A stretch of DNA of 53,224 nt from Candidatus Rokuibacteriota bacterium. GTDB taxonomy: Bacteria > Methylomirabilota > Methylomirabilia > Rokubacteriales > CSP1-6. The notes beneath the pieces are model-generated. The model did not search any database. It was not told where the DNA came from and saw only the letters and a list, made by a program, of their open reading frames with translations. The stretch lies in contig JACPIQ010000123.1 in assembly GCA_016188005.1 (NCBI GenBank), forward strand, positions 1 to 53,224, read 5' to 3'. The position numbers and the translations under genes are program-made. How positions within the stretch are numbered: the stretch's first letter is position 1; each line of letters opens with the position of its first letter. This document shows positions 1 to 53,224 of the stretch, piece by piece.

Positions 1-630
1 GGCATCGCGGCGTTGATCGTCGCCATGGCGATCATCCGCCGGGTCTTCCATCTCGGGGAGTTCTTTCGCCCGATCCACTTCAACAACCTGGGCCTGCTGC
101 TGCTCACGATGGCGTGTCTCTGGTTCTACTTCACGTTCGCCGCGTACCTGACGGGCTACTACGGCAACGAGCCGGAGGAGATGAAGGTCTTCTGGTCGAA
201 GTTCACCGGGCCCTTCTGGATGACCTTCTGGGCCATGCTGGCCTGCAACTTCGTGGTGCCCATGGCCTGCCTCGTCCATCTTGGCCGTCACGCGGTCGGC
301 AAGACGGTGGTGGCCTCGGTCGCGGTGGTCATCGGGATGTGGCTGGAGCGCCTGAACATCATCGTGCCCACGCTCTCCAACCCCCGGCTCCCGTTCCCCG
401 AGGGGCAGTACTGGCCGACCTGGGTCGAGTGGGGGGAGACGGCGGGGAGCTTCGGCGTGTTCATCCTGCTCTATGTCCTCTTCGTCAAGCTCTTCCCCAT
501 CATCTCGATCTGGGAGATCAAGGAAGGGCGCGAGGTCGGGCTCAAGGAGGTGGAGGAACGCCTGCGGACATACCTCCCCGACGCGACGGAGCCCGAGCCC
601 GCCCGCGATCGGGCGAAGGTGCTCACATGA
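1..630 (+). CDS. NrfD/PsrC-like membrane subunit (3' part)
   Basis: The reading frame is open from the first base, so the 5' end lies outside the window; 209 residues are visible. Several hydrophobic helices are clear (for example around residues 25-50, 75-100 and 145-165), followed by a charged cytoplasmic tail. The pattern, including a YWPTWVEWGE stretch before the last helix, resembles the quinol-binding NrfD/PsrC/ActC subunits of alternative complex III and polysulfide-reductase-type complexes. Such proteins exchange quinone electrons in the inner membrane. The next genes encode a small membrane protein and c-type cytochromes, which fits a quinol:cytochrome c oxidoreductase module. The family is fairly sure from the visible half; the exact complex is inference. 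Confidence 0.75.
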   Translation, partial: GIAALIVAMAIIRRVFHLGEFFRPIHFNNLGLLLLTMACLWFYFTFAAYLTGYYGNEPEEMKVFWSKFTGPFWMTFWAMLACNFVVPMACLVHLGRHAVGKTVVASVAVVIGMWLERLNIIVPTLSNPRLPFPEGQYWPTWVEWGETAGSFGVFILLYVLFVKLFPIISIWEIKEGREVGLKEVEERLRTYLPDATEPEPARDRAKVLT

Positions 631-878
631 GCGACGAGCGATCGGGGTTCGACAGGAAGGTCAGAGCCGCGCAGTGGGCGATCGCGGCCCTGGCCGTCGT
701 CTTCATCGGCGGGATCGTCACGTGGATCGCGCATCTCATCCGCACCGCGTGGCGCCTCGGGGACGTCCCCTCGGCATCCATCGGCATTTCGCTGGTCGCG
801 GTCCCCGTCTTCCTCGTCCTCCTGGGGGTCATCGTCTCCGTGTTCTGGGGGCTCCTCAGGGAGGGGGGCACGCGATGA
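627..878 (+). CDS. small two-helix membrane protein of the NrfD/cytochrome module
   Basis: An 83-residue protein whose ATG overlaps the stop of the NrfD-like gene (ATGA), indicating translational coupling. Two hydrophobic segments (about residues 18-38 and 52-76) are separated by a short polar loop; no cofactor-binding motif is visible. It probably is an accessory or assembly subunit of the same membrane complex, comparable in position to the small subunits of alternative complex III. I do not recognise a named family. Confidence 0.65.
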   Translation: MSDERSGFDRKVRAAQWAIAALAVVFIGGIVTWIAHLIRTAWRLGDVPSASIGISLVAVPVFLVLLGVIVSVFWGLLREGGTR

Positions 879-2134
879 CGGCCCGTTTGCTGGTGGCCGG
901 GCTGAGCCTGCTGGCAGGGATGGCGTTCGGCGCCGGTCCGGCGTTCGGCGGCCACGAGGGACTCTCGGTGCTCCTGCCCGCCAGCCCCCTGGAGGGAAGC
1001 CGGCTGTTCGCCGAGAAAGGGTGCGTCGGCTGCCATGGCGTCCACGGCGCTGGCGGCACCGCGGGGCCCGATCTCGGGCGCGGGATCCTGAACCGTCCGC
1101 TGCTGGAGATCGCCGCCGTCATGTGGAACCACGCGCCCGGCATGGAGCACCTGTTCCAGGAGAAGCGCGTGACTCGGCCGACGTTCGAGCCGCCGCAGAT
1201 GGCGAGCCTGCTGGCGTTCCTCTACTACCTCGGCTCGCTGGATCCTCCCGGTGACGCGGACAGGGGCGCCATGCTCTTCGAGCAGAAGGGGTGCCAAACC
1301 TGCCACAAGGTGGGGGGGCGAGGCGGGAACGTAGGGCCAGACCTCACCGGGTACAGCCGATATGCGTCGCCTCTCTTCCTCACCGCCGGTCTGTGGAACC
1401 GGGGGCGGGCGATGGCGAGCGCCATGGAGCAGAGAAAGGTCCCGCGCCCCACGTTCCAGGGGAACGACATCCCCGACCTCTTCGCCTACATCCGGAGCGC
1501 GGGCGTGGGAACCGAGCGGGTCTATGCCCCTCCGGGGAGTCCGAAGCGCGGCGAGGCGCGCTTCACGCAGAAGCGGTGCGTGGAGTGCCACTCGGTGAGA
1601 GGCCACGGCGGCAAGGTGGGTCCCGACCTCGCGATCGGGGTCAAGGGAAGCTTCACGAGGATCGCGGGAACCATGTGGAACCACGGTCCCCGGATGTGGG
1701 CGAGGATGACCGAGGGCGGGATCGAGGTGCCCTCGCTCAGCACCGGCGAGATGTCGGACCTCATCAGCTACGTCTATTTCCTCCAGTTCATCGACCCGCC
1801 CGGTGACGCGCGGCGGGGGGCAGCGGTCTACAAGGAAAAGCGCTGCGGCAGCTGTCACGGGGCGGGCGGCACGAAGCTGGTGGCTCCCGCGTTCGCGCGC
1901 GTGGTCGAGAAGCTCAGCACGCCGCTGGCGATCATCACCGCCATGTGGAATCACGCGGGCCAGATGACCGAGACGACCGTGGAGGAGAACGTGGCCTGGC
2001 CGATGCTGAAAGGAGGAGAGATGGGCGACCTGATCGCCTACCTGCTGGGACGAGAGCGTGGACCCGGCGCGACGCCAACTGCACCCGCGCCGGCTTCATC
2101 CCGTGCGAGGAAGGACACCGCTCCGGCGAAGTGA
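875..2134 (+). CDS. tetrahaem c-type cytochrome (four-repeat)
   Basis: 419 residues with an N-terminal signal peptide. Four CXXCH haem sites occur at about residues 50, 140, 235 and 324, one per roughly 90-residue repeat. Each repeat also carries a WNH/WNR-type motif followed by a conserved Met, a good candidate for the sixth haem ligand. The repeats look like four fused monohaem cytochrome c domains, so the protein is a periplasmic electron wire. The ATG overlaps the preceding stop (ATGA), tying it to the quinol-oxidising membrane genes. The C-terminus is an Ala/Pro-rich tail. A collinear paralogue lies at 2574-3767. Confidence 0.85.
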   Translation: MTARLLVAGLSLLAGMAFGAGPAFGGHEGLSVLLPASPLEGSRLFAEKGCVGCHGVHGAGGTAGPDLGRGILNRPLLEIAAVMWNHAPGMEHLFQEKRVTRPTFEPPQMASLLAFLYYLGSLDPPGDADRGAMLFEQKGCQTCHKVGGRGGNVGPDLTGYSRYASPLFLTAGLWNRGRAMASAMEQRKVPRPTFQGNDIPDLFAYIRSAGVGTERVYAPPGSPKRGEARFTQKRCVECHSVRGHGGKVGPDLAIGVKGSFTRIAGTMWNHGPRMWARMTEGGIEVPSLSTGEMSDLISYVYFLQFIDPPGDARRGAAVYKEKRCGSCHGAGGTKLVAPAFARVVEKLSTPLAIITAMWNHAGQMTETTVEENVAWPMLKGGEMGDLIAYLLGRERGPGATPTAPAPASSRARKDTAPAK

Positions 2135-2148
2135 CAAGGAGGAGAACC

Positions 2149-2493
2149 ATGCGCTCGCTTGCGATGGTCGCGGTCCTGCTGGGGGCCTTCACGTGGGCCT
2201 CCACCGCGGCCGCGGCCGACCTCGAGATCGGCAAGAAGGTCTACGAGAAGAAGTGCGCCTCGTGCCACGGCGCCGACGGCAAGAGCAATGCCAAGATGGA
2301 GCAGGCGCTCAAGGTCAAGATCCCGGCGCTCGCCGGCTCGGCCCTGAAACCCGACGCGGAGCTGCTGAAGCTCGTGTCCGATGGCAAGAAGCCCATGCCG
2401 GGCTTCGGGAAGAGCCTCAGTAAAGATGAGATCGACGCGGTGGTTCAGTACGCGAGGGCGCTTGCCACGGGAAAGGTGACTGGCGGCAAGTGA
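2149..2493 (+). CDS. monohaem cytochrome c, periplasmic
   Basis: 114 residues: a signal peptide ending near an Ala-rich AAAADL region, then a single class I cytochrome c domain with CASCH at about residues 37-41 and a distal KPMPGF motif supplying the Met ligand. A strong AAGGAGG-type ribosome site precedes the ATG. It is placed between two tetrahaem cytochromes and probably shuttles electrons from the membrane complex to terminal acceptors. Length and motifs are typical for the family. Confidence 0.85.
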   Translation: MRSLAMVAVLLGAFTWASTAAAADLEIGKKVYEKKCASCHGADGKSNAKMEQALKVKIPALAGSALKPDAELLKLVSDGKKPMPGFGKSLSKDEIDAVVQYARALATGKVTGGK

Positions 2494-2573
2494 ACGCCCG
2501 GGCCCGGCCTTCAGGGAGAGAACGATGAACGGCCCGTGATCACCGTCGGCGGCCCGGCAAGGGGGGGGCGCCC

Positions 2574-3767
2574 ATGAGTAAGACCGTGAAATGGACTCTC
2601 GTCGCCGTCGCGCTCGTTCTGTGGCCTCTGGATCCGGCGTGGGGCCAGCAGCCCGTGTTCGGCCCGAGCCAGGACCCGCTGGCCGGCTCGCGCGTCTTCG
2701 GGACCAAGGGCTGTGCTACGTGTCACGCCGTGAACGGGCTCGGCGGCACCGTGGGGCCCGATCTCGGCCGCATCGCGCGGCCCCGCTCCTTCTACGACCT
2801 CGCCACCGCCATGTGGAATCACCTGCCGAGGATGGTGGAGCGCATGCAGCAGCGGGGCCTGTCCCGCCCCCACCTCGGCGTCCAGGAAACCGCGGACCTC
2901 ATCGGGTTCCTCTACACTCTCAATTACTTCGACACGCCCGGGAACCCGGCCGTCGGAGCGCGGTACTTCGCCGAGAAGCGTTGCATCAGCTGCCATCAGG
3001 TCGGGGGCTCCGGGGGAGTGGTCGGCCCGAACCTGGACTTTCTCAAGCAGTTCGCCTCGCCGCTCTTCGTCGCCGCGGCGCTGTGGAACCACGGGCCATA
3101 GATGATGGAGGCGATGAAGGCCGGAGGCATCGAGCGGCCTGCCTTCATCGGTCCGGAGCTGCACGACCTCCTGGCCTCTCTCGTCCCCGCCTCCGCCGGC
3201 CCCCGAGAGGGGCCGCTCTACGTGCTGCCCGGGCGCGCCGATGAAGGGCGCCGGCTTTTCACCGACACGCGCTGCATCGGGTGTCATACCGTGGCCGGCG
3301 AGGGCGGCCGGGTGGGCCCGGACCTCGTCGGGCGCGGCGTGCGTCGAAGCCTCCTGGAGTTCTCGGCGGCCATGTGGAACAAGGCGCCGGCCATGGTCGC
3401 GGCGATGAAGGCGCGAGGCATCGCCGTCCCTCAGCTCCGAGCCGAAGAGATGGCGGATATCGTTGCCTATCTCTACGCGGTACGGTACTTCGCGGACCCC
3501 GGCAACGCGAGCAATGGCAAGGCACTGGCGAAGGAGAAAGGGTGCCTGCGCTGCCACGGCGCGTCCCGCGCGGGCGCGAAGCTGGCGAGGGACCTCGCCA
3601 CGATGAAGGGGGCCCAAGCGCCGGCAGCGGTGATCGCGGCGTTGTGGAACCACGCGGGACTCCCGCTCCCGGGCCTGGCCGGGCAAAAGGGCGTGTGGCC
3701 GGAGTTCCGCCCGGAAGAGATGGCGGATCTGGTGGCGTGGCTCCAGTCATCCGGGCGACAGGGATGA
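2574..3767 (+). pseudogene. tetrahaem cytochrome c interrupted by an in-frame TAG
   Basis: The frame from ATG 2574 encodes a signal peptide and repeats matching the 875-2134 cytochrome, but codon 176 (3099-3101) is TAG. The same frame continues without shift to TGA at 3765-3767. Haem motifs CATCH, CISCH, CIGCH and CLRCH fall at about residues 47, 137, 234 and 324, almost the positions in the paralogue, so the gene is intact apart from one codon. The stop replaces the variable residue between WNHGP and the conserved Met. Termination there would leave a two-haem product lacking the second repeat's Met ligand, and the 3' half would have no signal peptide. Recent nonsense mutation, base-call error or suppression are the options. 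Other genes here end in TAG, so general amber recoding is unlikely. Confidence 0.75.
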
Positions 3768-3976
3768 TTGCTCGGCCCACGTCATTGCGCTGACCCTCGG
3801 CTACCGGTTCATGTAGCGGCTGTCCCCCGAGCCCCCCGGGCCCTGGGGAGCGCCGTGGGGCAGCCGCGCCCCGGGGGGCCACCGCCGCCCCACCCGTTGC
3901 TGCGATCGTTCGCCCGGAGCCCGGAAGCTGTGCTAGTTTATCAAGGACTTGGGCTGCTGCCCTTAAGGGGTTATGG

Positions 3977-3992
3977 TGGCACCCCTCTTGCT
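3977..3992 (+). promoter_or_regulatory. sigma-54 (-24/-12) promoter of citrate synthase
   Basis: TGGCACCCCTCTTGCT matches the sigma-54 consensus TGGCAC-N5-TTGCW at every conserved base except one purine, with the required GG-N10-GC spacing. It lies 70 bp before the ATG at 4063 in the roughly 295-bp gap 3768-4062, giving a leader of about 60 nt. A perfect palindrome CCCTTAAGGG lies just upstream. I see nothing else definite in this gap. Confidence 0.65.
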
Positions 3993-4062
3993 CGCTGCGG
4001 GGGGGTAGCGCCCTGTGGTGGGGCGCTCAGGTTTCCGGGGCGTTGAAAACGGAGGGAGATCC

Positions 4063-5373
4063 ATGGCTGCCAGCACGCTGACGATCACGGACAACCGGAC
4101 CGGCAAGTCGTACGAGATCCCCATCGCCAACGGGGCCATACGGGCCATGGACCTCCGGCAGATCCGGACCGGTCCGGAGGACTTCGGGCTTCTCTCCTAC
4201 GATCCCGCCTTCACCAACACCGCCTCCTGCATCAGCCGGATCACGGAGATCGACGGGGAGCGCGGCATCCTCCGCTACCGCGGCTACCCCATCGAGGAGC
4301 TGGCCGAGCGGTCGAACTACCTGGAGGTCGCCTACCTGGTCCTCAACGGCGAGCTGCCGACCATGACCCAGATGGACGAGTGGGTCTACGAGGTCACCCA
4401 CCACACCTGGGTCCACGAGAACGTGAAGAAGTTCATGGATGGCTTCCACCACGACGCCCATCCCATGGGCATGCTCTGCTCGGCCGTGGCGGCGCTCTCG
4501 ACCTTCTACCCCGAGGCGAAGAACGGGGGCGATCCGGGGATGCGGAAGCTGCAGATCGTCCGGCTCGTCGCCAAGATGCCGACGCTGGCCGCCTTCGCCT
4601 ACCGCCACAGCCTCGGGATGCCCTACGCCTATCCCGACAACGAGCTGTCCTACACGGGCAACTTCCTCAACATGCTCTTCAAGACCACCGAGGTGAAGTA
4701 CCAGCCCAACGCGACGCTCGAGCGGGCGCTGGAGGTGCTCTTCATCCTCCACGCCGACCACGAGCAGAACTGCTCCGCCAACGCGGTGCGGAGCGTGGGC
4801 TCCTCGGAAGCGGACCCCTACTGCGCGCTCGCGGGTGGGGTGGCGGCGCTCTACGGGCCGCTGCACGGCGGGGCCAACGAGGCCGTGCTCCGCATGCTGG
4901 GCGCCATCGGCTCCAAGGCGCATATCCCCGAGTTCATCAAGGAGGTCAAGGACGGCAAGGCCAAGCTCATGGGCTTCGGGCACCGCGTGTACAAGAACTA
5001 CGATCCGCGGGCCAAGATCATCAAGCGCATGGCCGACGAGGTGTTCGAGGTGACGCGCCCGAGCCCGCTCCTGCCCATCGCCCTCGAGCTCGAGCGCATC
5101 GCGCTTCAGGACGACTACTTCGTCTCCCGCAAGCTCTACCCGAACGTGGACTTCTACTCCGGCCTCATCTACCAGGCCATGGGCTTCCCCGTCGAGATGT
5201 TCCCGGTGCTCTTCGCCATCCCGCGCACCAGCGGCTGGCTCGCCCAGTGGCAGGAGATGCGGAACGACTCCGAGCAGAAGATCGCCCGGCCGCGCCAGCT
5301 CTACCTCGGAGCCGGCAAGCGGAGCTACGTCGAGATCGGGAAGCGGGACGAGGAATCCGGGACCGACGGATGA
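4063..5373 (+). CDS. gltA: citrate synthase
   Basis: 436 residues, normal length for a type II-like citrate synthase, which condenses oxaloacetate and acetyl-CoA at the entry of the TCA cycle. Catalytic residues are visible: His268 in LHGGAN, His307 in GFGHRVYK and Asp363 in the VDFYSG motif. The ATG at 4063 follows a GGAGGG ribosome site; an upstream GTG would lack one. The gene follows a near-consensus sigma-54 promoter and overlaps the radical SAM gene by four bases (ATGA). Identification is secure. Confidence 0.96.
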   Translation: MAASTLTITDNRTGKSYEIPIANGAIRAMDLRQIRTGPEDFGLLSYDPAFTNTASCISRITEIDGERGILRYRGYPIEELAERSNYLEVAYLVLNGELPTMTQMDEWVYEVTHHTWVHENVKKFMDGFHHDAHPMGMLCSAVAALSTFYPEAKNGGDPGMRKLQIVRLVAKMPTLAAFAYRHSLGMPYAYPDNELSYTGNFLNMLFKTTEVKYQPNATLERALEVLFILHADHEQNCSANAVRSVGSSEADPYCALAGGVAALYGPLHGGANEAVLRMLGAIGSKAHIPEFIKEVKDGKAKLMGFGHRVYKNYDPRAKIIKRMADEVFEVTRPSPLLPIALELERIALQDDYFVSRKLYPNVDFYSGLIYQAMGFPVEMFPVLFAIPRTSGWLAQWQEMRNDSEQKIARPRQLYLGAGKRSYVEIGKRDEESGTDG

Positions 5374-6461
5374 TCCCCGGACCGGTCTTCGCCTCGGCGC
5401 CGCAGCGGGTGTACTGGGAGATCACGCGGGCCTGCGATCTCGCCTGCCGCCACTGCCGTGCCGAGGCGGTCCGCGATCCGGACCGAGACGAGCTCAGCAC
5501 GGCGGAGGGGCTCGCGCTCCTCGACAGTCTCGCGCGCTTCGGCCAGCCGGCGCCGCACCTCGTCCTCACGGGCGGGGACGCCCTCAAGCGCCAGGACCTG
5601 TTCCTCCTGATCGAGCGGGCCCGGGCGCTGGGCCTGTCGGTGTCGGTGGCGCCCAGCGCCACTCCGCTCCTGACCGGCGAGGCCATCCACCGGCTCCGGG
5701 CGGCGGGGGTCGAGGCCATCTCGCTGAGCCTCGATGGGGCGACGGCCGCCAGTCACGACGCTCTCCGGGGAGTGCCCGGGTGCTTCGGGCGGACGCTCGA
5801 GGCGGCGGGCACGGCGCGGGCCGAGGGGCTGCCCTTCCAGGTCAACACGCTGGTGAGCCGGGAGACGCTCGGCGACCTGCCCGCGATCTACGCCGTGGCG
5901 CGGGGGCTCGGCGCCCAGCGCTGGAGCCTCTTCTTCCTGATCTCCGTGGGACGGGGAACGGTATTGGCGCCGATCTCGGCCGGCGAGTGCGAGGATCTCT
6001 TCTCCTGGGCGGCGGGGCTGCCGCCGGGCGAGGGTCCCGTGGTGACGACCACGGAGGCCCCGCACTTCCGCCGGGTGCTGCTCCAGAAGCGGAAGGGCTC
6101 GCCGGGAGGGCGGCACGCCGCGGGCATCCGCGACGGTAACGGGATCATGTTCATCTCCCACACGGGGGAGATCACCCCGTCGGGCTTCTTCCCGCTCCCG
6201 GCGGGCTCGGTGAGGCGCGACGACCCCGTGACGGTGTACCGCGAGTCGGCGATGTTCCGTGGGCTCAGGCGCGTGGATCTCTTCGGCGGGCGCTGTGGCC
6301 GCTGCGAGTTCCGCGGCGTCTGCGGCGGCTCGCGGGCGCGCGCCTACGCCGCCAGCGGTGACCCGCTGGCCGAGGACCCGCTCTGCGCCCATGAGCCCGG
6401 CACGGGGGGCCCCGACAGGGCGCGGGAAGTGGCGGAGGCCGGACTGCCCCGCCGCCAGTAG
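5370..6461 (+). CDS. radical SAM/SPASM-type protein
   Basis: 363 residues. The N-terminus carries the 4Fe-4S/SAM motif CDLACRHC (CX3CX2C), followed by a glycine-rich LTGGD segment for SAM binding. The C-terminal third has a Cys cluster beginning CGRCEFRGVCGG and ending in a later Cys, a SPASM/twitch-like auxiliary Fe-S site. The layout resembles radical SAM proteins of haem-modification (NirJ/AhbD-like) and peptide-maturation (TIGR04053-like) type. With so many cytochromes nearby a haem role is tempting, but the substrate cannot be read from sequence. Its ATG overlaps the citrate synthase stop. Confidence 0.8.
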   Translation: MIPGPVFASAPQRVYWEITRACDLACRHCRAEAVRDPDRDELSTAEGLALLDSLARFGQPAPHLVLTGGDALKRQDLFLLIERARALGLSVSVAPSATPLLTGEAIHRLRAAGVEAISLSLDGATAASHDALRGVPGCFGRTLEAAGTARAEGLPFQVNTLVSRETLGDLPAIYAVARGLGAQRWSLFFLISVGRGTVLAPISAGECEDLFSWAAGLPPGEGPVVTTTEAPHFRRVLLQKRKGSPGGRHAAGIRDGNGIMFISHTGEITPSGFFPLPAGSVRRDDPVTVYRESAMFRGLRRVDLFGGRCGRCEFRGVCGGSRARAYAASGDPLAEDPLCAHEPGTGGPDRAREVAEAGLPRRQ

Positions 6462-6479
6462 CCAGCCCGGGAGCGGCGC

Positions 6480-9400
6480 ATGGCGAGCCTGGCGCGCTCG
6501 GTGGCGGTGTCGCCGTTCCTCGTCGGTGATCCGCTGAGACTCGGGCCGGACGTCACCTCCGTCGCCGCCGTGATCCGGGAGAGCGGCGCCCACCCGGCGG
6601 CGGAGCCTGCCGCCCTCCGCGTGGCCCCGGGCGTGCTGCTGATCCACGCACTCGCGGAGGGGGCGGGCGGCATCGAGCTGCGCTGGGCCCAGCTTCCCCA
6701 CGCGCCCGCGCTCCTCCAGGGCGGTGAGCCCATCCGAGCGGTGGCGATCCTGACCGCGTCGCTGCCGGAGAGCGGCCACGCCATGCGCGTCGCGGGCCGC
6801 CTCATGGCCTGTCTGCGCGACCCGGCGGGGATGGAGTCCTTGGCCTCCGCCGCGACCCGCGAGGAGCTGGTCACGATCTTCTCGCGCGTCGAGGTCGGGG
6901 CGGGGGAGAGCCCGCTCTCGACTGCCGATCTCCTCGCCCTCCTCCGAACCGCAGCCGGTGGGCTATCGGCCGCCGAGGCGGCGCGGCGCCGGGCCGCCTG
7001 CGGGTCCAACCGGCTGGAGCGCATCGGCCGCCGCTCGCTGGCTGCCCGCCTCCTCGATCAGTTCACGAGTTTCTTCGCCGTTCTCCTCTGGGTGGGAGGC
7101 GCCTTCGCCTTCCTGGCCGGCTTGCCCGAGCTGGGCTGGGCAATCTTCGGAGTCATCGTCATCAACGGCATCTTCAGCTTCTTCCAGGAGTACCGCGCCG
7201 AGCGGGCAGTGGAGGCCCTCCAGCAGCTGCTCCCCCTGGAAGTCGCCGTGCTTCGCGACGGGGCCGAGCTGCGCGTTCCGGCGGCGGACCTTGTCCCCGG
7301 CGACATCGTCAGGCTCGAGGAGGGAGACCAGGTGCCCGCGGACGGCCAGCTGCTCCAGGCCGCCGGCCTCAGGGTGGATCAGAGCGCGCTCACAGGGGAG
7401 TCGCATCCGGTGTTCAAGCTGCCGGCCCTCGGCGACGAGCGCGAGAACGTGCCGGTGGTCGAGCGTCACGAGTTGCTCTTCGCGGGAACCGCCGCCGTGG
7501 CGGGAGGCGGGACGTTCGTGGTCTCGGCGACGGGGATGCGGACGGAGATCGGGGGGATCGCCGGACTCACCCAGAGCGTGCCGGAGGAGCCGAGTCCGCT
7601 GCAGCGCGAGATGGTCCGCGTGACGCGCCTGGTGACCCTGCTCGCGGTGGGCTTCGGCGCTGGCTTCTTCGTGCTGGGGATGGCCACGCGAGCGCTCACG
7701 GCGGGCGAGGGCTTCCTCTTCGCCCTGGGCGTGATCGTGGCGAATGTCCCTGAAGGGCTCCTCCCCACACTGACGCTGGCCCTGGCGCTCGGGGTCCAGC
7801 GCATGGCGCGTCACCAGAGCGTGATGAAGCGGCTGTCGTCAGTGGAGACCCTGGGCGCCACGACGGTGATCTGCACCGACAAGACGGGTACCCTCACCCA
7901 GAACCGGATGGCGGCGCGCTCGCTCTGGGCCTCGGGGCGGTGCTGGAGGTCGGAGGAGGTGGGCGCAGTCCCCGAGCCCGATGTGGCCGAGCTGCTGGAG
8001 GCGGCCGTGCTCGCCTCGCAGGCGACGCTCGAGCGCGGCGATCCCACGGAAGTGGCGCTGCTCGCCACAGCGGCTGCGGCGGGGATCGAGTGGGACAAGG
8101 TCCGGTCCCGGCACGAGCTCCTGACTCCATACCCGTTCGACTCCTTCCGCAAGCGCATGACACTGGTTCGCGCCGTGGAGGCGGGGGCCTGCGCCTACGT
8201 CAAGGGGGCGGCGAGAGAGACCCTGCTCCTCTGCGAGACCATGCGCTGCGAGGGAAGGACAGTGCCGCTCACGGAAGAGCGCCGGCGGGTGATCCTCGCC
8301 GACCACGACCGGCTGGCGGCGGAGGGGCTGAGGATCCTGGCGGTCGCGCTCCGCCCACTCCCCGACGGCCTGGTCGGTCAGCCGGGGCCCGCCGTGGAGC
8401 GGGAGCTGACCTTCCTCGGGCTCGTCGCCTTGTGGGATCCGCCGCGTCCCGAGGTGGAGGAGGCTGTGAGCCTCTGCCGCCGGGCCGGAATCCGTGTCGT
8501 GATGGTCACCGGGGATTACGGCCTCACGGCGCAGGCCATCGCCCGGCGGATCGGCCTGCCGGCGACGAAGGTCGTGACGGGCGAGGAGCTCGAGCGGCTC
8601 TCCGCGGAGGCCCTGCGGCGGCTCGTGGCCGAGCCGGGCGTGCTCTTCGCGCGCACCTCGCCCGCGCACAAGCTGGCCATCGTCTCTGCCCTCAAGGCCA
8701 GCGGCGAGGTGGTGGCGGTGACCGGCGACGGCGTCAACGACGCTCCCGCCCTCCGTGCGGCCGACATCGGCGTCGCCATGGGGAAGCGCGGCAGCGATGT
8801 GGCCAAGGAGGCGGCGGTGATGGTGATCACCGACGACAACTTCGCGTCCATCGTGGCCGCCGTCCGTCAGGGGCGCGCGATCTACGCCAACATGGGGAAG
8901 TTCGTGACGTACATCTTCGCCTCGAACGTGCCGGAGCTGGTGCCGTTCCTGGCCTTCGTCTTCCTGGGCATCCCGCTTCCGCTCACCGTGATGCAGATCC
9001 TCGCCGTGGACCTCGGCACGGATCTGCTGCCGGCGCTGGCGCTGGGCGCCGAGCCCCCCGAGCCGGACATCATGGACCGCCCGCCGCGACCGCGCAACGA
9101 GCGGCTCCTCGGGACAGGGCGCCTGCTCCGCGCGTACGGCTTCCTCGGCATGGCCGAGGCCGCGTTCTCGCTCCTGGGCTTCTTCTGGACCTACTGGCTC
9201 GCCGGCTGGCGGCCGGGACTGGCCATGGCAGCGGCGGGGGGCCTCTACCGGCGCGCGACGACCATGACGCTGGCCGGAATCGTGGCCGCCCAGGTCGGCA
9301 ACGTGTTCGCCTGCCGCACGGACCGAGAGTCCGTCTTCCGCGCCGGGCTCCTCCGCAACCGGGGGGTGCTGCTGGGCATCGCCGCCGAGGTCGGCCTGCT

Positions 9401-9578
9401 ACTGGCGCTGATCTTGGTCCCGCCGCTCCAACACGTGTTCGGCCTAGCGCCGCTGAGGCCCGAGGAGTGGGGGATGCTGCTGCTCTTCCCGCCCATGATG
9501 CTGGCGCTCGAGGAGAGCCGGAAGCACGCCGTGCGACGGCTGGGTCGGGCCGGCCGGCAGCCTCACGCAGGGACCTGA
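6480..9578 (+). CDS. P-type cation ATPase with N-terminal EIIA-like domain
   Basis: 1032 residues. From about residue 150 it is a P2-type cation ATPase: TGES actuator loop, phosphorylated Asp467 in DKTGTLT, GDGVNDAPAL hinge, NVPEGLLP in membrane helix 4 and a C-terminal helix block. The NVPEG motif resembles Na+/K+ and Ca2+ pumps rather than heavy-metal pumps, so a Na+, K+ or Ca2+ substrate is likely but undetermined. Residues about 20-145 look like a PTS EIIA type-2 domain, retaining a His (about 56) where the phospho-accepting His is expected. That fusion is unusual and may allow phosphorylation-dependent control. The next genes are stress-related. Confidence 0.85.
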   Translation: MASLARSVAVSPFLVGDPLRLGPDVTSVAAVIRESGAHPAAEPAALRVAPGVLLIHALAEGAGGIELRWAQLPHAPALLQGGEPIRAVAILTASLPESGHAMRVAGRLMACLRDPAGMESLASAATREELVTIFSRVEVGAGESPLSTADLLALLRTAAGGLSAAEAARRRAACGSNRLERIGRRSLAARLLDQFTSFFAVLLWVGGAFAFLAGLPELGWAIFGVIVINGIFSFFQEYRAERAVEALQQLLPLEVAVLRDGAELRVPAADLVPGDIVRLEEGDQVPADGQLLQAAGLRVDQSALTGESHPVFKLPALGDERENVPVVERHELLFAGTAAVAGGGTFVVSATGMRTEIGGIAGLTQSVPEEPSPLQREMVRVTRLVTLLAVGFGAGFFVLGMATRALTAGEGFLFALGVIVANVPEGLLPTLTLALALGVQRMARHQSVMKRLSSVETLGATTVICTDKTGTLTQNRMAARSLWASGRCWRSEEVGAVPEPDVAELLEAAVLASQATLERGDPTEVALLATAAAAGIEWDKVRSRHELLTPYPFDSFRKRMTLVRAVEAGACAYVKGAARETLLLCETMRCEGRTVPLTEERRRVILADHDRLAAEGLRILAVALRPLPDGLVGQPGPAVERELTFLGLVALWDPPRPEVEEAVSLCRRAGIRVVMVTGDYGLTAQAIARRIGLPATKVVTGEELERLSAEALRRLVAEPGVLFARTSPAHKLAIVSALKASGEVVAVTGDGVNDAPALRAADIGVAMGKRGSDVAKEAAVMVITDDNFASIVAAVRQGRAIYANMGKFVTYIFASNVPELVPFLAFVFLGIPLPLTVMQILAVDLGTDLLPALALGAEPPEPDIMDRPPRPRNERLLGTGRLLRAYGFLGMAEAAFSLLGFFWTYWLAGWRPGLAMAAAGGLYRRATTMTLAGIVAAQVGNVFACRTDRESVFRAGLLRNRGVLLGIAAEVGLLLALILVPPLQHVFGLAPLRPEEWGMLLLFPPMMLALEESRKHAVRRLGRAGRQPHAGT

Positions 9579-9605
9579 TCGACGCAGTTGGGAGGGAGAT
9601 CACTC

Positions 9606-9980
9606 ATGACCACCAGGCGGGAAGCGGGGGATCCGGCGCTCCTGGAGGAGTTGAGGCGCAGCCTGCGGGAGGCGCGCGCGCGGCTGCTGGCGGCAGTGGC
9701 CCGGACGGAGGAGGAGCTGGCGACGCTCGAGGCGCATCAGCCGGGCGGGCCCATGGAGGACGTGGACAAGGAGACTGTGACGGCCATCCTGTCACGGCTC
9801 GATGGGCGGGAGCGACACGAGCTGGACGAGATCCACGCGGCCCAGGCGAGGCTCGAGACCGGCACCTTCGGTGTCTGCGAGCAGTGCGGGCAGCCCATCG
9901 ACCTGGCGCGGCTCCGGGCGCTCCCGGTGGCCCGCCACTGCCTCCCGTGTCAGCGTCGCCAGGAATCCGCCCCCCGATGA
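9606..9980 (+). CDS. DksA/TraR-type zinc-finger protein
   Basis: 124 residues: an N-terminal coiled-coil region (about 8-45), a central helix and a C-terminal zinc finger with Cys pairs CEQC and CLPC. This is the DksA/TraR architecture, in which a coiled-coil protein enters the RNA polymerase secondary channel and modulates transcription, often with ppGpp. The family is shorter than Escherichia coli DksA but typical of TraR/YocK-like members. ATG 9606 is preferred because GGGAGGGAG lies just upstream. It opens a stress cluster and overlaps the next gene (ATGA). Confidence 0.85.
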   Translation: MTTRREAGDPALLEELRRSLREARARLLAAVARTEEELATLEAHQPGGPMEDVDKETVTAILSRLDGRERHELDEIHAAQARLETGTFGVCEQCGQPIDLARLRALPVARHCLPCQRRQESAPR

Positions 9981-10528
9981 GCCCCGAAGGGGCGAAGAGG
10001 CCGAGCCGCGACGCGGCATGTGCCACGGTAAGGCGAGCTGAAGAGAGCCCCGAAGGGGCGAAGAGGCCAAGCCGCAACGCGACGTCCTCCACGTTCAAGC
10101 CAGATGAAGAAAGCCCCGGAGGGGCGAAGAGGCCAAGCCGCAACGCGACGTCCTCCACGTTCAAGCCAGATGAAGAATCCCCCGAAGGGGCGAAGAGGCC
10201 AAGCCGCGACGCGGCATGTGCGGTGCTACTGGTCGGAGCGCTCGCCCTGGGCGCGGCCTGCGCTGCCGCCCAGGAGAGGTCCGCACTCATCGCCCGGGGC
10301 CAGCAACTGTTCGTGGAGCAGGGGTGCCACGGCTGCCACACCGCGGGCCGGCTCGGCACCCCGCTGGCGACCGATCTCTCGCGGATCGGCGGCAAGTATT
10401 CCGAAAGCTACCTGACCCAGTGGCTGCGAGACCCGGCCGTGCAGAAGCCCACGGCCCACATGCCGCGGATAAATCTGAGCGACAGTGAGGTGCGCGCGCT
10501 GGCGGCCTATCTGGCCTCACTCCGCTAG
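9977..10528 (+). CDS. monohaem cytochrome c with repeat-encoded N-terminal extension
   Basis: The C-terminal 100 residues form a monohaem cytochrome c: hydrophobic export segment, CHGCH haem site and an AHMPRIN motif supplying the Met ligand. Before it, the open frame from ATG 9977 encodes about 80 residues of 22-residue repeats (SPEGAKRPSR-type), the translation of a 66-bp tandem DNA repeat. The repeats precede the export signal, which would be odd for a secreted protein. The functional start may instead be GTG 10223, directly before the hydrophobic stretch, giving 101 residues, but it lacks a ribosome site. Repeat insertion may thus have displaced the original start. The cytochrome call is firm, the start is not. 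Confidence 0.65.
   Translation: MSPEGAKRPSRDAACATVRRAEESPEGAKRPSRNATSSTFKPDEESPGGAKRPSRNATSSTFKPDEESPEGAKRPSRDAACAVLLVGALALGAACAAAQERSALIARGQQLFVEQGCHGCHTAGRLGTPLATDLSRIGGKYSESYLTQWLRDPAVQKPTAHMPRINLSDSEVRALAAYLASLR
9981..10230 (+). repeat. tandem repeat, 66-bp period, about 3.8 copies
   Basis: Units start near 9981, 10047, 10113 and 10179, each opening with a small palindrome CCCCGAAGGGG. Units 2 and 3 are nearly identical over 66 bp. Unit 1 and the last unit share a different tail (GACGCGGCATGTGC), which looks like duplicated flanking sequence. The period is a multiple of three, so the array stays open in the cytochrome frame. No spacer variability or leader is seen, so it is not a CRISPR array. 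Confidence 0.9.
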
Positions 10529-10548
10529 GCAAACGGGAGGAAGCGACC

Positions 10549-10995
10549 ATGAGACAGCTGCGCCGGATCCTGCACGCCACCGACTTCTCGCGTGCCTCGC
10601 GGCGAGCCTTCGAGGAGGCCGTGGCGCTGGCCAGGCGCGGACATGGCCGGCTCGTGCTGGCGCATGTCCTGACGCCGCCGTCGCCCTTCGTCGCCGAGGA
10701 TGGCCTCGGGCAGCCATCCTGGGAAGATCTGCAGCGCCGGGCGAGGAGTGCGGCGACGCGACGGCTCGACCTCCTGCTTGGTGCGGCCAGAGGGGCCGGA
10801 GTGAGGGCCGAGTCGGCGCTGCTCGAGGGCCTTCCCTTCGAGGAGATCGTGCGCCTCGCCCGGCGGCGGCGGTCGGACGTGGTCGTGATCGGCACGCACG
10901 GCCGGAGCGGTGTCGGCCGGCTCCTCATGGGTAGCGTCGCGGCGCGGGTGTTGCGGCTGGCCCCCTGCCCGGTCCTCACCGTCCGTGGCCGCTAG
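10549..10995 (+). CDS. universal stress protein (single UspA domain)
   Basis: 148 residues forming one UspA fold. The N-terminus has the typical ILHATDFSRAS pattern, and the C-terminus the nucleotide-binding signature GTHGRSGVGRLLMGS (G-x2-G-x9-G-S), so it probably binds ATP. A GGGAGGAAG ribosome site precedes the ATG. It is the first of four Usp genes in 3.6 kb. Such clusters accompany hypoxia, dormancy or energy-stress responses in other bacteria; the particular signal is unknown. Confidence 0.9.
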   Translation: MRQLRRILHATDFSRASRRAFEEAVALARRGHGRLVLAHVLTPPSPFVAEDGLGQPSWEDLQRRARSAATRRLDLLLGAARGAGVRAESALLEGLPFEEIVRLARRRRSDVVVIGTHGRSGVGRLLMGSVAARVLRLAPCPVLTVRGR

Positions 10996-11112
10996 CCTCC
11001 CGCAGGCGGGGACGGGAGGGGTGGGGTCGGCCCGCCCCTCTCTCGGCCCACGGGTGACCCACGTCGGGCGGCCACCTGCCGCGTAAGCCGGCGCCGAAGC
11101 GTTCTCCGGCGG

Positions 11113-11128
11113 TGGCATCCGCGTTGCA
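11113..11128 (+). promoter_or_regulatory. sigma-54 (-24/-12) promoter of the DUF6335/Usp/CBS operon
   Basis: TGGCATCCGCGTTGCA has TGGCA and TTGCA with the GG-N10-GC spacing of sigma-54 promoters; two of the less conserved central bases deviate. It lies 49 bp before ATG 11177 in the 181-bp gap after the first Usp gene, giving a leader of roughly 37 nt. Confidence 0.6.
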
Positions 11129-11176
11129 CACTCAGGGGCGCGGGCAGGAGGAGTCTGCCCGGAGAGGGCATCCATC

Positions 11177-11539
11177 ATGACGCGCAAGGGCAGGAAGCGG
11201 ACGCGAACAAAGGCGGCCAAGCGCCGGACAACGAGGTCGAGGGAGGCGCCGGTGCCCGTGGCTGAGCTATTCGAGGCGGTCGTGGGCCGTTCGGAGAACG
11301 GCCCGACGCTGAGCGGAGGGGACGTGGACGCCGACTGGCAGCGCGCCGGGAGCTCCGGCGAGGAAGCCGTGGGCGGAAGTGTGGCGACACCGGACCAGGA
11401 TGTCGTGGATGAGATCGGGCGCGCCCTCGGCGTGGAGCAGCCCACCGATGCGCCCGTGAGGCCGTCGGAGGAGATCCTGCGGGACCGGGACCGCCGCTAC
11501 TGGAAGCTCGAGCGGAAGGCCGCGCGGGAGGAGCCATGA
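11177..11539 (+). CDS. DUF6335-type protein
   Basis: 120 residues: a strongly basic N-terminus (about residues 1-22), then a conserved core with LSGGDVDADW, GEEAVGGSVATPDQD and a C-terminal RDRDRRYWKLE segment. The core pattern matches my recollection of DUF6335, a small family of unknown function often found near stress genes. No membrane segment or catalytic motif is visible. It follows a sigma-54-type promoter and overlaps the next Usp gene by four bases. Confidence 0.65.
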   Translation: MTRKGRKRTRTKAAKRRTTRSREAPVPVAELFEAVVGRSENGPTLSGGDVDADWQRAGSSGEEAVGGSVATPDQDVVDEIGRALGVEQPTDAPVRPSEEILRDRDRRYWKLERKAAREEP

Positions 11540-11988
11540 CGGAAGCCGTCTTCTATCGCGTGATCGTTCCCACGGACTTCTCGAGCGGCTCGGAGGAAGC
11601 CTTCGGCATCGCCCTGCGGCTCGCCGGCGTCGCGGGATCCGAGCTGGTGCTGCTGCACGTCCTGGTCGAGACACCGCTCTTCTCGGAGGGCCCCTTCGCG
11701 AAGGACCGGAGCCGCGACGTCTTCGAGGCGGCCCGGCGCTGGGCCGAGCAGAGCCTGGAGGAGTGGGCCGCCAGGGCCCGAGCCGCCGGAGTGAGCGCGA
11801 GGATCGCGCTCAGGACGGGCGTGCCGTTCCAGGAGATCGTGGCGGCGGCCGCCGACGAGCGCGCCGACCTCATCGTGCTTGGCACCCATGGGCGCGGTGG
11901 GATCAACCGCGCCCTCCTGGGCAGCGTGGCGGACCGGGTGATCCGGCTGGCGCCTTGCCCCGTGCTCACCGTGCGTGAGCTCGGGTGA
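11536..11988 (+). CDS. universal stress protein (single UspA domain)
   Basis: 150 residues, one UspA domain beginning VIVPTDFSSGSEEA and ending with the ATP-binding signature GTHGRGGINRALLGS. The ATG overlaps the DUF6335 stop (ATGA), and a CBS-domain gene follows within a few bases, so it is in the middle of a coupled stress operon. ATP binding is likely from the motif; the physiological role is not determinable from sequence. Confidence 0.9.
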   Translation: MTEAVFYRVIVPTDFSSGSEEAFGIALRLAGVAGSELVLLHVLVETPLFSEGPFAKDRSRDVFEAARRWAEQSLEEWAARARAAGVSARIALRTGVPFQEIVAAAADERADLIVLGTHGRGGINRALLGSVADRVIRLAPCPVLTVRELG

Positions 11989-11995
11989 GGATGGG

Positions 11996-12424
11996 ATGGC
12001 GGTGAGGCCCGACGGGCAGGAACGCTACGGCCAGGTGCGGGACTGGATGACGCGCGCCCCGGCGACCGTGGACGACGCCTGTCCGATCGGCGTGGCGCTG
12101 GCGCGGATGCGCAGCGCCGAAATCCGCCATTTGCTGGTCTTCGACGGCGACCGCCTCGTGGGAATCGTCTCGAGCCGCGATCTCGGGCGGCTCGCCGGCG
12201 CCCTGGGACGTGATCCTCTCGCCTCGGAGCCTGTGCGGCGGATCATGACGGAGAACCCGATCACGGTGGCGCCGGAGATGCCGGTGACCCGGGCTGCCCG
12301 GCTGCTGCTCGAGTCCAGGATCGGCGCCCTGCCCGTCCGTGACGACGACGCGATCGTCGGCATCTTCACTTTGTCTGACGCCCTCGAGGCGCTACTCTCG
12401 ATGGTCGAGGGGCCGGGCGCGTGA
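11996..12424 (+). CDS. CBS-domain pair protein
   Basis: 142 residues comprising two CBS domains (about 10-65 and 75-135), with the usual DWMTRAP/IMTENP openings and LVGIVSSRDL / IVGIFTLSDAL closings. Paired CBS domains form a Bateman module that binds adenine nucleotides and senses energy state. ATG 11996 is chosen because AGGA lies 5-6 bases upstream; an in-frame GTG at 11975 lies inside the preceding Usp gene. It sits between Usp genes, consistent with energy-stress sensing. Confidence 0.85.
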   Translation: MAVRPDGQERYGQVRDWMTRAPATVDDACPIGVALARMRSAEIRHLLVFDGDRLVGIVSSRDLGRLAGALGRDPLASEPVRRIMTENPITVAPEMPVTRAARLLLESRIGALPVRDDDAIVGIFTLSDALEALLSMVEGPGA

Positions 12425-12482
12425 GCGAGGTGCCCGCGCCCGCGAACGGCCACGACCGCCTTCAACAAGAGGAGGAGCGCCC

Positions 12483-12599
12483 GTGGGCATCCGGAAGAGC
12501 CAGGGGAAGAACAAGAAGTCGAAGCGACCCGCGGCCGCCGCGACGGTGAGACGCGAGGAGACCCTCCGGAAGGGCGCGCGGCGCGCGCGCCCCGCCTGA
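12483..12599 (+). CDS. small basic protein, 38 residues
   Basis: A GTG start at 12483 has a strong AAGAGGAGGAG ribosome site upstream and encodes 38 residues, rich in Lys and Arg, with no hydrophobic segment. The composition suggests nucleic-acid or ribosome binding, but I recognise no family. It lies between the CBS and tandem-Usp genes in the same direction. The ribosome site is the best evidence that it is translated. Confidence 0.45.
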   Translation: MGIRKSQGKNKKSKRPAAAATVRREETLRKGARRARPA

Positions 12600-12614
12600 C
12601 CGGCGCGGCCAGCC

Positions 12615-13499
12615 ATGGCGTCTGGCAAGGGCTTTCAGGTGGTGGTGGCCACTGACGGGTCGCCTCAGGGACAGGCGGCGGTGGCGACGGCGGCAGGCTT
12701 CCCCTGGCCGACGGGCGCGAGGGCGCGAGTGGTGATCGCGCGGGGCGCGGTGGCCTGGGGCAAGATGCCCGGTGGGCTCTTGGCGGCTCTCGGTGCGAAC
12801 CTCGGGCGCATCGCCGCCGATGCCCGCCGCACGCTGGCTCGTCGCCTCCGGCGCGCCGAGGCCGTCGTTCTCCCTGTGGATCCTGTGGAGGCCATCATCT
12901 CTCAGGCCCGGCGGCTCCAGGCGGGGGCGATCGTCGTGGGCTCCCGGGGCCACGGCGCCCTGGGGCGCCTCGTCCTCGGCAGTGTCTCCCGTGGAGTGGT
13001 GAGGCGAGCCCGGTGTCCCGTGCTGGTGGTCAAGGGGCGGGCGCGCGGGGCGGGCCGCGCGGTCATCGGCGTGGACGGGTCTGCAGGGGCGCGCCGGGCC
13101 GTGGACTTCGTCTGCGGTCTCCTTCCACCTCCAAGGGGCCGCGTCACTCTGGTGTCCGTGCTGGAGCCGATGCGCGCCCCTTCGCTGGGGCTACTGCCGG
13201 CCCCGGTGCGGTCGGCCCTGCGAGGGGAGGTGGCGGCAGTCCACCTCGAGCGCCTGCGCCGGAGCCGCAAGGATCTCGACGAGGCCGCGGCGAGGCTCCA
13301 AGCGGCGGGCTGGAAAACCGAGACCTGGGTCCGCACGGGAGTGCCGGCGCCTGAGCTGCTCAGGGCCGCGAAGGCGGCCCGGGCCGACTTCGTGGCGGTT
13401 GGGGCACGCGGCGTGGGCGGTGTCGAGCGGCTTCTCCTGGGGAGCGTCGCGGAGTCCGTGCTGAATGACGCTTCCGTACCGGTGCTGGTCGCCCGGTGA
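12615..13499 (+). CDS. tandem UspA-domain universal stress protein
   Basis: 294 residues with two UspA domains (about 1-140 and 150-294). The first carries GSRGHGALGRLVLGS and the second GARGVGGVERLLLGS, both matching the ATP-binding Usp signature. The first domain starts VVVATDGSPQGQAA, the second VIGVDGSAGARRA. Two-domain Usps act as internal dimers. No clear ribosome site precedes the ATG, though spacing to the previous small gene is only 15 bases, so translation may be coupled. Confidence 0.88.
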   Translation: MASGKGFQVVVATDGSPQGQAAVATAAGFPWPTGARARVVIARGAVAWGKMPGGLLAALGANLGRIAADARRTLARRLRRAEAVVLPVDPVEAIISQARRLQAGAIVVGSRGHGALGRLVLGSVSRGVVRRARCPVLVVKGRARGAGRAVIGVDGSAGARRAVDFVCGLLPPPRGRVTLVSVLEPMRAPSLGLLPAPVRSALRGEVAAVHLERLRRSRKDLDEAAARLQAAGWKTETWVRTGVPAPELLRAAKAARADFVAVGARGVGGVERLLLGSVAESVLNDASVPVLVAR

Positions 13500-13567
13500 G
13501 GCCAGTCGCCGGAACCACGAGGGGTGTGCTGCTCTTGCGGAGCGCTTGAGTTCGGAGGGAACGAGCC

Positions 13568-14137
13568 ATGGACATTCATCGGGTGCTGTTTCCCACGGAC
13601 TTCTCGGCCAGCGCCGAAGCGGCAGGACGCGTGGCCGTGGACATGGCGCGGCAGTGGGGCGCCACGCTGCACGTGGTTCACGTGGTGCCGCCCGTCACCG
13701 ACGCGGCGAACGCAGCGGATCGCCTGAGCCGCGCGGCGCAGTCGCTGGCCCCGGGCCCGGCCCCCGAGACAGCGCTCCTCTCGGGACGCGCGGCTCGCGA
13801 GATCGTGGCGTATGCGCGGGACAAGCACGTGGATCTCATCGTGCTCGGCAGTCACGGCCGCACAGGGGTGAGTCGGGCCATCCTCGGCAGCGTGGCCGAG
13901 GGAGTCGTGCGCCTGGCGTCCTGCCTCGTCCTCACGGTGCCTGCCGGGGCCGCCGTGCTCAAGGGGGCAGCCAGCGCGCCGGTCGAGGCCCCGGCTCACC
14001 CATCGCCACGCTGCCTGGTCTGCGCGGAGGGGACAGATACGCTGATCTGCGAGCCGTGCCGGACCAAGATCCGGGGCGAGGCGCTCGAGCAGAAGCTCGA
14101 GGCCGAGCGGGCCGGTCGGCGCGGCTCCGCGACTTGA
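13568..14137 (+). CDS. universal stress protein with C-terminal zinc-ribbon-like tail
   Basis: 189 residues. Residues 1-125 form one UspA domain (VLFPTDFSASAEAA; nucleotide motif GSHGRTGVSRAILGS). A Pro/Ala linker leads to a short C-terminal module with two Cys pairs, CLVC and CEPC, 12 residues apart, followed by a charged helix. The four Cys probably bind zinc, adding a protein- or nucleic-acid-binding tail to the Usp fold. A GGAGGGA ribosome site precedes ATG 13568. It ends the stress cluster; the 234-bp gap before the oxidase locus shows only a hairpin without a T run. Confidence 0.82.
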   Translation: MDIHRVLFPTDFSASAEAAGRVAVDMARQWGATLHVVHVVPPVTDAANAADRLSRAAQSLAPGPAPETALLSGRAAREIVAYARDKHVDLIVLGSHGRTGVSRAILGSVAEGVVRLASCLVLTVPAGAAVLKGAASAPVEAPAHPSPRCLVCAEGTDTLICEPCRTKIRGEALEQKLEAERAGRRGSAT

Positions 14138-14371
14138 TGCCCTCGCCTGGGACGAACGAACCAGCACTCTGATCCGCTGCCTCGTCCGCCCGGGCGAGTG
14201 CCCGCGGGACAGCCTCCCCACGGCGCATCCGGCGTGGGGGCGGATTCCAGGCCGTGCTCATGCGGGAGCCCGAGGCGGTGACCGAGCAGGATCTCGCCCG
14301 GGCGCGATCCCGGTGTCCGCGCCCCCGGCGCGCCAGGACGGGGCGAACACGAGGAAGGAGACGGGCAAGGC

Positions 14372-16579
14372 ATGAGTGATCGAGCCGAGCGGTTCGTCTA
14401 CGACGATGGCATCGTCCGCATGTTCCTGTTGGCGACCGTGGTCTGGGGGGCCGTCGGCACGGCCGTGGGGCTCCTGATCGCGCTCCAGCTGGTACACCCG
14501 CTCTTCAACTTCGAGACGCCGTGGCTGTCCTTCGGGCGCCTCCGCCCGCTGCACACCAACGCGGTGATCTTCGCCTTCGCGGGCAACGCCATCTTCACCG
14601 GCGTCTACTACTCGGCGCAGCGCCTCCTGCGGGCGCGCATGTGGAGCGACCTGCTGGGGCGGATGCACTTCTGGGGCTGGCAGGCGATCATCGTGGCCGC
14701 CGCCGTGACGCTGCCGCTGGGCTACAGCCAGTCGAAGGAGTACGCCGAGCTGGAGTGGCCCGTCGACATCGCCATCACGCTCGTCTGGGTGATCTTCGCG
14801 GTGAACTTCTTCGGCACCGTGGCGCGGCGTCGCGAGCGCCACCTCTACGTGGCGCTCTGGTTCTACATCGCCACCCTCGTTGCCATCGCCGTGCTGCACA
14901 TCTTCAACAACCTCGTGGTCGTCGCGGGCCCCATGAAGAGCTACACCGTCTACGCCGGGGTGCAGGACGCCTTCATGCAGTGGTGGTACGGGCACAACGC
15001 CGTGGCCTTCTTCCTGACCACACCGTTCCTCGGGCTCATGTACTACTTCCTGCCGAAGGCCGCGGAGCGGCCGATCTTCTCCTACCGGCTGTCCATCCTC
15101 CACTTCTGGACGCTGGTCTTCATCTACATCTGGGCCGGGCCGCACCATCTCCACTACACGGCGCTGCCGGCCTGGGCCTCCACGCTCGGCATGCTCTTCT
15201 CGATCATGCTCTGGATGCCCTCGTGGGGGGGGATGGTCAACGGCCTCCTGACGCTCCGCGGGGCGTGGCACAAGGTCACGGAGGACCCCGTCCTCAAGTT
15301 CTTCGTGGTCGCCGTCACCTTCTACGGCATGTCCACCTTCGAGGGGCCGACGCTTTCCATCAAGAGCGTGAACGCGCTCTCGCACTACACGGACTGGACC
15401 ATCGCGCACGTGCACGCGGGGACGCTGGGGTGGGTGGGCTTCATGGTGTTCGGGATGGTGTACTGGCTGCTGCCGCGCGTGTTCCAGGCGGAGCTGTGGA
15501 GCCGGAAGGCGGCGGAGCTGCACTTCTGGCTCGGCACCGTGGGGATCCTCCTCTACATCGTCGCGATCTACGCCGCCGGCCTCACGCAGGGCCTCATGTG
15601 GCGGGCCTTCGACGAGACCGGGCGGCTCGCCTACCCGGACTTCGTCGAGACGACGCTCAGGCTCATCCCCATGTACTGGGTCCGGGTGGTCGGCGGCGCC
15701 CTCTACGTCGCGGGCGTGCTGCTCTGCCTGGTCAACGTCGCCATGACGTGGCGGGGCCGGCCGGCGCGGTACGCCGAGCGCGTCCAGGAGGCGCCTGCGC
15801 TCTCGCCCGGCTACCCGGCCGGGGAGGGGCAGCCGGAGGCGGCCGGTCTCTCGGCGCTGGCGCGCTTCAGACGCGCCGCGTGGCACCGGCGCTGGGAGGG
15901 CCTCCCCGCCACCTTCACCGCGTGGGTGGTGGTGGCCGTGGTGAGCGCCTCGCTCTTCGAGATCGTGCCGATGTTCCTCGTCCGGTCGAACGCGCCCAGC
16001 ATCGCCGCGGTGCGGCCGTACACGCCGCTGGAGCTGGCAGGACGGGACATCTACGTGGCCGAGGGGTGCAACAACTGCCACTCGCAGATGGTGCGTCCGA
16101 TCCGCGCCGAGACCGTCCGGTACGGCGAGTACAGCAAGCCGGGCGAGTTCGTCTACGACCACCCGTTCCTGTGGGGCTCACGGCGGATCGGCCCCGACCT
16201 GCACCGGGTCGGGGGGAAGTACCCGCACCTCTGGCACGTGCGGCACATGGAGGACCCGCGCTCGACGACGCCGCAGTCCATCATGCCCGCCTACGAGTGG
16301 CTGCTGCGCCAGCCGCTGGACTGGGGCTCGCTGGCGGCCAACGTCAGGGCCCAGGTGAGCCTCGGCGTGCCCTATCGGCCCGAGGAGGTGGAGCGGGCCG
16401 CCGACCTCGGGCGGCAGCAGGCGCACGGCATCGCCCGGGAGGTGGTCCGGCAGGGCGGGCCTCCGGGGCTCGAGGAGAGGAAGATCGTGGCTCTCGTCGC
16501 CTATCTGCAGCGCCTGGGGACGGACATCAAGGCGCCCCGCCCGGCCACGGCCCAGGCGCGGGCGCAGGCTCTCCGATGA
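14372..16579 (+). CDS. ccoNO: cbb3 cytochrome c oxidase fused subunits I-II (CcoN-CcoO)
   Basis: 735 residues. Residues 1 to about 475 form the CcoN haem-copper core with many membrane helices and conserved His motifs, including GRLRPLHTNAV, HNAVAFF, GPHHLHY and TIAHVHAGTLG. After a linker, a membrane anchor precedes a CcoO domain with CNNCH at residue 566 and IMPAYEWLL near the Met ligand. CcoN and CcoO are normally separate polypeptides; the fusion is known in some lineages. Together they form the oxygen-reducing core and its monohaem subunit, suited to low oxygen. The gene heads the locus. Confidence 0.95.
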   Translation: MSDRAERFVYDDGIVRMFLLATVVWGAVGTAVGLLIALQLVHPLFNFETPWLSFGRLRPLHTNAVIFAFAGNAIFTGVYYSAQRLLRARMWSDLLGRMHFWGWQAIIVAAAVTLPLGYSQSKEYAELEWPVDIAITLVWVIFAVNFFGTVARRRERHLYVALWFYIATLVAIAVLHIFNNLVVVAGPMKSYTVYAGVQDAFMQWWYGHNAVAFFLTTPFLGLMYYFLPKAAERPIFSYRLSILHFWTLVFIYIWAGPHHLHYTALPAWASTLGMLFSIMLWMPSWGGMVNGLLTLRGAWHKVTEDPVLKFFVVAVTFYGMSTFEGPTLSIKSVNALSHYTDWTIAHVHAGTLGWVGFMVFGMVYWLLPRVFQAELWSRKAAELHFWLGTVGILLYIVAIYAAGLTQGLMWRAFDETGRLAYPDFVETTLRLIPMYWVRVVGGALYVAGVLLCLVNVAMTWRGRPARYAERVQEAPALSPGYPAGEGQPEAAGLSALARFRRAAWHRRWEGLPATFTAWVVVAVVSASLFEIVPMFLVRSNAPSIAAVRPYTPLELAGRDIYVAEGCNNCHSQMVRPIRAETVRYGEYSKPGEFVYDHPFLWGSRRIGPDLHRVGGKYPHLWHVRHMEDPRSTTPQSIMPAYEWLLRQPLDWGSLAANVRAQVSLGVPYRPEEVERAADLGRQQAHGIAREVVRQGGPPGLEERKIVALVAYLQRLGTDIKAPRPATAQARAQALR

Positions 16580-16749
16580 GCCTCGCCGACGTCATGGGCG
16601 GCACGGGCCTCCAGCTCTTCGCGGAGGTCGGCCTGCTCCTCTCCGTCGGCGCCTTCCTGGCCGTCGGGGTCAGCACCTTTCTTTGCAGGAATCGCGACGC
16701 GCTCGAGCGCGCGCGTCACCTGCCACTGGAGCGCGACGACGATGACTAG
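16576..16749 (+). CDS. ccoQ: CcoQ-like small cbb3 oxidase subunit
   Basis: 57 residues with one hydrophobic helix (about 15-36) and a polar, acidic C-terminus. The ATG overlaps the ccoNO stop and the end overlaps ccoP by eight bases, the position of CcoQ (subunit IV) in cbb3 operons. Sequence conservation of CcoQ is poor, so the call rests on size, topology and location. Confidence 0.75.
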   Translation: MSLADVMGGTGLQLFAEVGLLLSVGAFLAVGVSTFLCRNRDALERARHLPLERDDDD

Positions 16750-17350
16750 CAGAGACACCCGCGCGGAGCGGGACCGGCTGCTCGCGCACGACTATGACGG
16801 GATCGAGGAGTACGACAACCCGCTGCCGGGCTGGTGGGTGTGGCTCTTCTGGGCCACCATCGCCTTCTCGGGTGTCTACGTGGCCGTGTACCACGCGGGC
16901 CCCGGGGCCTCCGTCATCGCCGAATACGAGGAGGAGGTCCGCCTGGCCGCCGAGCGGGAGGCACGCCAGATAGCGGCCGACGGGACGGTCACGGAGGAGG
17001 TGCTGGCCGTGCTGGAGAAGAACCTGCCGGCCATGGCGAAGGCCAGGGAGACCTTTGTCCAGCGCTGCGCCGCCTGCCACGGCGACCGCGGTCAGGGCAT
17101 CATCGGACCGAACCTGACCGACGACTACTGGCTGCACGGGGGGAAGCTCACCGACATCTATCGCACCATCCGCGAGGGCGTGCCGGACAAGGGGATGGTC
17201 CCGTGGAAGGGCCAGCTCCAGCCCGCGGAGCTGTCCTCGATGGCGGCCTTCGTGGGAACGCTGCACGGGAGCAACCCGCCCAACGCCAAACCGCCCCAGG
17301 GCGTGAACGCCGCCGGACAGCCGGCGCCGGGGGCCAGGGCGGGGAGCTGA
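16742..17350 (+). CDS. ccoP: monohaem CcoP-like cbb3 oxidase subunit III
   Basis: 202 residues: an N-terminal DGIEEYDNPLPGWW motif typical of CcoP, a membrane helix (about 32-52), a charged linker and one cytochrome c domain with CAACHGDRGQG near residue 112. A GMVPWKG segment supplies the Met ligand. Standard CcoP has two haem domains and about 300 residues; here only one is present, as in some shorter homologues. It passes electrons into the CcoNO core. The start overlaps ccoQ by eight bases. Confidence 0.88.
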   Translation: MTSRDTRAERDRLLAHDYDGIEEYDNPLPGWWVWLFWATIAFSGVYVAVYHAGPGASVIAEYEEEVRLAAEREARQIAADGTVTEEVLAVLEKNLPAMAKARETFVQRCAACHGDRGQGIIGPNLTDDYWLHGGKLTDIYRTIREGVPDKGMVPWKGQLQPAELSSMAAFVGTLHGSNPPNAKPPQGVNAAGQPAPGARAGS

Positions 17351-18957
17351 TGCCGGCAACGCTGCCAACCTCCTCGGCGGCGAAGCGCATCCTCCCCACC
17401 CTCAACCAGGACGGGACGCGGCGCTGGCTCCGGCCGAAGCTGTCGCGCGGCCGCTTCCTGCGCAGGCGCCGCGTGGTGGCCTGGGTGCTCGTTGCCCTCT
17501 TCACCTTGATCCCCTACCTGCGGATGGGCGGCAAGCCGCTCATCCTGCTCGACGTGACGCGTCGGCAATTCACGCTCTTCGGGACCACCTTCCTGCCCAC
17601 GGACACGGCGCTCCTGATGCTGCTGCTCGTGGGGCTCTTCCTGACCATCTTCTGGCTCACCGCAGTCTACGGTCGCGTCTGGTGCGGGTGGGCCTGCCCG
17701 CAGACCGTCTACATGGAGTTTCTGTACCGGCCCGTCGAGCGGCTCATCGAGGGAGGGGCGAGGGCGCAGTCCGGGCTGGACGGCCGCCCGTGGTCGCCGC
17801 GCCGGCTCCTCAAGCACGCGGTGTTCCTCGGGCTGTCCATGTTCCTCGCCCACACCTTCCTCGCCTACTTCGTGGGCGTGGAGGAGCTGCGGCAGTGGGT
17901 GACGCGTTCGCCGCTGGAGCATCCCGCGGCCTTCCTCGTCATGGCCACCACGACGGCCCTCATGTTCGTCGACTTCGGCTGGTTCCGCGAGCAGGTGTGC
18001 ATCGTCGCCTGTCCCTACGGGCGGCTGCAGTCGGTGCTCCTGGACCGGCGCTCGCTGATCGTGGGCTACGACCAAGGGCGCGGCGAGCCCCGCGCCACTT
18101 ACAGGCAGCGCAGAACCTCGCCCGCCGAATCCGCGGAGACGCGGGCGGGCGACAGCCCGGGTGCCCGCGTCGTGGTGGCGGGCGACAGCCCGGGTGCCCG
18201 CGTCATGGTGGCGGGCGACAGCCCGGGCGCCCGCGTCGTGGTGACGGGCGACAGCCCGGGTGCCCGCGTCTGGGGAGATTGCATCGACTGCGGGGCCTGC
18301 GTGGTGACATGCCCCACCGGCATCGACATCCGTCAGGGGCTGCAGATGGAGTGCATCCACTGCACGCAGTGCATGGACGCCTGCGACGCCATCATGGCCA
18401 GAATCGGCCGGCCGCGCGGGCTGATCCGCTACTCCTCGAAGGATGAGCTGGCCGGCGCGCCGCGCCGTCTCCTCAGGCCGCGCATCGTGGTCTATCCGGC
18501 GCTGGTGCTGCTGGTGTGGGGCGTCCTGGGCGTGGCGCTGGCCGAGCGCGCTCCGGCCGAGGTCACGGTGCTCCGGGGCCTCGGCAGCCCGTTCACCGTG
18601 TTGCCCTCGGGGGAGGTATCGAATCAGCTGCGGGTCAAGATCGTCAACCTCCGCAGCGCCGACCGGGATTTCCGGATCGAGCTGACCGGGGCCAACTCGA
18701 TCCGGCTGGTGGCCCCGGAAAACCCGCTTCGGGTCGCTGGCGGCCAGGCCGCGACAGCGACCGTTTTCCTCCTCGCCCCGCGGGGCGCCTTCGCCCATGG
18801 CCGGCGCGACGTGCGCCTCCGCGTGGAGGACGGGGCGGGTTTCGGTACGGAGGTGGAGTACCGGCTCATCGGGCCCGACGACGAGGACGACGACGACGAC
18901 GAGGACGAGGAAAAGAAGAAGAAGGACAAGAAGGACAAGGAGGGCAAGAAGAAATGA
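17350..18957 (+). CDS. ccoG: CcoG/RdxA-type polyferredoxin, cbb3 assembly
   Basis: 535 residues: membrane helices with VWCGWACPQTVYMEF, VCIVACPYGRLQ, then two 4Fe-4S clusters in CIDCGACVVTCPTGIDI and CIHCTQCMDACD, then a periplasmic Ig-like FixG C-terminal domain. CcoG is a cupric reductase needed for copper delivery to cbb3 oxidase. Between GEPRA and GDCIDCG there is a roughly 45-residue insertion made of four 11-residue repeats (GDSPGARVVVA-type), absent from usual homologues. The C-terminus ends in a run of Asp/Glu followed by a Lys-rich run. The start shares one base with the ccoP stop. Confidence 0.92.
   Translation: MPATLPTSSAAKRILPTLNQDGTRRWLRPKLSRGRFLRRRRVVAWVLVALFTLIPYLRMGGKPLILLDVTRRQFTLFGTTFLPTDTALLMLLLVGLFLTIFWLTAVYGRVWCGWACPQTVYMEFLYRPVERLIEGGARAQSGLDGRPWSPRRLLKHAVFLGLSMFLAHTFLAYFVGVEELRQWVTRSPLEHPAAFLVMATTTALMFVDFGWFREQVCIVACPYGRLQSVLLDRRSLIVGYDQGRGEPRATYRQRRTSPAESAETRAGDSPGARVVVAGDSPGARVMVAGDSPGARVVVTGDSPGARVWGDCIDCGACVVTCPTGIDIRQGLQMECIHCTQCMDACDAIMARIGRPRGLIRYSSKDELAGAPRRLLRPRIVVYPALVLLVWGVLGVALAERAPAEVTVLRGLGSPFTVLPSGEVSNQLRVKIVNLRSADRDFRIELTGANSIRLVAPENPLRVAGGQAATATVFLLAPRGAFAHGRRDVRLRVEDGAGFGTEVEYRLIGPDDEDDDDDEDEEKKKKDKKDKEGKKK
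18145..18271 (+). repeat. tandem repeat, 33-bp period, four copies inside ccoG
   Basis: Units begin at 18145, 18178, 18211 and 18244 and differ by only a few bases. Each contains an inverted repeat GCGGGC...GCCCGC around CCCGGG. The 33-bp period keeps the ccoG frame and inserts 11-residue repeats just before the first Fe-S cluster. The high identity suggests recent expansion. Confidence 0.92.
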
Positions 18958-19439
18958 GGGGGCGGGGATGGTACTGGCCCGCGGGACTGATCGCGCTGCT
19001 GGCGGTGTCGGCCGCGGCCAACATCGTGTTCATGCTCGTGGCGACGGACGATCCGTCCTTCGCGGTGGAGCGCGACTACTACCGCAAGGCGATCCTGTGG
19101 GACGAGACGATGGCGCAGGCCGAGCGGAACGGCGCGCTGGGATGGTCCGTCACACCGCGTCTCGAACCGGTGCCGGGCTCGCCCCGGCTGATGACGCTGC
19201 GGGCGCGCGTCACGGACCTCTCCGGCGCCGGCCTGCGCGATGCCCTCGTCCGCGTGGAGGCCTTCCATGGCGCAAGGGCCGGGCAGGTGGTGGGCGGCAC
19301 GCTCCGGCCCGGGGCGGGCGGCTACGTGGCGGCGCTCCCCATGGCGCGGCCCGGACTCTGGGAGCTGCGCTTCCGGGTGGAGCGAGACGGCGCAGTGTTC
19401 ACCCAGGTGCTGACCCACGAGGTCACGGCGGCGCCATGA
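18954..19439 (+). CDS. ccoH: FixH/CcoH-like cbb3 assembly protein
   Basis: 161 residues: an N-terminal membrane anchor (about 6-30), then the conserved VERDYYRKAILWDETMAQ segment of the FixH family, followed by a beta-rich periplasmic domain. CcoH assists assembly and stability of cbb3 oxidase. The ATG overlaps the ccoG stop and its own stop overlaps the next gene (ATGA), the usual GHI order. Confidence 0.85.
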   Translation: MRGRGWYWPAGLIALLAVSAAANIVFMLVATDDPSFAVERDYYRKAILWDETMAQAERNGALGWSVTPRLEPVPGSPRLMTLRARVTDLSGAGLRDALVRVEAFHGARAGQVVGGTLRPGAGGYVAALPMARPGLWELRFRVERDGAVFTQVLTHEVTAAP

Positions 19440-20182
19440 CGGCGCTCCTGGTGACGGTGCTGGGCTCGAGCCTCCTCGGGAGCCTGCACTGCGCTGGGAT
19501 GTGCGGGGGGTTCGTGGCGCTCCACTCGGGTGCGGCCACCTCGTGCCGGCGGTCGCGGAGCGCCGTTCTGGCCCACGGGGCCTACAGTGGAGGCCGTCTC
19601 GTGGCCTACGCGCTCCTAGGGGGCGGCGCGGGGGCGCTCGGGGGGGCTCTCGACCTGGCGGGGGCATCGGGTGGGATCCATCGTCTCGCGGCCCTTGTGG
19701 CGGGGTTCTTCATCGTCGTCTGGGGCGTGGCGGGGCTGGCGGAGGCGCTTGGCTTGCGTCTCCCGTTGCCCGGCTCCCCACGGGCTCTCGGGCGCGTTCT
19801 GGGCCGCGGCATGGAGCTGGCTGGGAAGTGGCCGGTTCCAGCCCGCGCGCTGGTCACCGGGCTTCTCGCCGCGCTGCTCCCATGCGGCTGGCTCTGGGCC
19901 TTCATCGTCACCGCCGCCGGCACGGGCAGCGCCGCCGCAGGGGCTCTGGTGATGGCGGTGTTCTGGGCCGGCACGCTGCCGATGCTCGCCGGCGTCGGGG
20001 TGCTGCTCGAGACCGGGGTCGGGAGGCTTCGCCGGCAGCTGCCGGCGGCCACCGCCGTGGCGATGATCCTGGTGGGGCTGCTGGCCGTCGCCGGACGGGG
20101 CGGGTCCGCGGCTCCACACACTGCTCACGTTCCGGCGGCTCCCGCGGCCGCGCATGGTCCTGCCTCCCATGCCGGTCGCTGA
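19436..20182 (+). CDS. TauE/SafE-like (DsbD_2) membrane protein of the cbb3 locus
   Basis: 248 residues, largely hydrophobic with about six helices. The opening GSLHCAGMCGGFVAL is a signature of the DsbD-like TauE/SafE proteins found beside ccoGHIS. A second Cys motif (LLPCGWLW) lies mid-protein, so Cys residues in the membrane may bind copper or exchange thiols. The C-terminus is Ala/His-rich. Its last 29 bases overlap ccoI. A role in copper delivery to the oxidase is inferred from context. Confidence 0.82.
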   Translation: MTALLVTVLGSSLLGSLHCAGMCGGFVALHSGAATSCRRSRSAVLAHGAYSGGRLVAYALLGGGAGALGGALDLAGASGGIHRLAALVAGFFIVVWGVAGLAEALGLRLPLPGSPRALGRVLGRGMELAGKWPVPARALVTGLLAALLPCGWLWAFIVTAAGTGSAAAGALVMAVFWAGTLPMLAGVGVLLETGVGRLRRQLPAATAVAMILVGLLAVAGRGGSAAPHTAHVPAAPAAAHGPASHAGR

Positions 20183-22664
20183 GAAGCCCGCGCCCGAGAC
20201 CTCCTCCGCAGCCCGGGGGAAGGAGAGCGCGTGCGCCCATTGCGGGCTGCCCGTGCCCGCGGCGCTCAGGGAGGCCGATGCGCCCAGACAGTTCTGCTGC
20301 GCGGGGTGCAGGGAAGTGCACGCGCTGCTGCAGGAGCATCGGCTCGGGCGCTACTACGAGCTGCGCGCCGCCGCAGAGCCCCGCGCCCCGGCCGCCCTCG
20401 CGGGAGGCGGTGACAAGTCCTACGCCGAGATGGACGACCCCGGCTTCCGGGGGCGTTGCTGCTGGGCGGCTCCGGGGGGTCTCGAGGCCACTGAGCTCTA
20501 CCTCGAGGGCGTGCACTGCTCGGCCTGCGTGTGGCTGCTGGAACGCTTGCCGCGCCTCTGCCCGGGGCTCGTGGAGGCGCGGCTCGACCTGCCGCGCTCG
20601 CGGGCGCGCCTTCTGTGGGACCCGCGCTCCGTGTCGCTTTCGGCCATCGCCCGGCGGCTCCACTCGATCGGCTACCCGCCGCATCCCTGCCGGGGACGTC
20701 GCGCCAGGGAGGCGCAGCAGCGCGAGGACCGGATGATGCTGGCCCGCATCGGGCTGGCCGGGGCGGCGGCGGGCAATGTGATGGCCATCGCCTTCGCGCT
20801 CTACGGCGGGATGTTCCACGAGATGGAGCCCGAGCTGGCGGCACTCTTCCGCTGGGCGAGCCTCGTGGTGGCGCTGCCGTCGGTGATCTGGGGAGGCGGC
20901 GTCTTCTTCAGGGGCGCCTGGGCGGCGCTGAGGCTCCGGATCCTGCACATGGACGTGCCGATCAGCATCGGGCTGCTCGCGGGCTTCCTCCACGGCGCCT
21001 GGAACACTGCACGCGGCGGAGGCGAGGTCTACTTCGACTCGGTGACCACGCTGGTCTTTCTCTTGCTGGTGGGGCGTTATCTCCAGCAGCGCCAGCAGCG
21101 CCTGGCGGCCGAGTCGGCCGAGCTGCTGGCCTCGCTGGCTCCTTCCTCGGCTCGGGTCATCGAGGGCGCGGCGACCCGGGAGGTGCCGCTGGAGGCGCTG
21201 GGGGCCGGGGCGCTGGTCGAGGTGCGTGCGGGAGAGACCGTGCCCGCCGACGGCGTCGTCGAGCGAGGCCGGTCCCGGCTCGACACTTCGCTCCTCACCG
21301 GGGAGTCGCGGCCCTCGACCGTGGCGCCCGGCGACCGGGTCCACGCGGGCACGGTCAACGTTTCCTCGCGGCTCGAGGTCCGCGTGGAGTGCGCGGGGGA
21401 GGAGACCCGCGTGGGCCGGCTCATGGCGCTGGTGGAGGAGCATGCCAGGCGACGCGCCCCCATCGTGCAGCTGGCTGACCGACTCTCCGGTCGTTTCGTC
21501 CTGGCCGTGCTGGTCCTGGCGGCGGCCACCTTCGCCCTGTGGATGCGGCTCGACCCGGCGCGGGCCGTGGACCATGCCGTGGCGCTGCTCATCGTCACCT
21601 GTCCCTGCGCGCTCGGGCTGGCGACGCCCCTGGCCGTGAGCGCCGCCATCGGTCAGGCGGCGCGGGCCGGCATCCTCGTCAGGGGAGCCGACGTCCTCGA
21701 GAAGCTCACCCGCCCGGGACTCCTGTGGCTCGACAAGACGGGAACGCTCACCGCGGGGCGCACCGCGCTGGTGGAGTGGTGGGGAGAGGAGGCGGCAAGG
21801 CCGCTGGTCGCCGCGGTGGAGGCCCACTCATCGCACCCCGTGGCCCGCGCCCTCTCCGAGGCGCTGGGCGACGGCAAGCCCGGCCCCGGGATCGACGTGA
21901 AGGAGATGCAGGGCGCCGGGATCGAGGGGTGGGTGGGCGGGCGGCACGTCATGGTGGGAGCTCCGGAGTGGGTGGCGACCCGGGCCCGGGACGTTCCCGG
22001 GGAGATGCGGGAGCGTCTTGGCGCCGCGCGCGGCGCCGGGCTCTCTCCCGTGCTCGTGGCGGTGGACAGCCGCGTCGTGGCGGTGGCGGCGCTGGGCGAT
22101 CCGCTGCGGCCGGATGCCCGGCTGGCCGTCGAGCGCGTGAAGGCCAGGGGCTGGCGGGTCGGTGTGCTGTCCGGCGACGATGCCGCAGTGGTGGCGGCCA
22201 CGGCCGGCCAGCTCGGGATCGGGCCGGGGGCCAGTCGTGGCCGCGTTTCGCCGGAAGGGAAGCTCGGGGTGGTGACGGAGGGGCTCGCCGAGGGCACGGT
22301 GGTCATGGTGGGCGACGGAGTGAATGACGCCGCGGCGCTGGCGGCGGCCACCGTGGGTGTCGGTGTCCACGGAGGCGCTGAGGCGGCGCTGGCGGCGGCC
22401 GACGTCTACATCACGCGGCTCGGGGTGGGGCGCGTGGCCGATCTCATCGACGGCGCCCACCGCGCCATGGCGGTGGTCCGGCGCAACCTGCTCTTCTCGC
22501 TCCTCTACAACACGGTGGGCGTGTCGCTGGCGATGGGCGGGCTCCTCGACCCGCTGGTGGCGGCCGTGCTGATGCCGGCGAGCTCGCTCACCGTGATCCT
22601 CAGCTCGTATCGCGCGCGCATGTTCCCCCGCGCCCCGGAGGAGGAGGCAACGGCATGGCGGTGA
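20154..22664 (+). CDS. ccoI: CcoI/FixI copper-transporting P1B ATPase
   Basis: 836 residues. The N-terminus has a Cys-rich CAHC...FCCAGC metal-binding segment typical of FixI, then an HMA-like domain with GVHCSACVW. The ATPase core shows TGES, the CPC metal site in the membrane (TCPCALG), DKTGTLT and GDGVNDAAAL. CcoI supplies copper for the CuB site of cbb3 oxidase. ATG 20154 is inside the upstream gene; ATG 20169 is an alternative. The end overlaps ccoS by ten bases. Confidence 0.93.
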   Translation: MVLPPMPVAEKPAPETSSAARGKESACAHCGLPVPAALREADAPRQFCCAGCREVHALLQEHRLGRYYELRAAAEPRAPAALAGGGDKSYAEMDDPGFRGRCCWAAPGGLEATELYLEGVHCSACVWLLERLPRLCPGLVEARLDLPRSRARLLWDPRSVSLSAIARRLHSIGYPPHPCRGRRAREAQQREDRMMLARIGLAGAAAGNVMAIAFALYGGMFHEMEPELAALFRWASLVVALPSVIWGGGVFFRGAWAALRLRILHMDVPISIGLLAGFLHGAWNTARGGGEVYFDSVTTLVFLLLVGRYLQQRQQRLAAESAELLASLAPSSARVIEGAATREVPLEALGAGALVEVRAGETVPADGVVERGRSRLDTSLLTGESRPSTVAPGDRVHAGTVNVSSRLEVRVECAGEETRVGRLMALVEEHARRRAPIVQLADRLSGRFVLAVLVLAAATFALWMRLDPARAVDHAVALLIVTCPCALGLATPLAVSAAIGQAARAGILVRGADVLEKLTRPGLLWLDKTGTLTAGRTALVEWWGEEAARPLVAAVEAHSSHPVARALSEALGDGKPGPGIDVKEMQGAGIEGWVGGRHVMVGAPEWVATRARDVPGEMRERLGAARGAGLSPVLVAVDSRVVAVAALGDPLRPDARLAVERVKARGWRVGVLSGDDAAVVAATAGQLGIGPGASRGRVSPEGKLGVVTEGLAEGTVVMVGDGVNDAAALAAATVGVGVHGGAEAALAAADVYITRLGVGRVADLIDGAHRAMAVVRRNLLFSLLYNTVGVSLAMGGLLDPLVAAVLMPASSLTVILSSYRARMFPRAPEEEATAWR

Positions 22665-22807
22665 TGTTCATCCTCCTCCCGCTGGCCCTGCTCTTCTCGG
22701 CCGGAGCGCTCCTGGTCTTCGTCTGGGCCGCCCGGTCCGGGCAGTTCGACGACCTCAGCACGCCGGCCCTGCGGATCCTCCACGAGGAGGACGCAGACGA
22801 GCCGTGA
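22655..22807 (+). CDS. ccoS: CcoS cbb3 oxidase maturation protein
   Basis: 50 residues, the usual length for CcoS: one hydrophobic helix (about 3-26) followed by WAARSGQFDDLSTPALRILH, the conserved family signature. CcoS is required to insert haem b and copper into cbb3 oxidase. A GGAGGAGG ribosome site lies inside the ccoI end, and the gene overlaps ccoI. It closes a complete cco locus. Confidence 0.9.
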   Translation: MAVMFILLPLALLFSAGALLVFVWAARSGQFDDLSTPALRILHEEDADEP

Positions 22808-22911
22808 GGCACGTCACGGGATCCACATGACAGATGGCCGCACCCGCGCCTGGGACCGCGGCGCTCCGGCCACCGTTGTGGTATGAGATGGAGTCAGACA
22901 AGGAGGCGGTC

Positions 22912-23598
22912 ATGACTCGGCTCCCGCGACCCTCCGAGCAGCTCCGCCGGAAGCACCCCGCGGAGCGGCCGCTCGGCGAATGCGCGTTCGACGATCTTCT
23001 GGCCGAGGCCGGGAGGCTTCACGGCCAGCTCTGCCCGGGCCAGGTCCTCGGCGTGAGGATGGCGCTGGCCGGCTGCCGCGAGGTGGGCGTCGAGCGGCCC
23101 CGGAGCGCGGGCAAGAGCCTGGTGGTCCTGGTCGAGATCGACCGCTGCGCCACCGACGCCATCCAGGCGCTCACGGGAGTGACCCTGGGCAAGCGGACGC
23201 TCAAGCATCTCGACTACGGCAAGACGGCGGCCACCTTCGTCAACATGGCGACGGGCACCGCCGTGCGGGTGGCCGCGCGCGAAAGCGCCCGGGCGAAGGC
23301 GGCCGAGTGGGCCCCGTCCGAGCCCGACGCGCGAAAGGCGCAGATCCTGGCCTACCGGCACATGCCTGAGCGCGAGCTCCTCGCGCTCGAGCGCGTGACG
23401 GTGAAGCCCGGCTGGCTCGACCGGCGGCGAGTGCGTGTCTACTGCGACTGCTGCGGCGAGGGGATCAATTACGAGCGCGAGGTTCACACCGGCGATCGCA
23501 CGCTCTGCCGCCCGTGCAGCGGGGAGAGCTATCTGGTCGCCCCATGCGAGCGGGCCACCTCCGCGCTCGAGGCGCCCAGCCACCGGACAGGGGCGTGA
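22912..23598 (+). CDS. FmdE-like protein with C-terminal zinc ribbon
   Basis: 228 residues. The N-terminal domain has HGQLCPGQVLGVRMA and a later EIDRCATDAIQALTG segment, the core of the FmdE family, named after formylmethanofuran dehydrogenase subunit E but widespread in non-methanogens. The C-terminus has two Cys pairs (CDCC and CRPC) forming a zinc-ribbon-like site. ATG 22912 is chosen for its GGAGG ribosome site. FmdE-like proteins occur near molybdenum or C1 enzymes, neither seen here, so the role is open. Confidence 0.82.
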   Translation: MTRLPRPSEQLRRKHPAERPLGECAFDDLLAEAGRLHGQLCPGQVLGVRMALAGCREVGVERPRSAGKSLVVLVEIDRCATDAIQALTGVTLGKRTLKHLDYGKTAATFVNMATGTAVRVAARESARAKAAEWAPSEPDARKAQILAYRHMPERELLALERVTVKPGWLDRRRVRVYCDCCGEGINYEREVHTGDRTLCRPCSGESYLVAPCERATSALEAPSHRTGA

Positions 23599-23698
23599 AT
23601 GCCTCAGTCCCATGGATTCCATGAACGGGCGCCCGACCGCCGGTGCAGGGAGACCCGAGATTCCGGACACTTGGAAGATTGCAGTCGGCAGGCGCGGG

Positions 23699-23714
23699 TG
23701 GCAGATTGCTTGCA
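23699..23714 (+). promoter_or_regulatory. sigma-54 (-24/-12) promoter before the membrane protein/htrA/RND genes
   Basis: TGGCAGATTGCTTGCA contains TGGCA and TTGCA with GG-N10-GC spacing. It lies 23 bp before ATG 23737 in the gap after the FmdE-like gene. The predicted transcript start would leave a short leader of about 12 nt. If the downstream genes are co-transcribed, it could drive the protease, cupredoxin-like and RND genes. Confidence 0.55.
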
Positions 23715-23736
23715 TTCGAGAGCCTCAGGTGCTTTC

Positions 23737-24036
23737 ATGACTGGTATGCGTGGGCTTGGAGTCCGGGGAGAGCAATGGGCGCTCGCAGGCACTCTGGTCC
23801 TGGCGGTCGTCCTGGGGCTCTGCCTCCTCCACGGCGCCACGGGCGGAGCGCATCACGACGAGATCTCGCCTGACCTCTGCACCGGGCTCTTCCTGCTGGC
23901 CTTTGTCGTGACCCTCGTGTTTCTCGCCGAGGTCGGCGCCCTGCCGGCCGATCCGCTTCGTGCCGTCCTCGCCGTGTCACGTCACCTGCTGGACCCGCCT
24001 CCCAAGCGCGGCTCGCTCCCCCAGTCCATCTCTTAG
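23737..24036 (+). CDS. small two-helix membrane protein of unknown family
   Basis: 99 residues from ATG 23737 (the frame extends upstream, but that part is of low quality and lies over the candidate promoter). Two hydrophobic helices (about 14-33 and 48-66) flank a His-containing loop, HHDEISPDLC, which could face the periplasm and bind metal. The C-terminus is polar. I recognise no family. It directly precedes an HtrA-type protease. Confidence 0.5.
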   Translation: MTGMRGLGVRGEQWALAGTLVLAVVLGLCLLHGATGGAHHDEISPDLCTGLFLLAFVVTLVFLAEVGALPADPLRAVLAVSRHLLDPPPKRGSLPQSIS

Positions 24037-24134
24037 TCCATCTCTGCTGCTCGCGGTGCGGATGCGCATGCATCCGGCCCTTGGGGATCTGCTCTCGACG
24101 CCGGAGGTCCATCGTCCGGGTCGTGGAGGGAGGC

Positions 24135-25160
24135 ATGTCGAAGTCGCGGATTACCGTCCTGGCGCTCCTGGTCTTCGGGCTGGCGCTGCTGGGGCGCGGG
24201 GAGCCCGCCGGGGGTCGATCTCATGCTGACGGCCGCGCGGGAGTCCCGGCCGTGGTGGCGCGGGTCCTGCCCGCGGTGGTCAGCATCACGACACGCCAGA
24301 TCGAGCGCGATCAGTTCAACCAGCCGGTAGCGACGCGAGGGCTGGGCTCCGGGATCATCGTGGACAGGCGCGGCTACATCCTCACCAACAGCCACGTGGT
24401 GGAGGGGGCCGAGGAGATCAAGGTCACGCTGGCCGACGAGCGCTCCTTCGCGGGCCGGCTGGTGGGCGCCGACCCGCTCAACGATCTCGCCGTGCTGAAG
24501 ATCGAGGGTCAGCGGCTGCCCGTTGCCCTGCTGGGCGACTCGGCGCGGCTCTCCGTGGGAGAGACCGTCGTCGCCATCGGCAATCCGCTCTGGATCGAGG
24601 GCGGTCCCACCGTCACCGTCGGCGTGGTGAGCGCGCTGGGGCGCTCGATGGAAGAGCCAGGGCTGCCGGTGCTCCACAACCTCGTCCAGACCGATGCCGC
24701 CATCAATGCGGGCAACTCGGGCGGCCCGCTCGTGAACCTCCTCGGGCGGGTTGTCGGCATCAACACCGCCGTGATCGCCTCCGCTCACGGCATCGGCTTC
24801 GCCATCTCGATCAACACCGTGAAGCCGATCCTCCGGGCGCTCGTCGAGATCGGGCGCGTGGTGCGTCCCACGCTCCGCCTCGACGCGGTGAGCGTGACGC
24901 CGCAGCGCGCGTACGCCAATGGGCTCCCGGTGGAGCGCGGCGCGCTCGTGACCCGCGTCGAGCCCGGCGGGCCGGCGGAGGTCGCAGGCATCCGGCCGGG
25001 AGACGTGATCACGCGCCTCGCCGGCGAAGGCGTGAGGGACCTGCATCACTTCCACGCCGCGCTCTGGCGGCGCCGGGCGGGGGATGCCGTGGAGGTCACT
25101 CTCTGGCGAGACGGGGAGACCCTCACCGTCACCCCGGTCCTCACGACGGATCGGCCATGA
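24135..25160 (+). CDS. HtrA/DegP-like trypsin-type serine protease with PDZ domain
   Basis: 341 residues: signal peptide or anchor (about 1-22), a trypsin-like domain with His in LTNSHVV, Asp in DPLNDLAVL and catalytic Ser195 in NAGNSGGPL, then one PDZ domain (about 255-335). HtrA proteases act in periplasmic protein quality control. One PDZ, as in DegS-like forms, is fewer than in DegP. A GGAGGGAGG ribosome site fixes ATG 24135. The stop overlaps the cupredoxin-like gene, suggesting the protease is part of the envelope/metal-stress operon. Confidence 0.9.
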   Translation: MSKSRITVLALLVFGLALLGRGEPAGGRSHADGRAGVPAVVARVLPAVVSITTRQIERDQFNQPVATRGLGSGIIVDRRGYILTNSHVVEGAEEIKVTLADERSFAGRLVGADPLNDLAVLKIEGQRLPVALLGDSARLSVGETVVAIGNPLWIEGGPTVTVGVVSALGRSMEEPGLPVLHNLVQTDAAINAGNSGGPLVNLLGRVVGINTAVIASAHGIGFAISINTVKPILRALVEIGRVVRPTLRLDAVSVTPQRAYANGLPVERGALVTRVEPGGPAEVAGIRPGDVITRLAGEGVRDLHHFHAALWRRRAGDAVEVTLWRDGETLTVTPVLTTDRP

Positions 25161-25579
25161 GGCATGGCATGGACAAGGCCGTTGGGCTCGCGGCGTTGGC
25201 CCTGATGGCCGCGACCCCCGCCGCCGCCCTGACGCCACCGGCTGCCGCCGCGGTGGTCGTCATCGAGACGGCGGCGCTCCGCCCCTCCGTCCTCGCCACC
25301 ACGGTGGGCCGGCGCGTCACCTTCGTCAACCGCTCGGGACGCCCGGCCCACGTGGAGTTCCTCCCGGGGCACGGCGACGGGCACCGGGTGTTCCAAGTGC
25401 CCGGGCAGATCTGGGCCGTCTTCAACCGTCCCGGCCGCCACCACTACGTGGTGCACTTCTCCGTGCGGCGGGAGGCCGACCTGAGAGGCGCGGTGGACGT
25501 GGCCGAGGATCCGAACGGACGGCCCGCGTATCCGGAGTGCACCGAGCTCAGCGTGATGGGAGAGTGCCTTGAACCGTGA
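25157..25579 (+). CDS. secreted cupredoxin-like protein
   Basis: 140 residues with a signal peptide (cut near AAALTP). The mature part has the beta-sandwich pattern of cupredoxin-like domains: VTFVNRSGRPAHVEFLPG, then FNRPGRHHYVVHF. A His-rich GRHHYVVH stretch may supply metal ligands, although the Cys-His-Met set of true type 1 copper sites is not complete. The start overlaps the protease stop, and 11 bases overlap the RND gene. It may bind copper in the periplasm; this is inference. Confidence 0.6.
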   Translation: MRHGMDKAVGLAALALMAATPAAALTPPAAAAVVVIETAALRPSVLATTVGRRVTFVNRSGRPAHVEFLPGHGDGHRVFQVPGQIWAVFNRPGRHHYVVHFSVRREADLRGAVDVAEDPNGRPAYPECTELSVMGECLEP

Positions 25580-28500
25580 CGCCGTGGACACCACCCGAAG
25601 TAGCCGGGGCCGCGGGAACATCAGCCGCTGGTCCATCGAGCACCCGTACATCGTCATCGCCTTCTACCTGGGCGTGGCGCTGCTGGCCGCGCTGGTGATC
25701 TTCTTCCAGATGCCGAGGCGGATGATGCCGTACGTGGAGAGCCCCATCGTCGCCGTCGTCTCGATGATGCCGGGGCTGTCGGCGGAGGAGATGGAGATCT
25801 ACTTCTCCAAGCCCGTCGAGGAGCGCATGGTGGACCTCAAGAACGTCCACTTCGTCCGCTCCACCTCGCAGGAGGGCTTCTCCATCGTCAGCGTGGAGTT
25901 CTGGTACGGCACGGACATGAAGAAGGCGCTCTTCGACGTCCAGTCGCTCATGAACGTGGTGCAGGCCGACCTGCCCATGACGGGCGCCAATCTCAAGCCC
26001 TCCTGGGTGCTGGCCATCGACCCGCTGAACATCCCCGTGCTGTCGCTGGCCGTGACGGCGGAGGGCTATGACGCGGTCCAGCTCCGGACCCTGGTCGAGA
26101 ATGAGGTGGTGAACCGGCTCAAGACCGTGAAGGACGTCTACTCGGTCGTGCCCTTCGGGGGGCAGAAGCTGCAGATGCAGGTCGTGGTGGACCGCGAGCG
26201 GCTGGCCGCCTACAAGATGAACCTCATGGATCTCAAGAACGCCCTCGACATGCAGAACCTCTCCCGGCCGGCGGGAACGCTCACCTTCCAGGACCGCGAG
26301 CTCCTGGTCAGGACGGACACGCGGGCCCGGACTCCCGAGGAGGTGGCCGCCTACCCGATCACGAGCATGGACGGGCGCGTGGTCTATGTGAGGGACGTGG
26401 CGGAGGTGATGAATGCGGCCCGGGAGCAGCGGAGCCTCTACCGCCTCAACGGGAAGGAGGCCGTGGAGGTCTCGATCGTCCAGCAGCCGGAGGCCTCCTC
26501 CGTCAGGGTGATCCAGGAGGTCAAGGCCAAGCTGGCGGAGATCCGGGAGGACTTTCCGCGCTTGACGTTCGACGTCGCCTACGACAACTCGACCTTCGTC
26601 GGCTTCCTCATGGACAACATGGTGGAGGAGCTGGTGATCGCGGTGCTCCTCACCGGACTCGTGGTGTTGTTCTTCCTCGGGACCATCCGGGGGACGCTCA
26701 TCTCCGTCATCACGATTCCGGTATCGCTCGGCATGGCGCTCCTGGCCATGGTGCCCCTGGGGATGACGCTCAACAGCTCGACCCTCATCGGCCTGCTCCT
26801 CTCCATCGGTCGCCTGGTGGACGACTCGATCATCGATATCCACTCCATCGAGCGCCACCTGCGCATGGGCAAGTCCCCTAAGGACGCCGCCGTGGACGGC
26901 ATCACCGAGGTGCGGCTGGCGGTCCTGGCCATCACCTTCATGCTCTGCGTGGCGCTTCTGCCGCTGGCCTTCTCGGGGGGGATCGTCCAGTTCATGTTCG
27001 AGGGGATCGTGTGGGCCATCATCCTGGCGCTCCTGGCCTCCGCGCTCGTCTCTTTCACGCTCACCGCGCTGCTGGCGGCGAACCTCTTCGCGCCGCATGC
27101 GGAAGAGGCCGCGCGCCGGCGCGGGTTTCTCGCGCGCTGGTTGCTGGACCCGAGCCAGCGCGCGCTGGAGCGGCTCGAGTCCGGGTACCGCCGGAGCCTC
27201 GCCTGGGCCATCGCGAACCGTTTCGTGGTGCTCGGGGGCGCCGTGGCCACGATCCTCGTCGGGGTGGCGCTCTACCCCAAGATCGGCAGCGAGATGATGC
27301 CCCTGGCCGACGTCTCCCAGGCCTTCGCCCAGCTCGAGGCGACGCCGGGGACGTCCTCCGCGCGCACCGCCGAGATCGCTGCGGAGATCGAGCGGCTCCT
27401 GCTGAAGCAGCCCGAGATCGTCAAGGTCTCCTCCGAGGTGGGCTTCGAGCCGGGCGGCACCTACTTCACGGGCTACAGCATGGGGTCGGTGAACTCTGCC
27501 TTCATGATGATCACCCTGGTGGACTCGTCCAGGCGGAAACGGGACATCTGGCAGGTGATCGATGGCGTCCAGCAGGAGGCGCTACGGACCATCCCCGGGA
27601 TCCGCAGGCTGGCCATCAAGGAGATGGGAGCGGATGTCATGGCCTCCAGCGCCGCGCCCATCCAGGTCATCCTGTTCGGGCCCGACCTCGAGCGCCTTTC
27701 CGAGATGGGCGGGGACCTGCGGCGGCTGGCCGAGGAGATCCGCGGCTTCTACCAGGTGACGACCTCCTGGGCCCAGAGCCTGCCTCAGCTCCATGTGGTC
27801 GTGGATCGCGTTCGGGCCCAGGAGATCGGCCTGACGGTGAACGAGGTGGCGGACCAGGCCTACTACGCGCTCAAGGGTGGTCTCACCAACGAGTTCTACC
27901 GGCTCGACAACCGGCGGCAGTTCACCATCCTGGTGAGATATCGAGGCGATCAGCGGCGTGACCGGACCGACCTCGAGCAGGTGAAGATCGTCGGCAAGAA
28001 GGGCGAGGTGCTGCCGCTGCTCTCGGTGGCCCGGGTGGAGGAGCGGCGCGGGCCCACGCTCATCGAGCACGACAACTTCCGCCGCGTGGTCTCGGTGCTC
28101 GGCTACTACCGCAAGGGCGGCCCGCCCAGCATGGAGCTGTCCATGGATCTGGTCATGGCCGCCCACGAGAAGCTGGACTTCCCCCCCGGCTACGGCGTGG
28201 AGCTGCGCGGGGACATGACCCAGATGGAGGAGTCCTTCCAGCGGCTCCTCAGGGGCCTCTATCTCGCCGTCATCTTCATGTTCCTGCTCCTCGTGGCGCA
28301 GTTCCGGAGCCTCATCGAGCCGTTCAACATGATCTTCTCGCTGTCGCTCATGGTCACCGGCATCCTGGGCGGACTGCTCCTCGCGCGCCAGACGTTCTCG
28401 ACGGTCTCGATCCTCGCGGTGGTCATCCTCACGGGGATGATGATGACGGTGGCCGTGCTCATGATCGACCTGGTCCTCCGGCTGCGCGGCGAGGGAGTGC

Positions 28501-28784
28501 CGCGCGACGAGGCCATCCTGGCCGCGGCGCCCGTGAGGCTCCGGCCCATCCTCATGACCTCGCTGATCAGCATCGTCGTGCTGATCCCCGTGGCCTTCTT
28601 CCCCCGCACGGGCATCGATGCCTACGCCCCGCTGGCCACCGTGGTGATCGGCGGGCTCTCCATCGGCACGCTCCTGGCGCTGTTCGTGGTCCCGGTGCTG
28701 CACACCTACACGGACGACCTGGCCGCTCTCGTACGTGGGCTCGCCCGGCGACTGCTGAGGCGACGCGGGGAGACGGCGGCATGA
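25569..28784 (+). CDS. RND-family inner-membrane transporter
   Basis: 1071 residues with the twelve-helix, two-large-loop layout of RND pumps. Helix 4 retains the proton-relay acidic pair in RLVDDSIIDIHS. In helix 10 the position of the usual Lys (AcrB Lys940-like) is Thr in GMMMTVAVLMID. The TTG start at 25569 is preferred because GGGAGAG lies just upstream and the protein begins before the first helix. With the adjacent membrane-fusion and TolC-like genes it forms a tripartite exporter. The Met/His-rich adaptor suggests metal, possibly copper; substrate is not proven. Confidence 0.9.
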   Translation: MNRDAVDTTRSSRGRGNISRWSIEHPYIVIAFYLGVALLAALVIFFQMPRRMMPYVESPIVAVVSMMPGLSAEEMEIYFSKPVEERMVDLKNVHFVRSTSQEGFSIVSVEFWYGTDMKKALFDVQSLMNVVQADLPMTGANLKPSWVLAIDPLNIPVLSLAVTAEGYDAVQLRTLVENEVVNRLKTVKDVYSVVPFGGQKLQMQVVVDRERLAAYKMNLMDLKNALDMQNLSRPAGTLTFQDRELLVRTDTRARTPEEVAAYPITSMDGRVVYVRDVAEVMNAAREQRSLYRLNGKEAVEVSIVQQPEASSVRVIQEVKAKLAEIREDFPRLTFDVAYDNSTFVGFLMDNMVEELVIAVLLTGLVVLFFLGTIRGTLISVITIPVSLGMALLAMVPLGMTLNSSTLIGLLLSIGRLVDDSIIDIHSIERHLRMGKSPKDAAVDGITEVRLAVLAITFMLCVALLPLAFSGGIVQFMFEGIVWAIILALLASALVSFTLTALLAANLFAPHAEEAARRRGFLARWLLDPSQRALERLESGYRRSLAWAIANRFVVLGGAVATILVGVALYPKIGSEMMPLADVSQAFAQLEATPGTSSARTAEIAAEIERLLLKQPEIVKVSSEVGFEPGGTYFTGYSMGSVNSAFMMITLVDSSRRKRDIWQVIDGVQQEALRTIPGIRRLAIKEMGADVMASSAAPIQVILFGPDLERLSEMGGDLRRLAEEIRGFYQVTTSWAQSLPQLHVVVDRVRAQEIGLTVNEVADQAYYALKGGLTNEFYRLDNRRQFTILVRYRGDQRRDRTDLEQVKIVGKKGEVLPLLSVARVEERRGPTLIEHDNFRRVVSVLGYYRKGGPPSMELSMDLVMAAHEKLDFPPGYGVELRGDMTQMEESFQRLLRGLYLAVIFMFLLLVAQFRSLIEPFNMIFSLSLMVTGILGGLLLARQTFSTVSILAVVILTGMMMTVAVLMIDLVLRLRGEGVPRDEAILAAAPVRLRPILMTSLISIVVLIPVAFFPRTGIDAYAPLATVVIGGLSIGTLLALFVVPVLHTYTDDLAALVRGLARRLLRRRGETAA

Positions 28785-29257
28785 GCCCGCGGGTCCGCTA
28801 CCTCTCGACGACGCTGGCCCTCCTGGCGGTGGCCGCCGGCTACGCGCTGAGCCAGGGCTGGCTGGAGCGCCAGAGCCCGCGCCCCGTGCTGCGGGAGGCG
28901 GGGGTGCGACCTGTGCCTCCGCCTGCGCCCGCGCCATCGGCGCGTGAGATCCTGGATCGGGGTCCGGCGGTGGGGCTCTCCAGGGAGCAGGCCGCGCGGC
29001 TCCGGGCCCTCGACGCGGAGTGGACGAGGCAATCCAGCGACCTTCAGGCCGCCATCGACGACGAGGAGCGGCAGTTCTCGGCATTCATGAAGGAGGCTCA
29101 GGGCGGCCGCGGGGCCAGCCTCCAGGAGATTCAGCGGCGGTCGGCGAATCTGAGAGACCTGAGCGCGACGCTCCGGGAGGCGCGGTGGCGTCACGGCCTC
29201 GCCTCGGCCGAACTCCTGACCGAACAACAGCGCCGGACCCAGGGAGATGTGCGATGA
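28781..29257 (+). CDS. membrane-anchored heavy-metal sensor-like protein (CnrX/Spy-like)
   Basis: 158 residues: an N-terminal membrane anchor (about 8-25), a Pro-rich linker, and an all-helical domain from residue 60 with an LSREQAARLRALDAEW helix and further charged helices. This layout matches periplasmic metal sensors or chaperones of the CnrX/CpxP/Spy group. It is coupled to the RND gene by ATGA and to the adaptor gene by four bases. A role in metal sensing or in protecting the exporter is inferred. Confidence 0.6.
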   Translation: MSPRVRYLSTTLALLAVAAGYALSQGWLERQSPRPVLREAGVRPVPPPAPAPSAREILDRGPAVGLSREQAARLRALDAEWTRQSSDLQAAIDDEERQFSAFMKEAQGGRGASLQEIQRRSANLRDLSATLREARWRHGLASAELLTEQQRRTQGDVR

Positions 29258-30741
29258 ACTTCAACCAGGCTGACCGAGACCCCCTCCTGATGACCGACGA
29301 CCGCCATGAGGTCGCCCGCGAGCCGGGGGGACGGGCGCTCGGCGCCAGGCGGGTGGTGAGGCTGGTCGGGACGGTGGTGGTCGTGGCCGCCGTGGTGCTC
29401 GCCGGGATCTGGGCCTACCAGGCCAACGTGGGATCGGGCCGTGCGGCGATGGACATGAGCATGCGGGTGACGAGCGGAGGCACACCGTTCCCGGTGGGCG
29501 CCGCAACCGTGGAGAGGGGCGCCATCGCCGGCACGGTGACCTACACGGGCAGCGTCGCACCCTTCAACGAGGAGGAGATCTATCCGCGTGTGACCGGCCG
29601 TATCGTGGAGATGACGGTGTATCCGGGGGATGCGGTGCGCGCGGGCCAGGTCGTGGCCCGTCTGGACGACGTGGAGCTCTCCTCGCGGGTTCGCGAGGCG
29701 GAGGCGATGCTGGCGACGTCTCAGGCGGGCCGGGCGCAGATGGAGGCCGACCTGTCTGCAGCGCGCCACGGCGTCACCCAGATGGAGAGGGAGCTGGCGA
29801 TGGTGGAGGCCGAGGTGGCCTACGCCCGCGCGCTGATCGCGCGGACGGAGCGCCTGTTCAACGCCGGCGCGGTCTCGCGCCAGGAGTACGAGAGCGACAG
29901 GGCCATGGCCGCGGCGGCCGAGGCCAAGCGGGAGGCCGCCCGGGCGAAGATCGAGCAGGCGCGCGCCATGGAAGTCTCAGCCAGGCGGAAGGTCGAGGCA
30001 TCCGAGTCCATGGTGATCCAGAGCCAGGCCGGGGCCCGGACCGCCCAGGTGGTGCGCGACTACGTCACCATCCTCGCCCCGAGCGCGGGCTACGTGGTGA
30101 AGCGTCTGGTGGCGCCGGGCGTCCTGGTGCAACCCGGGATGGCCATCCTCAAGATCACCCAGATCGACCGCGTGAGGCTCCAGGCCAATGTCGGCGAGCG
30201 GGATCTTGCCTCGATCAGGGTCGGCTCCCCCGTGAAGGTGGCGACCACGGCAGGAGGCCCGCCCATCGCGGCGCGGGTGACGGCGGTGTTCCCGTTCGTG
30301 GACCAGGGAGGCCGTACGGCGGTGGTGGAAGCGATCGTGGGAAACGCCGGCCGGCGGCTGCTGCCGGGGCAGTTCGTGAGCATGGAGTTCACGACGGGCG
30401 AGCGCGGGAGCGCGCTCCACGTCCCCCGCGGGGCGGTGTCACGACTCGGGGACAAGGCCACCGTGTGGGTGATCAAGGACGGGCGGGCGGAGCCGCTGCC
30501 GGTGACGACGGGGCTCGAGGGCCCGGAACGCGTCGAGGTCACCCAGGGGCTCGTGGGCGGCGAGCGCGTCGTGGCCAGGGGCCACGAGGGGCTCTACGCC
30601 GGTGCGCGCGTGAGCGAGGTCGGGGAGGGCGGCGCGCGGCGCCCGGAGATCGCGGAGCCGAAGAAGGGCATGGAGGGGATGCCGGGGATGGAGCAGTCAC
30701 CCGCGAAGCCAAAGGAGGGCGGGCATGGCGGCGGTCACTGA
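29254..30741 (+). CDS. RND efflux membrane-fusion (adaptor) protein
   Basis: 495 residues: N-terminal membrane anchor (about 30-50), a lipoyl/hairpin region with a long coiled coil (about 145-265), and beta-barrel and membrane-proximal domains. A Met-rich patch follows the anchor (MDMSMR), and the C-terminus is Met/His/Gly-rich (MEGMPGMEQ, GGHGGGH), consistent with metal binding as in CusB-type adaptors. It overlaps its neighbours on both sides. Copper or silver is the likely substrate, inferred from the Met-rich ends. Confidence 0.88.
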   Translation: MNFNQADRDPLLMTDDRHEVAREPGGRALGARRVVRLVGTVVVVAAVVLAGIWAYQANVGSGRAAMDMSMRVTSGGTPFPVGAATVERGAIAGTVTYTGSVAPFNEEEIYPRVTGRIVEMTVYPGDAVRAGQVVARLDDVELSSRVREAEAMLATSQAGRAQMEADLSAARHGVTQMERELAMVEAEVAYARALIARTERLFNAGAVSRQEYESDRAMAAAAEAKREAARAKIEQARAMEVSARRKVEASESMVIQSQAGARTAQVVRDYVTILAPSAGYVVKRLVAPGVLVQPGMAILKITQIDRVRLQANVGERDLASIRVGSPVKVATTAGGPPIAARVTAVFPFVDQGGRTAVVEAIVGNAGRRLLPGQFVSMEFTTGERGSALHVPRGAVSRLGDKATVWVIKDGRAEPLPVTTGLEGPERVEVTQGLVGGERVVARGHEGLYAGARVSEVGEGGARRPEIAEPKKGMEGMPGMEQSPAKPKEGGHGGGH

Positions 30742-32116
30742 GCGCCTGGGGAACGACTGGGGGATGGGCGCGGCGGCGGCAGTGGTGGCGGGAACGCTGC
30801 TCCTGGCGGTGACGGCTCACGCCCAGCCGTTGCCCCGCATCGAGGGTCCGCTGACCATGGAACAGGCGGTGGACATCGCCCGCCAGAAGAGCCTGCGCGT
30901 GAAGGCCGCCGGCGCCGACGCCCGCGTCATGGACTCGATGCGGCGCGAGGCGCTGGCCCCCTTCTGGCCGCAGCTCTCCGCCAATGGCTACTTCGCCGAC
31001 CAGCGCATGGCCCCGAACGTCTACACCTCCGCCGGCAACACGATGGCGAAGAACTACCAGGTGTTCAATGCCGACCAGACGCGCGACGGCAACTTCACCG
31101 CCATGTACCCGCTCTTCTCCGGGGGGCGCGACTGGTACGGCTACAAGGCGGCGGTGGCGCGAGCTGATGCCGGGCGCCAGATGCTCCGCGGCGTGGAGGT
31201 GGACGTGGCGATGCAGGCCCGTCTCGACTACATCGCCGCTTTGCGGGAGGAGGAGAACAGGCGAGTGACCGGCGACCTCCTGCGTGACATCGACGAGCGC
31301 CTTCGCGTGAGCCGTCAGATGTTCGACGCCGGCCGCATCCCGCGCTACTACCTCCTGCGGGACGAGGCCGAGCGCGCCAACGCGGTCCAGATGGACGCGA
31401 TGGCGCAGAGCCGCGCCGAGTCTGCGCTGGTGGCGCTCAAGACCACCCTCGGCGTGGACCTCTCCTCGCCGATCACGCTCTCGGATCGCCTCGAGCTCGT
31501 TCCCGCGGCGCTCTCCGTGGACGAGGGCATCCGTCAGGCGGGCGAGATCCATCCGGACCTGAAGGCGGCGGCCAAGCAGCGCGAGGCCGCGCAGGCCGAG
31601 GTCCGCGCCGCCTACGGGAACTACTTCCCCCAGGTGTCGCTGTCCTACATGTACGACTGGGCATGGATGAAGAATCGCGCCTGGGAGTCGCAGGAGGAGA
31701 ACATGCGGATGCGCGGGGAGACGAGCGAGGGCTACTCGATCGGGGTGGTGGTGACGCTGCCGCTCTTCGATGGCTTCATGCGGGAGAACGCGCTGAACAC
31801 GGCGAAGGCCAAGCTCGAGCGCGCCGCCCACGCCGAGGGGCTCACCCGCCAGCAGATTGCCAAGGAAGTCAACCAGGCGGCGCTCATGCTCACCGCGGCC
31901 GAGAAGGGCGTGGAGGCGAGCCGCAAGGGGCTCGAGCAGGCCGAGGAGGAGGCCCGCATCGTCAAGGAACGCTTCGAGGCTGGGCGGGGAATCCAGGTGG
32001 AGATCCTGGATGCCCAGGTGAGTCTCACGCGCGCGCGGTTCAACTCGGTGGCGGCGCTGGCCGAATACCACACGGCGCTGGCCATGTGGCTCCGGGCCAC
32101 CGGCCGCATCCGGTGA
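30725..32116 (+). CDS. TolC-family outer-membrane efflux protein
   Basis: 463 residues with a signal peptide (cut near AHAQPL) and two TolC-type repeats of long helices and beta-strands, including LTMEQAVDIARQKS and TLPLFDGFMRENA segments. It completes the tripartite RND exporter. A GGAGG site lies within the adaptor gene and the two genes overlap by 17 bases. Confidence 0.9.
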   Translation: MAAVTERLGNDWGMGAAAAVVAGTLLLAVTAHAQPLPRIEGPLTMEQAVDIARQKSLRVKAAGADARVMDSMRREALAPFWPQLSANGYFADQRMAPNVYTSAGNTMAKNYQVFNADQTRDGNFTAMYPLFSGGRDWYGYKAAVARADAGRQMLRGVEVDVAMQARLDYIAALREEENRRVTGDLLRDIDERLRVSRQMFDAGRIPRYYLLRDEAERANAVQMDAMAQSRAESALVALKTTLGVDLSSPITLSDRLELVPAALSVDEGIRQAGEIHPDLKAAAKQREAAQAEVRAAYGNYFPQVSLSYMYDWAWMKNRAWESQEENMRMRGETSEGYSIGVVVTLPLFDGFMRENALNTAKAKLERAAHAEGLTRQQIAKEVNQAALMLTAAEKGVEASRKGLEQAEEEARIVKERFEAGRGIQVEILDAQVSLTRARFNSVAALAEYHTALAMWLRATGRIR

Positions 32117-32148
32117 GCGGCAGGCTCGGGGGCAGGGGAGGGAAGGCG

Positions 32149-32472
32149 ATGGGAGGCCGGATGATGGGCGTACTGCCGGGGTGGCTCGTGTCGACCGCGC
32201 CGTCGCTCCAGGAGCGAATGTCCGAGTGGGGGTGGGGGCTGCACCCGATGTGGGGGGTCTGGGGCGCCTGGGGCATCGGCATGATGATCATGGGGCTGAT
32301 CTTCTGGGCGGGGGTGATCGTCGTGATCGTGCTCGGAATCCGCTGGCTCGCGAGCCAGGGGAGGGAACCGAGGCCCGACACGGCACTGGACATCCTCCGC
32401 CAGCGGTACGCACGCGGCGAGATCGGCAAGGAGGAGTTCGACTCGAAGAGGCAGGATCTGGCATCTCGCTGA
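32149..32472 (+). CDS. SHOCT-domain small membrane protein
   Basis: 107 residues: a Met/Trp/Gly-rich N-terminus, one strong membrane helix (about 45-65), and a C-terminal SHOCT motif with DILRQRYARGEIGKEEFDSK. SHOCT proteins of this form are common next to copper and heavy-metal efflux genes; their function is unclear. A GGGGAGGGAAGG ribosome site precedes ATG 32149. Confidence 0.8.
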   Translation: MGGRMMGVLPGWLVSTAPSLQERMSEWGWGLHPMWGVWGAWGIGMMIMGLIFWAGVIVVIVLGIRWLASQGREPRPDTALDILRQRYARGEIGKEEFDSKRQDLASR

Positions 32473-32506
32473 CCGGGAAGGGGCGGGGGGCCTGCCGGAG
32501 GAGATC

Positions 32507-32974
32507 ATGAGAAGGCAGGAGAGCACGCCACGGCCCTCGCCGCGCCGAGGGTGGCGATGGGCGGCATCGGGAGCGCTGGCGCTCATCACCGTCGTGGCGT
32601 CCGCATTCTGGTGGTCGGCGGGCTCGCCGGACGCCGTGGGGCAACCGCGCCTGGTCGTGGACCGCACCGATGTGGACCTCGGCGACGTTCGCTTCGAGAC
32701 GCCGGCTCGGGTGCTCTTCACGCTGACCAATGCGGGCGATGCGCCACTGCACCTGAAGGAAGTTCCGAGGGTCCTCGCCAAGGCGGGCTGCTGACCGCCT
32801 CCCGCGGTCGTCGGGCAGACGACCATCGCTCCGGGTACTTTCACGACCCTGTCGCTCGCGTTCACGATGCACGCAGGGATGGGCGGCTACCACGAGTTCT
32901 GGGTCCCGGTGAAGGTCAACGATCCAGCCGCTCCCGAGCAGCGGCTGGTTGTCCGGTCCAACTGGGTCCCCTGA
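32507..32974 (+). CDS. DUF1573-like membrane-anchored protein, probable selenoprotein (TGA at codon 96)
   Basis: The frame has a GGAGGAG ribosome site, an N-terminal anchor (about 20-38) and an Ig-like DUF1573 pattern (VDLGDVRFETPARVLF). At codon 96 (32792-32794) it meets TGA directly after a Gly-Cys pair, where DUF1573 proteins carry Cys. The same frame continues for 59 codons with matching sequence (IAPGTFTTLSLAF, YHEFWVPVKVND) to TGA 32972. A perfect hairpin at 32806-32824 sits at bacterial SECIS distance. The simplest reading is a 155-residue protein with Sec96 in a Cys-Sec pair. A nonsense mutation would also fit, but the preserved 3' half, the position at an expected Cys and the hairpin argue against it. 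No selA, selB, selC or selD is in view. Confidence 0.65.
32806..32824 (+). promoter_or_regulatory. putative bacterial SECIS hairpin
   Basis: GGTCGTC and GACGACC form a perfect 7-bp stem around a 5-nt loop GGGCA. The loop begins 18 bases after the TGA at 32792-32794. Known bacterial SECIS elements start their apical loop about 16-37 bases after UGA and have a G among the first two loop bases; this hairpin meets both conditions. It also lies within coding sequence. Confidence 0.6.
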
Positions 32975-33160
32975 GTCCCGGCGACGGGGCGGGTCGTGGA
33001 GATCACGAAGCTGCCGTATCCGGATCGGACGCTCGACGTCGTCCTCTCAACATGGACCTTCAAGGCCCTGGCTGACCCGCGAGCGGCCGTTCGAGAGCTC
33101 TTGCGCGTCATCTACGGCTTTTCGACACGGCCCGAGAGCGGTCTCGCCGGAGGTTCGTGA
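32975..33160 (+). pseudogene. fragment of a SAM-dependent methyltransferase
   Basis: The 61 codons after the DUF1573 stop are open and read VVEITKLPYPDRTLDVVLST followed by LADPRAAVRELLRVI, the motif II-III core of class I (type 11) methyltransferases. The N-terminal SAM-binding glycine loop and the C-terminal part are missing, and no start codon with ribosome site is present. This is a relic joined to the preceding gene by deletion or rearrangement. Confidence 0.6.
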
Positions 33161-33456
33161 TGACGAATGGACAACGACCCCCTGACACGGGCCCCTGGTT
33201 TCGGACGCGTTCAGGCTTCGCGCTGATTGGCTTCCTGCTCATCGCTGGATTCTTCCTTGTGACCGAGCACACCGCCCACCTCCTCGGGATCCTCCCGTAC
33301 CTCTTGCTCCTCGCATGTCCGCTGCTGCACTTCTTCCTTGCTCGGCGCGAGGAGCGCGAGGTGCAGGCGGAGTGTGGCGAAGCGTATGCGCGTTACGCCC
33401 GGCGAGTGCCGGGGTTCATCCCGCGCTTCCGAGGGCGAATCGAGCGGCGGGTATGA
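33160..33456 (+). CDS. chimera of DUF2933 and isoprenylcysteine methyltransferase C-terminus
   Basis: 98 residues. Residues 1-58 match the DUF2933 pattern of small metal-cassette membrane proteins (LLIAGFFLVTEHTAHLLG, LLLLACPLLHFF). The rest (EEREVQAECGEAYARYARRV and PGFIPR) matches the end of isoprenylcysteine carboxyl methyltransferase family proteins. The catalytic part of that enzyme is absent. A deletion fusing two neighbouring genes is the likely origin, and the reading frame is kept. Whether the product works is unknown. Confidence 0.65.
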   Translation: MTNGQRPPDTGPWFRTRSGFALIGFLLIAGFFLVTEHTAHLLGILPYLLLLACPLLHFFLARREEREVQAECGEAYARYARRVPGFIPRFRGRIERRV

Positions 33457-33521
33457 GCGAGGACGAGCGACGGAGAACCCGTCAACACGGCACGTTGGTG
33501 GGGCGGGCAAAGGAGACAGTG

Positions 33522-33806
33522 ATGACGACGAGAAGTCCATGGAGGATCGGAGTCACGATGGCGTTGACGGTCGCGATCGCCTATACCGTCTGTACGCTCG
33601 CCTATGCGTTGATGCCACAACTGGGGATCGACTTCCTGAATGCGCTGTTTCATGGACTCGATTTCCGCAAGCTCGGGGCGCCTGGGCCGTTCACCTTGAT
33701 GATGTTCGTCTATCCTCTGGTTGTCATGGTGGTCTGGGGGTTCGCGGTCGGGACGCTCTTCGGCTGGCTGCACAACAGGCTGCATGGCGGGAGCGCCCGT
33801 GGTTGA
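33522..33806 (+). CDS. DUF5676-like small membrane protein
   Basis: 94 residues with two to three helices. The patterns TMALTVAIAYTVCTLAYALM, NALFHGLDF and FGWLHNRLHGG fit DUF5676, a family of small membrane proteins common in copper/mercury resistance cassettes. An AAAGGAGAC ribosome site precedes ATG 33522. Function is unknown; its neighbours are copper-related. Confidence 0.7.
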   Translation: MTTRSPWRIGVTMALTVAIAYTVCTLAYALMPQLGIDFLNALFHGLDFRKLGAPGPFTLMMFVYPLVVMVVWGFAVGTLFGWLHNRLHGGSARG

Positions 33807-34005
33807 TGTACGAGAGCTGGTCGGCGGGCGATGGGTGGGCTGCGTACGGGCGGAGATGAGGTTGGGAGAAGGCGTGGCGGTGGCGCCGTGTCGCCGGGGG
33901 CCGGCCCGGGACGCTGGGTCAGCTGGCCATCGCCGATGACGAGGGGCGGCTGATCGGCGTCCTGACCGGAACAGGGGGGCGTCACCGGGATGGCGGGTCG
34001 GCTAG
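33807..34005 (+). other. relic coding DNA without intact gene
   Basis: About 200 bp with no start-to-stop gene. One frame reads GTLGQLAIADDEGRLIGVLT (about 33912-33972), protein-like but not assignable by eye, and another has ELVGGRWVGCVRAEMRL just upstream, as if one old gene were split by a frameshift. It lies between DUF5676 and the metallo-beta-lactamase fragment. Confidence 0.4.
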
Positions 34006-34302
34006 CATTCGCTCGCGCGCGGCCGGATGCTCAAGGATGGCGCGCGGTCCGTGCGGATCCTCGATGAGGAGGTCCCGGTACGGGCTCGCATCGAGGCGAT
34101 TCACAGGCTCTCGGCTCATGTGGACGCCGACGGGCTCATGCGCTGGCTGCGTACAGCATCCCGGTCCCCGGAGCGGGTGTTCGTGGCCCACGGGGATCCC
34201 GATCCGGCGAAGAGCTTGGCGGATCGGATCTGGATAGAGCGCGGCTGGGACACCATGGTCCCGGCATATCGGGTGGGGGTCGACCAAGGAGGAGGACGGT
34301 GA
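34006..34302 (+). pseudogene. C-terminal fragment of an RNase-type metallo-beta-lactamase protein
   Basis: The frame is open from 34006 and includes ATG 34027. It encodes about 90 residues with [34 protein letters not shown] and [18 protein letters not shown], the C-terminal (beta-CASP/KH-proximal) end of RNA-processing metallo-beta-lactamase exonucleases. The N-terminal metal-binding HXHXDH domain is absent, so it is a truncated remnant. Its 3' end supplies the ribosome site of copA and overlaps its GTG by four bases. Confidence 0.65.
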
Positions 34303-36776
34303 AGCTGAGCGACGAGCTGCGGCGTGTGGAGCTGGCAATTGATAACCTGACCTGCTCCACCTGTGCCAAGAGCGTCGAAGAAGCGCTCCGGAGCGTCCCC
34401 GGCGTCAAGGCGGTCGCGGTCAACCGAGCGTCGGGCGTCGCGTTCGCCGATCACGATCCGAATGAGACCTCGGTCTGGGCCCTGTACGGGGCACTCAAGG
34501 CCGCGGGCTATCGTACTGGTAGCGCCAAGGTGCGATTCCAGATCAAGGGCATGACCTGCGCATCCTGCGTGACCGCGATCGAGGGGGCGCTCCGGGCAAC
34601 GCCGGGAGTCCTCAACGCCCACGTGAGCCTCGGCAGCGAGGAGGCGCTCGTCGAGTACGTCCCCGTCACGACCGACCTCCAGGCCGTGAGAGCGGCCGTG
34701 GCGTCCGCGGGGTATGCTGTGGCCGACACGCCGCCCCCGGCGAGTTCGAGCGCCCTCGATCGGGAGACGGAAGAGCGCGGCCGGGAGTATCGGACCCTGA
34801 TGCGCCAGTGGTGGTTCGGCGCGGCGGTCGGGACGTTCACGATGATCATGAGCTATCCGTGGCTCTTCCCGGGGCTGGGCACCCTGTTCCCCCGGGACAG
34901 CCACCGGCTCTGGTACATGTGGGCGGGCATGGGCGTCGCCTCGCTCGCGGTGATGCTCTACAGCGGGCGCCACTTCTTCACGGGCGCGTGGCAGGCGCTC
35001 AAGCACCGGTCGGCGAACATGCACACCCTGATCGCCCTGGGGACCGGGGTGGCCTGGATCTACTCGACCATCGCGCTGCTCTTTCCCGGCATGTTCCCGT
35101 CGCAGGAGTTCGCCGATGTCTACTACGACGTGACGGTCGTTGTGATCGCGCTGGTGGACCTGGGGCTCGCCATGGAGCTCAAAGCGAAAGGGCGGACCTC
35201 GGAGGCGATCAAGAAGCTGATCGGCCTTCAGGCCAAGACGGCACGCGTCCTGCGTGACGGCCAAGAGATCGACATCCCGGTGGAGGAAGTTCTTGTCGGC
35301 GATACCGTGGTCGTCCGGCCTGGGGAGAAGATCCCCGTGGACGGGAAGGTGCTCGAAGGGACCTCCGCTGTGGACGAGTCCATGGTGACGGGCGAGTCTC
35401 TCCCCGTGGAGAAGCAGGTGGGCGACGAGGTCATCGGCGCCACGATGAACACGACGGGGGCGTTCCGCTTCCGGGCCACCAAGGTGGGCAAGGACACGGC
35501 GCTGGCCAACATCGTCCGCATGGTGCAGGACGCTCAGGGCTCCAAGGTCCCCATCCAGCGCATCGTGGATGTGGTCTCCGGGTACTTCACGCCGAGCGTG
35601 GCGATCCTGGCGATCCTGGGCTTCATGATCTGGTACACGTTCGGGCCCGAGCCGCGCGTGGTCTACGGGCTCATCGTGGCGGTCACGACGCTCATCATCG
35701 CGTGCCCCTGCGCCCTGGGCATGGCCACCCCCATGTCCCTCACCACCGGCGTGGGCCTGGGGGCGCTCAACGGCATCCTGATACGTGGGGGCGATGCGCT
35801 GCAGTCGGCGGAGAAGCTTCAGACCGTGATCCTCGACAAGACGGGCACGATCACGCACGGCAAGCCGGTTCTGACCGATGTCGTGCCGGGGCCCGGCGTC
35901 GAGGAGGCGACCCTGCTCCGGCTGGCTGGCGGTGTCGAGAAGTCCTCCGAGCACCCCCTGGCGGCCGCCATCGTGGAGGGGGCTCAGGCCAGGGGGCTGG
36001 CGCTGCCGGACCCGTCGAGCTTCGCCGCCATCCCCGGGCACGGCATCGAGGCCACCGTGGAGGGCCGGGTGCTTCTCCTCGGCAATGCCAAGCTCATGCG
36101 GGACCGCAAGGTCGAGCTGGGCGACCTCGAAGCCCGGGCTCAGCAACTGGCCGACGATGGCAAGACGCCGATGTTCGCCGCCCTCGACGGCAAGCCGGCC
36201 GGCATCGTGGCCGTTGCGGACACGGTCAAGGCCGACTCCCTGGCGGCGATTCAAGCGCTCAAGGGGATGGGGCTCGAGGTGGTGATGATGACCGGTGACA
36301 ACGAGCGCACCGGGAAAGCCATCGCGCGCCAGGTAGGCATCGAGCGGGTCCTCGCCGAGGTCCTGCCGCAGGACAAGGCCTTCAATGTCCGGAAGCTCCA
36401 GCTCGAGGGCAAGCGCGTGGCGATGGTGGGCGACGGGATCAACGACGCGCCGGCCCTGGCCCAGGCCGATGTGGGCTTCGCCATCGGCACCGGCACCGAC
36501 GTCGCCATCGCTGCCTCGGACATCACGCTGATCAAGGGCAGTTTGGGCGGGGTCGTGACGGCCATGCGCATCAGCCGCGCGACCATGCGCAACGTCTACC
36601 AGAACCTCACCGGCGCCTTCATCTACAATATCCTTGGTCTCCCGGTGGCCCTCGGCGTCCTCTATCCCGTCTCCGGCATCCTGCTCTCGCCTCTCCTGGC
36701 GGCCCTGGCCATGTCCTTCAGCTCTGTGACCGTCATCGGCAACGCCAACCGGCTCAAGCGCTGGAGGCCGTCATGA
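34299..36776 (+). CDS. copA: Cu(+)-exporting P1B-type ATPase (CopA)
   Basis: 825 residues. Two N-terminal HMA domains carry LTCSTC and MTCASC copper sites. The core has TGES, the membrane CPC site at about residue 469, the phosphorylated Asp513 in [19 protein letters not shown] and a C-terminal [15 protein letters not shown] helix typical of P1B-1 copper pumps. It expels Cu(I) from the cytoplasm. The GTG start at 34299 has a strong AAGGAGGAGG site. It is coupled to the following cupredoxin gene by ATGA. Confidence 0.95.
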
Positions 36777-37150
36777 GCTGGGACCGGGTCGTCGTCGATG
36801 TGGCCGGGCTGGCGCTGATCGCCGTCATCGTCTGGTTCTTCTGGCTCGTGAAGGCCACGGGCGTCCATGCCGCGGCAACGAGCGGCGGCTACCAGGAGCA
36901 GATGGTGCTCGTGAAGGGGGGCTATACGCCCGACGTGATCGTGGTTCAGGCCGGCAAGCCGGTGCGCCTTAACTTCGTCCGCCAGGAGTCCGCCTCGTGC
37001 TCGGAGATGGTGCTGCTGCCGGCGTTCGGGAAGTCCGCGAAGCTCCCAGAGGGTGCGACGGTGCCCGTCGAGTTTCTGCCCAAGGAGAGAGGGGAGTTCG
37101 AGTTCGCCTGCCAGATGGGCATGCTGCGCGGCAAGATCGTGGTGGAGTAG
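36773..37150 (+). CDS. membrane-anchored cupredoxin-domain protein
   Basis: 125 residues: an N-terminal membrane helix (about 8-28) and a cupredoxin-like domain (about 40-125) with [32 protein letters not shown] and [12 protein letters not shown]. The Cys/Met-containing FACQMGM loop is a plausible copper site. It is translationally coupled to copA, so a role as periplasmic copper acceptor is likely. Confidence 0.8.
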
Positions 37151-37157
37151 CCAGCAG

Positions 37158-38072
37158 ATGCGACTCGTATCGTCCGTCGCGATGGCGCTGCTGGCGGTGA
37201 CGGTGGCCGCCGCCCAGCCCGAGGCCGTCGAGGTTCATCACATCCACGGACTCGCCTTCGATCGGCGTGAGCCGGGAGCGCTCTTGGTGGCCACCCATAC
37301 AGGGCTTGTGCGAATCCGGCTCGGCGCGAATCCGGAGTGGGTGGGCGCAAGCCGATTCGATCTCATGGGCTTCACGGTGTCGTCGGCCGATCGTGGGATG
37401 CTCTACGCGAGCGGCCATCCCGATCTCCTCACCTACCGGCGTGAGGGCCACGGGATTCTCGGCTTGCTCCTGAGCCGTGATGGCGGCCGGACCTGGGAGG
37501 GTGTGGCCCTGAAGGGCCAGACGGACTTCCACGCGCTCACATACAGCCCGGACGGCGGGGGAGAGCTCTTCGGCTGGAGTGTCGCCGGGCAAACCGGTCT
37601 TCATCGCATCTCGACCAAGACCTGGGCAGCGCAACGACTCGCTGCCCACGGCGTCAGAGACGTTTTGGCCCTGGCGGCCAGTCACGACCTACCGAGCCGA
37701 CTGGTGGCCGGCACGCCGGGCGGCCTCCTGCTGAGCCAAGACCGCGGCGTGACCTGGCGCTCGGTCGCCGGTATCCCGCGTGATGTCCCGGTGACGGCAG
37801 TGGCGTACAGCCCCACCGAGAGGAGGCGCGTGTACGCCTACGTGGTCCGTGCTGGCTACGGCCTCATGCGGAGCGACGATGCGGGCGCCACGTGGCGACC
37901 GACGGGCCTAGCGGCCAAGCCCGACGAGGCGGTGGTCGCCATCGCCATCGCACCGGGGCCCGCCAGCAAGGTGGCGGCCGCAACGACGGCTGCGTCCGTG
38001 TTTGTGTCAGATGACGGGGGCAGGTCGTGGAGACCCGTGCTCGACAGGGGGCGTGTCCCCACGACCCGGTGA
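37158..38072 (+). CDS. BNR-repeat (F510_1955-like) secreted protein
   Basis: 304 residues with a signal peptide (cut near AAAQPEA) and several BNR/sortilin-type repeats with SRDGGRTWE, SQDRGVTWR, SDDAGATWR and SDDGGRSWR motifs, forming a beta-propeller. The pattern HHIHGLAFD at the start is typical of the F510_1955 family annotated in metal-resistance islands. No enzymatic residues are evident. The position after copA and the cupredoxin supports a copper-related role. Confidence 0.75.
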   Translation: MRLVSSVAMALLAVTVAAAQPEAVEVHHIHGLAFDRREPGALLVATHTGLVRIRLGANPEWVGASRFDLMGFTVSSADRGMLYASGHPDLLTYRREGHGILGLLLSRDGGRTWEGVALKGQTDFHALTYSPDGGGELFGWSVAGQTGLHRISTKTWAAQRLAAHGVRDVLALAASHDLPSRLVAGTPGGLLLSQDRGVTWRSVAGIPRDVPVTAVAYSPTERRRVYAYVVRAGYGLMRSDDAGATWRPTGLAAKPDEAVVAIAIAPGPASKVAAATTAASVFVSDDGGRSWRPVLDRGRVPTTR

Positions 38073-38243
38073 TCGGTACCGCCCGGAAGGTTCACACGGA
38101 GATCTCACAATTGCGTCTCACCGGAGCCCGGGGCGGGTGAAGCCGGCTCGCGGAGCGATGCGGAAAGGGGGTGTGGTGACGGTCTACACGGCGTGACAGA
38201 GGCTCTGCTGTGACCCATGCTGTCAATCTGGAGGTGCGAACGG

Positions 38244-38552
38244 ATGCGGGTGATGAGGATGATGGCGCTGGTAATGCTCGTGGTCGCCGTAGCGGTGACG
38301 GGGTACGCGCAGAGCGGAGGGATGGCTCCCGAGCAAATGAAGATGATGAGCGGCCAGATGAAGACGATGAGCGACCAGATGAAGGGCGGGAAGATGACCC
38401 CCGACCAGATGAAGATGATGGGCGAGCACATGCAAATGATGGCGGATCGGATGAAGGATGGCCAGATGACCCCTGACCAGATGAAGACGATGAGTGAGCA
38501 CATGAAGATGATGACCGAGCACATGAAAGGCAAGATGAAGGGCAAGATGTAG
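38244..38552 (+). CDS. Met-rich secreted protein, possible copper binder
   Basis: 102 residues: an export signal (about 1-25, ending GYAQSGG) and then a helical, Met-rich body in which MxxM and QMKMM-type motifs recur, with about one quarter of residues Met and many Lys. Such periodic Met faces bind Cu(I)/Ag(I). A GGAGG site precedes ATG 38244. The function is inferred from composition and from the copper genes upstream. Confidence 0.65.
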   Translation: MRVMRMMALVMLVVAVAVTGYAQSGGMAPEQMKMMSGQMKTMSDQMKGGKMTPDQMKMMGEHMQMMADRMKDGQMTPDQMKTMSEHMKMMTEHMKGKMKGKM

Positions 38553-39023
38553 TCGTTTGCCCGAGGCAGGCGTTTCGGCGGTCCCTCGATGGGCGATGCG
38601 GTGTCGCCCCTCGTGGGACCGCTCGCCTGCATTCTTCATGAACGCCACCGGTGATCGCGATATGACCCCCGGGCTTGAGCGACGATCTGCCAGGCGGTGG
38701 CCTTTCTTGACGCTGTCGCTGTCCCCCAAGGCTGACAGGGACCGGGCCGATGTCGGGCGCCCGCCAGGGATCCTGAGGGCGGTTTCGGCTTGGCCGCGGA
38801 CGCGGCTTGTCGGGCGACGGGGTGTGGCCCTGTGGGCGGGCCGGAGGCTTCGATCGGGTGGTCCCGGGGCTATGGGGCGTCGACATCCCAGTGGCGCGGG
38901 GAACTCCCAGCCCCCGGGAGCGCCTGTCAGGCAGGGACGTGGGTAGAGTTCTCCAAGGGTTGGGGCCGTCGGCGGTGTCTGGCATCTCCCTTGCTCGCTT
39001 GCGCCCCTCATAGGACCCGCGCC
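38553..39023 (+). other. 471-bp intergenic region before the two-component system
   Basis: No convincing gene: the open frames here lack ribosome sites and protein-like composition. Near 38717-38738 a nested inverted repeat (CTGTC...GACAG and GTCCC...GGGAC) is present, a possible regulator site. The sigma-54 promoter at 38980-38995 is the only strong signal. Confidence 0.5.
38980..38995 (+). promoter_or_regulatory. sigma-54 (-24/-12) promoter of the two-component system
   Basis: TGGCATCTCCCTTGCT matches TGGCA-N6-TTGCW with GG-N10-GC spacing, 28 bp before the histidine kinase ATG at 39024. Since the co-transcribed regulator is an NtrC-type sigma-54 activator, autoregulation is likely. Confidence 0.65.
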
Positions 39024-40265
39024 ATGGCTCCACACATCACGACTCCGCCCTTTCACGACCTGGAGCAGCAAGCTCGGCGGCTGCAGCGCTTCTTCGTCGC
39101 CCTCGTCGTCATTGTCGCGCTCCTGCCAGCGGTGGTGTTCGTGTTCCTGGAGATCGGCCATCACCGCAACCACAGCCGACAGGCCGCCGGCCGACTGGCC
39201 GAATCTCTCATCGGCCACGTTGGGCGCTCGGGGCCGAACCGCGTGACCATCTCCGAGATGGTCCAGGCAGAGATGGGAGCCAACGACATCGTGTTTCTAC
39301 GGCTGGTCGCGGCGGATGCGGGCCACAGCCTCTCATTCGGTGCGCCAGGGCAGCGGGTATTCCCTACGCAAATCAGTGTCAGCCTGCCACCAGCGGCCGC
39401 GCCATTTCTCGAGCTGCAGGTCCAAGGCGACGACCGTGACTTGCTGCGTCGGGTCAGTCGTGTCTTCGTCATCCACCTCCTGGTCGCGAGCGCCCTGGCC
39501 CTCATCGTCTACCGCCTGCCGATGCGCGCCCTCCGTCTGGCCCTCGATGAGGGGAAGCGGACGTACGAGGAGCTCCTGCACGCCGACAAGCTCAGCGCGA
39601 TCGGCGAGGTGTATGCGGGGCTCACGCACGAGATCAACAACCCGCTCGGTGTCATCCTCTCCCGCGTGAGGCTCCTGCGGGGGACGGCCGCGGAGCGGGG
39701 GCTCCCCGCGGACCTGGCCGAGGACCTCGAGATGATCGACCGGCATGGGAGCCGGATCGCGGAGATCATCCGGGGCCTGCTCGCCTTCGCCCGGAAGACG
39801 ACATTCGAGCTGACGGAGACCGACCTGAACCGCGTCGTCGCCGATACCATTTCGTTCCTCGAGACACCCTTCGCGAAGCAGGGGGTGCGCCTCAACATCC
39901 TCCTTGAGTCGATCCCGCCGTTGCGGGCGAGCCCGGATCACCTGCAGCAGGTGCTGGTGAACCTCTTCAACAACGCGCGCGATGCGATGCCGAACGGGGG
40001 AACCCTCACGATCCGTACGCGGCTGAACGACCGTGACCTCGTGGTGGAGGTGCAGGACACTGGCCCGGGCATCGCCCCCGAGATCCAGGGGCGCATCTTC
40101 GACCCGTTCTTCACGACGAAGCCGGTGGGCCACGGGACCGGGATGGGGCTCGCGGTGAGCTACGGCATCGTGCGGGCTCACGGCGGGGACATCGAGGTCG
40201 AGAGCAGCCCGGGACAGGGCGCCCTCTTCCGGGTCCGCCTTGCGGCGGGGGGTGGACGGCCATGA
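39024..40265 (+). CDS. membrane sensor histidine kinase (NtrB-like)
   Basis: 413 residues: a membrane helix (about 20-42), a periplasmic sensor region of about 110 residues, a second helix (about 152-172), then a HisKA domain with His202 in GLTHEINNPLG and a HATPase domain with GPGIAPEIQGRIFDPFFTT and a GMGLAVSYG lid. It autophosphorylates and passes phosphate to the next gene product. The sensor domain is not recognisable, so the signal is unknown; the nearby cytochromes suggest redox or metal. It overlaps the regulator gene by four bases. Confidence 0.9.
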   Translation: MAPHITTPPFHDLEQQARRLQRFFVALVVIVALLPAVVFVFLEIGHHRNHSRQAAGRLAESLIGHVGRSGPNRVTISEMVQAEMGANDIVFLRLVAADAGHSLSFGAPGQRVFPTQISVSLPPAAAPFLELQVQGDDRDLLRRVSRVFVIHLLVASALALIVYRLPMRALRLALDEGKRTYEELLHADKLSAIGEVYAGLTHEINNPLGVILSRVRLLRGTAAERGLPADLAEDLEMIDRHGSRIAEIIRGLLAFARKTTFELTETDLNRVVADTISFLETPFAKQGVRLNILLESIPPLRASPDHLQQVLVNLFNNARDAMPNGGTLTIRTRLNDRDLVVEVQDTGPGIAPEIQGRIFDPFFTTKPVGHGTGMGLAVSYGIVRAHGGDIEVESSPGQGALFRVRLAAGGGRP

Positions 40266-41623
40266 AGCGGCCACGCGCGAGGGTGCTCGTCGTCGACGAC
40301 GAGCCAGACATGGCTCGTAATGTGGGGATGATCCTTGTCAACGCGGGGCTGGAGGCGATCGTGGAGACGGAGAGCCTGCGCGCACTGGAGTTGCTGGAGC
40401 GCGAGCGACCTGACCTCGTCGTCGCCGATCTGCGGATGCCGGACCTGGACGGGCTGGCCCTGCTGCAGCGGGCCAGGCGCCTGCATGCCGGGCTGCCCGT
40501 CGTGATGCTGACCGCCTACGCCTCGGTGGACTCCGCCGTCGAGGCGATGAAGAAGGGGGCGAGCGACTACCTGGCGAAGCCCTTCGCCCCGGAGGAGCTC
40601 GTCCTCCGGGTGGAGAAGGCGCTGGCCTGGGTCGAGCTGGCGGAGGAGAACCGCTACTTGCGGGAGCGGGTGGCGAGCGGCGAGCGGGGCGCGCGGCTCG
40701 TGGGCGAGAGCCCGGCGCTGGCGGAGGTCATGCGGCTGGTGGACAAGGTGGCGGCCACCGACGCCAAGGTTCTTCTCGTGGGCGAGAGCGGGACGGGCAA
40801 GGAGTTGATCGCCCGGACGATCCATCAGCGCGGCCCCCATCCGGAGGCGCCGTTCTTTGCCATCAACTGCGGGGCGCTCACCGAGAGTCTCCTGGAGTCC
40901 GAGCTGTTCGGCCACGAGCGGGGCGCCTTCACCGGCGCTGTGGCCACGAAGAGGGGGATTTTCGAGATGGCGAGCGGCGGGACCCTCCTCCTCGACGAGA
41001 TCGGTGAGACGAGCCTTGCTTTCCAGACGAAGCTGCTCCGGGCGGTACAGGAGGCCGAGTTCTTCCGCGTGGGCGGGACGCGGCCGCTGAGGGTGCAAGC
41101 GCGCCTCGTCTCGTCGAGCAACCGGGATCTCCGCAAGGCCGTCGCCGAGGGGCGCTTTCGCGAGGACCTGTTCTACCGCCTGAGCGTCGTCACGGTCACG
41201 GTGCCCCCGCTCAGGGAGCGCGGGGAGGACATCCCGCTGCTGGCCTCCCACTTCCTGCGAGTCTACGCCACCCAGATCAAGAAGAAGGTTCACGGGATCC
41301 ACCCCGACGCCATGGCGCTGCTCGCGCGCTACCGCTGGCCAGGCAATGTCCGGGAGCTGGAGAATGTCATCGAGCGCGCGGTGATCATGGTGGAGGGCGA
41401 CGACCAGATCCTGCCTGAGGACTTGCCGGGCGATCTCGTGAGCGAGCCGGTGGTGCCCGCGGGGCCGATGGACGGCGTACGGGAGGCCGAGCGCGACGTG
41501 ATCCTGCGGGCGCTCCGCGAGTGCAACTGGAACCGGAGCCTCGCCGCCAAGCGGCTCGGGATCGGCCGGCGCACCCTGTACGACAAGCTCACGCGGCTGG
41601 GGATTTTGCTCCACCCCTCATAG
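40262..41623 (+). CDS. NtrC-family sigma-54-dependent response regulator
   Basis: 453 residues with all three domains: a receiver with phosphorylated Asp56 (VVADLRMPD), an AAA+ domain with Walker A GESGTGKE near residue 173, GAFTGA near residue 221 for sigma-54 contact and LLLDEIGE Walker B, and a C-terminal Fis-type HTH (about 420-448). It activates sigma-54 promoters when phosphorylated by the upstream kinase. The downstream conduit operon has a matching promoter and a dyad at enhancer distance, so this is its likely regulator. Confidence 0.95.
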   Translation: MKRPRARVLVVDDEPDMARNVGMILVNAGLEAIVETESLRALELLERERPDLVVADLRMPDLDGLALLQRARRLHAGLPVVMLTAYASVDSAVEAMKKGASDYLAKPFAPEELVLRVEKALAWVELAEENRYLRERVASGERGARLVGESPALAEVMRLVDKVAATDAKVLLVGESGTGKELIARTIHQRGPHPEAPFFAINCGALTESLLESELFGHERGAFTGAVATKRGIFEMASGGTLLLDEIGETSLAFQTKLLRAVQEAEFFRVGGTRPLRVQARLVSSSNRDLRKAVAEGRFREDLFYRLSVVTVTVPPLRERGEDIPLLASHFLRVYATQIKKKVHGIHPDAMALLARYRWPGNVRELENVIERAVIMVEGDDQILPEDLPGDLVSEPVVPAGPMDGVREAERDVILRALRECNWNRSLAAKRLGIGRRTLYDKLTRLGILLHPS

Positions 41624-41642
41624 CCCGATCGCGCTTCGCCGC

Positions 41643-41684
41643 CCGCACAGACTGTGCGGCACACCTGGGCGGGCGGCCGCACAG
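41643..41684 (+). promoter_or_regulatory. 17-bp dyad plus half-site, candidate enhancer (UAS)
   Basis: CCGCACAG-A-CTGTGCGG is a perfect 8-bp inverted repeat with a single central base (41643-41659). A further CCGCACAG half-site lies at 41677-41684. The dyad ends about 140 bp upstream of the -24 element at 41799, normal for an NtrC-type enhancer. No T run follows, so it is not an intrinsic terminator. Confidence 0.5.
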
Positions 41685-41798
41685 CCGCTGGGCTCGCCCC
41701 GGCCGGAACCGGCCGCGAACGCCGCGGCCCGCCCCGAAACGCGCCACACGGCCCGGGAAACAGCCTCCACCACCCTGCCTGTCCCTCGCCGCGCCACA

Positions 41799-41814
41799 TG
41801 GCAAGGCCCTTGCC
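41799..41814 (+). promoter_or_regulatory. sigma-54 (-24/-12) promoter of the NHL/cytochrome operon
   Basis: TGGCAAGGCCCTTGCC carries TGGCA and TTGC with GG-N10-GC spacing; the final base differs from the consensus W. It lies 46 bp before the GTG at 41860, giving a leader of about 35 nt, in the 236-bp gap after the NtrC-type gene. Confidence 0.6.
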
Positions 41815-41859
41815 TCACCTGGGTACGAGAGCGCGAGGGTGCGCCGGAGGAGGGGCTTC

Positions 41860-43068
41860 GTGGCCAGTGCCGGACGTGACGGCTGTCGGTGGAAGACGCG
41901 ATCGCGAGGCTTGCCGTGGCTCGTGGCCGCCTCGGCACTGCTCACCCTGCTTGCCGCTGGATGCGCCACGGTGCCGGAGAGGCCGGAGCAGGTGCGCCTC
42001 GTCTGGCCGCCGCCGCCGCTCCCAGCCCGGATCGAGTTCGTCCGGAGCGTGGTGAGCGACGAGGACCTGGGCAAGGACACGACCTTCTCCCAGACGCTCG
42101 TCGCCTTCCTGGCCGGCGAGAAGCCGCCGCCCAACCGGGTCGCGGAGCCCGTGGGACTCGCCGTCTCGGACGACGGACAACGCCTCTACGTCTCGGACTT
42201 CGCCCAGCTCGCCGTCTTCGTCTTCGATTTCACGCAGCGGACGTTCAGGAAGATCGGGGAGAAAGAGCCACTGGCCCGGCCCGTGGGCGTGGCGCTGGAC
42301 GGGGAGGAACGGCTGTACGTGGTCGAGCAGCTGAAGAAGGGCATCAGCGTGTTCGACAGGAACGGGACCCGGGTCCGGTTCGTCACCGATCCCAGCCTGG
42401 AGCGCCCCTCCGGCATCGCCCTCGACCGGGCGCGGGGCCGGATCTATGTCGCCGACACGGCGCACACCAAGTCCCAGGCGCATACGGTCAAGGTCTTCGA
42501 CATGACCGGCCGACTCCTCAGAACGATCGGCCGGGAAAAGGGCGAGAGGGAGGGGCAGTTCCTCTTTCCGACCTACCTCGCCATCGACGCCCCGGGGAAC
42601 CTCTACGTCAGCGACACGCTCAACGCCCGCGTCCAGGTCTTCGATCCCGAGGGGAAGTACGTGAAGAGCATTGGCCAGCGCGGTAACGCCTGGGGGATGT
42701 TCGACAAACCCAAGGGTGTCGCGCTGGACAGCTTCGGGAACGTCTACGTGGCCGACTCGGGCTGGAGCAATGTCCAGATCTTCAACCAGAAGGGGCAGAT
42801 CTTGCTCTTCTTCGGCGGGCGCGGCCCGATCCCGGGGATGCTGAAGAACCCCACGGCGATCGCCATCGACAGGAAGAACCAGATCTATGTCGCCGACTAT
42901 CTCAACCACCGGGTCGAGATGTACAGGCTGGTGAACACGACCGCCCAGGACAGTGCTCTCGATCCGGTCGGCGGCACAGGGGGAGGTGACCCGGAGCGGA
43001 AGAAGGAAGCGGGGATGAGCCCCGCCCAGAATGGCCTGCTCTCGACGAAAGGAGATGACACGAGATGA
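41860..43068 (+). CDS. NHL-repeat lipoprotein (conduit operon)
   Basis: 402 residues. GTG 41860 is preferred for its GGAGGAGG site; GTG 41839 is an alternative. A basic N-terminus leads to a lipobox (LLAAGC), then a six-bladed NHL-type propeller with repeated IYVADTAH, LYVSDTLNARVQVFD and VYVADSGWSNVQIF motifs. A Gly/Lys-rich tail ends the protein. NHL lipoproteins recur in porin-cytochrome clusters and may act as scaffold or docking units. The stop overlaps the next cytochrome's ATG by four bases. A second, paralogous NHL lipoprotein is at 47790-48845. Confidence 0.85.
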   Translation: MASAGRDGCRWKTRSRGLPWLVAASALLTLLAAGCATVPERPEQVRLVWPPPPLPARIEFVRSVVSDEDLGKDTTFSQTLVAFLAGEKPPPNRVAEPVGLAVSDDGQRLYVSDFAQLAVFVFDFTQRTFRKIGEKEPLARPVGVALDGEERLYVVEQLKKGISVFDRNGTRVRFVTDPSLERPSGIALDRARGRIYVADTAHTKSQAHTVKVFDMTGRLLRTIGREKGEREGQFLFPTYLAIDAPGNLYVSDTLNARVQVFDPEGKYVKSIGQRGNAWGMFDKPKGVALDSFGNVYVADSGWSNVQIFNQKGQILLFFGGRGPIPGMLKNPTAIAIDRKNQIYVADYLNHRVEMYRLVNTTAQDSALDPVGGTGGGDPERKKEAGMSPAQNGLLSTKGDDTR

Positions 43069-43820
43069 AAGCGCTGAAGTTGATCCTGATAGTGGCGGCA
43101 GTGGCGCTCGCGCCGGCCATCGCATGGGCGGCCGAGGGCGCCGGCGGTGGGCTGGCGGATACGGAGCACGACTTCTCGGGCCTCGGCACGACGACCCTGA
43201 CGGGTCTCTGCACCTTCTGCCACACCCCCCACAAGGCCTCGCAGACGACGCTGCTGTGGAATCACAAGCTGTCCACCAACAACTTCACGTGGGACGTTCC
43301 CAAGACCACGGCCGGCACCGAGTTCCCGACCATCGTGGGAGACACCTACAAGGGATCGACGGCGAAGTGCCTCAGCTGCCATGACGGCACGGTGGCCGTG
43401 GGCGACCTCGCGTGGTGGGACGGGGCCGCGAACCCCACGGCAGTCGGGGGAAAGGGGGCCCTCCCGGCCGGTGACAAGCACATCATCACCAGCGGCGCGG
43501 GTGGCGCCAGCATGAAGGGGAACCACCCGGTGGCCATGCCGTACCCATACGGCGGAGTGGCGAACACGTATAACGGGAAGACGACGGGGAGCGCGTTCGA
43601 GGCGACCGAATGGAGAACTCCACCCGTGCTGCCGGTTCGCCTGTTCAATGACGACAGCAGCGGGAACATCACGGCAGGGGCCGTCGCAGCCAAGAGCGGC
43701 ATCGAGTGCTCCTCGTGCCACGACCCGCACAACAAGCAGACCGAGGACATGCGGTTTCTCCGCGGGACCATGGGAGGAAACACCACGGCCTACATCTGCC
43801 TGAAGTGCCACATCAAGTGA
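43065..43820 (+). CDS. tetrahaem c-type cytochrome
   Basis: 251 residues with a signal peptide (cut near AWAAEG). Four haem sites are visible: CTFCHTPHKA, CLSCHDGT, CSSCHDPH and CLKCH. The CTFCHTPH...LLWNH and CLSCHDGT patterns also occur in the 12-haem protein at 48838-50532. It is a periplasmic or outer-surface electron carrier of the conduit operon. A strong intrinsic terminator follows. Confidence 0.88.
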   Translation: MKALKLILIVAAVALAPAIAWAAEGAGGGLADTEHDFSGLGTTTLTGLCTFCHTPHKASQTTLLWNHKLSTNNFTWDVPKTTAGTEFPTIVGDTYKGSTAKCLSCHDGTVAVGDLAWWDGAANPTAVGGKGALPAGDKHIITSGAGGASMKGNHPVAMPYPYGGVANTYNGKTTGSAFEATEWRTPPVLPVRLFNDDSSGNITAGAVAAKSGIECSSCHDPHNKQTEDMRFLRGTMGGNTTAYICLKCHIK

Positions 43821-43837
43821 TCCGGGCCTGATCCACC

Positions 43838-43876
43838 GGAGGCCTGGTCTCGCAGGCGGCCAGGCCTCCTTTTCTT
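43838..43876 (+). terminator. intrinsic (rho-independent) terminator
   Basis: GGAGGCCTGG (43838-43847) pairs perfectly with CCAGGCCTCC (43860-43869) and is followed by TTTTCTT. A 10-bp GC-rich stem with a T run directly after the tetrahaem gene indicates transcription end or attenuation. Confidence 0.85.
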
Positions 43877-43942
43877 GCCGACGTCTTCCAGCCCGCAGTG
43901 ATCACGTCGCCCTGGAGACGAGACGGGACAGGAGTTGAAGGC

Positions 43943-44338
43943 GTGAGTCAGGAGCGCAGCGAGGCTCGGTGCTACGACATGCTCCGGCAGGCACGCTGGC
44001 CGAACGGGATGACGTGCCCCGGATGCGGCGGGAGGCGGATCACGACTCATTCGAGGTCTCCGAGGACGCCGCGGCGGCGCTATCTGTGCCTCTCCTGCCG
44101 CCGGACGTTCAGCGATCTCACGGCGACACCCCTCGCCCAGACCAATCTTCCGCTGGCCAAGTGGTTCGAGTGCCTGCGTCTGCTGCCGGGTCGCCACACG
44201 ACGGCGGGTCTCGCGAAGGCGCTGGACGTGAAGTGGGACACCGCGGTGCGGCTGCAGCGGCAGCTGGCGACCAGCCCGGGGCGGCCCGGCCTTGTCCAGC
44301 GGCTTCGCCAGATCCTGGGTGAGGCGGATCACGGCTGA
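43943..44338 (+). CDS. orphan IS1595-type zinc-ribbon/HTH protein without DDE domain
   Basis: 131 residues from GTG 43943 (GGAG site upstream). Two Cys pairs, CPGC and CLSC, form a zinc ribbon of the IS1595-transposase N-terminal kind, followed by a helix-turn-helix (LAKALDVKWDTAVRLQRQL). The catalytic DDE domain of transposases is absent and the gene is intact, nine bases before a cytochrome gene. It is either a transposase remnant or, given its intact frame and position in the operon, a domesticated DNA-binding regulator. Confidence 0.7.
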   Translation: MSQERSEARCYDMLRQARWPNGMTCPGCGGRRITTHSRSPRTPRRRYLCLSCRRTFSDLTATPLAQTNLPLAKWFECLRLLPGRHTTAGLAKALDVKWDTAVRLQRQLATSPGRPGLVQRLRQILGEADHG

Positions 44339-44346
44339 GAGGGGCC

Positions 44347-45444
44347 ATGATCGGACGCCGGGCGATGCTCGCGCTGGCGACAGGGGGCGGCCTGGCCGCC
44401 CTGCTGCTCGCCGGGTGCAGCGCGGAGACGCGGCAGAAGATCCTGCCGTACTTCTTCGATGGCTTCGCCACGACCGAGCAGAAGCAGCGGCCGCCGACCC
44501 GGCGCATGCGGCGGGATCTGCTCCAGGACATCGACGGGCTGAAGCGCGAGCTCGCGGAGGCGCGCGCGCTGGCCAAGGCCCGCGAATCGGCGCCCTCGGA
44601 GGCCACGATTCTCCCCGCGGAGCGCGCAAAGAGCTGGCAAGAGGTCTCGGGCGATCTGCCGAAGGATGGCGCGGGGCGTGTGGACTGGGTGGCCGCCTTG
44701 AAGGCCCGGGCCATCGCCCCGCGCCCGGCCATCGACCCCAAGGGCCCGGCACAGGCGCCCCTCGACCTCGACGTGGAGCTGGCGGGCTCGAGCTCCCGTG
44801 TCTTCCGTGTCAGCTTCTCCCACGCGGCGCATACCGAGTGGCTTGCCTGCGCGAACTGTCATCCCGGGATCTTCTCTCTCAGCCGGCGGGCCCCGCCGAC
44901 CCTGGTCACGATGAGGAAGATCGTGGCTGGCGAGTACTGCGGCGCCTGCCACGGGAAGGTGGCCTTCGCCATCGAAGGCGGGTGCGCTCGGTGCCACACG
45001 AAGGTCCCCGCGACGGCCCAGTGGCAGCCCGCCGGGGAGCCCCGGAAGCCGATCGAGCGTGCCCGGCGATGGAGCGAGGCCATGACGCTCCTGCCCGTCA
45101 CCGAAGGTGCCCCGGACTGGAGCAAGGCGCTGGCCCGAGGGGTGATCGCGCCGCGTCCCGGCGTGGGCCCGAAGGCCGAGGACGAGGCGGTGCTCGACCT
45201 GGACGTGGTGAGGGCACCGGGCGGCGACGAGCAGTACAAGGTGGTGTTCCCCCACTCGGCGCACACAGCGTGGGTGGCCTGCGATAGCTGCCACCCGGAC
45301 CCCTTCCAGCAGGAGGCGGGCAAGACGCCGATGTCCATGGACAGGGTCAACGACGGGCAGCTGTGCGGGCAGTGCCACGGCAGGGTCGCGTTCTCGACGG
45401 ATGCCTGCGGCCGATGTCACCCGGCGCTCGCGGAGGCCAAGTGA
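44347..45444 (+). CDS. hexahaem cytochrome lipoprotein
   Basis: 365 residues with a lipobox (LLLAGC) near residue 20. Six CXXCH sites occur in two triplets: CANCH, CGACH, CARCH and CDSCH, CGQCH, CGRCH. Each triplet follows a SHAAHTEW or PHSAHTAW motif with His ligands, suggesting internal duplication. Its lipid anchor fits location at the inner leaflet of the outer membrane or the cell surface, next to the porin encoded downstream. The stop overlaps the triheme gene by four bases. Confidence 0.88.
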   Translation: MIGRRAMLALATGGGLAALLLAGCSAETRQKILPYFFDGFATTEQKQRPPTRRMRRDLLQDIDGLKRELAEARALAKARESAPSEATILPAERAKSWQEVSGDLPKDGAGRVDWVAALKARAIAPRPAIDPKGPAQAPLDLDVELAGSSSRVFRVSFSHAAHTEWLACANCHPGIFSLSRRAPPTLVTMRKIVAGEYCGACHGKVAFAIEGGCARCHTKVPATAQWQPAGEPRKPIERARRWSEAMTLLPVTEGAPDWSKALARGVIAPRPGVGPKAEDEAVLDLDVVRAPGGDEQYKVVFPHSAHTAWVACDSCHPDPFQQEAGKTPMSMDRVNDGQLCGQCHGRVAFSTDACGRCHPALAEAK

Positions 45445-45767
45445 AGGGCCTCCTCGCGCGGGTGGGCAGCGCGTTCCTCGTCGCGATGGTCGCCGGAGGT
45501 GTCGCGCTCGCAGTCGAGGGCGACGTGGTCTTCAAGCGACAGGGCGGCGAGGCCGGCACGCCGCCGGCGGTGTTCCCGCACTGGATCCATCGCATCCGCT
45601 ACAAGTGCTACGCCTGCCACCCCGCCCCCTTCGAGATGAAGGCGGGGGCCACTCCCATCACGATGGATGCGATCCAGGACGGGAAGCTCTGTGGCGCCTG
45701 CCACAACGGCAAGATCGCCTGGGAGATCAGCTTCGGGACCTGCAACCGGTGTCATGCGGAGCGATGA
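45441..45767 (+). CDS. trihaem periplasmic cytochrome
   Basis: 108 residues from GTG 45441, with a signal peptide (cut near ALAVEG) and three haem sites: CYACH, CGACH and CNRCH. The motif spacing resembles one triplet of the preceding hexahaem protein, so they probably share ancestry. It is likely the periplasmic feeder of the conduit. The porin gene starts within its last 14 bases. Confidence 0.82.
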   Translation: MKGLLARVGSAFLVAMVAGGVALAVEGDVVFKRQGGEAGTPPAVFPHWIHRIRYKCYACHPAPFEMKAGATPITMDAIQDGKLCGACHNGKIAWEISFGTCNRCHAER

Positions 45768-47790
45768 GGGAGCGGCTGAATGCTGGGTCCGTCTCGCACT
45801 CCTGGTCGTCGCGGCACTTGTCGTGGGGCCTGGCGTGGCCCCGACCCACGCCCAGGTGTTCCGGCTCGGGAGCTGGGGCGGGGCGCTGGAAGGCGTGACC
45901 GATCTCAGGCGGACCGACACGAGAACCGGCGAGCAGCGAGCCCGCGCGGAGGCGTTCCACTCGGAGGAGCGCCTCAATGTGCGGAACACCGGAGCGTACC
46001 TGTACGACCCGAGGCTCCTCACCCTCTCGCTCGGGGGGAGCTTCGGCTACGCGAGGGATACGCTTGAGACGGACGGTGAGACCGCGTCCAGCGATGGGAT
46101 CCTGCTCGGGTATGACGCGTCGGCGACGGTGCTGGCCGACCAGCCCTTCTCGCTCAACCTGTTCGCCGACCGGAGCGAATCCATCGTCTCGCGCGAGCTG
46201 GCGGGGCAGGGCGAGGGCGTGAGCGAGCGCCGCGGCGGGACCCTCTTCGCGAGACGGGTGTACATCCCCTCCTCGCTGAGCTTCCGCCAGGAGCTGCAGG
46301 ACGAGGAGTCTCGCATCGCCGGCGCCGTCACGCGCCGCGGCGCCAGGCGGAACGTTCTGCGGTATGAGGGGCAGCGCGGCTGGGAAGACAGCGAGACGAG
46401 CTTGCTCTACGAATTCGTCGACGAGTCGGATCGGTTCTTCCCCGCGCTGGGCTTCCGGAGCCACGAGGGGCAGGTCAGCTACGGCCTGGATTTCGGGGAG
46501 GAGCTGAACCGGCACTGGGACTCGAGGATGCGGTACCACACGCGCACGGGGCTCTCGGAGTCGACGACCTGGAGCGCGGATGAGTCGCTGCGCGTCGACC
46601 ACACCGAGGCGCTCCGGAGCAGCTATCGCTACTTCCTCTTGCGCTCTGACACCGCCGGGGGTGCCAACACCACGCACAGCGCGGTGGCGAGCCTGCAGCA
46701 CCGGCTCTACGAGAGCCTGACCACGACGGCCGCTGTTGACGGCATCCGCCAGTTCCTTCCCCAGGGGGAGAAGGACAGCTACGGAGGCCGCCTGAGCTGG
46801 GGCTACACGAAGCGCCTGCCGCTTGGCGGGAGGCTCACCGCGGGGCTAGGCGGAGGCCTGCGGTACGAGGACAACCGGTTCGACGCGGCGGAGACAGCCG
46901 TCTCCCAGGAGTCCCATACCGCGGCGACGCCCTTCGCGCTGCCGATCGCTCTGGCCAACCGGTTCGTCCGCGCCGCCTCGGTGGTGGTCACGAAGACGGG
47001 GGCGGGGCCTCTCCCGGCGGGCTGCCTCCTGCCGCCGGGTCCGCCGACAGCTCTCGTGGCCGGCCAGGATTACACGCTGCGGACGACGAACGATGTCACC
47101 GAGATCGTGCCGATCCCTTGCGCCGGCGCCACGCCGGGGATCAACGCCGGCGACACCGTCGTCGTGGACTATCGGTTCAGCGTGCCGCGCTCGCTCACGC
47201 TGACGACGGCGACCCTGCACGGCAACGTCGCCGTCGACTACCGGTGGATCCGGGTCTTCGCCTCGCATGAGCAGACCGGTCAGGACCTCATCGCCGGCCA
47301 AGACAGCCGGCTCCTCGACGACCAGCGCTCGGACACGGTCGGGGCCGAGCTGCGGTATGACGGCGGTCGGGCGCGCGCGAGCCTGCTCGGCGAGGCGCGC
47401 CGATTCGCCTCGACCCGGGTCAACTATGAGAGTGTCCGGGCCAGCGGCCTGGCGAATATCGTGATCCTCCCCGAGCTGACCCTGGGGCTCAGCGCGGACG
47501 GAACGCGCGCCGTGTTCTCCGATCCCGAACGGGAGACCACGAGCCAGACCGCCCGCGCCACGCTGACCTACGCGGTCGGCAGCACGCTCTTCGTCGACCT
47601 GAGCGGGGGCCTCCGGAGGCTCGAGGACAGCGCCCAGCCGACGGAAGAGCTGATCGAGGCGCGGCTCCTGGCGCGCTGGCTGTTCCGGAGAGTCGAGGTG
47701 GCGCCGACGTTCGAGTTCCTGGACCGCCAGCGGGGAGGCACCCAGACGCGAGAGTACCGGGCGTTGTTGAAGACTATCAGGCGGTTCTGA
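45754..47790 (+). CDS. outer-membrane beta-barrel porin of a porin-cytochrome conduit
   Basis: 678 residues with a signal peptide (cut near THAQVF). The mature protein alternates short amphipathic strands and turns throughout (for example LTLSLGGSFGYARD, VEVAPTFEFLDRQR), ending in Phe, as expected for a large barrel. Size and setting between multihaem cytochromes recall the MtrB/PioB and Geobacter OmbB-type porins that let electrons cross the outer membrane; the assignment is from architecture and context. ATG 45754 gives a good signal peptide. Confidence 0.8.
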   Translation: MRSDEGAAECWVRLALLVVAALVVGPGVAPTHAQVFRLGSWGGALEGVTDLRRTDTRTGEQRARAEAFHSEERLNVRNTGAYLYDPRLLTLSLGGSFGYARDTLETDGETASSDGILLGYDASATVLADQPFSLNLFADRSESIVSRELAGQGEGVSERRGGTLFARRVYIPSSLSFRQELQDEESRIAGAVTRRGARRNVLRYEGQRGWEDSETSLLYEFVDESDRFFPALGFRSHEGQVSYGLDFGEELNRHWDSRMRYHTRTGLSESTTWSADESLRVDHTEALRSSYRYFLLRSDTAGGANTTHSAVASLQHRLYESLTTTAAVDGIRQFLPQGEKDSYGGRLSWGYTKRLPLGGRLTAGLGGGLRYEDNRFDAAETAVSQESHTAATPFALPIALANRFVRAASVVVTKTGAGPLPAGCLLPPGPPTALVAGQDYTLRTTNDVTEIVPIPCAGATPGINAGDTVVVDYRFSVPRSLTLTTATLHGNVAVDYRWIRVFASHEQTGQDLIAGQDSRLLDDQRSDTVGAELRYDGGRARASLLGEARRFASTRVNYESVRASGLANIVILPELTLGLSADGTRAVFSDPERETTSQTARATLTYAVGSTLFVDLSGGLRRLEDSAQPTEELIEARLLARWLFRRVEVAPTFEFLDRQRGGTQTREYRALLKTIRRF

Positions 47791-48845
47791 TGAGAAAGGG
47801 AGCAAGCGCGAAGAGTCCGGCGCTCGGCCTGCTTCTCGTCGCGATTGCCGCGACGGGCTGTGTGCCGGCCAGGATGCCCCCGGCGCCGGAGCACCAGGCG
47901 GTGTCCGCCCGGCGGGCGTGGCCGGCGCCGCCGGCGCGGCCGCGGATCCGCTTCGTGCAGAGCGTCTCGAGGCCGGCCGATCTCGGGGTGGAGCCGTCCT
48001 TCTGGGAGCGGCTCGGGCAGATCATCGTCGGTCGCGAGGAGGCGTGGCTGATCCGGCCCATGGCGGTCGGCGCCAGGGGCGGGGTGATCTACGTGGCGGA
48101 CGCGGGCGGCCAGGCCGTGTGGGCCCTCGAGGTGCGATCCGGGCGATTCCGGAAGACGCAGATGGCGGGACGGGGGCCCCTGGTTTCCCCCGTCGGTCTC
48201 GCCCTCGCGCCGAAGGGCCGCGTCTACGTGGCCGATTCGTTCCTGCGGTCGATCTTCGTGCTCGACGAAGACCTGAAGGTGACCACGACGATCACGGGCG
48301 AGGCGCTGCATCGCCCGGCCGGCCTCGCCTTCGATGCGGCGCGGGACCGTCTGTATGTGGCCGACAGCGCGGCACACACCGTCTGGATCTACACCGGCGA
48401 AGGGGTCCTGCTGGAAAGTATCGGCCAGCGCGGGACACGCGAGGGTGAGTTCAACTTCCCCACCCACGTGGCGGTGGACAGCACGGGCACCCTCTACGTG
48501 ACGGACTCCCTCGGGTTCCGCGTCCAGATGTTCACCGCCGACGGGCGCTTCGCGTCGATGTTCGGCCGGCACGGGGATGCGTCGGGCGAGTTCGCGCGGC
48601 CGAAGGGCGTGGCTCTCGACAGCGAGGGGCATATCTACGTGGTCGAGGCGCTCTTCGACGCCGTTCAGATCTTCGATCGCCGCGGCCGGTTTCTGCTGTC
48701 GTTCGGGGAGCGAGGCCTGGGGCCCGGCCAGTTCTGGCTCCCCACGGGGGTGTTCATCGATCCCGACGACCGGATCTACGTGGCGGATGCCTACAACCAG
48801 CGGATCCAGATCTTCGAGTACCTGAGGGGCGGGGGCGATGAGTAG
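47790..48845 (+). CDS. second NHL-repeat lipoprotein
   Basis: 351 residues with a lipobox (IAATGC) and an NHL propeller (IYVADAGGQAVWALE, LYVADSAAHTVWIY, LYVTDSLGFRVQMF, IYVADAYNQRIQIFE). It is clearly paralogous to the NHL lipoprotein at 41860-43068. It overlaps the porin stop by one base and the following cytochrome by eight, so all belong to one operon. Confidence 0.85.
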   Translation: MRKGASAKSPALGLLLVAIAATGCVPARMPPAPEHQAVSARRAWPAPPARPRIRFVQSVSRPADLGVEPSFWERLGQIIVGREEAWLIRPMAVGARGGVIYVADAGGQAVWALEVRSGRFRKTQMAGRGPLVSPVGLALAPKGRVYVADSFLRSIFVLDEDLKVTTTITGEALHRPAGLAFDAARDRLYVADSAAHTVWIYTGEGVLLESIGQRGTREGEFNFPTHVAVDSTGTLYVTDSLGFRVQMFTADGRFASMFGRHGDASGEFARPKGVALDSEGHIYVVEALFDAVQIFDRRGRFLLSFGERGLGPGQFWLPTGVFIDPDDRIYVADAYNQRIQIFEYLRGGGDE

Positions 48846-50532
48846 GGTTTTCGTCGCCCTCGCGGTGTGCGCGGCGCTGCTGGCCCCTGCGGCCGCCGGG
48901 GGGGCCGGCATCGTGGACACCGTCCACAACCTCTCCGCGACCGGCGCGGGCGCCGTGAAGGCCCCGGGTGTGGGGGAAGTCTGCATCTTCTGCCACACCC
49001 CTCACAGGGCCGGCCAGACCGTCGCGCTGTGGAATCGTGACCTCCCGGCTAGGACGTACAATCTGTACGGCAGCTCGACCCTGGAGGCCACGCTAAACCA
49101 GCCCACCGGAGCCTCCCGCCTCTGTCTCTCGTGCCACGACGGGACGACAGCGCTTGGCAACCTGCGCGTGGCGCCCGCCACGGGACCGGCGACCCTCGGC
49201 CCCCTCACGGGACGCGCCTCGCTCGGGACCGACCTCTCCGACGACCATCCCGCGTCCTTCCTGTTCGACACGGCCCTGGCCCTCAAGCAGGGGCAGCTCG
49301 TGGACCCCACAGGGCTCCCGAAGGCGGTGCCGCTGGACAGCACGCGGCAGCTCCAGTGCACGAGCTGCCATGACCCTCACGAGAACCGATATCGGAAGTT
49401 CCTCCGTGTGGACGACCGGTTCGCGGCGCTCTGCACGGCGTGCCACCGGCAGCGGAACTGGGTGGGGTCGGCGCATGCGACCTCGGTGGCGACCTGGAAT
49501 GGGAGCGGCACGAACCCCTGGCCGAGCTCGCCCTACACGACGGTGGCCGACAACGGGTGCGAGAGCTGCCACCGGCCCCATGCTGCGCCGCGCCCCCCCC
49601 GGCTCCTGAGCGACCCCCAGGAGCCGGCCGTCTGCCTCGTCTGCCACAGCGGGAGCGTGGCGGCGACGAGGCTGGACCCGGAGTTCCTCAAGCCGAGCGC
49701 CCACCCGATCACCGCGACGAGCTGGACGCATGAGCCGCACGAGGATCCTGCCGCCATGGCCCGTCACGTGGCCTGCACCGACTGCCACAACCCGCACCAG
49801 GCGATCACGACGCCGGGCAGCGCGCCCGCCGTCCCGGGGCGGCTCCGGGGCGTCCGGGGGCTGAACCTCGCGGGGGCCAGCGTCACCGAGGTCCAGCAGG
49901 AGTACGAGGTATGCTTGAAGTGCCACGGCGTGCGCGATCAGACGACGCCCGGCGTCGTCCGGAGCGACAACACGCGGAACATCCGGCTGAAGATCAGCCC
50001 GAGCAATCCCTCGTACCACCCAGTGGCGACCAACGGCAAGAACGACGCCGTCGGGGGGTTGGAGGCCGGCTGGTCGGCGGGGAGCCTCCTCTACTGCACC
50101 GACTGCCACAACAACGACGAGTGGACGCCCGCCGGGACGCGGCCCCGCGGCTCGCATGGCTCGCGCTACACGCCGATCCTCGAGCGCGAGTACCAGGTGA
50201 ATGATCCATCGTCGGAGTCGTACCAGGCCTATGCGATGTGCTACAAGTGCCACAATCGTAGCGTCCTGATCGAGGATCGCGCTCGGACGTTCCTCCACAA
50301 GAAGCACGTCGTCGACACGCAAGCGTCGTGCGCCGTCTGCCACGACGCCCACGGCTCGCGCCAGAGCATCCGGCTGATCAACTTCATGCTGCGCGACCGG
50401 ACCGGGAAGACGGTCGTGAGCCCCTCACAGGGCCAGAAACGCCTCGAGTACATCTCGACCGGGCCCGGCCGCGGCACGTGCTATCTCCTCTGCCACGGCA
50501 AGAACCACGAGCCGAAGACATACCCCGACTGA
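48838..50532 (+). CDS. large multihaem c-type cytochrome (12 haem motifs)
   Basis: 564 residues with a signal peptide (cut near AAGGAG). Eleven CXXCH sites are visible (CIFCH, CLSCH, CTSCH, CTACH, CESCH, CLVCH, CTDCH twice, CLKCH, CYKCH, CAVCH) plus one CX3CH, CYLLCH, near the C-terminus. Most are followed by His-containing loops for bis-His ligation. The opening CIFCHTPHRAGQTVALWN parallels the tetrahaem cytochrome at 43065. It is a good candidate for the extracellular or outer-surface terminal of the conduit. Confidence 0.9.
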   Translation: MSRVFVALAVCAALLAPAAAGGAGIVDTVHNLSATGAGAVKAPGVGEVCIFCHTPHRAGQTVALWNRDLPARTYNLYGSSTLEATLNQPTGASRLCLSCHDGTTALGNLRVAPATGPATLGPLTGRASLGTDLSDDHPASFLFDTALALKQGQLVDPTGLPKAVPLDSTRQLQCTSCHDPHENRYRKFLRVDDRFAALCTACHRQRNWVGSAHATSVATWNGSGTNPWPSSPYTTVADNGCESCHRPHAAPRPPRLLSDPQEPAVCLVCHSGSVAATRLDPEFLKPSAHPITATSWTHEPHEDPAAMARHVACTDCHNPHQAITTPGSAPAVPGRLRGVRGLNLAGASVTEVQQEYEVCLKCHGVRDQTTPGVVRSDNTRNIRLKISPSNPSYHPVATNGKNDAVGGLEAGWSAGSLLYCTDCHNNDEWTPAGTRPRGSHGSRYTPILEREYQVNDPSSESYQAYAMCYKCHNRSVLIEDRARTFLHKKHVVDTQASCAVCHDAHGSRQSIRLINFMLRDRTGKTVVSPSQGQKRLEYISTGPGRGTCYLLCHGKNHEPKTYPD

Positions 50533-50579
50533 GGAGACCCTCGAGGCGACGGGGGCGGCTGTCGCCACAGAGGATCGAG

Positions 50580-50840
50580 GTGCATGTCGGAGAGCTGGTC
50601 CGATGGCGGAGTGACGCCCCAGGGAGACTACGCCTCGAGACGGACCCGCATCGTGGTGCCCACGAGGTGGTCGAGCGTTCGAGCGACATCCGCGCGGTCT
50701 TTCGCCGTCCCGGGGAGCACTGGTACACTGCGCTCAGCAGCGGGAACGGTCGGAGCCCCCATCACGGCGTGGTGGTCGTCCGGCAGCCGGGGGGCCAGGC
50801 GGGGGGAGCCGCGATTGACAGTCCTGAGACGCCGTGGTAA
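50580..50840 (+). CDS. cupredoxin-like domain protein, start uncertain
   Basis: The frame to 50840 reads IEVHVGELVRWRSDAPGRL, HEVVERSSDIRAVFRRPGEH and WYTALSSG, a beta-sandwich pattern similar to the cupredoxin-like protein at 25157. GTG 50580 is the most natural start, but it has no strong ribosome site and no signal peptide, so the 5' end may be truncated or the gene decayed. It overlaps no other convincing frame. Confidence 0.45.
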   Translation: MHVGELVRWRSDAPGRLRLETDPHRGAHEVVERSSDIRAVFRRPGEHWYTALSSGNGRSPHHGVVVVRQPGGQAGGAAIDSPETPW

Positions 50841-50865
50841 GCCGAAGGCACACTGGGATGTGCGC

Positions 50866-51129
50866 ATGAAGCGATTTCTCGTGATCCTCTTTGTGTGTCT
50901 GCTCGGAGCAGGGGTCGCAGGCTGCGCGCTGCATCCCGACGGCCTCCTGGGCGACCAGTCCACGGCGGGCGGGGCGCACGGACCGGCGTGCGCCTACTCG
51001 CTCACCGCGACGGCGTTCGCCGCCGTCCCGGTCCTGCCGTTCGCCGAACGGCTGGTGCCTCCCCGCCGACTCTCCCGCCTGCCGAGCCGGGCGGGTTCGC
51101 TCTTCCAGCCTCCGGAGCAGTCCGCGTAG
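50866..51129 (+). CDS. small lipoprotein of unknown family
   Basis: 87 residues: an N-terminal signal with lipobox (LLGAGVAGC) and a mature part rich in Pro, Ala and Arg without recognisable domain. The frame extends upstream, but ATG 50866 gives the only sensible export signal. It follows the cytochrome operon and precedes a terminator. Confidence 0.6.
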   Translation: MKRFLVILFVCLLGAGVAGCALHPDGLLGDQSTAGGAHGPACAYSLTATAFAAVPVLPFAERLVPPRRLSRLPSRAGSLFQPPEQSA

Positions 51130-51162
51130 TTCTCGCTGACGCTGGCTTCCCCTCGCCTCGAG

Positions 51163-51199
51163 CGGGGACGCCCAGCGGCTGACACGCGTCCCCGTTCTT
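51163..51199 (+). terminator. intrinsic terminator-like hairpin
   Basis: CGGGGACGC (51163-51171) pairs with GCGTCCCCG (51186-51194), a 9-bp stem with a 14-base loop, followed by TTCTT. It lies after the lipoprotein gene in the 181-bp gap 51130-51310. Confidence 0.6.
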
Positions 51200-51310
51200 C
51201 GGTGGATCCGAACGCTTATCGGGGCTTTCTTCGCCCGGCGTAACCGCCCGTGCGTGTGGCCCCGCGGAGGTGAGAGAAATGACCTTCGGGCACCACGTCC
51301 CGCTCTTGCC

Positions 51311-51910
51311 ATGAGGCTGTGGGGCAGTCGTCGCGCGGCTCTCGTCCTCTCCGCAGTGCTGATCGGAGGGTTCGGGCTGCTACTCGGGGTGTTGATCGTC
51401 GCATTCGTCGAACCCCGCGCGGAAGGCGGGCCCATGACTGGCGGATCAGCGGGCGGGATGGCGGGAATGGCGATGCCGTCCGCCACGGCTGGTGCCGGTG
51501 GGGGCCGGGCGGGGGAACTTTCGGCAGCCCACGCCGATGTCGAAGCGGGACGGTTCGGCCAGGCGGTCTCGGTGTACGAGCGGGTCCTTCGGGAGGACAT
51601 GCACAATGTCGAGGCGCTCATCCACCTCGGCATGGCTCTCGGCGGGGTTGGGGAGGCGGACAGGGGACTGGGCTACGTGGATCGCGCGCTTGCCATGGAC
51701 CCGGACAATCCCCACGCACTCTGGGTCAAGGCCGTGACGCTATTCGAGGCCAAGGCCCAGTACGCCGAGTCCATTGCGGTGTGGGAGCGGTTTCTGGCGC
51801 TGGTGCCGGAATCCGCCAGGGACGCCGGCACGGCTCGCGGCTCTGTCTTGCGGGCCAGGGAGCGGCTCGGGGGCCCGCAGCGGCCAGCCCCGGGAAAGGG
51901 ATCGCCATGA
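51311..51910 (+). CDS. membrane-anchored TPR protein
   Basis: 199 residues: an N-terminal helix (about 8-35), a Met/Gly-rich linker (GGMAGMAMPS) and two to three tetratricopeptide repeats (VEAGRFGQAVSVYERVL, VEALIHLGMALGGVGEADRG, ALAMDPDNPHALW). It resembles CcmH/NrfG-type TPR proteins that assist cytochrome c maturation, but the role is not established. Its stop overlaps the next ATG. Confidence 0.75.
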   Translation: MRLWGSRRAALVLSAVLIGGFGLLLGVLIVAFVEPRAEGGPMTGGSAGGMAGMAMPSATAGAGGGRAGELSAAHADVEAGRFGQAVSVYERVLREDMHNVEALIHLGMALGGVGEADRGLGYVDRALAMDPDNPHALWVKAVTLFEAKAQYAESIAVWERFLALVPESARDAGTARGSVLRARERLGGPQRPAPGKGSP

Positions 51911-52425
51911 GCAACGGGCAGGAACGCAGCATCAAGAAGGACAGGAAGCGCCAGGAGCGGCTGGCTGCCGAGCGGCGAAGGGGGCGTGGACGGATCGCGA
52001 AGCGGTGGGGTCTCTACGCGGCCGTAGGCCTGCTGGTCGTCGGGGGCGGGGGCGTGCTCGTCACGAAGGCAGTCACGGCGAAGGTCTACCCGCCCACGGG
52101 TATGAATCCCCACGTCGAGTCCTACCCCTCGTGCCGGATCTGCCCGTCGTCGATTCCCGAGGAGATGCAGCGGCACATCCTGGAACACCGGGAGCCGGGG
52201 GAGCCTGGCGACCGGCCCGGGATCTTGGTGCAGTACAGCTGCGCCCCCTGCTCCGAGGTGGTCGCGAAGTTGACGCGCATCGTGGAGCGCTATCCCAGGG
52301 GTGTCTACCTCGCGCCGTACCCCCGGATGAGTCCGCGCGTGGCGCTGACCACGCTCGGCGTGCTCGAGGCCATGGAGGACGTTGATGAGAGCCGCATCGT
52401 GGCATTCATTCAGAAACATCTGTGA
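51907..52425 (+). CDS. DUF3105-like membrane-anchored protein
   Basis: 172 residues: a highly basic N-terminus, one membrane helix (about 36-58) and a domain with YPPTGMNPH, MQRHILEH, VQYSCAPCSEVVAKL and LAPYPRMSPRVALTTLG, the DUF3105 pattern. The CAPC motif may bind metal or be redox active. Coupled to the TPR gene by ATGA; a multicopper oxidase follows, so a copper-related role is possible. Confidence 0.7.
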   Translation: MSNGQERSIKKDRKRQERLAAERRRGRGRIAKRWGLYAAVGLLVVGGGGVLVTKAVTAKVYPPTGMNPHVESYPSCRICPSSIPEEMQRHILEHREPGEPGDRPGILVQYSCAPCSEVVAKLTRIVERYPRGVYLAPYPRMSPRVALTTLGVLEAMEDVDESRIVAFIQKHL

Positions 52426-52455
52426 GAGAGAACGCCTTGGCACGGAGGACGGCGG

Positions 52456-53224
52456 ATGAATGAGATCGCTGCACGAGTGACCCAGGTGCTGCTCCTCACG
52501 GGGTTGCTGCTGGGAGCCCTTCCCGTCGCGGCCCAGCCGGCGACACCCGACCCTCATGCGTACCTCACGGCTGCGGCCGTCCGGAAGATTCCTCCTCTCC
52601 CGGACACCGTGACGATCAGGCCCACCAGGCGTACGCGCGAGTACACGCTGGACATCCGGCCGGGGCCGTGGGAGCCCGCGACGGGCGTCAGGGCAGCGGC
52701 CATCACCATCAACGGGACGGTGCCGGGGCCCGTCATCCGCGCGACCGAAGGCGACAGGGTCGTCGTGACGGTGAAGAATAACCTGGAGGAGTCCACGGCG
52801 ATTCACTGGCACGGGCTTCACGTGCCCAACGCGATGGATGGGGTGGAGGGGCTCACCCAGGAGGGGATCAACCCCGGCCAGGCCTTTCGATACGAGTTCC
52901 TCGCCAGCCACGCGGGCACCTTCATGTACCACTCCCATTCCCATGCGCGGGCCGTGGAGCAGATCGACGCCGGCCTGTACGGGATGTTCATCATCGATCC
53001 CCAGAACACCCGGGGGCACCCGCGGTTCGACCGGGAGGTCCTCATGATGCTCTCCGCCTGGGCCATCGCCGAAGGAGGCGAACACGGCGCCACGCCGGGC
53101 GGCCATGCGAACGCGATGGCGGGGATGGCGTACAACTACTTCACCATCAACGGCAAGGCGTTCCCGCTCAACGACCGCTGGGCGGTGCGGGAGGGCGATC
53201 TGGTGCGGGTGCGGATCGCGAACA
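52456..53224 (+). CDS. multicopper oxidase (5' part, runs off the window)
   Basis: 256 residues are visible, open to the last base. A signal peptide (cut near AAQPAT) precedes a cupredoxin domain with the copper motif HWHGLHVPNAMDG and then MYHSHSHA. Spacing fits the first domain of multicopper oxidases (CopA/CueO/laccase type), which couple Cu(I) or substrate oxidation to oxygen reduction. A Met/His-rich insert (GATPGGHANAMAGM) follows, as in CueO-like enzymes. The 3' copper sites are outside the window. Confidence 0.88.
   Translation, partial: MNEIAARVTQVLLLTGLLLGALPVAAQPATPDPHAYLTAAAVRKIPPLPDTVTIRPTRRTREYTLDIRPGPWEPATGVRAAAITINGTVPGPVIRATEGDRVVVTVKNNLEESTAIHWHGLHVPNAMDGVEGLTQEGINPGQAFRYEFLASHAGTFMYHSHSHARAVEQIDAGLYGMFIIDPQNTRGHPRFDREVLMMLSAWAIAEGGEHGATPGGHANAMAGMAYNYFTINGKAFPLNDRWAVREGDLVRVRIAN

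Follow-up and report, generated by a model that had tools for sequence, protein, structure and literature searches.

A DUF1573-like gene in the analyzed window (the whole 53,224-nucleotide stretch of DNA from a Candidatus Rokuibacteriota bacterium) contains an in-frame UGA codon at residue 96 that is almost certainly read as selenocysteine (Sec). The comparative evidence for this reading has three components: (i) the same TGA occurs across the homologues of the gene, (ii) a covarying SECIS-like hairpin follows it, and (iii) the sel genes are present in the source genome. Thus, the comparisons support the proposal of a probable selenoprotein made in a preliminary description of this DNA. The combined statement, that residue 96 is Sec and that the protein takes part in copper/CuA/cytochrome thiol chemistry, is probable, at a lower confidence than the Sec reading itself. 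The features discussed are listed in Table 1.

Table 1. Positions of the selenoprotein gene, its elements and its neighbors in the window
Feature	Position	Strand	Basis
RND pump	25569-28784	+	Assigned from sequence; conserved place beside the relative in L057
Membrane fusion protein	within 29020-30741	+	Pfam HlyD
Outer-membrane factor	30725-32116	+	Pfam OEP
Small SHOCT-like membrane protein, directly upstream	32181..32472	+	ORF; SHOCT by inspection, without Pfam match
Selenoprotein gene (putative)	32507..32974	+	155 aa with Sec96; translation, Pfam DUF1573, 22-homologue alignment, AlphaFold2 model
UGA codon (predicted Sec96), directly after Cys95	32792..32794	+	TGA in 36/36 C-U homologues read, Cys in one
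SECIS-like hairpin GGTCGTC-GGGCA-GACGACC	32806..32824	+	Covariation over 34 homologues; fits bacterial SECIS model
Clade-specific M-H-x-G-M-x-G-x-H, residues 121-129	32867..32893	+	Conservation; candidate ligands Met121, His122, Met125, His129
DUF2933 small membrane protein	33157-33456	+	Pfam; DUF2933 also near L148 relative
DUF5676 small membrane protein	33429-33806	+	Pfam
Copper-type P-type ATPase	34299-36776	+	tblastn to CopA-like ATPases of relatives
Cupredoxin	36773-37150	+	Pfam Cupredoxin_1

The UGA codon, its decoding machinery and its conservation

Translated with TGA as U, the gene encodes MRRQES...AKAGC-U-PPPAVVG...NWVP and is itself terminated by TGA (32972-32974). An N-terminal membrane helix (approximately residues 15-37) is followed by an Ig/ASH-type DUF1573-like domain (approximately residues 47-155), and a match to Pfam DUF1573 (PF07610) covers residues 51-144, crosses the TGA, and scores 30.8 bits against a gathering cut-off of 26.1. 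The translation agrees with the earlier placement of the TGA at codon 96 after a Gly94-Cys95 pair and, together with the spanning Pfam match, with the claim that 59 further in-frame codons carry domain sequence. The additional claim that the TGA lies where DUF1573 proteins carry Cys holds in part: Cys95 aligns with the first Cys of the C-G-C motif, whereas Sec96 aligns with its Gly.

All four sel genes proposed as a check in the preliminary description are present in the assembly of the window (5.37 Mb, 140 contigs), and its potential refutation, a genome without selB or selC, failed on the finding of selB and tRNA-Sec. The tRNA-Sec gene (69.3 bits, anticodon TCA, that is UCA), selA (Pfam SelA, 501.7 bits) and selB (364 bits) are located within 5 kb on contig C4, and selD (348 bits) is located on contig C86 (G000:C86:102037-102972, L124). 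Sec-containing SelD is a well-known selenoprotein; therefore, the in-frame TGA of this selD (AACAG-U-ASK) serves as an internal positive control. Since selB is almost universal in the window's class, its co-occurrence with the gene encoding the Cys-Sec (C-U) form is uninformative; no full-length selB match was found in three incomplete C-U genomes (G023, G033 and G151).

Homologues were collected from 148 relatives, a profile search of 388 genomes, the phylum of genome G231, and 400 genomes of the phylum of a Chloroflexi metagenome-assembled genome (MAG). The 148 relatives yielded 23 matches with exactly one internal stop, which is TGA every time and reads as G-C-U-P-P in those complete over this stretch, and the profile searches revealed a single in-frame TGA in about 50 homologues from at least four phylum-level groups. 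The C-U gene was found in the window's class, the phylum of G231 and G398, the lone-phylum genome G142, and Chloroflexota. Where the TGA falls, all 36 C-U homologues that were read have the motif G-C-U-P-P, and at codon 96 the comparison gave TGA in these 36, Cys in one, and no random stops, which the preliminary description had named as a refutation. A homologue of the same family, from genome G011 (L022), has exactly the protein sequence of one from a Candidatus Rokuibacteriota MAG (L047). The sole Cys form, GCCPP, is encoded at L048 (L127 is the same locus) in a genome that retains selB.

In a maximum-likelihood tree, the C-U rows and the C-C row constitute one side of a 100/100 branch with a length of 2.83. 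The C-C row is nested within the C-U clade; thus, Sec is very likely ancestral in this clade, where it is nearly fixed (36 C-U versus 1 C-C), and the Cys form appears to be a reversion. Two sequences are placed unexpectedly: that of G151 (L085), a genome classed outside the window's class, nests within Rokubacteriales, and that of G035 (L034) is nearly identical to sequences of family f9; these placements may reflect MAG contamination or recent transfer. No relatives of the selenoprotein were found in the phage and plasmid records searched, and nothing therefore points to a mobile element.

These data bear on two explanations of the TGA other than Sec. That it is a sequencing error, or a true stop in a decaying gene or pseudogene, is extremely improbable and already refuted by the comparisons: only the TGA itself and the draft state of the source assembly speak for it, whereas an identical TGA is found in dozens of genomes, the frame beyond it is open and conserved, and the downstream hairpin covaries. 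The recurrence of one TGA in dozens of independent genomes, along with the covarying hairpin, excludes a read error, which the preliminary description had named as a potential refutation. Reassignment of UGA to Trp, Gly or Cys in the source organism, for which no support was found, is even less credible and is likewise refuted, as TGA terminates both the selenoprotein gene and its neighbors, the Sec machinery is complete, and the only non-UGA homologue carries Cys.

The hairpin downstream of the UGA codon

A perfect 7-bp stem with the loop GGGCA, 18 bases past the TGA, had been reported in the preliminary description, and all of its elements were confirmed in the sequence. Positions 32806-32812 pair with 32818-32824, the loop occupies 32813-32817 and starts 18 nt after the UGA, and the fold has an energy of -11.5 kcal/mol. 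The hairpin lies within all limits of the published model for bacterial SECIS elements, which specifies a stem of 4-16 bp, a loop of 3-9 nt with an early G, a distance of 16-37 nt from the UGA, and a minimum free energy of at most -7.5 kcal/mol (PMC13188914). As evidence for a SECIS element, the energy of the hairpin in a single sequence is weak and uninformative: the single-sequence fold of 49 nt has z = -0.35, and a comparable stem of at least 7 bp with a G-led loop follows, in the same range, 9.6% of the window's TGA triplets.

Covariation was analyzed in 34 distinct gap-free homologue sequences of 48 nt. The 7-bp stem is paired in 96.6% of stem cells, and double compensatory changes are observed in 36 cells at six of the seven pairs, compared to a mean of 8.2 in shuffled alignments and a value reached in 0 of 500 shuffles; the covariation score is 0.504 versus 0.214 in shuffles. 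The shuffle control leaves relatedness in, and therefore a control with a slid stem and the independent lineages also count: pairing drops to 13-66% when the stem is slid by 1 to 3 columns. RNAalifold applied to the homologues returned the identical stem.

In Rokubacteriales, GGTCGTC-GGNNN-GACGACC encodes VVGQTT, whereas in most Chloroflexota GACCATC-GGTTC-GATGGTN, with an unchanged stem position, encodes TIGSMV; thus, some of the compensatory changes altered the protein. In the stem of L126, GGTTGTG-GGTGC-CACAACC, the changes are synonymous and V-V and T-T are retained. Synonymous codon agreement in the first 19 sequences averages 93% inside the stem versus 71% outside. By inspection, the DNA of the Cys homologue L048 has no such hairpin at the corresponding site. 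Three observations together place the hairpin beyond chance: each relative that was read has its single TGA at this codon, the stem covaries, and synonymous codons in it are constrained. Short of an experiment, the covariation, the codon constraint, and the absence of the hairpin from the Cys form constitute the strongest evidence that Sec is inserted. A scan of the whole window at Rfam gathering thresholds gave no match, a result not counted against the hairpin. The comparisons strongly support a mechanism in which SelB with Sec-tRNA(UCA) decodes UGA96 as Sec under the direction of this hairpin, 18 nt past the codon.

Structure, gene neighborhoods and possible function

The AlphaFold2 model, built from 3 sequences, has an Ig-type domain after one N-terminal helix, with pLDDT mostly above 85 from approximately residue 50. 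Its structure matches in PDB are ASH/PapD-like domains (OCRL, HYDIN) and 2qsv; the fold is not that of thioredoxin. The product, a member of a distinct DUF1573 clade, is predicted to be membrane-anchored and probably periplasmic, with an Ig/ASH fold. In the model, Cys95-Sec96 is located in turn 94-99, and the motif M-H-x-G-M-x-G-x-H starts in turn 120-126. Met121, Met125 and His129 are present in 37/37 clade members and His122 in 34/37; the Met/Met/His set is missing from the UGC and CGC relatives compared column by column. Met and His residues of such a set are typical Cu(I)-type ligands, and Met121, His122, Met125 and His129 are possible metal ligands.

The copper/metal cassette proposed in the preliminary description as the setting of the gene is corroborated by cupredoxin, CopA, SCO1 and COX2 neighbors in the window and in the relatives. 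Inspection of the sequence identified a subunit of a cbb3-type oxidase at 14372-16579 and another P-type ATPase, Cys-rich at its N-terminus, at 20154-22664; the metal/oxidase cluster of the window thus extends upstream.

Comparison of the neighborhoods of the relatives revealed a recurring theme of copper transport, CuA-type or cytochrome centers, and thiol redox. The order in other Rokubacteriales is a beta-propeller protein, a cupredoxin/COX2-Fer4_5 fusion, a CuA-like COX2, a methyltransferase, the selenoprotein, and then often CopA. In Chloroflexota, it is PCYCGC, cupredoxin/COX2, Fer4_5, COX2 with cytochrome c, the selenoprotein, HMA, a metal-sensing repressor, and CopA. The Cys form L048 retains the PCYCGC, cupredoxin, Fer4_5 and COX2 neighbors. 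Near the selenoprotein are also found SCO1 and a multicopper oxidase (L054), CcmF, DsbD_2, Rieske and Glrx-like proteins (L051), CcmF, CcmE and CcmH (L148), CcmF and CcmH (L060), an adjoining DsbA-like protein (L058), and MerE, a MerR-family regulator and a flavin disulfide reductase (L142, genome G742). At L059 and L119, the selenoprotein has no copper or Ccm neighbor.

Within 12 kb, the large Chloroflexota contig of L142 carries mercury-type genes, PCYCGC, two COX2-like cupredoxins, Fer4_5, the selenoprotein, HMA, the repressor and CopA. PCYCGC (PF13798) proteins adjoin the C-U selenoprotein in L144, L142 and L146 and the Cys form in L048; the PCYCGC/CYCXC family is itself listed among selenoprotein families (PMC13188914).

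From the neighbors and the conserved residues, we infer that the likeliest role of the protein is periplasmic thiol/selenol redox chemistry combined with Cu(I) handling for CuA-type or cytochrome centers. Cys95-Sec96 would act as a redox pair and, perhaps with Met121, Met125 and His129, would form a redox-active selenenylsulfide/selenol and/or a Cu(I) site. The protein might thereby maintain the thiol groups of CuA-like cupredoxin or cytochrome centers in the reduced state and supply these centers with copper, much as SCO1, CcmG or DsbA-type partners do. Sec96 itself might be a copper ligand, in a Cys-Sec/Met/Met/His site delivering or reducing Cu(I) for CuA-like proteins; this version is rather unlikely and, if true, would make the protein a periplasmic copper chaperone based on selenium.

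Two other functions overlap with the main statement, so that the likelihoods given here do not sum to one. The protein may be mainly a thiol/selenol oxidoreductase that uses a C-U selenenylsulfide on the disulfides of cytochrome c/CuA maturation and does not bind copper. The CcmF, CcmH, CcmE, DsbD_2, Glrx-like and DsbA proteins nearby are in line with this function, as is the redox activity of the majority of known selenoproteins (PMC13188914); the fold, however, is not thioredoxin, and the strict conservation of Met121, Met125 and His129 suggests a metal. A purely redox function is less likely than not. Binding of a soft metal (Cu or Hg) for detoxification, as a part of an export cassette and not of cofactor assembly, is unlikely. 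It would fit the RND pump and the P-type ATPase around the selenoprotein in the window, as well as MerE, the MerR-family regulator and the metal-sensing repressor in L142, but the best-conserved neighbors are electron-transfer proteins (the COX2-like cupredoxin and Fer4_5), which exporters do not need. The clade ties selenium to copper/CuA/cytochrome maturation clusters of little-studied phyla, and its specific Cys-Sec-Met-Met-His set is a candidate selenium-copper site open to direct testing.

Comparison with known proteins

The closest bacterial fold match, 2qsv from Porphyromonas gingivalis (E 2.6e-6, rmsd 2.4; profile match E 0.0095), has a longer chain, its function is not known, and it is not known to contain Sec. 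The likeness to SCO1/SenC copper chaperones (PF02630) concerns the proposed role only, thiol redox and copper for CuA: SCO1-type proteins have a thioredoxin-fold SCO domain with CxxxC, whereas the window protein has an Ig/ASH fold and gave no SCO1-SenC match in a Pfam scan. The Cys-Sec (CU) proteins SaoL, SaoC, MbdU and CopZ-like form 2 (PMC13188914) share with it the vicinal Cys-Sec and links to metals or organometals; by their names they belong to other families, and the window protein did not match their NCBIfam models at E up to 10.

The occurrence of Sec in DUF1573 is not itself new: OS_HP2, with its UGC motif, carries it at the neighboring residue (PMC2398784, PMC13188914). OS_HP2 was described as a Sec-containing DUF1573 protein with the motif UxC (PMC2398784), and two reviews, of 2022 and 2026, give the DUF1573 Sec motif as UGC (PMC9312934, PMC13188914). 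The C-U clade is apparently uncatalogued: the table of the 2026 review, where DUF1573 appears as UGC only, does not include it (PMC13188914), and NCBIfam release 20 has no model covering it.

OS_HP2-type DUF1573 selenoproteins were found at eleven places in other genomes, with U-D-C and U-A-C variants. Those at L109-L117 and L065, in about ten genomes of other groups, have U-G-C and in one case U-A-C, and two of them are in the genome of L112. U-D-C proteins with the TGA on the first Cys are encoded at L121 (G086:C34) and L123 (G081:C285), in two genomes that have a C-U protein as well, and are an apparent further Sec variant of the DUF1573 fold. Genome G067 carries both U-G-C-type and C-U-type proteins.

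The possibility that the window protein is an ordinary OS_HP2 member was considered and rejected as highly improbable. The two share a Pfam family, a DUF1573-type domain whose C-G-C turn carries the Sec (NF041425, PF07610), and a weak match, and their profile-profile probability is 98.6%. However, the window protein scores 22 bits against the curated NF041425 cut-off of 100 bits, and neither any tested C-U member nor any genome of the window's class scores above it. The profile alignment places Cys95 with the Sec of OS_HP2, Sec96 with its Gly, and Pro97 with its second Cys. Thus, OS_HP2 has U-G-C, with Sec on the first Cys column, whereas the C-U clade has C-U-P, with Sec one residue off on the Gly column, Pro in place of the second Cys, and Met121/Met125/His129 in addition. 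The alignment columns, the cut-offs and the tree, where the clade is separated by its long branch, therefore indicate a separate Sec-DUF1573 clade with a shifted Sec and not strict OS_HP2 proteins.

Gene callers cut the members of this clade at residue 95, and they are probably recorded as truncated genes. The selenoprotein family has a wider range than expected, with a function that is at present a hypothesis, and, in comparison with OS_HP2, the clade represents Sec at a second position within one fold.
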